From a virus, in the IMG/VR virus record IMGVR_UViG_3300044527_000246, positions 1-30,209 of that record: DNA of 30,209 bases. One strand, 5' to 3'. Position 1 is the first letter of the stretch; every line of letters starts with the position of its first letter. The notes under the pieces are model-generated. The model was not told where the DNA came from and ran no database searches. It saw only the letters and a list, made by a program, of their open reading frames with translations. A program made the translations under genes and the position numbers. This document shows positions 1 to 30,209 of the stretch, piece after piece.

Positions 1-497
1 TGCGTGTTTTTGTGTTGGCTGGGTTATTGCTAATCGGTTGCAATCCGGGTAAGCAACTTTCTAAGGCAGAGGCAAGGCTGGCTCAGGCTGGCCGCCTCCC
101 AGCTATTTGTGCAGAGAGATACCCGGTCAAAGACACGACCTACATCAAAGACACCTTAGTAAAGATTGACACTTTCATGTCTGGGGAGTACATCTTTGAC
201 ACAGCCCGAATCAATGATACCTTATACGAGGTTAAGTATAAACCCGTAGTAGTCTATAAGACAAAATACGTAACTAAGGTAGAAAGGGTTGAGGATGTAG
301 CCAAGATAGAGGCTTTGCGTGGGTCTGTGAGCCAATTAGAGGCTAATAGAGCCACTTTATCGGCTCAGTTGGCAGAATATAAGGACAAGGCAAAGACCCG
401 CTTAAATTGGCTTATTTTGGCTCTCTGTGTCGCCTTTGGGTTTGCTATTCGTAAACCAGTGATGGCTTTAATCAATTATCATCTATCAAAATGGTAA
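1..497 (+). CDS. Unimolecular spanin-like lipoprotein with C-terminal membrane anchor (start cut by window edge)
   Basis: The reading frame is open to base 1, and the first two bases (tg) are followed in frame by codons giving RVFVLAGLLLIGC. The real start is therefore probably an ATG whose A lies one base outside the window. That start gives a short basic n-region, a hydrophobic core and a lipobox LIGC with the acylated Cys at about residue 14. The middle (about residues 85-135) is charged and heptad-like, as expected for a coiled coil. The C-terminus has a hydrophobic segment (LNWLILALCVAFGFAI) followed by basic residues. An outer-membrane lipid anchor plus an inner-membrane helix in one chain is the architecture of u-spanins such as T1 gp11, which fuse the two membranes at lysis. 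The next gene, an endolysin, overlaps it by 7 bp, which supports a lysis cassette. No holin is visible in the window. An internal GTG at 12 is the first start codon inside the window but would shorten the signal peptide. Confidence 0.75.
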   Translation, partial: RVFVLAGLLLIGCNPGKQLSKAEARLAQAGRLPAICAERYPVKDTTYIKDTLVKIDTFMSGEYIFDTARINDTLYEVKYKPVVVYKTKYVTKVERVEDVAKIEALRGSVSQLEANRATLSAQLAEYKDKAKTRLNWLILALCVAFGFAIRKPVMALINYHLSKW

Positions 498-910
498 CAT
501 CAGCCCAAGCACTAAAGAAATACGGACAGCCCGATCCGGCCAACCCCAACATGGTTTTGTGGGATGTGCCTGCTCATTTAGAGATAGGGGTTATACCAAA
601 AAGGGTCTATTGCAATAAAGACCTTGTCGTGCCCTTAGAGGCTGCTTTTAAGGCTCTTATTGCTACTGGTCATGTAAACGAGCTAAAGACTTGGGATGGC
701 TGTTTTAATATTCGTAAGAAAAGGGGTCTAAGTTCTATGAGCCTCCATTCATGGGGGATAGCTATTGATGTCAATGCTTTTGAGAATGGCCTCGGCAAAG
801 AGCCCAAACTCAGTGCCGGCTTTGTCAAGTGTTTTACAGATAATGGCTTCGATTGGGGTGGTGTTTGGACCCGAAAAGATGGGATGCATTTTCAATTAGC
901 CAAGATTTAA
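491..910 (+). CDS. M15-family peptidase endolysin
   Basis: This 139-residue protein has the zinc peptidase signature of the M15 (VanY / L-Ala-D-Glu peptidase, Ply118-like) family. SLHSWGIAIDVN contains the SxHxxGxAxD motif (His86, Asp93), and the second zinc motif GMHF (His133) follows a GFDWGG segment. It would cut the stem peptide of peptidoglycan in the periplasm. The length is that of a bare catalytic domain with no cell-wall-binding module, which is usual for phages of Gram-negative hosts. It has no signal peptide, so release would need a holin or similar protein not seen here. It overlaps the upstream spanin gene by 7 bp, consistent with coupled translation in a lysis operon. Family assignment is firm; the exact bond cut is inferred. 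Confidence 0.88.
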   Translation: MVTSAQALKKYGQPDPANPNMVLWDVPAHLEIGVIPKRVYCNKDLVVPLEAAFKALIATGHVNELKTWDGCFNIRKKRGLSSMSLHSWGIAIDVNAFENGLGKEPKLSAGFVKCFTDNGFDWGGVWTRKDGMHFQLAKI

Positions 911-956
911 TTGGCTATCTCGATATTTTGGTTTTAATTTTGTAAAACCCTTTACC
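911..956 (+). promoter_or_regulatory. Possible Bacteroidota-type promoter before the phosphoesterase gene
   Basis: The 46-bp gap after the endolysin contains TAATTTTG at 935-942, a full match to the TAnnTTTG -7 element of Bacteroidota promoters. At the expected distance upstream only TTGG (911-914) is present, a partial -33 element. A start site near 948 would leave a leader of about 10 nt before the ATG at 957. This is the only gap in the rightward genes 1-2557. Confidence 0.35.
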
Positions 957-1928
957 ATGACCAAAATTTCCGTTGTCAGAGAGTATCGTGACAGATACCC
1001 TGACTACCCCAACCTCAAATTGGCTCGGATTATCTATGCCGAGAACAAAGAATTATTTACCACTGTTGAAACGATAAGAGGTTTTATTCGGCAAATACAA
1101 GGACAAAAGGGTAAAGGCAATGGAACCCTACAAACACATAAACAAGCACCCAGACCTCTTAACCCTTACAAGTTACCTGAGTCTGATGAGTCAACCTTTG
1201 AGCCTTACAATGTAAAGGCCAAGCGAATATTAGGCTTATTTGATATCCATGCTCCCTATCATTCCATCCCTGCCTTAACAGCAGCTCTCGACTATGCCAA
1301 AAAGGACAACCCCGATGCAGTCATCTTAGGGGGTGATCTATTTGACTTTCATGGCTTATCTAGATTCTTAAAAGACCCACGCAAAAAGAACTTTGCTACC
1401 GAATTATCCATAGGCTGTCAAGTTATTGAGGTTATCCAAAAGACTTTAGATTGCCAGATATATTTTAAGTTCGGCAACCATGATGAGAGATACCAGCATT
1501 ACCTTTGGCAGAAGCTGGGAGAGTTGCAAGGAGTAGAGGACTTTGAATTAGAGAACCTAATTAAGAAAAGGGTCTCCGGGGTTAAATTTATTACTGACAA
1601 AAGAATCATAAAGGCTAATGATTTGAATATTGTGCATGGTCACGAATTTGCCAGCTCAATAATTAGCCCGGTAAACATAGCTAGAGGATTGTATCTTAGA
1701 GCCAAAGCCAATACTATTTGCGGCCATCATCACCGGTCATCAGAACACACAGAACAAAATATAGAGGGTAAGATAGTAACAACTTGGTCGGTGGGTTGTT
1801 TATCTGAGTTGCATCCCCAATATATGCCAATAAATAGTTGGAATCATGGCTTTATCTTAATAGATTTACATGGTACTAAAGATTTTGAAGTAAGGAATAA
1901 AAGAATCTGGAAAGGACAAGTATTATGA
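957..1928 (+). CDS. Calcineurin-like metallophosphoesterase
   Basis: The 323-residue protein carries the complete set of metallophosphoesterase motifs in order: DIH (Asp96, His98), GDLFD (Asp127), GNHDE (Asn174, His175), a VHGHE segment (His227, His229) and GHHH (257-259). These ligate the two metals of a phosphohydrolase active site. The first 55 residues or so are helical and basic and lie outside the catalytic domain; they may be a small DNA-binding or adaptor segment, but no family is recognised. Phage members of this fold are usually annotated as predicted phosphoesterases; the substrate (nucleotide, nucleic acid end or phosphoprotein) cannot be told from sequence. It begins 46 bp after the endolysin and its stop overlaps the next ATG by 4 bp. 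Confidence 0.88.
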   Translation: MTKISVVREYRDRYPDYPNLKLARIIYAENKELFTTVETIRGFIRQIQGQKGKGNGTLQTHKQAPRPLNPYKLPESDESTFEPYNVKAKRILGLFDIHAPYHSIPALTAALDYAKKDNPDAVILGGDLFDFHGLSRFLKDPRKKNFATELSIGCQVIEVIQKTLDCQIYFKFGNHDERYQHYLWQKLGELQGVEDFELENLIKKRVSGVKFITDKRIIKANDLNIVHGHEFASSIISPVNIARGLYLRAKANTICGHHHRSSEHTEQNIEGKIVTTWSVGCLSELHPQYMPINSWNHGFILIDLHGTKDFEVRNKRIWKGQVL

Positions 1929-2119
1929 CACACAAAAACACACCAATCATCAAAAAGCAAGTCCAAGAGTTATTAAAGCAATTACCTCCGATTGAGAGGT
2001 TAAATATACTAGAGCCTTTATGCGATAAGTACAGAGCTGAGTCTCGCAAAGAGGTTGAAAAAGATGTAACTGAATGGAGCCGCAAGAAAGGGATACCACG
2101 AATCAAGACGGACTATTAA
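1925..2119 (+). CDS. Small hypothetical protein (64 aa)
   Basis: The ATG overlaps the phosphoesterase stop (ATGA, 4 bp), a typical coupled phage start. The product is a charged, mostly helical 64-residue protein with many Lys, Glu and Arg residues and no membrane segment or known motif. It lies between the phosphoesterase and two more small genes on the same strand. Function unknown. An opposite-strand frame over the same DNA was judged a shadow because this frame fits the operon spacing. Confidence 0.65.
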   Translation: MTHKNTPIIKKQVQELLKQLPPIERLNILEPLCDKYRAESRKEVEKDVTEWSRKKGIPRIKTDY

Positions 2120-2307
2120 CATTTGATCCGACCCCTCATGATGATATCCAGGCTTGTGCGCAAGCTATGGGTGTCATAGAGGACATTGACTTAGCCTTAT
2201 TATCTAATGATGAGGCCACTATGATTAGGCATATCCGTAAGCTGGCTTTACATATTACCCATCAGGCACTTTACGAAATTTACGAAGGGGGCTGCTATGG
2301 CTCCTAA
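2074..2307 (+). CDS. Small acidic hypothetical protein (77 aa)
   Basis: This frame overlaps the preceding gene by 46 bp if the ATG at 2074 is used. No closer ATG exists before codon 32, so either the long overlap is real or an unusual start downstream is used. The product is acidic and helical (for example DDIQACAQAMGVIEDIDLALL) with no recognised domain. Its end overlaps the next gene by 11 bp. Retained because it fills the space between two convincing genes on the same strand. Function unknown. Confidence 0.55.
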   Translation: MEPQERDTTNQDGLLTFDPTPHDDIQACAQAMGVIEDIDLALLSNDEATMIRHIRKLALHITHQALYEIYEGGCYGS

Positions 2308-2557
2308 GATAACCAATCCTCATACAGTAGAGCATCGTAAGCTAGGCAGAGAGCAGGCTTGGGGAATCGCATGGATGGCAGAGAATAAGATTAGCATTGA
2401 TCCCAGTCTTACTGGGTATAGATATTTGCTTTACTTATTACATGAGCATTTTCACTTAAAACACCCTGACTGGTCTGAGACTAAGGTTGTTAAGGAGTCC
2501 TCCAAGACTGCCAGATTCTTATGGCAGATGGGCTTTAGATTAGTAGAACTCAAATAG
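2297..2557 (+). CDS. Small HExxH-motif protein (possible minimal zinc metallopeptidase)
   Basis: The 86-residue product contains HEHFH at residues 49-53, a perfect HExxH zinc-binding signature, in the context LLHEHFHLKHPDW. The hydrophobic residues before it and the Pro-Asp-Trp after it resemble the active-site helix of minimal gluzincin or ImmA/SprT-like proteins. No obvious third zinc ligand beyond His56 or Asp58 is apparent, and the protein is much shorter than characterised peptidases. It could be a degenerate or minimal metalloprotein. It is the last gene of the rightward block; its stop codon ends exactly where the stop of a leftward gene begins. Function inferred from the motif only. 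Confidence 0.6.
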   Translation: MAPKITNPHTVEHRKLGREQAWGIAWMAENKISIDPSLTGYRYLLYLLHEHFHLKHPDWSETKVVKESSKTARFLWQMGFRLVELK

Positions 2558-2725
2558 TTACTTAGTCAATATATGATGACTTTGCACACTATCCAGTTTG
2601 ATAGTTGGATAGACCGGACCCCAATCCCATTCATAGTGTTCATACTTTAAGGGGGTGTCATACTTGCAATAGTCATCCTTAGATTTGCTGCATGCTACTA
2701 ATAATAATAAAAATAAGTATCTCAT
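2558..2725 (-). CDS. Short lipoprotein (55 aa)
   Basis: A leftward ATG at 2725 opens a 55-codon frame ending with TAA at 2560-2558. The N-terminus MRYLFLLLLVACSKSKDD is a textbook lipoprotein signal: Arg, an uninterrupted Leu core and lipobox LVAC, with the lipidated Cys at residue 12. The mature part is about 44 residues, rich in Tyr, Asp and Trp, with no Cys pair apart from Cys20. It starts 1 bp after the stop of the upstream leftward gene and meets the rightward HExxH gene tail to tail with no gap. Very small phage lipoproteins are known to block receptors in the outer membrane (T5 Llp is an example) or to act as spanin subunits. Either is possible; neither is shown. It is the last gene of the leftward block. 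Confidence 0.7.
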   Translation of the reverse strand: MRYLFLLLLVACSKSKDDYCKYDTPLKYEHYEWDWGPVYPTIKLDSVQSHHILTK

Positions 2726-2726
2726 A

Positions 2727-3026
2727 TTAGAATAGATTTCCTATTATGTAAATATAAAGGCATTTGTCTTTAAGTTCCTCTCTGCTGGCCTCTGGCCATC
2801 GTTCTTTAGCAAAGTTCCACAATCCGTATTTTTCATCTTTAGGAATGACCTCAATAGGCATCATGGTCTTGTAGCAATCCATTAGGCACTCATTAATGAC
2901 CCTAGAGGTTGTGCCAAGATTAACTAAAGCAACAAACATAGCCTCAGAGCCTTTTGCAGCCTTCAGAGCAGGCTGTAAGGCATCAAAGCCTATTATCTTC
3001 CTCAAATCGTATGTATGCGACTGCAT
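2727..3026 (-). CDS. Hypothetical protein (99 aa)
   Basis: This is a leftward 99-residue frame with no recognised domain. It has mixed helical character (LQPALKAAKGSEAMFVALVN) and a tryptophan-containing C-terminal part (LWNFAKERWPEASREEL). The start at 3026 lies inside a shorter membrane-peptide frame, so two overlapping translation products may be made here. The stop is 1 bp from the lipoprotein ATG. No other start is available in frame. Function unknown. Confidence 0.6.
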   Translation of the reverse strand: MQSHTYDLRKIIGFDALQPALKAAKGSEAMFVALVNLGTTSRVINECLMDCYKTMMPIEVIPKDEKYGLWNFAKERWPEASREELKDKCLYIYIIGNLF

Positions 3027-3066
3027 AGCCTAAGATTGATCCACAAATAAATGCAATTAGTATCAT
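2983..3066 (-). CDS. Candidate 27-aa single-pass membrane peptide
   Basis: The ATG at 3066-3064 overlaps the stop of the upstream 172-aa gene as ATGA, so re-initiation is favoured. The 27-residue product begins MILIAFICGSILGYAVAYI and ends with a charged tail (RFEEDNRL), which is one transmembrane helix plus a cytoplasmic tip. It overlaps the start of the 99-aa gene by 44 bp in another frame. Support comes from the perfect stop-start coupling and the strongly hydrophobic composition; against it stand the size and the overlap. A peptide of the same length and design occurs at 8037-8120. Confidence 0.45.
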   Translation of the reverse strand: MILIAFICGSILGYAVAYIRFEEDNRL

Positions 3067-3581
3067 AGTTGTGATTTTAGCCATGTAAAGTTTCTGCCCT
3101 CATTAACAAGCCAGTCAAAGGTCCATTGCACACATGCACATCGGCACTTTTGATTGTCATCCCCATAGGCAGCTCTAAGTATTTCAACATCATCCTTGCC
3201 AAACCTTTTGAGCATTTTGTTAGTCTTTAGATAGTCATACCACTTATCCATCTGGTTAAAGGGCACTTTCTCAAAGTTTAACCTATATAACATAAGTTCA
3301 TAGTCTAACTTCTCTAGGTCTGTCTCTGGCACTTTAGCCTCTGGTATGGTTCGATATCCAGTAGGGGTCTTTTGTAAATTATGCCTATCCTTGTTATTAT
3401 TAGCCCATCTGGCCAGTCTCCTACCTAAATCCCAGGTTGTCTCCTGCTCAAATCTCATCTTGGTGTTAGACTTATTAGGCTCTGACCAGTAATCGTAGAA
3501 CTCTTGTTTCATTTGCTCTGTAAAGGCAAAGGGTTGTAAGTCTCTCTTAAAGTCTGCTGCTCTTGCTTCTATACTTTTCAT
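3063..3581 (-). CDS. Hypothetical protein, possibly replication-associated (172 aa)
   Basis: The protein is soluble, basic and rich in aromatic residues. Its N-terminal third contains FYDYWSEPNKSNTKMRFEQE, resembling the C-terminal segment I associate with primosomal or DnaD-like replication proteins of Bacteroidota phages. That link is from memory and is not demonstrated here. A CRCAC cluster (near residue 150) may hold a metal. The gene sits downstream of the DnaA-like gene and the endonuclease on the same strand; its ATG overlaps the endonuclease stop as ATGA, and its own stop overlaps the start of a tiny membrane peptide. The replication context is the main support for a role in origin or helicase loading. 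Confidence 0.65.
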   Translation of the reverse strand: MKSIEARAADFKRDLQPFAFTEQMKQEFYDYWSEPNKSNTKMRFEQETTWDLGRRLARWANNNKDRHNLQKTPTGYRTIPEAKVPETDLEKLDYELMLYRLNFEKVPFNQMDKWYDYLKTNKMLKRFGKDDVEILRAAYGDDNQKCRCACVQWTFDWLVNEGRNFTWLKSQL

Positions 3582-3976
3582 AGGTTGTGATTATCAAAAT
3601 ATTCACAAATAATATCATCAATTTTATCAATATCAGTATGCTTTATTCTTAGCAATTTAATACCTTTTCTGTAACAATATTGATTTTTATACTGATCGTG
3701 TATTTTTAATTTAGGCTGAAGTTTACCCATGTATCTGCCAGTCTGGTGCTGTATGCCATCAAATTCAATACATAAACGGTATTTAGGAATATAAAAATCG
3801 TAAAATAATAACTTAAACCTCTTTTTTACTGTAAAATCACTAAAAAAATGCTCACGAATAAAATCAATCTGGTTATTCATTAAAAAAGTAGCTATCCGAT
3901 TTTCTCCATCGGATAATTTTCTACCTTTGTGTTTTTTTAATAATTCTTTCTGATTATCTGATAAACAATAAGACAT
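3578..3976 (-). CDS. PD-(D/E)XK endonuclease, DUF559/Vsr-like (candidate homing endonuclease)
   Basis: The 132-residue protein has the core layout of the small Vsr/DUF559 group. A helix carries Glu25 (SDGENRIATFL), strand two is FYDFYIP (Asp60), and strand three is CIEFDGIQHQ (Glu71, Asp73, His77), ending with a Lys-rich recognition-like region and LLRIKH. This is the metal-dependent nuclease fold also used by EDxHD homing endonucleases. Codon choice and base composition are markedly more AT-rich than the flanking genes, which suggests recent acquisition. Upstream lies about 400 bp of structured non-coding DNA with its own promoter, and the start is preceded by a hairpin at 3984-3997. It couples to the next gene by ATGA overlap. 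A free-standing homing nuclease is the favoured reading; an RNA-linked or repair nuclease is possible. Confidence 0.75.
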   Translation of the reverse strand: MSYCLSDNQKELLKKHKGRKLSDGENRIATFLMNNQIDFIREHFFSDFTVKKRFKLLFYDFYIPKYRLCIEFDGIQHQTGRYMGKLQPKLKIHDQYKNQYCYRKGIKLLRIKHTDIDKIDDIICEYFDNHNL

Positions 3977-4382
3977 AATATACCCTATAAGGGTGTTATT
4001 CCTTTTTTTATTTTAATAATTCATTTCAGTATTGTAGTCGTTCGGATTATGCCAATCCTATCGCAATCTTAATGAACCCACAATCGGGCGGACCCCCAGT
4101 ATTATCTGCACCACTTAGGCAAGATGCAGTCGGACACTCTCTCTTTAATCATTAAGCCAATACCTTATAGAACTATTATTTTCGCAACTATCGGGGACAA
4201 TCTCAGCTCTATTTGAACCTACCAACCCGACTTCTGGACCACTATCTACCTACAAGGCCATCATGGTCGTAAATATTGCTAAATAAAATAACCCACTGAG
4301 GATTGGCGAGAGCTGCCGCACCCCAATGGGTCAATAATATCTTCTAAAACAAAGCACATAAAGTGGCTCTCCTTTGTCATAA
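3977..4382 (-). ncRNA. Candidate structured non-coding RNA (about 390 nt) with loop-bulge pseudoknot
   Basis: About 400 bp without a credible gene, in a genome that otherwise has almost no gaps. Elements (plus-strand positions): hairpin 1 pairs ACAAAGCAC (4349-4357) with GTG (4363-4365) and CTTTGT (4372-4377), leaving GCTCTC (4366-4371) as a bulge. Hairpin 2 pairs ACCCA (4291-4295) with TGGGT (4327-4331) and GGC (4305-4307) with GCC (4315-4317), with loop GAGAGCT (4308-4314). Six of those seven loop bases are complementary to the bulge of hairpin 1. A 7-bp stem, 4068-4074 with 4150-4156, encloses hairpin CTGCA/TGCAG (4106-4110, 4125-4129; inner CTT/AAG) and GGG-CGGA-CCC (4086-4095), which on the minus strand reads as a UCCG (UNCG-type) tetraloop. 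GGATT/AATCC (4044-4058) forms another. A strong leftward promoter lies just before it. No group I or II intron core, tmRNA or riboswitch was recognised. It could also be a structured replication origin or a leader of the endonuclease gene. Confidence 0.6.
3984..3997 (-). promoter_or_regulatory. Hairpin before the endonuclease start codon
   Basis: The inverted repeat ACCCT-ATA-AGGGT lies within 20 nt upstream of the endonuclease ATG (3976). On the leftward strand a purine-rich AAAAAAAGGA segment lies on the far side of the hairpin, so folding would either bring that element close to the start or hide the start region. Structured leaders of this sort are known for free-standing homing endonuclease genes of T4-like phages; the same role here is inferred. 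Confidence 0.35.
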
Positions 4383-4419
4383 CAAATATACGAAAAAAAA
4401 ATCAATCTACCAAAACTAA
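4383..4419 (-). promoter_or_regulatory. Bacteroidota-type promoter, copy 1 of the repeated 37-bp box
   Basis: On the minus strand, TTTG (4414-4411) and TATATTTG (4390-4383) are separated by exactly 20 bp, a perfect match to the Bacteroidota housekeeping promoter. The element overlaps the 3' end and stop codon of the DnaA-like gene. Transcription would start near 4379 and run into the structured region and the endonuclease. The spacer begins GTAGATT and ends TTTTTCG; the same layout is found on the opposite strand at 12140-12176, 30 of 37 positions identical. Confidence 0.75.
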
Positions 4420-4827
4420 TTTGCCTGAGTAATCCACAAATGTTATCTTCTGGTGTGATTTAACCCTACTTAGTTTCATAGAAATACCCAAATCTGAGGC
4501 TAAGTCTATGACTTTCAAGTAGTAAGGATAAAACTTGGGGTCCTCAATTTCTATGTAATGTTCAATCTTAGTTCTGTATATACTCATGGTGGAATGGTCT
4601 TTGTAACCTACTAAGGGTGCTATCTCAACAAGTTTAAGAGGGCAATGCTGGTAGATAAAGTAAGACAAGGACATTCTAATCTCTGAAAGCCTTACTTGTT
4701 CGCCATGTTTATTTTTGGCTATCTTCCAGTGGTTTCTCCGCTTTACTTCTTGTAATTGATCTAAAGTAATCCCATAATAGTTACAGACCTCATCAACTAA
4801 CTTAACTGCTTGCTCTCGTGTATTCAT
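4402..4827 (-). CDS. DnaA domain IV-like DNA-binding protein
   Basis: The 141-residue protein contains a helix-turn-helix region, VRLSEIRMSLSYFIYQ followed by LVEIAPLVGYKDHSTM (residues 73-81), which closely matches the DnaA signature (E-I-x-x-x-x-G-x-x-D-H-S-T-V) used to contact DnaA boxes. Residues 1-30 form another helical segment. The AAA+ ATPase of full DnaA is absent, so it binds DNA but cannot open an origin by itself. Phage relatives of this size are thought to be replication initiator accessories or regulators. It starts by ATGA overlap with the HTH gene upstream, lies in the replication block and is followed directly by the promoter and structured region, which could be its binding target. 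Domain call firm; role inferred. Confidence 0.8.
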   Translation of the reverse strand: MNTREQAVKLVDEVCNYYGITLDQLQEVKRRNHWKIAKNKHGEQVRLSEIRMSLSYFIYQHCPLKLVEIAPLVGYKDHSTMSIYRTKIEHYIEIEDPKFYPYYLKVIDLASDLGISMKLSRVKSHQKITFVDYSGKLVLVD

Positions 4828-5018
4828 TTTGATAATTTGTAAGCTGCAAAGGTTTTATTGTCTTTAGTAATGTAATTTGTCCAGATAGTGTGTCCTTGGT
4901 TTCTAAGGTCAGCAATCCTAGCCGCTAACCTAAAGCAGCCAAACTTGTTTAAGGCATCAATGGCGGTGATTTGTTTACCTGATTTAAGATAAATCAAGAT
5001 GCGTTGTGTTTGTGTCAT
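4824..5018 (-). CDS. Small helix-turn-helix protein (64 aa)
   Basis: The sequence TQRILIYLKSGKQITAIDALNKFGCFRLAARIADLRNQGHTI is the winged-helix layout of the small phage and conjugative-element HTH family (Pfam HTH_39 type). A first helix, the ITAIDAL turn and the recognition helix FRLAARIADLR are visible, and the C-terminal part (ITKDNKTFAAYKLSK) looks like the wing. It is a DNA-binding protein, probably a regulator of the leftward operon or a replication accessory. It overlaps the upstream gene by 35 bp and the DnaA-like gene by 4 bp. Confidence 0.75.
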   Translation of the reverse strand: MTQTQRILIYLKSGKQITAIDALNKFGCFRLAARIADLRNQGHTIWTNYITKDNKTFAAYKLSK

Positions 5019-5238
5019 GTCTGTGGTTTTTAAGTGGTGAATATAAATGGGTAAATTTCTCTACTGTGTAATCAAAGCCATGTCTGGTTAGCTTTTCGCA
5101 TACCCAGTAATAATCCTCATCAGTGTGGTGGATAGCATGCTGTGGGAATAAGGTAGTTCTAATAACTGGGTCTTTTTTACCTAAGATACCTATAAACTGC
5201 CCATTCCACTTAAAACGGTAGGTGGTTATCAGTTCCAT
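4984..5238 (-). CDS. Hypothetical protein (84 aa)
   Basis: No family is recognised. The protein is rich in aromatic residues and His (YRFKWNGQF, PQHAIHHTDEDYYWVCEKL), suggesting a small mixed alpha/beta fold. The C-terminal 15 residues are His-, Asn- and Thr-rich and overlap the next gene. It overlaps the NinG-like gene by 29 bp upstream, using the only available ATG in frame. Retained because the frame fills the space between two solid genes and is oriented with the operon. Confidence 0.6.
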   Translation of the reverse strand: MELITTYRFKWNGQFIGILGKKDPVIRTTLFPQHAIHHTDEDYYWVCEKLTRHGFDYTVEKFTHLYSPLKNHRHDTNTTHLDLS

Positions 5239-5629
5239 CTTTTGCGGTTTTTAGTAGTGTGGTGTAAAGAGTAATGATGTCCTCTAAATCTGCTCTATCC
5301 CATTTGTGGACCTTAGTTCGGTTATTCTCTAGCCACTCTACCCTTTTTTTGCCAATCTTTAAGAGTAGGTGCTTGCGATAACCAACCAAATGAAACTCAT
5401 CAAAGCCATTGCATCGTTGGCATTCTCCGTTGACATTGTCCTCATGAAACCTAAGAAAAGACCCACCCTTAACTGGCACATAGTGTCCGGCATTCATGGA
5501 CTCCACTGGCAAGGTCTTAAAACAACTAATGCAAGTAAAATATCCATCTTTAGAATCTCGCTGCCTAATGTAAGCATTAAAAACCTTCTGTGCTTTCTCT
5601 GTCAGTCTTGGTAAGGTTACCTTTTTCAT
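5210..5629 (-). CDS. ninG: NinG/Rap-like recombination protein with zinc/HNH-type motifs
   Basis: The protein matches the phage lambda NinG (Rap) pattern: CISC (Cys33, Cys36), AGHYVPVKGG (His49), LRFHEDNVNGEC (about residues 59-70) and CQRC/N (Cys70, Cys73), then YRKHLLLKIG. Rap is a Holliday-junction and branched-DNA nuclease that aids lambda Red recombination; the paired Cys motifs bind zinc. The length, 139, is shorter than lambda NinG (about 200 aa). The C-terminus is DNHLPF, which resembles the tip that SSB uses to recruit partners; a neighbouring small protein ends in DKDLPF. It starts by ATGA overlap with the gene upstream. Role in recombination or replication-fork processing is inferred from family and context. 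Confidence 0.8.
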   Translation of the reverse strand: MKKVTLPRLTEKAQKVFNAYIRQRDSKDGYFTCISCFKTLPVESMNAGHYVPVKGGSFLRFHEDNVNGECQRCNGFDEFHLVGYRKHLLLKIGKKRVEWLENNRTKVHKWDRADLEDIITLYTTLLKTAKDGTDNHLPF

Positions 5630-5991
5630 AGGTTCATTTCGGCTTTACGATACGATACAATAGTTCTAATAGCATCTAATTGATGTGTGGCAGATGCGTT
5701 AACCCGATCAGCCCAGTTCACTAAATAGTTAACCTCTTTAGCATTTGTGCCTACAAACTTAGTAATAAGAGAGGGGCTTAGTCTTTTATCTAACCCCTGC
5801 TCCATAGCTTGCAGCAATCCTTGGTTAATTATCTGATCTTGGGCTAACTTAGCCTCTGCAAGTAGCTGGCCTGACTTAGCAACCATTATCAGCAAGTATT
5901 CCATCCGCTCTAAAAGCTGATTTGGTTCATGTCCAATAGGGGTCTCTAAATAAGCCTGCATTTTAGAAAGGGAGGTCCTTATCTGCTCCAT
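5626..5991 (-). CDS. Hypothetical helical protein (121 aa)
   Basis: A strongly helical protein with long amphipathic stretches (LLERMEYLLIMVAKSGQLLA, then AKLAQDQIINQGLLQAMEQG) and no catalytic motif. A second half with RTIVSYRKAEM is typical of small structural or clamp-like phage proteins. It sits between the SSB-like gene (29-bp overlap) and the NinG-like gene (4-bp overlap), so it is probably part of the replication and recombination machinery. Function unknown. Confidence 0.65.
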   Translation of the reverse strand: MEQIRTSLSKMQAYLETPIGHEPNQLLERMEYLLIMVAKSGQLLAEAKLAQDQIINQGLLQAMEQGLDKRLSPSLITKFVGTNAKEVNYLVNWADRVNASATHQLDAIRTIVSYRKAEMNL

Positions 5992-6220
5992 TATCTTGTG
6001 GTTTGTAAGTATCTACTACGGTATTCCAACCGCCACCATCTTTGCGTTCCAAGATGCTAATCTTAAGCTGCTTGTTACCCTGATAGTCGGTTAATAAATC
6101 GGGGTTCTCTTTAAGCCACTGAAAAAGCTCATTCGGCTGAATTATTAGCTGACCTTTAACAAACGAGGGGGCATTTTCTCTAGGTGCAAATACCCGAACA
6201 CCTTTGGGGAACTTTGTCAT
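5963..6220 (-). CDS. Small single-stranded-DNA-binding-like protein with SSB-type tail
   Basis: The 85-residue product has a beta-rich body (KGVRVFAPRENAPSFVKGQLII, LKISILERKDGGGWNTVVD) followed by a flexible acidic tail ending in GADKDLPF. Ending in Asp/Lys-Asp-Leu-Pro-Phe is the hallmark of the SSB C-terminal tip (DDDIPF in E. coli), which recruits repair and replication proteins. The size suits a minimal phage OB-fold protein, but the fold was not proven. It lies between the coiled-coil gene (1 bp away) and the 121-aa gene in the recombination block. The alternative is a replication accessory that mimics the SSB tail. Confidence 0.6.
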   Translation of the reverse strand: MTKFPKGVRVFAPRENAPSFVKGQLIIQPNELFQWLKENPDLLTDYQGNKQLKISILERKDGGGWNTVVDTYKPQDNGADKDLPF

Positions 6221-6221
6221 T

Positions 6222-6692
6222 TTACTTTAGATTTACGGTTATAGATGTGGTCGATGTCTTAATCGGTGGGTAAAGGACTACTACTTCATCCTCTACTAAT
6301 ATCTCTGTGCCAGGCTTAACGGCTTTGAGAAAGGCTTGTCGGTCCTTTATCTCTTTCTCGAGTTCTGCCATCTTTTGAGCAAGCTCATTATATACCGGAT
6401 CGCCACAATTAGAGTAATCATATTTAACTCCAGCCTCTTTAATCTCAAATTTGGCATTGTGTAACTCAAAGGACTTGCCATGCTTACTAGCCTCATCTAA
6501 GGCCAAGTCTTTATATTCTGGGTGGCTTGTTATCTGCTTTATTAGGTCCTCCAAGCATTTTACTTGCAAATGTACCTTTAGAGGGTCTATAAAGCCCTCT
6601 TTTAGGCTATTTATGACACTTTGGGCAAAGTCCTGCCTTTCGGATTTAGTGGTCTCAAATAGGCTTAAATCGGTTGTGGTAGCTATTCTCAT
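6222..6692 (-). CDS. Hypothetical protein with coiled-coil segment (156 aa)
   Basis: Two parts are visible. The N-terminal helical half (about residues 15-60) is followed by a beta-type stretch (FELHNAKFEIKEAGVKYDYS), a charged coiled coil (ELAQKMAELEKEIKDRQAFL) and a beta tail ending in TSTTSITVNLK. The layout recalls small phage proteins that sit beside single-strand annealing genes, but no family name can be given. It overlaps the upstream gene by ATGA and lies 1 bp before the SSB-like gene, so all three are probably translated together. Confidence 0.65.
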   Translation of the reverse strand: MRIATTTDLSLFETTKSERQDFAQSVINSLKEGFIDPLKVHLQVKCLEDLIKQITSHPEYKDLALDEASKHGKSFELHNAKFEIKEAGVKYDYSNCGDPVYNELAQKMAELEKEIKDRQAFLKAVKPGTEILVEDEVVVLYPPIKTSTTSITVNLK

Positions 6693-7372
6693 TTTACTGT
6701 CTTTTTAAGGTGTTTGGAGATGTCCTTTTGTGAGGGATTAACTATTTGGTCAATAGGCTTTCTGCGAGCCTCTAAGCGATGCTGCAACTTTTGGTAAGTC
6801 TTATAGTCTGGGCAGTTAGTAATGGCCTCTTGAGCCAAGATAGCCTCATCATCGGATAGGTCTGTATGGCCGATAAGGTTAAGTAAGATAAACTTCTCAT
6901 CCATAGTAGGACCATCTTCTGCTACTTTATTAAAATCCATCTCCTCGGCAGGTGTAGCCTCAAAGCCAGCAGCCTTCATAAGCCAGCTTATTAAATTTCT
7001 AAATGCCTTGCCAGTGGCTCTGGTCTGAGCCATGGATAGTATAGCATACTCATCCCATTGCCTTTTGTTGGCTTCTTTGTTAGAGCAGATAGCCACTCCC
7101 TTAGAGATAACCTCGTTGCTACCCCATTTGCAGATGTTGACTTCTGCTAGGTACTTAATCTCAGTGTCAGTCGAGTGATTAGAGATGTAATTAAGCTGGG
7201 GATAAAGTCCTAGCTGGGCTCCAGCCCATTGCCAGGACTCGACTAACGGATACTCCTTGCCCTTGATGTTTACAGTTAGTTTTTGCTCTTTTACAAATCG
7301 TTTCAGTTCGCTTGCTAGTTGCAAGGATTGTGCTGGCTGTGCCAGGTCGTAGGTTGTTAAATCGTTTGACAT
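6689..7372 (-). CDS. Putative single-strand annealing/recombination protein
   Basis: This 227-residue protein carries a strong central motif, WDEYAILSMAQTRATGKAFR followed by LMKAAGFEATPAEEM (about residues 105-145). I associate the pattern SMAQTRAxxRAxR-AGxEATPAEEM with phage proteins placed in recombination loci, probably of the Rad52-like annealing group; this is from memory and not confirmed. Before it lies a beta-rich half with Cys residues (EVNICKWGSNEV, VAICSNKEA), and the C-terminal 90 residues are helical. The neighbours (SSB-like, NinG-like) fit an annealing pathway. The ATG at 7372 overlaps one copy of an 11-bp repeated motif. Confidence 0.55.
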   Translation of the reverse strand: MSNDLTTYDLAQPAQSLQLASELKRFVKEQKLTVNIKGKEYPLVESWQWAGAQLGLYPQLNYISNHSTDTEIKYLAEVNICKWGSNEVISKGVAICSNKEANKRQWDEYAILSMAQTRATGKAFRNLISWLMKAAGFEATPAEEMDFNKVAEDGPTMDEKFILLNLIGHTDLSDDEAILAQEAITNCPDYKTYQKLQHRLEARRKPIDQIVNPSQKDISKHLKKTVK

Positions 7373-7394
7373 AGTGGGGTTTATTAAATCGTTT
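7357..7394. repeat. Two copies of the 11-bp motif TTAAATCGTTT
   Basis: TTAAATCGTTT occurs at 7357-7367 and 7384-7394, with a third copy at 8123-8133 in the leader of the leftward operon. Read leftwards it is AAACGATTTAA. All three flank starts or stops of genes in the same operon. It could be an operator or a translation-related element; chance is not excluded. Confidence 0.4.
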
Positions 7395-7665
7395 CGGATA
7401 ACATTGATCCTAAATTGTTAGGGTTCTCATCGTTTTTATTTACAAATAAAGGTAAGGGAAACTTCTGCTCAAACTGCTTGGCTGGTATTTTATCATCACC
7501 GACAAGATAGTAGCCTTTGCCATCTGAGTCAATACGAAAAGGGGTAAATTGTCTAATGTACTTGTTACGGACATACTCTGCTGCTGTCATTCTAAAATAG
7601 TTGTGAACCGCTGCGATCCATTCGTTGTAGTCTCGCATTGGGTGGTTGGGGTAAGTTGTTTTCAT
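7384..7665 (-). CDS. Hypothetical protein (93 aa)
   Basis: A mixed alpha/beta protein with many Tyr residues (YPNHPMRDYNEWIAAVHNYF, RIDSDGKGYYLVGDDKI) and no known motif. The ATG at 7665 lies only 18 bp after an intrinsic terminator, so the gene depends on read-through from upstream. The last codons (ETI-stop) are part of an 11-bp motif found three times between 7357 and 8133. Function unknown. Confidence 0.65.
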   Translation of the reverse strand: MKTTYPNHPMRDYNEWIAAVHNYFRMTAAEYVRNKYIRQFTPFRIDSDGKGYYLVGDDKIPAKQFEQKFPLPLFVNKNDENPNNLGSMLSETI

Positions 7666-7682
7666 GTGTAGAATTTAAGGGT

Positions 7683-7717
7683 TAAAAAAATGCCCCCCGA
7701 ATAGAAATTCAGGGGTT
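7683..7717 (-). terminator. Intrinsic terminator inside the leftward operon
   Basis: On the minus strand a stem of nine pairs (CCCCTGAAT with ATTCGGGGG, including one G-U) closes a TTCT loop and is followed by GCATTTTTTT. It lies between the 94-aa gene (ends at 7738) and the ATG of the 93-aa gene (7665). No promoter is visible after it, so the whole replication block would depend on read-through. Confidence 0.8.
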
Positions 7718-7737
7718 GGTTTACCTATTGCTTGCCA

Positions 7738-8022
7738 TCAATCATGGGCTAAACCCATAATATCATTGACCTTATATCGGTTAGGTTTGTAACTAGGATT
7801 AAAAGTTTTGATGCCTGATTCAAGCCCATAAGATATTCCAGTGTGAAACATAATAAGGGCAATGGCTTCTGCATCCATCCACTGCTTAAAAGTTAAACGG
7901 ACTCCAGTTTGGTCTGAGTACATCTTGTCGGTAGGCTCAAATAGTTCTGCTTGATAATAGCCAGCTCCAGATTCAAAGATGTGGATGGCTCTGTCTTTTG
8001 ATGTGATTAGGGTAATTGTCAT
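7738..8022 (-). CDS. Hypothetical protein (94 aa)
   Basis: The frame is open upstream to 8157, but the extra 45 codons overlap a better small gene and the promoter, and they are rich in Cys, Arg and His like non-coding sequence. The start chosen is the ATG at 8022, giving MTITLITSKDRAIHIFESGAG. The product is alpha/beta with several Tyr and Met residues; no family is recognised. It is the second gene of the leftward transcript, 14 bp after a 27-aa membrane peptide, and is followed by a terminator. That first position suggests early, abundant expression, perhaps an anti-host protein. Confidence 0.6.
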   Translation of the reverse strand: MTITLITSKDRAIHIFESGAGYYQAELFEPTDKMYSDQTGVRLTFKQWMDAEAIALIMFHTGISYGLESGIKTFNPSYKPNRYKVNDIMGLAHD

Positions 8023-8036
8023 GGCTGTGGTTTTGA

Positions 8037-8120
8037 TTATTGGCAAATGGTGTCTTGTAAAAGGCCTATCACATAGGCAACTGCTAATAAAGCGAGTAAA
8101 AGTTTGATTGGTGCTTTCAT
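8037..8120 (-). CDS. 27-aa single-pass membrane peptide
   Basis: The ATG at 8120 is the first start after the leftward promoter. The peptide reads MKAPIKLLLALLAVAYVIGL and ends LQDTICQ: a two-lysine N-terminus, a 15-residue hydrophobic helix and a short polar tail. It is too short for most gene finders. It is the promoter-proximal gene of the leftward operon and has the same length and design as the frame at 2983-3066. Small phage membrane peptides can act as holin-like proteins or inhibitors of host membrane enzymes. Which applies here is unknown. Confidence 0.55.
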   Translation of the reverse strand: MKAPIKLLLALLAVAYVIGLLQDTICQ

Positions 8121-8122
8121 GG

Positions 8123-8133
8123 TTAAATCGTTT
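8123..8133. repeat. Third copy of the 11-bp motif, directly before the first leftward ATG
   Basis: Copy of TTAAATCGTTT located 2 bp upstream of the ATG (8120) and 10 bp downstream of the -7 element of the leftward promoter, a position suited to an operator for a small repressor such as the protein at 8215-8445. Confidence 0.4.
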
Positions 8134-8143
8134 GGTTATGGAT

Positions 8144-8175
8144 GCAAGATAATACACTTTTACACATTAACCAAA
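8144..8175 (-). promoter_or_regulatory. Leftward promoter of the replication/recombination operon
   Basis: On the minus strand TTTG (8175-8172) is followed after 20 bp by TATCTTGC (8151-8144), close to the TAnnTTTG consensus. A start near 8140 gives a leader of about 20 nt that contains one AAACGATTTAA motif directly before the 8120 ATG. It points away from the 8203 promoter. Confidence 0.6.
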
Positions 8176-8202
8176 AATATTTTTAATTTATTTTTATTTG
8201 CC

Positions 8203-8214
8203 TATATTTGTGAT
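8203..8214 (+). promoter_or_regulatory. Rightward promoter with a very short or absent leader
   Basis: TATATTTG at 8203-8210 is a perfect TAnnTTTG element. The -33 region about 20 bp upstream is a run of T (TTTTTAA) without the G, so it is imperfect. The ATG of the next gene begins only 4 bp after the element, which puts the expected start site at or within one or two bases of the ATG. Confidence 0.55.
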
Positions 8215-8445
8215 ATGGAAAAGCAGAAACGAGGTAGAAAGCCCAAGCCTGCACATCTGAAAGTGCAAATGGTATCAGCCTACCTAACAAAAGAACAGAA
8301 AGAGTTGATTTACAAAGAGTTCGGTAACTTGACAAATGCTGTAAAAATTCACATTTTAAGCAAATTCAATGGACATCGTGATAGCTCTGGGAACTGGCAG
8401 CCGGTGGATGGACAACGAGCTGAGGTATGCCCTAAGGTCGATTGA
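8215..8445 (+). CDS. AT-hook / ribbon-helix-helix-like DNA-binding protein (76 aa)
   Basis: The start chosen is the ATG at 8215, directly after the promoter; the frame is open further upstream but runs through the promoter region. The N-terminus KQKRGRKPKP contains RGRKP, an AT-hook core. VQMVSAYLTKEQKELIYKEF followed by GNLTNAVKIHIL has the strand-helix-helix order of MetJ/Arc repressors. It is first in the carbohydrate operon and sits in the divergent promoter region, so it is a candidate autoregulator of both directions. Its last 77 bp overlap the glycosyltransferase gene in another frame, which makes the C-terminal 25 residues less certain. Function inferred. Confidence 0.65.
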   Translation: MEKQKRGRKPKPAHLKVQMVSAYLTKEQKELIYKEFGNLTNAVKIHILSKFNGHRDSSGNWQPVDGQRAEVCPKVD

Positions 8446-9058
8446 GAAGCACCTCAAAGGCCATACTGGTCGCATCTTACTAATAGGTCAAAGGCCTAAA
8501 TGGGTAAAGAATATCGATCACTATGACATACCAGATGTGCCAGGCCGCAAGAATTTCAGCATCTTTCAAAAGATACTGACTGGTTGCGAAATGACCAATA
8601 CCGAGGATTTTATATTCTGGAATGATGATCACTTTTTACTAAAAGACCTCCATGTCAACCGATTTAGATATTGGTATGATGGGCTTTGTAAGCAATGGGC
8701 CGAGAAAGCGACTGGCCTCTATAAAAAAGCCATCACAAACACAACTAACCTACCAGGTTGCAATGACCTTTACACAGATATCCATGTGCCAATAGTTTAC
8801 AATAATGCCCGATTTGGCAAGCTCTTGGACTTGGATTGGAAAAAAGAATATGTCATCAAATCAGCTTACACTAGAAACGAGGAGGGCGGCTTTGAATACA
8901 TGGCTGACTTTAAGTTGAGCAATCAGTACAATCTAAGCACTTGGAAAGGTAAGTTAGTGGGCAAGATTTTTTTTAGTATTGGTTCTTATACTATAAATGC
9001 AGATTTTAAGATATTAATGCAGAACCTTTACCCAGATAAGTCAATATACGAAAAATGA
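8369..9058 (+). CDS. Stealth-like glycosyltransferase
   Basis: The N-terminus DIVIALGTGSRW begins a Rossmann-type domain, and LRYALRSIEKHL follows as in nucleotide-sugar transferases. DFIFWNDDHFLLKD (about residues 79-92) matches the NDD-containing core of Stealth / capsule-type sugar-phosphate and glycosyl transferases and would bind the metal and nucleotide. The full-length start at 8369 overlaps the regulator gene by 77 bp but is needed for the first beta strand; ATG 8408 would remove it. The 229-residue length is one catalytic domain with no membrane anchor. It is the first of six enzymes that appear to build or decorate a glycan. Acceptor unknown. Confidence 0.75.
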   Translation: MDIVIALGTGSRWMDNELRYALRSIEKHLKGHTGRILLIGQRPKWVKNIDHYDIPDVPGRKNFSIFQKILTGCEMTNTEDFIFWNDDHFLLKDLHVNRFRYWYDGLCKQWAEKATGLYKKAITNTTNLPGCNDLYTDIHVPIVYNNARFGKLLDLDWKKEYVIKSAYTRNEEGGFEYMADFKLSNQYNLSTWKGKLVGKIFFSIGSYTINADFKILMQNLYPDKSIYEK

Positions 9059-10026
9059 GAATCTTTATACAAAGCCCGAACATTAACTCTAGGCATGGCG
9101 GCATAAGAGTCATTAACGAATGGGCAAATAGATTACAGTCTTTTGGGCATAAAGTTATTTTATACAACCAAGCTGGGCCAGTTCGGTGTGATTGGATGAC
9201 CATAACTTGTAAGATTGTAAATACCACTAACTTACTTGCAAGCTCAGATTTATTAATCGTAACGAGCCCACATGGTGCTTCTTTGTTATACAAGGACAAA
9301 CCAGTAAAAAAGGTAGTGTTTTTACAAATGTTAGAACATCTGTTTAACATAACCAACAAGGCATTTTTTGATAGTTGCTTTACCCTATACTCTACCAAAT
9401 ATCCCCTTATCTCTATTAGCCAGTGGAATATCAGAATATTACAAAACACCTACAAAAGGAAAGGACCTATATTTTATGTAGGCAATGGGGTAAATCTGGA
9501 AGACTTTACCATAAGCGATAAACCTAAAGAGGGTAGAGTAGCCTTATTGGAATCTCCAGAGCCAACTAACATGGCTAAAGACACAGAAAAGATTGCAGTG
9601 CAAGTAGCTAAAAATCTGAGAGAAAAGGGATGGGCAATTAAGGGATTTGGCTTAAAGAAGCCAGTAGATAGAATCTATTCTGAATATCACGTAAAGCCAG
9701 ACCTTGCTACCATGAATAGGTTATATGAGGAGTCAACCATAATGATTAAGGCTACTAAATATGATGCTAGGTCCACTGCCCCTCTAGAGGCTGGCACAAA
9801 GGGTACGGTAACAATAAGAGCCATTATTGAGGGGGATGATGACCTAAATGATAGCAACTCTTTTAAGACTGGCTACTCTTATGACAAGTTATTTGATGCC
9901 ACGATGTTTGCAATAAATAACCCAGAGCAATTAAAGCAACGGTCTGAGAATATTAAAGCCCATGTGCAGACTTATACTTGGGATTACTGGATGTATAAAA
10001 TTAATCAAATCTTATGCAGCTTATAG
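9055..10026 (+). CDS. GT4-like (GT-B fold) glycosyltransferase
   Basis: The 323-residue protein has a glycine-rich N-terminal start (SPNINSRHGGIRVINEWANRL, residues 8-28), as in GT4 enzymes, a VGNGVNLEDF turn that marks the start of the second domain, and a C-terminal region with STAPLEAGTKGT, similar to the E-x7-E / P-x-E-A-x-x-x-G nucleotide-binding region of GT4. These support transfer from a nucleotide sugar. It starts by 4-bp overlap with the gene before and overlaps the next by 13 bp, so it is co-translated. An opposite-strand frame inside it is a shadow. Confidence 0.75.
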   Translation: MRIFIQSPNINSRHGGIRVINEWANRLQSFGHKVILYNQAGPVRCDWMTITCKIVNTTNLLASSDLLIVTSPHGASLLYKDKPVKKVVFLQMLEHLFNITNKAFFDSCFTLYSTKYPLISISQWNIRILQNTYKRKGPIFYVGNGVNLEDFTISDKPKEGRVALLESPEPTNMAKDTEKIAVQVAKNLREKGWAIKGFGLKKPVDRIYSEYHVKPDLATMNRLYEESTIMIKATKYDARSTAPLEAGTKGTVTIRAIIEGDDDLNDSNSFKTGYSYDKLFDATMFAINNPEQLKQRSENIKAHVQTYTWDYWMYKINQILCSL

Positions 10027-10454
10027 TTGGATGCGGTCCTAATTGGGCCAAAAGAGAGAATGACATTTTTTTAGATGTAAGACCATTTGACAATGTCGAT
10101 GTGGTTCACGACCTTAATATAACCCCTTGGCCTTTCAAAGATAATAGCATGACAGAGATATCTGCTATTCATGTGGTGGAGCATCTTAATAACTTACTGG
10201 ATTTTATGAATGAAAGCCATAGAATACTACAAAAGGGGGGAGCTTTATACATAGAAACCCCAGAGGCAGGGGCAAATCCAGACTTGCAGTTTGCTGACCC
10301 TACTCATGTAAGATGTTACCGGAAGCACACTTTCATAAACTATTTTACTCTATCTGAGGCTCATAAATTTGGCTATACTGACAAGCTCTGGGCAATCATG
10401 CACATAGACACTAAAGATGGAAACCTTATTGTCCACTTAACACCCATAAAATGA
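10014..10454 (+). CDS. SAM-dependent methyltransferase (class I)
   Basis: LIVGCGPNW (residues 3-11) is a compact motif I (GxGxx type) for S-adenosylmethionine binding. HDLNITPWPFKDNSMTEI has the acidic and P-rich post-I segment seen in Methyltransf_11 family members, followed by IHVVEHLNNLLDFMNESHRILQKGGALYIETP, the classical motif IV to VI order. At 146 residues it is at the short end of the family and lacks N-terminal decoration. Position inside the glycosyltransferase operon suggests that it methylates a sugar or a sugar-linked acceptor. It overlaps the previous gene by 13 bp and the next by 4 bp. Confidence 0.8.
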   Translation: MQLIVGCGPNWAKRENDIFLDVRPFDNVDVVHDLNITPWPFKDNSMTEISAIHVVEHLNNLLDFMNESHRILQKGGALYIETPEAGANPDLQFADPTHVRCYRKHTFINYFTLSEAHKFGYTDKLWAIMHIDTKDGNLIVHLTPIK

Positions 10455-11065
10455 GAATCTTAATTGTTGCCCTTGAATACTTAGAACCAGAATGGCTAGA
10501 GACCCTAAAATGTATCGAGGAAACTGGGTTACCTTATGAGATAGTCAGTCGGGATGGGGTAGGAAATATGTCAAGGGCTTACAATACAATCATAAACAAA
10601 AACAAAGAGGCTGATTATTATTGGTTTGTCTCAAATGTAACTTTTAAGCCACAAATGCCTTATGAATTGGCTATGGCTTGCGAGACATTAGGCTGGGCTG
10701 GCATCCATCCGGCTATGTCCACCTCAGATCATAGATTTCAATGGCCTAATGGACACGAACCCAAAGAGACCCCTTTTATCGAATGGACTGCCCCTATGGT
10801 TAATGCAGAGGTTTTTAACATTAATCCCTTAGACGAAATGCTGCCTTACTACTATATGGACCTTGACTGGTGTCATCGGGTCAAGCCTAAAAGGGTGGGG
10901 GTGCTTCATAGCCAAGTCATCGGGCATACTTATTTAAGGAATAAAAAAGAGCATCCCATTGGACAACTCAGAAAGCAGCTCAGAAACTACTGGACCCCAA
11001 TCAGTCAAAGACACATGCTGCAAAAATGGGGTAAAAACTGGCAACAAGATTTATGGCCTAAATAA
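10451..11065 (+). CDS. GT2-like glycosyltransferase
   Basis: A glycosyltransferase-A-type fold is suggested by the N-terminal RILIVALEYLEPEWLETLKCI, the central region GNMSRAYNTIINKNKEADYYWFVSNV and the downstream YYMDLDWCHRV, which matches the D-x-D-x-x-x-R sugar-acceptor region of GT2 enzymes. The usual metal-binding DXD (or NND) after the hydrophobic strand reads SNV here, so the catalytic Asp in that position is missing or moved. A C-terminal tail rich in Lys, Arg and Trp (KKEHPIGQLRKQLRNYW) could bind membrane or acceptor. Tight spacing (4-bp overlap before, 6 bp after) keeps it in the cassette. The activity could be altered. Confidence 0.65.
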   Translation: MRILIVALEYLEPEWLETLKCIEETGLPYEIVSRDGVGNMSRAYNTIINKNKEADYYWFVSNVTFKPQMPYELAMACETLGWAGIHPAMSTSDHRFQWPNGHEPKETPFIEWTAPMVNAEVFNINPLDEMLPYYYMDLDWCHRVKPKRVGVLHSQVIGHTYLRNKKEHPIGQLRKQLRNYWTPISQRHMLQKWGKNWQQDLWPK

Positions 11066-11071
11066 AACAAA

Positions 11072-11692
11072 ATGACAACACTAGAATTACATGGAATTTA
11101 TCATGAATTATCCTTTTGGCAGCAATTTGTAAAAACAGACCGCTTTTTACAAGGCTGGGTAAAGAAAGTAAAAACACCCGAGCTGAACCAAGAGGTGGCA
11201 GACTTTATCTTATCTGTGCCTAATCAGAAAGTATTAGATGTAGGCTCAGGGGTCTGCTCAATACTAAATGGATTAGTAAATGTAACCCCATGCGACCCAT
11301 TGGGAGACCTTTACAAGCTAGTCTTTGACTTTGAAAGGCATAAACTAGTAGCCCCACTACCCTACCCAGCAGAGGAACTTCCCTTTAAGAATGAGTTTGA
11401 CATTGTACATATCTCAAATGCCTTAGACCATACCCAAGAGACAAGAAAGGCCTTGGATTTGTTATTACAAGCAGTTAAGCCCGGAGGGTATCTAATTGTG
11501 CAAGGGTTTTTTAACGAGGCAACACATGAGAACTGGCAAGGCTTCCATCAGTGGGATATATCTTTAGATGATCATGGCTGCATGGTTATCTTAGGCAAGA
11601 AGTCAAAAACCATTATCGCATGGCCTCCACATAAGTTTGCAACAGTCAATTTATTAGGTCGGGATTGGTATTATTGGATTATAAAAAAATAA
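11072..11692 (+). CDS. SAM-dependent methyltransferase (class I), second copy
   Basis: KVLDVGSGVCSIL is a canonical motif I, VTPCDPLGD gives the acidic loop, EFDIVHISNALDHTQETRKA is motif IV, and LLLQAVKPGGYLIVQGFF is the typical end of the Rossmann core. The first 50 residues are helical and unique to this protein, perhaps for acceptor binding. It differs in sequence and length (206 aa) from the methyltransferase at 10014-10454, so the cassette holds two separate methyl transfer steps rather than a duplication. It is separated from its neighbours by 3 to 6 bp. Confidence 0.8.
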   Translation: MTTLELHGIYHELSFWQQFVKTDRFLQGWVKKVKTPELNQEVADFILSVPNQKVLDVGSGVCSILNGLVNVTPCDPLGDLYKLVFDFERHKLVAPLPYPAEELPFKNEFDIVHISNALDHTQETRKALDLLLQAVKPGGYLIVQGFFNEATHENWQGFHQWDISLDDHGCMVILGKKSKTIIAWPPHKFATVNLLGRDWYYWIIKK

Positions 11693-11695
11693 AAC

Positions 11696-12136
11696 ATGGT
11701 AATCTGCTGTGATATCGATGGCTGCCTAACAGATGGCAAAATCTGGGTTGACCATAAAGGAAACATCATCAAGTCCTTTAATAACAAGGACATCGGAGCC
11801 ATAAAAGAGCTAATCTCTATGGGCTTTCAGGTTCACTTAGTAACTGCATCCTCTTGGCCAGGTGCTGAGGCATATTTACGGAGGTCTGGGGCTGAATTGC
11901 ATATCATACGAAATAAGGAGACCATCCCTTTTGACTACCAGATAGCCATTGGAGACTCGGCATGGGATATTCCTATGTTATGTAAGGCAAAACACTTATT
12001 TTGTCCAGCAGACGCATCCTTAGAGGTCAAGTGCTTAGATGGGGTCCATCCACTAATGACATCAGGAGGGCAAGGAATTATGCTTGAGTTAGTCCGCATA
12101 CTTAGTCGATGGGGTACAGATGTTGATAAGTACTAG
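11696..12136 (+). CDS. HAD-superfamily phosphatase, KdsC-like
   Basis: The protein has the four HAD motifs. DIDGCLTDG (Asp6, Asp8) is motif I and typical of the KdsC/NeuA-C group; VTAS (Thr50) is motif II; RNKE (residues 72-75) fits the Lys of motif III; GDSAWDIPM (Asp87, Asp91) is motif IV. KdsC removes the phosphate of KDO-8-phosphate in sugar-precursor synthesis. A 146-residue length without a cap domain suits that group. It is the last gene of the cassette, so it probably prepares a sugar precursor for the glycosyltransferases. The exact sugar is unknown. It is followed by the second copy of the promoter box and a terminator. Confidence 0.82.
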   Translation: MVICCDIDGCLTDGKIWVDHKGNIIKSFNNKDIGAIKELISMGFQVHLVTASSWPGAEAYLRRSGAELHIIRNKETIPFDYQIAIGDSAWDIPMLCKAKHLFCPADASLEVKCLDGVHPLMTSGGQGIMLELVRILSRWGTDVDKY

Positions 12137-12139
12137 CAC

Positions 12140-12176
12140 TTAGATTTGGTAGATTCAAAAATTTTTCGTATATTAG
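12140..12176 (+). promoter_or_regulatory. Bacteroidota-type promoter, copy 2 of the repeated 37-bp box
   Basis: TTTG (12145-12148), a 20-bp spacer and TATATTAG (12169-12176, one mismatch to TAnnTTTG). The spacer starts GTAGATT and ends TTTTTCG exactly as in the leftward copy at 4383-4419. Transcription would start near 12181. It is the only promoter-like sequence visible before the packaging and structural operon. Confidence 0.7.
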
Positions 12177-12204
12177 GGGGTGAATAAAGGGTAAAAAATC
12201 AACG

Positions 12205-12237
12205 AGCCTTCAGTCCTTCGGGGTTGAGGGCTTTTTT
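12205..12237 (+). terminator. Strong intrinsic terminator with UUCG tetraloop
   Basis: A 12-pair stem from AGCCTTCAGTCC (12205-12216) to GGGTTGAGGGCT (12221-12232), with a few G-U pairs, closes a cUUCGg tetraloop and is followed by six T (12232-12237). It ends transcripts from the carbohydrate operon, and also those from the promoter at 12140-12176, after only about 55 nt. Confidence 0.88.
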
Positions 12238-12242
12238 ACACT

Positions 12243-12383
12243 ATGCCTTACAAATCAAGAGCCCAAGCAGCTTTCTTTAACATTAACAAGAAAAAGCTCG
12301 AAAAGCAAGGAGTTAATGTGGAGGAGTGGAATAAAGCCTCCAAAGGCAAGAAACTCCCTAAGATGGCTAAGAAAAAGAAGTAA
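12243..12383 (+). CDS. Small Lys-rich protein preceding terminase (46 aa)
   Basis: A 46-residue protein starting MPYKSRAQAAFFNINKKKL and ending in a poly-Lys tract (KMAKKKK). The stop TAA at 12381-12383 shares its last base with the ATG of the next gene (TAATG), typical of co-translated phage genes. The pattern (MPYKS-QA-F, GVNVEEWNKASKGKKLP) resembles short basic proteins I associate with the start of packaging operons in Bacteroidota phages; this is from memory. Its very high positive charge suggests nucleic acid binding during packaging. Confidence 0.7.
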   Translation: MPYKSRAQAAFFNINKKKLEKQGVNVEEWNKASKGKKLPKMAKKKK

Positions 12384-12730
12384 TGTCATCACTCACCACC
12401 ATAGACTGGGATGTTGTAGGCGAATACCTTATGGCAGGATGCTCTGGAGTAGAAGTAGCTGCACACCTCGGTATCCACGAAAACACTCTGTATCAACGAT
12501 GTAAGTCGGATTTAGGGGTCGATTTTGTGGCATTTAAGCAAGAAAAGCAAGCATCAGGAGAAAGCCTTTTAAGGAAGGTCCAATTTGATGCAGCAATCAA
12601 AGATAAAGACCGGGCTATGCTTATCTGGTTAGGCAAGCAAAGGTTAGGTCAGAAAGAAAAAGGCGAGCAAGATATTAAGGTTGATGGCGGCATTAACATA
12701 ATATTTAAGCCTGTCAATGAAACAAGTTGA
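12383..12730 (+). CDS. Terminase small subunit-like protein
   Basis: The first half holds a helix-turn-helix (VVGEYLMAGCSGVEVAAHLG followed by IHENTLYQRCKSDL), the DNA-recognition fold of small terminases, and the rest is helical (ASGESLLRKVQFDAAIKDKD). The C-terminus overlaps the large terminase by 14 bp. Position directly before the large subunit and the HTH support the call; 115 residues is short but within the range of small terminases. It would bind the packaging-start site and recruit the ATPase. Confidence 0.8.
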   Translation: MSSLTTIDWDVVGEYLMAGCSGVEVAAHLGIHENTLYQRCKSDLGVDFVAFKQEKQASGESLLRKVQFDAAIKDKDRAMLIWLGKQRLGQKEKGEQDIKVDGGINIIFKPVNETS

Positions 12731-13880
12731 GATACGATATACTAGTGTCTTTGAAAGGAACTTACTAGCCTATCAGACAAAAAGATATAGGGTGATAGCC
12801 AACCAAGGCTCTACCCGATCTGGCAAGACCTATTCAATATCTCAGCTTTTAGCTCTTTACATACCGCACAAGGAAAAGGTTACGATTTCGGTGGTTAGTC
12901 CATCCTTACCCCATTTGAAAAGGGGTGCTAGGCGAGATATCCTAAAGATACTCGAGGATGCTGGCATCTACTCAGATGACAACTTTAACAAGACCGACAA
13001 TGTCTATCACTACCCTAATGGTTCTTATATAGAGTTCTTTGGGGCAGAGGACTCGGGCAAGGTTAGAGGACCAGGGCGAGACATACTGTATATAAACGAG
13101 GCAAATCTATTGCCTCATTCGATTTACCAGCAGTTAGCCCTTAGAACCAAGCAGACCATCTTTTTAGACTTTAACCCAGTCGATGAGATGAGCTGGGTGT
13201 ACGATGTCGCTGATAGAGAAACTAACCTCTTAATTCATTCAACCTATAAAGACAATCCATTCCTGCCAAGTGAGCAGGTAGCTGAGATTGAAAGTCTGAA
13301 AGATGCAGACGAGAATCTTTGGAAAGTCTTTGGGTTGGGAGAAAGGGGTAAGTCCTCAGAGATTATCTACACCCATTGGAGACAGGGTCAGTTCCCAGAT
13401 GAATGCGAAACGGTTTATGGCTTAGACTTTGGCTACTCAGTACCAACTGCTTTAGTCAAGGTAGGGTTTCACGAGAAACAAACCTTTGTCAAGGAAATGC
13501 TTTACGAAACTAAGCTAACTACCACCGATTTAATAGAAAGGCTAAAGGTACTAAACATCAAGAGGTCCGATGAGATTTACTGTGATGCTGCCGAGCCTAA
13601 GACTATTGAGGAACTGGTCAGAGCTGGTTACAATGCAAAGCCAGCCGAAAAGGATGTCTATGCAGGCATCCAAAAGGTCAAGAGCCAGCCTTTAATCGTT
13701 ACCCCTGACAGCACGAACCTAATAAAAGAGATTAGGTCCTACAAATGGAAGGTCGATAAAGATGGCAAGGTTCATGCAGACGAGCAGCCAGTTAAGATGT
13801 GGGATCACTTATGCGATTCGATGCGGTATGCAATTTACACAAAACTAAACAAGCCCCGATTCGAGGTTATGGCTTGGTAA
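12717..13880 (+). CDS. terL: Terminase large subunit
   Basis: The ATPase domain has a Walker A-like motif GSTRSGKT (residues 31-38), Walker B ILYINEAN with catalytic Glu128, and a coupling-type DFNPVDE segment (151-157). The nuclease domain shows the three acidic positions of the RNase H-like fold: GLDFG (Asp237), IYCDAAEP (Asp290) and a C-terminal WDHLCD (Asp363, Asp367). The length (387) is at the short end for large terminases of the PBSX/T7-like type, but all motifs are present. It powers DNA translocation into the prohead and cuts the concatemer. Overlap with the small subunit and adjacency to the portal confirm the context. Confidence 0.93.
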   Translation: MKQVEIRYTSVFERNLLAYQTKRYRVIANQGSTRSGKTYSISQLLALYIPHKEKVTISVVSPSLPHLKRGARRDILKILEDAGIYSDDNFNKTDNVYHYPNGSYIEFFGAEDSGKVRGPGRDILYINEANLLPHSIYQQLALRTKQTIFLDFNPVDEMSWVYDVADRETNLLIHSTYKDNPFLPSEQVAEIESLKDADENLWKVFGLGERGKSSEIIYTHWRQGQFPDECETVYGLDFGYSVPTALVKVGFHEKQTFVKEMLYETKLTTTDLIERLKVLNIKRSDEIYCDAAEPKTIEELVRAGYNAKPAEKDVYAGIQKVKSQPLIVTPDSTNLIKEIRSYKWKVDKDGKVHADEQPVKMWDHLCDSMRYAIYTKLNKPRFEVMAW

Positions 13881-13890
13881 AATAAAGAAA

Positions 13891-15333
13891 GTGGGTAGAA
13901 TAAAAGATGCGTGGGATGCGTTAACAAAGAAAGCGGTACCGATGATGCCGATAGGGCAGCCTTTTGCTTCCTATCAGGTTACTGGTGGCACTTTTGTTGG
14001 CATCAGCGATAACAGAACTAACTACATAAGGGATGGTTATCAGGTTAATGATATCCTTTACTCTACAATAACCCTGATTACAGACAAGGTAAAGCTGCCC
14101 GATTGGACTACCTACAAGGTTGTCGATGAAGCCGCCTTCAAGTCGTATCAGGGCTTAATGAGAAAAAAAGACATCTCTACTGAGGACTTTCAAAAGGCTA
14201 TGGGCTATAAGAAAAAAGCCTTAGAACCTATTTATGTTGATAGACTTACTGAGCTTTTACGATACCCTAACGACTACGAGACATTCCAGGACTTAGTCGC
14301 AAATTCTACTGGATATAAGCTGATAACTGGTGGCCGTTGTGTTTGGGCTCAGATGCTCGACATGGGAGCCAATCAAGGCAAGCCTTATCAGTTGCACAAT
14401 CTACCCTACCAAGAGGTAAATATCATTGCCTCGACTAATATGTTCCCTATCGTTGAAGAGGGGTATATGATACCGGTCCTTTCAGATGCTTTGTTCACAA
14501 AACAGCAAGTCTTACACGATAAGTATCAAAACTACGACTGGGATATCAATGGCTCGCACCTTTACGGCATGAGTCCGCTAAAAGCTGCCTTACGCAGACT
14601 TAGCAGATCAAACTCAGCTATCAAGGCCAGTGCTGCCATGCTTGAAAATCAGGGTGTAAAGGGTGTCCTTTATGTCGATGACCCAAGAGTCATGAATGGC
14701 GGGGTAGATGTTGCCGATACAAGAAAGCAAGTAGAAGCTATTAAGAGTAAACTCGTAGGCAAAGGCGAGTGGGTAGGATCAGAAAACTGGGGCCGCATTG
14801 GTGTCTCTGGTTACAAGATGGGATGGCAGTCTGTTGGGCTTAACCCAGTAGAGCTATCTATTATTGACTCTGAGAAATGGGATTTGAAGCGATTCAGTTC
14901 GGTTTATGGGGTACCTAGCCAATTGGTGGGTGATTCTGAGTCTTCGACATATAACAACGTTAGAGAGGCTGAAAAAGCTCTTACAACGCGTTGTGCTATG
15001 CCTCAGTTGGTTTCGTTCCGTAACCACTTTAACAGAAAGCTACAAACAGACTGGGGCTACAAAGGCCAGAACGTTTACATTGACTTTGACCATACCGTAT
15101 TCACAGAACTGCAAGAGGATGTAGTCGAAAAATCAGGATGGATTAAAGACCTCAAAGCCCTTAGCCCTAACGAGCAAAGGATGCTGTTGGGATTAGAAAG
15201 AATTGAGAACCCTATTTTTGACGAGCCTTGGATAACTACGCAAGATGGTATGCCATTTAGCGAGTACGAAGCTCCAAACATGGACCTGAGTGATGTAAAT
15301 AACGAGGATGAAGATGACCTCGATAATGAGTGA
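13891..15333 (+). CDS. Portal protein
   Basis: This 480-residue protein has the layout of siphophage portals: an N-terminal region with ITLITDKVKLPDW, a central domain containing GMSPLKAALRRLSRSN and AAMLENQGVKG (the crown and wing region), and FSSVYGVPSQLVGDSESSTYNN (about residues 336-357), a well conserved clip-region motif. It forms the dodecameric ring at the special vertex. The start used is GTG at 13891, 10 bp after the terminase stop. The acidic C-terminus is disordered. It is followed by a MuF-like gene, as in many HK97- and SPP1-type phages. Confidence 0.88.
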   Translation: MGRIKDAWDALTKKAVPMMPIGQPFASYQVTGGTFVGISDNRTNYIRDGYQVNDILYSTITLITDKVKLPDWTTYKVVDEAAFKSYQGLMRKKDISTEDFQKAMGYKKKALEPIYVDRLTELLRYPNDYETFQDLVANSTGYKLITGGRCVWAQMLDMGANQGKPYQLHNLPYQEVNIIASTNMFPIVEEGYMIPVLSDALFTKQQVLHDKYQNYDWDINGSHLYGMSPLKAALRRLSRSNSAIKASAAMLENQGVKGVLYVDDPRVMNGGVDVADTRKQVEAIKSKLVGKGEWVGSENWGRIGVSGYKMGWQSVGLNPVELSIIDSEKWDLKRFSSVYGVPSQLVGDSESSTYNNVREAEKALTTRCAMPQLVSFRNHFNRKLQTDWGYKGQNVYIDFDHTVFTELQEDVVEKSGWIKDLKALSPNEQRMLLGLERIENPIFDEPWITTQDGMPFSEYEAPNMDLSDVNNEDEDDLDNE

Positions 15334-15514
15334 GGTTTACAGAACTTATCCTATAACCAAAAAGGAAAAGTGCTGCGCCTTGCTAAAAGCTAAAATGGAG
15401 GCTAAGAGATTAGCCTTAAAAAATAGGTTGATGAATGACAGACAAGGAGAGAACAGAGTATGCGAAACAGTTTGCGAACACAAATCGCAAATTCGGCAAG
15501 ACTCACTTTTCTAA
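15326..15514 (+). CDS. Possible small basic protein (62 aa), overlapping
   Basis: Between the portal stop (15333) and the next gene (15435) lies 101 bp that only this frame covers. The ATG at 15326 overlaps the portal end, and the N-terminal part (TKKEKCCALLKAKMEAKRLA) is helical and basic. The last 26 residues overlap the MuF-like gene by 80 bp and look like a shadow of it, so the true product may be shorter or the frame may be non-coding. An earlier ATG at 15308 is in the same frame. Function unknown. Confidence 0.35.
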   Translation: MSEVYRTYPITKKEKCCALLKAKMEAKRLALKNRLMNDRQGENRVCETVCEHKSQIRQDSLF

Positions 15515-16253
15515 AGTCAAAAGACAACTTGATAAGGTTGTTAGCTCTTTGATAGGTACAATTAAAAAACGAGGTCCTAGACAGGCTTTGGTGGACTTGC
15601 GGACAATGCTCTGGAATGATGAGCTTTACAAACCAATTGAGGCTATTTACAAGTCAGTTGGGGTGTACTGGGCTAACCAGACCTACAAGTTAATCCGTAA
15701 AGAAGCTGGGCAAAAGGGGATAGGCAGGTCAGAGCAGTGGGCTAAATTCGTAATGGATGAGCTTGAAAGGACCCTACTGCAATATGCCGTTGTTAAGACC
15801 TCCGAGACACTTAGGAATCACTTAATCCTAGTATTGCAATCCTCAATCGCCAAAGAGTTAACGGTCGATGAGATTGTTAAGCTGTTTCAAGAGTCTGGCT
15901 TTACAGCTATGCAAGCGGAGCGGATAATCAGAACAGAGGTTGGCAGGGCTGCCAATACTGGGGTAAAAGCATCGGCTGAGTCATTTAACTACGAAATGGT
16001 TAAGGAATGGATTGCATTTAGAGACACAAGGACCAGAGGTTTTAAGCCCGAGCAACCTAAAGACCATTATCACATGGATGGTCAGGTGGTGGACTTTTAC
16101 GACAACTTTGTGGACCCTAAAAGCAAGGAGCAGATTGAATATCCCTTAGCTCCGGGTGGTTCGGCAGGGATGGTCATAAATTGTAGATGTTCTTGGATTG
16201 TTGTACCTAAAAGAGATAGCAGAGGTAGATTAATAAACAGGGGAGGAGCTTGA
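15435..16253 (+). CDS. MuF-like minor head protein
   Basis: The C-terminal domain holds the MuF (SPP1 gp7 / Mu gpF) signature: RIIRTEVGRAANTGVKA, then DTRTRGF with HYHMDGQVVDFYDNFVDP, and NCRCSW near the end (Cys and His may bind metal). The N-terminal 150 residues are helical. Proteins of this family sit inside the head near the portal and help DNA ejection or head assembly. It follows the portal, as usual. No toxin-like domain is fused to it. Confidence 0.82.
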   Translation: MTDKERTEYAKQFANTNRKFGKTHFSKVKRQLDKVVSSLIGTIKKRGPRQALVDLRTMLWNDELYKPIEAIYKSVGVYWANQTYKLIRKEAGQKGIGRSEQWAKFVMDELERTLLQYAVVKTSETLRNHLILVLQSSIAKELTVDEIVKLFQESGFTAMQAERIIRTEVGRAANTGVKASAESFNYEMVKEWIAFRDTRTRGFKPEQPKDHYHMDGQVVDFYDNFVDPKSKEQIEYPLAPGGSAGMVINCRCSWIVVPKRDSRGRLINRGGA

Positions 16254-16320
16254 TCGGCTACGGCCAATACTGCGGAATCATGAAATAATAACCAGGGTCA
16301 ACCCTCCCAAAATATTGAAT

Positions 16321-17094
16321 ATGAAAAGATACTTTGAACAAAAAACACTTAGTAACTCGGTGCAGGATGTCTCTACGACAACCCGCAAAGTAAAGGTTGC
16401 TATCAGCCAGATGGGCTCTAAAGACTTTGACAATGATGTCATCGACTTTAGTGCCTATAACAAGACGCTGACAGAAAGAGGTCCTAAAGGGGCAAACCTT
16501 ATCTGGCATCTGACAGACCACAACCCAAGCCTAAAATCGGCTATTGGCAAGTTTTCTGAGCTGTATGTAGAAAAGGACTATCTAGTAGGTATTACTGATG
16601 TGCCCAACACTACATGGGGCAACGATGTACTGGAGTTCTACAAGTCTGGGCATATTAACCAGCATTCGGTAGGCTTTAGAACTATCAAGGCTGAGAACCA
16701 AAAGAGTGCTGAGGGTGAGTACAACCTTATCAAAGAGATTCTACTTTTTGAGGGTTCGGCAGTCCTTTGGGGTGCTAACCCTAACACTCCTACCATTGAG
16801 GTAGGTAAAAGCCTGACTAGTCAAGAAATCCTTGACAACCATGCTAAACTTAGCAAAGAGCTGAGCATGCTCTTAAAGTCATTGAAAGATGGCCGCTTCT
16901 CTGATGATGCTTTCGAGTTTATCGAAATCAGAGTTGCACAAATTAACGAGGCAATTAAATCGCTTATTTCAATAGATACCACTCCTAAAGAGGAGCAACC
17001 CGCTGAGGCAGTTGCAGAGACTAAGGAGCCGGAGGTAGATTTGAGTGGATTGAAGCATAACTTAAACAATTTATTAACTAAATTAAATTCCTAA
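16321..17094 (+). CDS. HK97-type prohead protease (peptidase U35)
   Basis: The start chosen is ATG 16321; an in-frame TTG at 16315 would add two residues only. The fold motif shows IWHLTDH (His63) and NQHSVGFR (His115, Ser116), where the His and Ser are the catalytic pair of the herpesvirus-like protease family, in the usual place between the portal/MuF genes and the capsid. The C-terminal 90 residues after the protease domain are helical and acidic, typical of a scaffold or maturation tail. It cleaves the capsid delta domain during maturation. A short 67-bp gap before it has no clear signal. Confidence 0.85.
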   Translation: MKRYFEQKTLSNSVQDVSTTTRKVKVAISQMGSKDFDNDVIDFSAYNKTLTERGPKGANLIWHLTDHNPSLKSAIGKFSELYVEKDYLVGITDVPNTTWGNDVLEFYKSGHINQHSVGFRTIKAENQKSAEGEYNLIKEILLFEGSAVLWGANPNTPTIEVGKSLTSQEILDNHAKLSKELSMLLKSLKDGRFSDDAFEFIEIRVAQINEAIKSLISIDTTPKEEQPAEAVAETKEPEVDLSGLKHNLNNLLTKLNS

Positions 17095-17096
17095 CA

Positions 17097-18236
17097 ATGG
17101 AAGAATTAAAAAGCATCGAGACTGCAGTAAAATCAGCTACTGAGTCTGTTGAAAAGATGAAAGCTGCCAATGAGGTTGCTATTGCTGATGTAAAAAATGA
17201 TGTAGCCGAGGTAAAGGCTGCTGTCGTAACAATGGATGAGGCTGCTAAGAAAAACCAAGCTGCTCTTGACCAACTAATCGCTGAGAAAGCCGCCAAGAAA
17301 GTCGATAACAAGACTAAGTCTTTTGGTGATGCTTTTGCTGAGCAAATGGCTGAGGCTTTTGAGGCTAAGCAAGCTGAAATCAAAGAGTTCCAAAAGAACA
17401 AGAATGCCAAGCTGACTATCGACCTCAAAGCTGTCGGTACAATGACTTTGGGTAACAACCTGTCAGGTGATGGTGTTGCTACTTACAACCAACGTCAAGG
17501 TCTCGTTCCTGCTCAGAAGATCAACATGCGTGATCTTATCCCTACTGCTGTATCGCCTACCGGACTTTATGTTACCTATCGTGAGACAGGCACTGAGGGT
17601 TCTATCGGTATTCAGACTGAGGGCAACGCAAAGAGCCAGATTGACTACGACCTGACTGAGGTAAAGGTAGTATCTGACTACATTGCTGGTTTCGCTCGTT
17701 TTTCTAAGCAGATGATGTTCCAACTGCCTTTCTTGCAGAACACCCTCCAGAGAATGCTGCTGCGTGATTTCTACAAGAAAGAGAACAGCACATTCTTTAC
17801 TGCTGTATCTTCTGCTGCAACTGGTTCTACTACTACCTCTGCTACTGTTGATGCTGAGCAACTGGTTGACTGGATTGCCAACCAACTGGATGCTAACTTC
17901 GAGGCTTCATTTGCTCTCGTAAGCTATGCTCAGTGGGCTGATTTGCTTAAAACTAAGCCAACTGACTACTCAGTTCCTGGTGGTTTCGTAATCGATGCTA
18001 ATGGTAATGTCCGTATCGCTGGTGTGCCTGTAATTGGTGCTTCATGGGTTACTAACGACAAAGCCCTTATCATCGATGCTAACTACCTTGAGCGTGTTGA
18101 GACCGAGGGATTGCGTGTTGAGTTTTCTTATGAGGATAGCGACAACTTCCAGAGAAACCTGGTAACTGCTCGTGTTGAGTGTTTTGAAGACATCAACATC
18201 ATGAGAACAGATGCAATCATCTACGGATCATTCTAA
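17097..18236 (+). CDS. Major capsid protein, HK97 fold, with N-terminal delta domain
   Basis: Residues 1 to about 110 form a charged helical coiled coil (SVEKMKAANEVAIADVKNDV), the removable delta/scaffold domain. The rest is beta-rich and matches the HK97 fold: TYRETGTEGS, an A-domain region (WITDKALIIDAN-like segment near the C-terminus) and FSYEDSDNFQRNLVTARVECFEDI, the typical C-terminal part of this fold. The start is 2 bp after the protease. Codon use stands out: many CGT, GCT, AAC and CTG codons against AGA and TTA elsewhere, as expected for the most abundant virion protein. A terminator follows. Confidence 0.9.
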   Translation: MEELKSIETAVKSATESVEKMKAANEVAIADVKNDVAEVKAAVVTMDEAAKKNQAALDQLIAEKAAKKVDNKTKSFGDAFAEQMAEAFEAKQAEIKEFQKNKNAKLTIDLKAVGTMTLGNNLSGDGVATYNQRQGLVPAQKINMRDLIPTAVSPTGLYVTYRETGTEGSIGIQTEGNAKSQIDYDLTEVKVVSDYIAGFARFSKQMMFQLPFLQNTLQRMLLRDFYKKENSTFFTAVSSAATGSTTTSATVDAEQLVDWIANQLDANFEASFALVSYAQWADLLKTKPTDYSVPGGFVIDANGNVRIAGVPVIGASWVTNDKALIIDANYLERVETEGLRVEFSYEDSDNFQRNLVTARVECFEDINIMRTDAIIYGSF

Positions 18237-18260
18237 ATAGGTGCTGTGGTTTGATGTGGT

Positions 18261-18289
18261 GGGGCCGGTTTCGGCTGGCCCCTTTTTTT
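18261..18289 (+). terminator. Intrinsic terminator after the capsid gene
   Basis: GGGGCC (18261-18266) and GGCCCC (18277-18282) form a GC-rich stem, extended by G-U and G-C pairs, around a TTTCGG loop and followed by seven T. Its position between capsid and connector genes would lower expression of the tail genes relative to the capsid. No promoter is seen after it. Confidence 0.88.
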
Positions 18290-18300
18290 AATAAATCTCT

Positions 18301-18867
18301 ATGCTATACAATCTACTAATTGACTGGGAGGACCAGACCTCCGAATCGGGGTTGACTGAGCCCTTAACCGTTGCCGAGGTAAAAAACTATCTCAGGCTCG
18401 AGGGGTTTATTGATCAGTCCGAAAGTATCTCATCTGACTTTAACGATGATGATGCTTTGTTAGCGGAGCTTATTCGGTCAGCTAGAGAAAGGATTGAGGA
18501 GTTTACTGGCCTGAGCTTAATCCCTAAAACTTGGGAGATTGAGTTCACTAACTTGGCTGGCAACTTTGAGATTCCTTTTGGTCCAGTTAATACCATCTTG
18601 AATGTAAAAGATGATGAGGGGGATAGTATCAGCACAGATGATTTTGAGGTCTCTTTGAATAACAGGCTCTTAAAGACACCCAAGTATGAAAATATGACCA
18701 TGCTCTACGAGGCTGGTTTTATTAACTTACCTAAAGGGTTAAAGGATGCCATGTATAAGGAGGTGGCTTACAGATACACTAATAGAGGGGATGAGAATGT
18801 CGATGGCATGAGCCGAGAGGCCATGAATCTGGCTTCAAGATATAAAACTGTTAACTGGTTAGGATGA
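18301..18867 (+). CDS. Head-tail connector protein (gp6-like adaptor)
   Basis: LTVAEVKNYLRLEG, then LLAELIRSARERIEEFTGLSLIPKTW, and a C-terminal PKGLKDAMYKEVAYRYTNRGDE match the gp6 / SPP1 gp15 connector pattern, with helices packing against the portal. The 188 residues make it somewhat longer than minimal connectors because of an insertion (DDEGDSISTDDFEV). It starts 12 bp after the terminator and overlaps the next gene by 4 bp. Bridges portal and tail. Confidence 0.82.
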   Translation: MLYNLLIDWEDQTSESGLTEPLTVAEVKNYLRLEGFIDQSESISSDFNDDDALLAELIRSARERIEEFTGLSLIPKTWEIEFTNLAGNFEIPFGPVNTILNVKDDEGDSISTDDFEVSLNNRLLKTPKYENMTMLYEAGFINLPKGLKDAMYKEVAYRYTNRGDENVDGMSREAMNLASRYKTVNWLG

Positions 18868-19187
18868 TAGGTAACCTAAAGCCCATAAAGCTGCTAAAAT
18901 ATACCCAGACCATTGATGCCAATGGGGATGCTACCGAGTCGGTGGCTACAACATATAAGATGTGGGCTGAGGTAGAGGATGGCGGTGGGTCAAGGAGTCA
19001 AGCGGATGGTCGGACAGAAATGTCAGATACTAAAACCTTTAGGCTGCCTTTTAGGGGGTACAATATCACCCCAGATTACAGGATAGAGTATTTTGGGCAG
19101 ACCTATTCTATTAGCGGTGTTCGTAGGATAGGTGAGAAACGATTTTATTGGGAGGTAACTGCATTAGCAATTTTTGAGCTTGATTAA
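18864..19187 (+). CDS. Head closure / head-tail joining protein
   Basis: Small beta-barrel protein (107 aa) of the phage head-tail adaptor (PF05521) type: an N-terminal LLKYTQTIDANGD turn, MWAEVEDGGGSR, TKTFRLPFRGYNITPDYRIEYFGQTYSISGVRR, and a final beta hairpin. This order fits the SPP1 gp16 family. It is coupled by 4-bp overlap to the connector gene and overlaps the next gene by 14 bp. It would close the connector to retain DNA. Confidence 0.8.
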   Translation: MIGNLKPIKLLKYTQTIDANGDATESVATTYKMWAEVEDGGGSRSQADGRTEMSDTKTFRLPFRGYNITPDYRIEYFGQTYSISGVRRIGEKRFYWEVTALAIFELD

Positions 19188-19713
19188 GGTTAATGTCATC
19201 GGGTTGGATGCGCTGAAAGGTCGCATTGCAACAGCTAGTAAAGAGGTAAAAACTGAGGTCGATGCTGAGTTACAAGCGGCAGCCATAGAGTTTGTAGGCC
19301 TAGCCAAAAGAGACTTAGCCAGTCAGGGGGGAGATAGGGGCACTTTGTTAAGGTCAATAACCCAAAGCAAAGTCGGAGACATGGTTTACGAGGTTTCTGC
19401 TAATACCTTTTATGCTCCGTTTATCGAGTTTGGCACTAAGACCAAGTTTAACCCATACCCAGGGACCGAGGAGTATGCCAGCCAATTTAAGGGGGCAAAA
19501 GGATCGGGAACTTTGAAGCTCATTGATGCTATCAAAGGATGGGTAAAAAGAAAAGGGATTGCAAAGGGTAAAGAGGCAGACAGAGCAGCCTTTTTGATTG
19601 CTCGGTCTATATTTAGAAAGGGAATAAGCCCTAAGCCTTTTTTCTTTAAGCAGATACCCATAGTTAGAGAGAGATTAATAACGAATGTAACAAGAGTATT
19701 AGATGGCATTTAA
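19174..19713 (+). CDS. Tail completion protein (HK97 gp10-like)
   Basis: The sequence VIGLDALKGRIATASKEVKT begins the gp10-type helix-rich N-terminus, and FYAPFIEFGTKTKFNPYPG and PKPFFFKQIP near the C-terminus are the most conserved parts of this family. It has a TTG start at 19174 (a second TTG at 19180 would remove two residues); no ATG is available nearby. The insertion between 100 and 150 (VKRKGIAKGKEADRAAFLIAR) is helical. It overlaps neighbours on both sides, typical of the neck module. Confidence 0.8.
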   Translation: MSLIKVNVIGLDALKGRIATASKEVKTEVDAELQAAAIEFVGLAKRDLASQGGDRGTLLRSITQSKVGDMVYEVSANTFYAPFIEFGTKTKFNPYPGTEEYASQFKGAKGSGTLKLIDAIKGWVKRKGIAKGKEADRAAFLIARSIFRKGISPKPFFFKQIPIVRERLITNVTRVLDGI

Positions 19714-20128
19714 GACCGCACTATACGACCTAAAAACAGAATGGTATCAGACCCTTAATGGGGTTATCTCTGTGCCAGTCTATAAGGATGCTGTGCCTTT
19801 GTCGCAAAATGGCAATTATGTACTAATAAGGTCAGAGGGTAGCACCCAGACAGACCTCAATAACTCTGCATTTTTTCAGTCTGCTATTATTGTGGTGGAT
19901 ATTTTAACTAAATTCGCTACATTAGGAAACAGTAAGACTGCTTACGATATAGCCCAAGAGATTTACGATGAGATTATTCTTGGTCCTAATTCTTTTGGCA
20001 TAACCATACCAGACCATCAGATAACACAAATCACCATACAATCAGAGACCGAACTTTACGAAGATGATGGCTCTGAAAAGACATTTAGGCTTTTACTCAG
20101 ATATGAGCATATTCTTAATCAAAATTAA
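19703..20128 (+). CDS. Tail terminator / neck protein (DUF3168-like)
   Basis: The protein has the alpha/beta layout of the small tail-end proteins: KTALYDLKTEWYQTLNGVI, VPVYKDAVPLSQNGNYVLIR, the FFQSAIIVVDILTKFATLGN strand-helix, and ITQITIQSETELYEDDGSEK. This order is that of DUF3168 and lambda gpU-like terminators, which cap the tail tube. It starts inside the end of the gp10-like gene (11 bp overlap) and ends 10 bp before the tail tube gene. Confidence 0.78.
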   Translation: MAFKTALYDLKTEWYQTLNGVISVPVYKDAVPLSQNGNYVLIRSEGSTQTDLNNSAFFQSAIIVVDILTKFATLGNSKTAYDIAQEIYDEIILGPNSFGITIPDHQITQITIQSETELYEDDGSEKTFRLLLRYEHILNQN

Positions 20129-20138
20129 ATAAAAACAA

Positions 20139-20564
20139 ATGGCAGATGCTACAACAATCTCCGGCAGTGTGATGTTTATCGAATATTCAGACAGCCCGAG
20201 TAGTGCAAGAAAGTCGGCTGTGTGCCAGAGTGAGGGATCATTCGATGGCAGCCGCAACGTAGTTAGTGATGAGACTAACTGTGGAACTCTAAAGGTATTA
20301 GGACCCCAGAACAACCGTTTCACCTTGAATGCGGTAGTTGACACAGTTCCTGATGCTAACGAGGCTTCGTTCAATGATTTCCAAACTCTGTATGCCAACA
20401 ACACTAAAAAGTACTGGCATCTTACAGATTCAGCCGAGACTATCTATCATGGTGGCTACGGTTGGATATCAGCTCTTGGTCAGCAGAATGTTAGCGGTCA
20501 GACTGCTAAATTCACAATGACTATCGAGATTGAGGGAGACATTGATACAGAACCAGCAAGCTAA
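20139..20564 (+). CDS. Major tail tube protein
   Basis: A 141-residue beta-rich protein (MADATTISGSVMFIEYSDSP, WISALGQQNVSGQTAKFTMT) with codon use partly like the capsid gene. It lies exactly where siphophages encode the tail tube, between the terminator and the chaperones. The C-terminal ends in an acidic stretch (IEIEGDIDTEPAS). The protein at 25356-26063 has a similar fold order, so this virus may have two tube-like proteins. Confidence 0.78.
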   Translation: MADATTISGSVMFIEYSDSPSSARKSAVCQSEGSFDGSRNVVSDETNCGTLKVLGPQNNRFTLNAVVDTVPDANEASFNDFQTLYANNTKKYWHLTDSAETIYHGGYGWISALGQQNVSGQTAKFTMTIEIEGDIDTEPAS

Positions 20565-20570
20565 TAACAC

Positions 20571-20918
20571 ATGAAACAAATCACACACACAATCGGAGGT
20601 AAAGAGGTTACATTGGATGTCGGCAAGATGTGGTTCTCAAAGTTCTACGGCGAGGCTACATCTTCTGACCCTCTGTTAATGTCTGAGCTTCTAAGTAAGC
20701 CCGACAAGCAATTTGATTTTATCTGCGGCCTCGTTTATGGTGGGTTAAACTGCTATAACAAGGTCAACGGCATTAAGGAGTTTATCTCTATTGAGCAGGT
20801 CCAAGACTGGGTCGGTGCAATGGATGAGACCGATGCTGCTAGTCTTATCAATAAGTTTGTAGAGGCTAATAAACCTAAAGACCAGGGGGAAGCCCCAACC
20901 CAAGTGGCAAATCCTTAA
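20571..20918 (+). CDS. Tail assembly chaperone (gpG-like)
   Basis: Helical protein of 115 residues that lies between tail tube and tape measure, as lambda gpG does. It begins with a short beta strand (ITHTIGGKEVTLDVGK) and continues with DFICGLVYGGLNCYN and EQVQDWVGAMDETDAASLIN. The gene after it is in the -1 frame, open without a stop from 20879 onwards, so a -1 frameshift before the stop at 20916 would make a G-T fusion. The C-terminal tail is Pro/Gln-rich. Confidence 0.75.
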   Translation: MKQITHTIGGKEVTLDVGKMWFSKFYGEATSSDPLLMSELLSKPDKQFDFICGLVYGGLNCYNKVNGIKEFISIEQVQDWVGAMDETDAASLINKFVEANKPKDQGEAPTQVANP

Positions 20919-21238
20919 CTTGGGATGAGATGAGGTCGGAGGCCTTTGGCCAGATTGGTCTGCTTCCGGTTGACTTTTACGGTCTTGAGGTCGATGAGTA
21001 CCTTTTGCTAAGAAAAGGGTATATCGAAAAGGTAAAGACAGAGTCTATCCTATTGAGGTTTCAGACAGCCTTAATATGCGAGGCTCTGATAGGTAAAGGG
21101 AATGGGGCTAGGTTTGTCATGGATAGCTGGCAGCTTGAATCTAAGACAGATTTAGATCAAGAGCAAATCAGGGCACTACTAAAGGCCAAGAAAGAGAGAG
21201 AGGCTTTACGAAGGCTAAAAACAAAGCAGAATGGCTGA
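20879..21238 (+). CDS. gpT-like chaperone extension, -1 frame (also possible start at 20930)
   Basis: In the -1 frame the DNA is open from 20879, giving TWDEMRSEAFGQIGLLPVDF, which resembles the start of small tail chaperone domains. An independent ATG exists at 20930 and yields 102 residues. A G-run at 20885-20889 (cag ggg gaa in the gpG frame) lies inside the overlap and could be the slip site, but it is not a perfect XXXYYYZ heptamer. The product is helical and charged (EQIRALLKAKKEREALRR). Fused or free, it is expected to bind the tape measure protein during tail assembly. It overlaps the next gene by 8 bp. Confidence 0.65.
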   Translation, partial: RPGGSPNPSGKSLTWDEMRSEAFGQIGLLPVDFYGLEVDEYLLLRKGYIEKVKTESILLRFQTALICEALIGKGNGARFVMDSWQLESKTDLDQEQIRALLKAKKEREALRRLKTKQNG

Positions 21239-23012
21239 GATGCAAATAAAGATAGCGGCTGATGTCAGTAGTGCGGTTAGCGGTTTAGATAAACTAAACA
21301 AGGAGCTAGACCAGACTGCTAAAGATGCTGTCCAGTTAGGCAATGCGGTCGATAATGCTGGTCAAAAGATTAGGACCTTACCGAATGTAACAGGACAAGC
21401 CACATCTACCTTAACTAACTTTAGCCGAGTGGTGCAAGATGCGCCATTTGGTCTTATTGGTATAGCCAATAACATTGACCCTTTAATTAGTTCATTCAAC
21501 CAACTAAAAGCCACTACTGGAACTACCGGAGGGGCTTTTAAGGCTTTATTAAGTCAGTTAGCTGGTCCTGCAGGTATTGCCTTAGCGGTTTCTACTGTTA
21601 CATCTTTACTGATTACATTTGGTGATAAAATTTTTGGCTCTGGTAAAGCTGCTGACAAAGCAGCCGAGGAAAATGACAGATATGCTGAAAGTGTTAAAAA
21701 TATAGTTGACCAATTAAAGGCTGAAAAAGATGCTATTGATTTGGTCGTTAGTGGTCAAGCAGATTTATCAAGAAGGAGACAGCAAAATGTAAGATTGTCT
21801 TTTGGGGAGGGTATTGAAACTGATATTCTTTTATTAAAAGGGCAAATTTCAATCACAGCAAGAGCTTTATCTGATAATAGAGACGCAATATCAAAAGCAT
21901 TTGCTGAGGAAAATGCTCTTTATGATAATTACATAAATAAGAAAAAGGATGTTTATGGAAAGCTAATTGTACCAGAAGAAAAATATCAAGAAAGACTAAA
22001 ACCTTTAGTAGATGCAAGATTTGCACTACAAGATCAGGAAATAAAACTGACTGAACAATTAGCAAATCAAAGGCTTCAATTAAAAGTATTAGAAAATAAA
22101 AATACTGAACAAAAAAATAAAGAGGCTTTAGATGCTTATAAAGAGTATGTTCAGAGAACAATAGCTGAAGCAAAAAAATTATCTGCATTTTTAGGCAAGA
22201 CAGTTACAATAAATTTAGATATCTCGCCTTTAGATGATGAAAACACAATCCTAAAAAAATCTGAAGAATATCTAAATAAATTTAGAAAAGGATTATATAA
22301 TTACAGTCTCACAGTTCCGCCTATTGAGATTGAAATGCCGATTAGATTTTCTGATGAGCCTGCAGAGATAGAAAGATTAATGTCTCCTGTGGCAGCAGAA
22401 ATGAAAAATGCAATGGAAAACTACTTTAAGCGAACTGAGCCATTAGATGGGTCTTTGCTTTTAGCAGTTGATTTAGAAAAGCTGAAGAAATTTGAATTTA
22501 TGGGCTTTAAGGATTTGACTAAAGCCCAAAAAGATTTAGCAGAAACCGGAGCCATGATTGCAGGTGTAATTACACCATCTTTAGATGCAATGATACAAGC
22601 AGTTGCTAGAGGCGAAAATGCTTTTGAAGCCTTTGGACAAGGTGTAAAAGCAATCCTTGTTCAAGTAATACAAAAGTTAGCTGCAACAGCAATCTTGGCT
22701 GGTATCTTATCAGCCATATTCCCTGGTGGATTAGGTGGGGCACAAGGGTTTGGTCAAATCTTTGGTAGATTGGCTGGCTTTAGGGCAACTGGTGGTCCGG
22801 TGAGTGGCGGTAGCCCTTATGTGGTAGGTGAGAGAGGGCCAGAGCTATTTGTGCCTGCCGTTAGTGGGTCTATTGTACCTAATAATGCGGTCGGCTCGTT
22901 TATGTCGGGCAGATCAAATGGAGGCGGCTCTGGAATGTCTTTATTAAGAGGTCAAGATATTTTACTAGCTTATGCTAGAACACAAAGAAGTCAACTCAGA
23001 GTAAATGGCTAA
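21231..23012 (+). CDS. Tail tape measure protein
   Basis: A 593-residue protein with an N-terminal helical, Ala-rich region, a hydrophobic segment (GPAGIALAVSTVTSLLITFG, near residues 110-130), a long coiled coil (about residues 155-310) and a C-terminal hydrophobic stretch (LAATAILAGILSAIFPGGLG). The end RATGGPVSGGSPYVVGERGPELFVP is the conserved tape measure C-terminus. It sets tail length and reaches the host membrane during ejection. At 593 residues it predicts a short tail (roughly 90 nm at 1.5 angstrom per residue). The middle third (about 21640-22700) is more AT-rich than its ends. Confidence 0.9.
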   Translation: MAEMQIKIAADVSSAVSGLDKLNKELDQTAKDAVQLGNAVDNAGQKIRTLPNVTGQATSTLTNFSRVVQDAPFGLIGIANNIDPLISSFNQLKATTGTTGGAFKALLSQLAGPAGIALAVSTVTSLLITFGDKIFGSGKAADKAAEENDRYAESVKNIVDQLKAEKDAIDLVVSGQADLSRRRQQNVRLSFGEGIETDILLLKGQISITARALSDNRDAISKAFAEENALYDNYINKKKDVYGKLIVPEEKYQERLKPLVDARFALQDQEIKLTEQLANQRLQLKVLENKNTEQKNKEALDAYKEYVQRTIAEAKKLSAFLGKTVTINLDISPLDDENTILKKSEEYLNKFRKGLYNYSLTVPPIEIEMPIRFSDEPAEIERLMSPVAAEMKNAMENYFKRTEPLDGSLLLAVDLEKLKKFEFMGFKDLTKAQKDLAETGAMIAGVITPSLDAMIQAVARGENAFEAFGQGVKAILVQVIQKLAATAILAGILSAIFPGGLGGAQGFGQIFGRLAGFRATGGPVSGGSPYVVGERGPELFVPAVSGSIVPNNAVGSFMSGRSNGGGSGMSLLRGQDILLAYARTQRSQLRVNG

Positions 23013-25359
23013 CTTTTACAAAGGTAGTTTTGTCAATACGCAAGTAGATTATTCGGACAATAGCCCGAATGAGCAGACTATTTATGTAAAGATAACAAAC
23101 ACAGCTGAAAATGATTTAACAGAGGTAGAGCTAGAGACAGCCGATGCCCCTGTGGTATTTCAGACCGTTGACAACTCAGAGGATAAATTTACCGTCATTA
23201 AGAGTAAAAGCTGCCGACTAAGGGTTTTTACTAACAATGATGTCAATGCCATGACCTTTGCAGAGGGTGGCGATAATCAATATAAAGTAGAGATTGCGGT
23301 CGGTACAGACACAGAGATAGTGTTTACTGGCTGGCTTTCTATTTCGGACTTAGGGCAGACCTTTCAGCCTGACCCCAATGTCTTAGAGCTAATAGCCACA
23401 GATGGCATAGCCTTTTTGAGAGATTTACCTTTAACAGATGACGAGGGCAGATATTTGACTGGTCCGCATCCGCTGATTAAATATATTAGCTGGTGCTTAG
23501 AAAAGACTGGTCTGCAACTGCCTATCTGGGTGGAAATGAATCTACTAGAGGTCTCGGCTACATACGATGTGCCAGCAGACCATTTTTACAATATGCTTTA
23601 CCTAAATGCTCAGACCTTTGAAACGAGCATAGGGGAGCTAGAGAACTGCTACTCAGTGCTTGAAAAGCTACTTAAAGAGTTTTGCGATATCAGCCAGCAA
23701 AAAAATGTCTGGTTTATCCGTTCAACCGATGAGGCTGGTTATGCGATAAAAAGGGTTTGTAAGTTCGACTATACAGGCGAGCCAATAGCTTATGATGCGC
23801 CCTTTCTGGTCAAAGATATAGGGGCTGAGTATGACATGGCCTTTATGAACGATGATGCCAGGTTAAGCCTGCAAAGGCCCTATAAAGCGGTCCATCATAC
23901 CTTTGACTACAACTATCCGGCCGAGATTGTGCAAAATATAGATTTTGAGAGGGGTGAGGTCGTTTCTGCCCCTGATCCTACTGCCCCAACCTCTACCGGG
24001 GTTTACAGACCTGAGGGGTGGGTATTAGCAAGAGCTGGGGATGGCACTGGTGGGGTTTGGTTGGACCTATACCAACAAGCCGGAGCCAGAGGGGAGCTTA
24101 TTAAGGAATTTGAGTACGGCTACGAGAAAGAGAGATATTTTGTAGTCGAGCATGAAGATGTTGGTGGTACTGACTTTATTCACTACTTAAAGAGTACACC
24201 ATTTTATGTGCAAAAAGGAGATCGGCTGCAAATCTCTGTCGATGTCGGTCAAGATGTCAATATAAACACAATCAACCCGGTCCATGTTTGGCTTGAAGCC
24301 GATACGGAATACTTTACATGGCAATATGATAATACAAGCCCATCGGCTATTATTAATCAATGGGTCAGTAAGCCAAAGCCGCTGACTGCATCAATATCAA
24401 GCAATCCTTTTACAGAGATGTGGAGGACAAATCTCGATAGTGCATTAGACCCAGCCGATGAGTTGCCTAAATATACAAATATTAGCTCAGAATTAGAGGT
24501 GCCAGCAGATGGCCGCATCTGGGTTCGTTTAGCAGTCAACTTTAACATATTTGCCCCTATTTACTTTAACAATTTAAGTATAAACCTTACCCCTCGGGTA
24601 AATGGCTCTTATGCTAAATACAAAGGGCAGCAGCATACCTCTGAGCAGCAAGTAGATAACATGGCTGTTAGAGAGGAAACGGTATTTATGTCCGATGCTC
24701 CCAGAATCGAAATGAAAGGGGCATTACTACTAACAGAACTAGGCGAGACTTTATACAATGGCAATGCCATTTTTGCGGCTGGCAATGGGGTTAATTTGGA
24801 TGGCTTTTATACCCCTTTCTTTAACATCAACGACTATGTAGATGTTAGCTTTACTAGCCTTAATAATGGCAAGTATCGCATTGTGGCGGTAGAATACTCG
24901 CTTATCCCTAATAAGACCATCTTAACCTTTGCCGAGCCTACACAAAGCGAAACGGTAGGAGCAGCACAGTTGAAAGCCTATGACTATACTTTATCTGGCA
25001 ACTTTTACGACTCAATAGAGTTTCAAGGTAGCCCCCCCCAAGAGGATCAGCTACCTTATGGCCAACATCAGAACCAAGCGGTCTGGAATCAATACAACCG
25101 AGTCTTTACAGCCTTTGAGGCTACTGTGGATGGATTAGACACCGACAAGACCTATGATGGTGAACCAGATTTGCCAGATTTGTTACATTTGTATAGACAG
25201 AAAGATGCGCACCCAGCTACCACAAACAAAGGCTTTAAGCTGCTACATTATGAGCAGGATACCGATAACTGCGAATGGGGTCTTTATATGATTGAGGTTG
25301 TAGATAGTACAATCCCCAAAACTTATGAAGGTCATTCGTTCAAATATATACAAGAATGA
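23005..25359 (+). CDS. Large tail protein, distal tail / baseplate hub candidate (784 aa)
   Basis: The position after the tape measure gene and the size suggest a distal-tail or hub protein. The N-terminal 200 residues are beta-rich (ITNTAENDLTEVELETADAP, KVEIAVGTDTEIVFTGWLSI), resembling a Dit-like belt domain. The middle section has a separate domain (about residues 300-560, with EGWVLARAGDGTGGVWLDLY and YFVVEHEDVGGTDFIHYLKS) with the look of a carbohydrate-binding beta sandwich. The end includes AVWNQYNRVFTAFEATVDGL. No hydrolase motif was seen. The gene starts inside the tape measure end (8-bp overlap) and ends by 4-bp overlap with the next. Exact family not recognised. Confidence 0.6.
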   Translation: MANFYKGSFVNTQVDYSDNSPNEQTIYVKITNTAENDLTEVELETADAPVVFQTVDNSEDKFTVIKSKSCRLRVFTNNDVNAMTFAEGGDNQYKVEIAVGTDTEIVFTGWLSISDLGQTFQPDPNVLELIATDGIAFLRDLPLTDDEGRYLTGPHPLIKYISWCLEKTGLQLPIWVEMNLLEVSATYDVPADHFYNMLYLNAQTFETSIGELENCYSVLEKLLKEFCDISQQKNVWFIRSTDEAGYAIKRVCKFDYTGEPIAYDAPFLVKDIGAEYDMAFMNDDARLSLQRPYKAVHHTFDYNYPAEIVQNIDFERGEVVSAPDPTAPTSTGVYRPEGWVLARAGDGTGGVWLDLYQQAGARGELIKEFEYGYEKERYFVVEHEDVGGTDFIHYLKSTPFYVQKGDRLQISVDVGQDVNINTINPVHVWLEADTEYFTWQYDNTSPSAIINQWVSKPKPLTASISSNPFTEMWRTNLDSALDPADELPKYTNISSELEVPADGRIWVRLAVNFNIFAPIYFNNLSINLTPRVNGSYAKYKGQQHTSEQQVDNMAVREETVFMSDAPRIEMKGALLLTELGETLYNGNAIFAAGNGVNLDGFYTPFFNINDYVDVSFTSLNNGKYRIVAVEYSLIPNKTILTFAEPTQSETVGAAQLKAYDYTLSGNFYDSIEFQGSPPQEDQLPYGQHQNQAVWNQYNRVFTAFEATVDGLDTDKTYDGEPDLPDLLHLYRQKDAHPATTNKGFKLLHYEQDTDNCEWGLYMIEVVDSTIPKTYEGHSFKYIQE

Positions 25360-26063
25360 ACGATGGTAAAGTAGTCAAAGGGTCCAATATGATTGCCTCT
25401 ATTAAGGTAGAGGGCAATTACTATCCAGTATTTTGTGCCAAGTCATGCTCTTTTGAGTTGACCAATGAAATAATAAATAGGACCTCTATCAATGATGGCT
25501 TATTTACAAAAAGGCGAATAAGGAGAACCGATTGGTCTGGCTCTGCCTCTGGGGTGCTTGTAACAAATAATGATGGAAATCGTTACAGCCCTTTCTATCT
25601 TATTCAAGAGTCAGTAAGGCGGTCAGCTTTAGAATGGCAGTTTGAGTTTACAAACTTAGATGGGGATATTAGAACGATTGAGGGTGAGGCCTTAATACAA
25701 AACCTACCTATCTCTGGGGATGTGCAGTCATTCGTACAATGTACCGTAAACATCATCGGCACTGGAGCCTTTTTAATGGATGTGAGCCCATCAAGCCCAT
25801 CTTTTGACGAGGATGTCGATTCAGATTATTGGACCACAACAGCAGGGCAAAACGCAATACAAGGCTTGTCAGTGTATGGCAAGACTTTACAAGGCAAGAC
25901 CATTCTGGGAATAGCCAGAGAGGGTACTGTCTATGATCCTATCACTACGGGAAGTCCATCAAATCGGACTGCATTATTTAATAGTGCATTAGGGAGGATT
26001 ACTTTTGATTCAAATATACCTTTTAATCCAGGCGAAACAGTCTGGGCAATGTGGAAGGACTAA
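25356..26063 (+). CDS. Tail protein with tube-like N-domain and small C-terminal domain
   Basis: The N-terminal 170 residues (CSFELTNEIINRTSINDGLF, RRTDWSGSASGVLV, FEFTNLDGDIRTIEGEALI) have the strand order of tail tube proteins. The last 60 residues (ILGIAREGTVYDPITTGSPS to FDSNIPFNPGETVWAMW) form a separate small domain that recurs as the whole next gene. It overlaps both neighbours (ATGA at 25356, TAATG at 26061-26065). Possibly a tail tip or connector that links tube and fibre. The name is tentative. Confidence 0.6.
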   Translation: MNDGKVVKGSNMIASIKVEGNYYPVFCAKSCSFELTNEIINRTSINDGLFTKRRIRRTDWSGSASGVLVTNNDGNRYSPFYLIQESVRRSALEWQFEFTNLDGDIRTIEGEALIQNLPISGDVQSFVQCTVNIIGTGAFLMDVSPSSPSFDEDVDSDYWTTTAGQNAIQGLSVYGKTLQGKTILGIAREGTVYDPITTGSPSNRTALFNSALGRITFDSNIPFNPGETVWAMWKD

Positions 26064-26314
26064 TGACATTGAGACAAACATATTACCCAGTGCCGGGAGA
26101 TAGCAATGTATTTGATGCGGCAATAGCCTATGTCAAAATGCTCTTTGTGGCTCGCAATGGGGTGGCTTACGATGTAATTACTAATGTTAATGACATACTA
26201 ATTACAAGTAGGCAAGTGCATTACAATCCATCAACTGGGATAATCCAGTTTGATGCCAATATACCTTTTGAAGAACAAGAATCAATAAATGTTATCTATG
26301 ATACGAATATTTAA
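26063..26314 (+). CDS. Small tail protein, paralogue of the C-domain of the preceding gene (83 aa)
   Basis: The start chosen is the ATG at 26063, whose A is the last base of the preceding stop (TAATG); an in-frame GTG at 26051 would add four residues inside the previous gene. MLFVARNGVAYDVITNV, GIIQFDANIPFEEQESINVIY align with LGIAREGTVYDPITTG, GRITFDSNIPFNPGETVWAMW of the gene before, so the two domains are homologous. It is probably a fibre-attachment or tail-tip subunit. The end overlaps the fibre gene by 17 bp. Confidence 0.7.
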   Translation: MTLRQTYYPVPGDSNVFDAAIAYVKMLFVARNGVAYDVITNVNDILITSRQVHYNPSTGIIQFDANIPFEEQESINVIYDTNI

Positions 26315-29300
26315 GCTCGTTTTATTGTTAGTAGTCAGCCAAGTAGCTTTTGGGCAAGCTCCCACAAACTACACTAATATCAATGGTAGATACCGTTGGA
26401 TTGCTGGCATGTTTGACTCTACCTTTCACATTCCTAAAGGTACGGCTGCTAGTTTAAGGACTGGGGGTTCAACTAATGCTGGGGCCTTATTCTACAATAC
26501 GACTGATTCAAGTGTTTACACTTATACCGGTACGCAATGGATAAAACTCAGAGGGGTTATTATTGATACAACAAGTTTAAGCAATCGAATCAATCTAAAG
26601 CTAAATATCTCTGACACAGCCTCTATGCTTAGCCCTTATGCTCGTACTAATGCGGTCAATGCTGGTTTAGCATTAAAAGTAAACATATCAGATACAAGTA
26701 GTATGCTTTCGCCTTATTTGCGTAAAGTAGATACGACTGCTATGCTTTCTCCCTATAAAACATTTTATCCAAGAACGGCTATTAGTTTAACAACAACTGG
26801 AACAAGCGGAGCAGCTACTTACAATAATAGCACAGGTGTATTAAATATACCTCAATATGCTGATCAGTTTACCGGAACAGTTACAAGTGTAGCAACAAAT
26901 AACGGAACTGGTATAACCGGGGGAACTATAACGACAGCCGGTACTTTGGCTATCGATACAGCCCTTATTAGTACAAGATTATGGAGGCAAAAGGGTATTG
27001 ATAGTGTGCAGGGAAATCTTACCGCAGGTTTGGCATTAAAGGTCAATATCTCTGATACGGCTTTTATGTTGTCTCCTTATCTGCGTAAGGTTGACACCAC
27101 TAACAAGTTCGTTACTCAAGTCTATAAAAAGAATGGGTCAGATTCTGTCTTTTATGTCAGAGGTGGCAATCAATTATGGGCTTTCAATGATAGTACTGGC
27201 AACCCAGGCGGTGGCGGTGGAGGTAAGATTTATTACTTTAATGGTGGTGTCTCAATGGGTACTTTTGGTGGCTTTACCATGTATGAGCTAGGCGATACGG
27301 CCAACACTGGGGCTGCTGCTAACTTTACAAGGGCTACTACTGGGAATATAGCCAACTTTATTACGGACCCAGGCAAACCTGGTTTATTACAAATTCCGGC
27401 TGGGGTTTGGACTATTGATGCCTATCTCAGCGAAACAGGCGGAGGTTCTAATAATGCCGAGATATATGTTCAAGTAGAAAAGTGGGATGGCTCTACAATA
27501 ACAACGATAGCCACATCCCCTATTGAGCAAATTACTAACGGTAGTGTTATTGATTTATACACTTGGTCAGTTTCTATCCCTACGACAAGTTTGGCAGTTA
27601 CTGATCGTATTATTATTCAATTTTATATCCAAAATACCAATGGTAAGACCGTTACTTTATACACACAAAATGGCTATGTTGGGCAGGTGCATACAACCTT
27701 TACAACTGGTATAGGTGCAATAAATGGGCTTACTGCCCCTGCTCAGTATTTAGTAACTGGCACATCGGGTACGGACTTTAACATATCATCAGTAACGGCC
27801 ACTCATACTTTCAATCTGCCTACTGCCTCGGCTACCAATAGAGGTGCTTTAAGCTCGGCTGATTGGACGGCCTTTAATAACAAAGGGTCTGTTAGTTCAG
27901 TAGCCACAAATAATGCCACAGGCATAACTGGGGGAACAATTACTACAACCGGAACTCTAGCCATAGATACTACTGTTATCTCTACTCGGTTGTGGAGGCA
28001 AAAGGGTGTTGATTCGGTTCAAGCTAATCTCACAGCGGGCTTGGCCTTAAAAGTTAATATCTCTGACACTTCGTCAATGCTTTTACCTTATTTGCGTAAG
28101 ATTGACACAGCTTCATTAAGTAATCGTATTAACTTAAAGGTAAACATCAGCGACACAGCCTCAATGCTCAGTCCTTATTTGAGGGCTATTGATACGGCTT
28201 CACTGAGCAATAGAATAAATCTAAAGGTTAATATTAGCGATACTTCTTCAATGTTAAACCCCTATTTGCGTAAGACAGATACTACCTCAATGCTTGCCAA
28301 TTATGTAAATGCGGCTGGATATGGACTTAGTAAGGCGGGCCAAGTATTATCTGCTGACTCTGCAACACTTTCAAACTATTATTTAAGACGCAACGATAGC
28401 CTAACAGCTACAAATCTTTTGGGCTATGTTACTCGTAAAATCTTAGCCGATACTGCCTCTGCGATTAGAAGTTCGAATGCTGGGGGAAGTGTTACCTCAG
28501 TTGCTACTAACAACGGAACTGGTATAACTGGTGGAACGATTACTACAAGCGGAACATTAGCGATAGATACATTGTTAATTGCTACAAGGGCATGGAGACA
28601 AAAGGGAATTGATAGTGTTGAAGCTAATTTAACAAGTGGACTAGCTACAAAACTAAACATATCAGATACAAGTAGTATGCTTACACCTTATTTGCGTAAA
28701 GTAGATACTGCCAGTTTAAGCAATAGGATTAATCTAAAAGTGAATATTTCAGATACCTCCACAATGTTAGGTAACTATGTTAATAGTGCAGGCTATGGAA
28801 TAACAAAAGCAGGACAGGTTGTTTCTGCTGATTCAGCAACTTTATCGGCTTACTACTTGCGCAGAAAGGACTCTTTGACCTCTACTAACTTACTTGGCTA
28901 TGTAACCAGAACGGTATTAGCTGACTCGGCTGCTGCTATTAGAGCTGCTGGTGGGGGAGGTTCTATATCAGGCTCAGGCACTACAAACTACATACCTAAG
29001 TTTACAAGTTCAAGTGCAATAGGAAATAGTGTAATACAAGAAGCAAGTGGAAGTATTGGTATAAATGTTAGTCCTGTTGCAGATTTACAAGTTGGAAAAT
29101 CAAGCGGTGTAACTATTGCTATGTCAAATTCAAGTTCTGTAACAAGCGGAACAAGAGGCGGTATTTCTTGGTATAATTCAAACGTTTCAACTGTTGCTGA
29201 TATTAGAGCAGTTGCGGTTACCGATAACGTAGGTACACAATTAGAATTTTATACAAGACCTGCCGCTGGAAGTCTAACACAAAGAATGACTCTTGACGCC

Positions 29301-30209
29301 TCTGGCAACTTAGGTTTAGGAGTAACACCAAGTGCGTGGGTAGCAGGTGCGGGTCGTACAGCCGCTCAAATAGGTGTAACATCGGTTTCTACAAATTCAG
29401 GAAATGATGCCTTCTTTGGAACAAACTATTATGATGATGGCACTAATAACAAGTATATTAATAGTGATTTTTCATTAATATATGCACAACAAAGCGGTGA
29501 AAACAGATGGTATATAGCCCCCTCAGGCACAGCAGGTAATAATATAACCTTTACCCAAGCAATGACGTTAAATGCTTCGGGAAATCTTGGGATAGGCACT
29601 ACAACAATAGGCTCCCGCCTTCAAGTCAACGGCAATGCAGCTATCGGCTACTCAGCCTCTACTTCTGCACCAACAAATGGATTACAAGTAGCAGGAAACG
29701 TTGGGGTTGGAGTATCTCCAAGTGCGTGGAGTTCTGCTTATAGTGCTTTACAATTAAATTCAACTGCTTCACTTGCCGGTACATCAACAGGCGTTCTAAG
29801 ATTGATGAATAATTTATTTATAAATTCATCAGGAGAAGATAGATATATTACTACTGCTGCTGCTACTGCATATTTACAAAGTGCAGGTCAACACGTATTT
29901 TTTACTGCAGCGTCAGGAACGGCAGGTGGACTTGCAAGTACCACTCAAAGAATGGTTATTAATAATAGTGGAAATGTTGGTATTGCTACTAATACGGTTG
30001 GCTCTACCCTTCAAATCAACGGCAACGCAGCCATAGGATATTCAGCAAGTACCGCTGCTCCTACAAATGGATTAGCGGTAGCTGGTAATATTGGTGTAAA
30101 TACAACGGGTAGTGCTTGGGGTTCAAACTATCGTGTTTTAGAGTTACAAAAAGGTTCATCTTTCGTAAATAATAATGCTACAAACTATACGGGTGTTTAT
30201 TCCAATGCT
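26298..30209 (+). CDS. Tail fibre / receptor-binding protein (5' part, at least 1304 codons, runs off the window)
   Basis: The frame from ATG 26298 is open without a stop to the last base (exactly 1304 codons). The start MIRIFKLVLLLVVSQVAFGQ has the n-region, hydrophobic core and AFG-Q cleavage site of a Sec signal peptide, unusual for a virion protein. After a short N-domain come long, low-complexity Ser/Thr/Asn-rich repeats. A 70-residue unit occurs three times (starts V-T/S-S-V-A-T-N-N, ends PYLRK), a 62-residue unit twice (YVNAAGYG, YYLRR, LLGYVTR), and short S-N-R-I-N-L-K and N-I-S-D-T units throughout. From about 28970 the sequence changes to fibre-type repeats (MTLDASGNLGLG, SRLQVNGNAAIGYSAS) with a 39-residue unit twice. 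No S74-type chaperone end is seen, because the end lies outside. It is expected to bind the host surface. Confidence 0.85.
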   Translation, partial: MIRIFKLVLLLVVSQVAFGQAPTNYTNINGRYRWIAGMFDSTFHIPKGTAASLRTGGSTNAGALFYNTTDSSVYTYTGTQWIKLRGVIIDTTSLSNRINLKLNISDTASMLSPYARTNAVNAGLALKVNISDTSSMLSPYLRKVDTTAMLSPYKTFYPRTAISLTTTGTSGAATYNNSTGVLNIPQYADQFTGTVTSVATNNGTGITGGTITTAGTLAIDTALISTRLWRQKGIDSVQGNLTAGLALKVNISDTAFMLSPYLRKVDTTNKFVTQVYKKNGSDSVFYVRGGNQLWAFNDSTGNPGGGGGGKIYYFNGGVSMGTFGGFTMYELGDTANTGAAANFTRATTGNIANFITDPGKPGLLQIPAGVWTIDAYLSETGGGSNNAEIYVQVEKWDGSTITTIATSPIEQITNGSVIDLYTWSVSIPTTSLAVTDRIIIQFYIQNTNGKTVTLYTQNGYVGQVHTTFTTGIGAINGLTAPAQYLVTGTSGTDFNISSVTATHTFNLPTASATNRGALSSADWTAFNNKGSVSSVATNNATGITGGTITTTGTLAIDTTVISTRLWRQKGVDSVQANLTAGLALKVNISDTSSMLLPYLRKIDTASLSNRINLKVNISDTASMLSPYLRAIDTASLSNRINLKVNISDTSSMLNPYLRKTDTTSMLANYVNAAGYGLSKAGQVLSADSATLSNYYLRRNDSLTATNLLGYVTRKILADTASAIRSSNAGGSVTSVATNNGTGITGGTITTSGTLAIDTLLIATRAWRQKGIDSVEANLTSGLATKLNISDTSSMLTPYLRKVDTASLSNRINLKVNISDTSTMLGNYVNSAGYGITKAGQVVSADSATLSAYYLRRKDSLTSTNLLGYVTRTVLADSAAAIRAAGGGGSISGSGTTNYIPKFTSSSAIGNSVIQEASGSIGINVSPVADLQVGKSSGVTIAMSNSSSVTSGTRGGISWYNSNVSTVADIRAVAVTDNVGTQLEFYTRPAAGSLTQRMTLDASGNLGLGVTPSAWVAGAGRTAAQIGVTSVSTNSGNDAFFGTNYYDDGTNNKYINSDFSLIYAQQSGENRWYIAPSGTAGNNITFTQAMTLNASGNLGIGTTTIGSRLQVNGNAAIGYSASTSAPTNGLQVAGNVGVGVSPSAWSSAYSALQLNSTASLAGTSTGVLRLMNNLFINSSGEDRYITTAAATAYLQSAGQHVFFTAASGTAGGLASTTQRMVINNSGNVGIATNTVGSTLQINGNAAIGYSASTAAPTNGLAVAGNIGVNTTGSAWGSNYRVLELQKGSSFVNNNATNYTGVYSNA
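26880..27089 (+). repeat. Fibre 70-codon repeat, copy A
   Basis: This 210-bp copy encodes V-T-S-V-A-T-N-N-G-T-G-I-T-G-G-T, R-L-W-R-Q-K-G-I-D-S-V-Q and ends S-P-Y-L-R-K. Two further copies of exactly 210 bp follow in the same frame. Many codons differ while the amino acids stay the same. Confidence 0.85.
27891..28100 (+). repeat. Fibre 70-codon repeat, copy B
   Basis: The same 70-residue unit as at 26880-27089, ending L-P-Y-L-R-K. It is separated from copy A by a unique beta-rich domain (about 27100-27890) that lacks the repeat. Confidence 0.85.
28290..28475 (+). repeat. Fibre 62-codon repeat, copy 1
   Basis: A 186-bp unit encoding M-L-A-N-Y-V-N-A-A-G-Y-G, Y-Y-L-R-R and L-L-G-Y-V-T-R. A second copy of the same length lies at 28764-28949. 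Confidence 0.85.
28491..28700 (+). repeat. Fibre 70-codon repeat, copy C
   Basis: The third 210-bp copy, starting exactly 600 bp after copy B. Position 44 onwards has R-A-W-R-Q-K instead of R-L-W-R-Q-K. Confidence 0.85.
28764..28949 (+). repeat. Fibre 62-codon repeat, copy 2
   Basis: Same 62-residue unit as at 28290-28475, starting M-L-G-N-Y-V-N-S-A-G-Y-G. The two copies are in frame and differ at many silent positions. Confidence 0.85.
29613..29729 (+). repeat. Fibre 39-codon repeat, copy 1
   Basis: A 117-bp unit encoding S-R-L-Q-V-N-G-N-A-A-I-G-Y-S-A-S-T and ending S-P-S-A-W. A second copy with high base identity occurs at 30003-30119. Confidence 0.85.
30003..30119 (+). repeat. Fibre 39-codon repeat, copy 2
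   Basis: Second 117-bp copy (S-T-L-Q-I-N-G-N-A-A-I-G-Y-S-A-S-T ... T-G-S-A-W). Base identity with copy 1 is higher than for the other fibre repeats, so this duplication looks younger. Confidence 0.85.

Follow-up and report, generated by a model that had tools for sequence, protein, structure and literature searches.

A predicted family of structured RNAs in Bacteroidota phages, with a covarying bulge-loop pseudoknot in one lineage

The locus and its predicted RNA

The window, by which we mean the whole 30,209-nucleotide stretch analysed (positions 1 to 30,209 of IMG/VR record IMGVR_UViG_3300044527_000246), carries about 400 bp between a DnaA-like gene (4402–4827) and a DUF559/homing-type endonuclease gene (3578–3976; PF04480 E 1e-4, phrog_9084 E 6e-18), which lies outside the RNA described here; the RNA and both genes are on the minus strand. 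The DnaA-like gene matches the DnaA C-terminal domain below the Pfam cut-off, and it is 24.6% diverged between relatives that are 82–93% identical over the aligned genome. Folding and comparison with relatives show that positions 3982–4382 of the minus strand specify a predicted structured RNA of ~370–400 bases that is not protein-coding. When both strands were folded, as the first-pass annotation had proposed, the minus strand folded better than shuffled sequence (z = −2.1; 3 of 100 shuffles fold equally well) and the plus strand did not (z = 0.1). That annotation had seen no credible gene here, and the close relatives compared bear it out: the short frames have no conserved start or frame, and a one-base indel in the linker between the second hairpin (hp2) and helix P1 moves the reading frame between relatives, so a coding-region reading was dropped.

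The box TATATTTG at 4390–4383 fits the Bacteroidota −7 promoter motif, TAnnTTTG, and it is unchanged in all seven relatives; the RNA probably starts a few bases downstream of it. The first-pass annotation had proposed a promoter ending at the edge of this region. We infer that the window RNA is transcribed as a stand-alone molecule and has a function. Its 5' edge and main hairpins are as first described. The first hairpin (hp1, 4350–4376) has an invariant CAAAG/CTTTG outer stem, a 6-nt bulge (GAGAGC, 4366–4371, the 5' pseudoknot arm) and an inner hairpin in which three of the four stem pairs covary among close relatives. The second (hp2, 4290–4332) consists of a 12-bp stem, an internal loop, a GGC/GCC helix and a 7-nt loop; it is 100% paired, with two compensatory pairs in relative L012, and its loop holds the 3' pseudoknot arm GCTCTC (4308–4313).

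Downstream of these hairpins lies a junction that had not been recognised before and that proved to be the signature of a family (below). The P1 5' strand GCAAT (4275–4279) pairs with GTTGC (4184–4188), and the relatives carry both GCAAC/GTTGC and GCAAT/ATTGC. Within P1, the P2 strands GACCA (4264–4268) and TGGTC (4237–4241) covary family-wide and are followed by the core motif CAGAAG and the P3 5' strand TCGGG (together 4226–4236); CAGAAG is invariant in 35 aligned loci, which were themselves fetched with that motif. The P3 3' strand CCCCGATA (4189–4196) is placed by alignment and by P3 covariation in other phages, and the P1 3' strand is followed by a conserved GAAAA (4179–4183). The fold places the P4 5' strand AATAGTTC at 4170–4177, followed by TATAAG (4164–4169), and both fold and covariation place its partner, GAAAT plus the P4 3' strand GAATTATT, at 4015–4027, followed by TTAAAA; all six pairs of the homologous P4 covary in 32 phages. 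Inside P4 is a P5 domain (4034–4163), placed by the minimum-energy fold only, that differs from clade to clade. It contains the 7-bp stem CTTAATG (4156–4150)/CATTAAG (4074–4068), which the first-pass annotation had picked out and which is present in the minimum-energy fold of the minus strand; the stem is invariant among close relatives, so covariation is neutral on it. At the 3' end is the hairpin ACCCTTATAGGGT (3982–3994) with a conserved AGGG motif (3983–3986). The window thus matches the full set of family features, namely the P1/P2/P3 junction with CAGAAG, TYGGG and TCCCCRATA and P4 with TATAAG/GAAAT, and positions 4179–4270 of the minus strand score 77.6 bits with covariance model R1, in whose construction the window was included.

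Conservation and change among close relatives

Close relatives with the RNA at the same place were found among IMG/VR contigs (L001/L016, L002/L011, L010, L012, L013, L014 and L015). The first-pass annotation had noted that a six-base bulge, GCTCTC on the plus strand (4366–4371), is complementary to six of the seven loop bases GAGAGCT (4308–4314), and both are exactly where it placed them. It had suggested a covariation test of the region, which the relatives provide for the resulting pseudoknot: the bulge/loop pair is GAGAGC/GCTCTC in the window, AGAGAC/GTCTCT in L016, L014 and L015, TAGGAC/GTCCTA in L011, GTCAGC/GCTGAC in L010 and AATCGC/GCGATT in L012. Thus five different sequences keep all six pairs in all seven relatives (100% paired), and five of the six pairs have changed on both sides. 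Over the whole 5' structure (alignment A5) 30 pairs are 99.5% formed, with two-sided changes in 10, and the covariation score is 0.365 as compared with 0.121 (sd 0.023) for shuffled alignments and 0.019–0.073 when partners are slid. From these comparisons, conservation of the bulge-loop pseudoknot is far beyond chance.

The rest of the RNA changes little. Between close relatives the RNA core (4015–4279) has diverged at 1.0–2.3% of aligned positions, the flanking genes at 8.7–24.6% and the pseudoknot arms at 28–31%, so that one short helix shows fast, always-paired change in a nearly frozen RNA. Apart from the two arms themselves, we found no third site that covaries with the pseudoknot among the places in these genomes that carry the window's exact 6-mer, compared at aligned positions. 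A trans target inside the phage genome was rejected as a candidate, since no 6-mer site tracked the changes; this speaks against a target elsewhere in the phage and favours an arm-to-arm pairing inside one RNA molecule or from one copy to another. The two-hairpin 5' domain with its pseudoknot occurs in the window lineage only, and most clades begin at P1.

In the window lineage hp2 also contains GGTGCGGC(T/A)G (4314–4323, minus strand), which looks like a ten-base stretch close to the 3' end of bacterial 16S rRNA; the likeness is possibly chance. Mimicry of the 16S rRNA 3' end (ATCACC in common) was considered and dropped, as the stretch is not conserved across clades.

The endonuclease gene is reduced to its first few codons in five of the eight close relatives (L010 and L012–L015), in which the RNA is intact and is followed by ATGTCTTTTCGTTTAAGTAAA and then the next gene. 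In L012 the first endonuclease codons (ATGTCTTTTCGTTTAAGTAAACAATCT) are fused in frame to that downstream gene (MKSIEARAAD...), whose product would begin with a new N-terminus, and in the other four a stop codon lies behind the remnant codons. In none of the other phage clades examined does this gene adjoin the RNA.

The family in phages and bacterial chromosomes

Beyond the close relatives, blastn matched an intergenic region of cr118_1, a crAss-like phage (NC_055872.1), and this match was the entry point to the family. It yielded the motif CCAGAAGTCGGG...GTCCCCGATA, with which IMG/VR phage contigs and chromosomes were scanned; about two dozen pattern matches and several others were discarded by context as chance matches in coding DNA. 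At least 133 family loci remain (at least 90 after dereplication, chromosomal copies counted in), mostly from metagenomic contigs, and by these sequence criteria the window RNA belongs to an RNA family that is widespread in Bacteroidota phages. The common architecture is a P1 that closes the P2/P3 junction, then P4 with TATAAG facing GAAAT, and a variable P5 inside P4. Near-invariant core segments are CAGAAG and TYGGG (as CAGAAGTYGGG) and TCCCCRATA; this invariance is partly built in, since the loci were fetched by the core motif, and the helices outside the motif are free of this effect. Some P2 hairpins carry a GAAA loop. In 53 of 56 loci, as compared with 7.9 expected from shuffles, an AGGG follows P4 at a distance of no more than 75 nt, often directly before a start codon.

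Permuting the P1 3' strands among 34 loci lowered the mean pairing score from 5.14 to 3.58 (sd 0.15), and a wider scan showed that P3 covaries in other phages from C-G to U-A (TCGGG/CCCGA to TTGGG/CCCAA). For 32 phage copies of one clade, 28 pairs in P1–P5 are 94% formed with two-sided changes in 21, and the covariation score is 0.448 as compared with 0.208 (sd 0.012) for shuffles and 0.035–0.146 for slid partners; since the structure that was scored came from these very sequences, the unshifted register has an advantage here, a bias from which the shuffles and the P1 permutation are free.

The core model finds one copy in each phage record searched with it, the exception being one doubtful second match of 21 bits, and the phages include contigs up to ~165 kb. 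Among named phages cr118_1 is the only real relative found by blastn with several clades as query; Campylobacter phage matches were rejected as relatives (a short 30-base match), and plasmids gave no match. We take the phage hosts to be Bacteroidota, as cr118_1, the chromosomal copies and the promoter motif suggest. A strict TAnnTTTG box lies upstream of the RNA in only 25 of 77 phage loci, where 7.5 are expected by chance. In four phages (L173, L179, L180 and L199) the RNA 3' end reads AAGGGG....CC and is followed by an AT-rich stretch, in which a TATATTTG-type promoter-like box precedes the next gene.

Among bacterial genomes the core model matched 1 of 395 sampled from the whole of the Bacteroidota, 3 of 190 in one Bacteroidales family, and 2 of 108 in the order of the MAG G004. 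The three Bacteroidales MAGs hold 12 copies (G001, RUI415), 17 copies or 15 at a stricter filter (G002, RUG14866) and one copy (G003). The MAG copies have their own promoter box, and a GC-rich inverted repeat marks the end of most of them; behind most of the listed chromosomal copies the next gene is on the opposite strand, and one MAG copy was found among housekeeping genes. Together with the promoter-like box behind the RNA in the four phages above, the box and the GC-rich repeat of the chromosomal copies point to a stand-alone unit. Several further observations concern these genomes. The multi-copy loci of G001 and G002 lie within the series L101–L127, and most G001 copies have extended flanks in common and adjoin opposite-strand genes whose products have a C-terminal tail resembling a type IX secretion signal. 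Two copies in G004, a Flavobacteriales MAG, are near-identical along the RNA body, whereas the sequences around them are unrelated (L109 and L112, alignment A9), as though just the RNA had been copied. One chromosomal copy has a tmRNA gene some hundreds of bases upstream of it (L109 929–1297/L090 678–1048).

Possible roles and comparison with known RNAs

The reading that we favour, to which we give slightly better than an even chance, is that this is a new non-coding RNA family, present once per genome in tailed Bacteroidota phages, whose members would be transcribed from their own TATATTTG promoter, released as stand-alone molecules and act in trans. The near-invariant core would bind a partner conserved across Bacteroidota hosts; its persistence in otherwise dissimilar phages suggests such a host partner or a common phage process. 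The 5' pairing would be a self-recognition element that locks the fold or joins copies of the same RNA, and it may diversify so that related phages avoid cross-reaction. The first-pass annotation had offered a new phage RNA as one of its readings, and the strong covariation, the lack of an Rfam match and the lack of a conserved protein frame all support this.

A cis-acting leader, in which the RNA would be the 5' UTR of the operon that follows and control elongation or translation (for example by exchange of the P3 strand UCCCC with the 3' AGGGG element), is possible, although we hold it to be doubtful. The RNA does head an operon, and the genes to its two sides mostly diverge: of 59 phage loci, 57 have their next gene downstream in the same orientation as the RNA, and in 36 the gene at the opposite flank is directed away from it. 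One large clade has terminase genes behind the RNA, with the small subunit (25 of 101 proteins) as the first gene of some size and the large subunit next, and the conserved AGGG (above) could also belong to a leader. However, in other clades the downstream genes are tail, lysis, ribonucleotide reductase or unknown genes, unrelated between clades, and the distance from the RNA to the next gene varies from ~135 to 970 nt. These changing neighbours, the second promoter-like box that follows the RNA in several phages and the chromosomal units, most of which have no operon behind them, favour a stand-alone RNA over a leader. It is unlikely, in our estimation, that the bulge-loop pair instead joins RNA copies into a ring or cage, as in phi29 pRNA or ROOL and GOLLD. 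Both pseudoknot arms covary and diversify fast, and the kissing pairs of ROOL and of GOLLD, itself a phage and prophage RNA, are intermolecular and covarying (PMC12286853), but only the window lineage has the pseudoknot, most clades having no such 5' domain, and pairing within one molecule should be sterically possible across the 17–18 nt linker.

A catalytic or mobile RNA, such as a ribozyme or a retroposon-like element, seems very improbable to us. The near-invariant core, the GAAA loops in some P2 hairpins, the multiple copies in G001 and G002 and the two G004 copies whose likeness is limited to the RNA body could be read in this way, but Rfam gave no intron or ribozyme match, no reverse transcriptase or transposase was noticed beside the RNA, the window copy interrupts no gene, and phages have one copy each. 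The first-pass annotation had also considered a guide or leader RNA for the endonuclease and a structured replication origin beside the DnaA-like gene, and these we regard as scarcely credible. Both genes do adjoin the RNA in the window, where the endonuclease family matches homing nucleases and the other gene has its weak, below-cut-off DnaA match, but neither accompanies the RNA in other clades. The guide reading is rejected because of the five relatives in which the endonuclease gene is nearly gone and the RNA persists, and the origin reading is unsupported because the RNA elsewhere lies beside terminase, tail, lysis or other genes and because selection acts on base pairs of the RNA strand.

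Few large structured RNAs have a near-invariant core, and those that do are usually central in role; this family may reveal a new phage use of RNA or a conserved target in a major group of gut and environmental bacteria. A more adventurous version of the favoured reading, for which we see only a slim chance, is a new phage RNA machine in which the variable bulge-loop pair would be a copy-to-copy code, and which a Bacteroidales lineage would have adopted as a chromosomal gene family of 12–17 copies, possibly as anti-phage decoys. The conserved core provides a precise search model, and the pseudoknot provides a genetic test by swapping one arm or both.

The view that the RNA belongs to no known class has held. 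With Rfam 15 there was no match in the window at the gathering cut-off and none up to E 10 for the RNA region or for family locus L043, while two other family loci (L180 and L118) gave only chance-level matches far below the cut-off. No match was found to the group I or group II intron models, to the phi29-type pRNA model or to GOLLD and ROOL, whose covariance models are part of the Rfam library, which was scanned as a whole, and ARAGORN and Rfam detected no tmRNA or tRNA. A search of open-access papers found no description of the RNA. By comparison with Rfam 15 and those papers the family appears to be new, and its kind, a structured phage non-coding RNA of unknown function, is one that it would share with GOLLD and ROOL.

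HEARO/OMEGA RNAs are similar in that a structured RNA adjoins a nuclease gene in the window, but that protein is of the DUF559/homing type, not IscB or TnpB, and most of the relatives with the RNA lack it. Antitermination leaders of the put/EAR type are structured RNAs that head an operon, as the family RNA also does; the latter is much larger, has another sequence and also occurs as stand-alone multi-copy chromosomal units. The phi29 pRNA, likewise from a phage, has a three-way junction and complementary loops that differ from one phage to another, and one clade's RNA precedes terminase genes; however, the RNA here is much larger, the terminase-linked clade encodes a terminase small subunit, and the loop-bulge pair is absent from most clades. 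GOLLD, which occurs in phages and prophages, and ROOL are also large structured RNAs of unknown function with covarying loop pairings, but at several hundred to >800 nt they are longer than the family here (~240–400 nt), and their sequence core is unrelated. Their loop-junction kissing pairs are intermolecular and covary, and they form RNA-only homo-oligomeric cages (PMC12286853). By analogy, the pattern of change in the pseudoknot resembles that of the specificity pairs of pRNA and of ROOL and GOLLD (PMC12286853 for the latter two).
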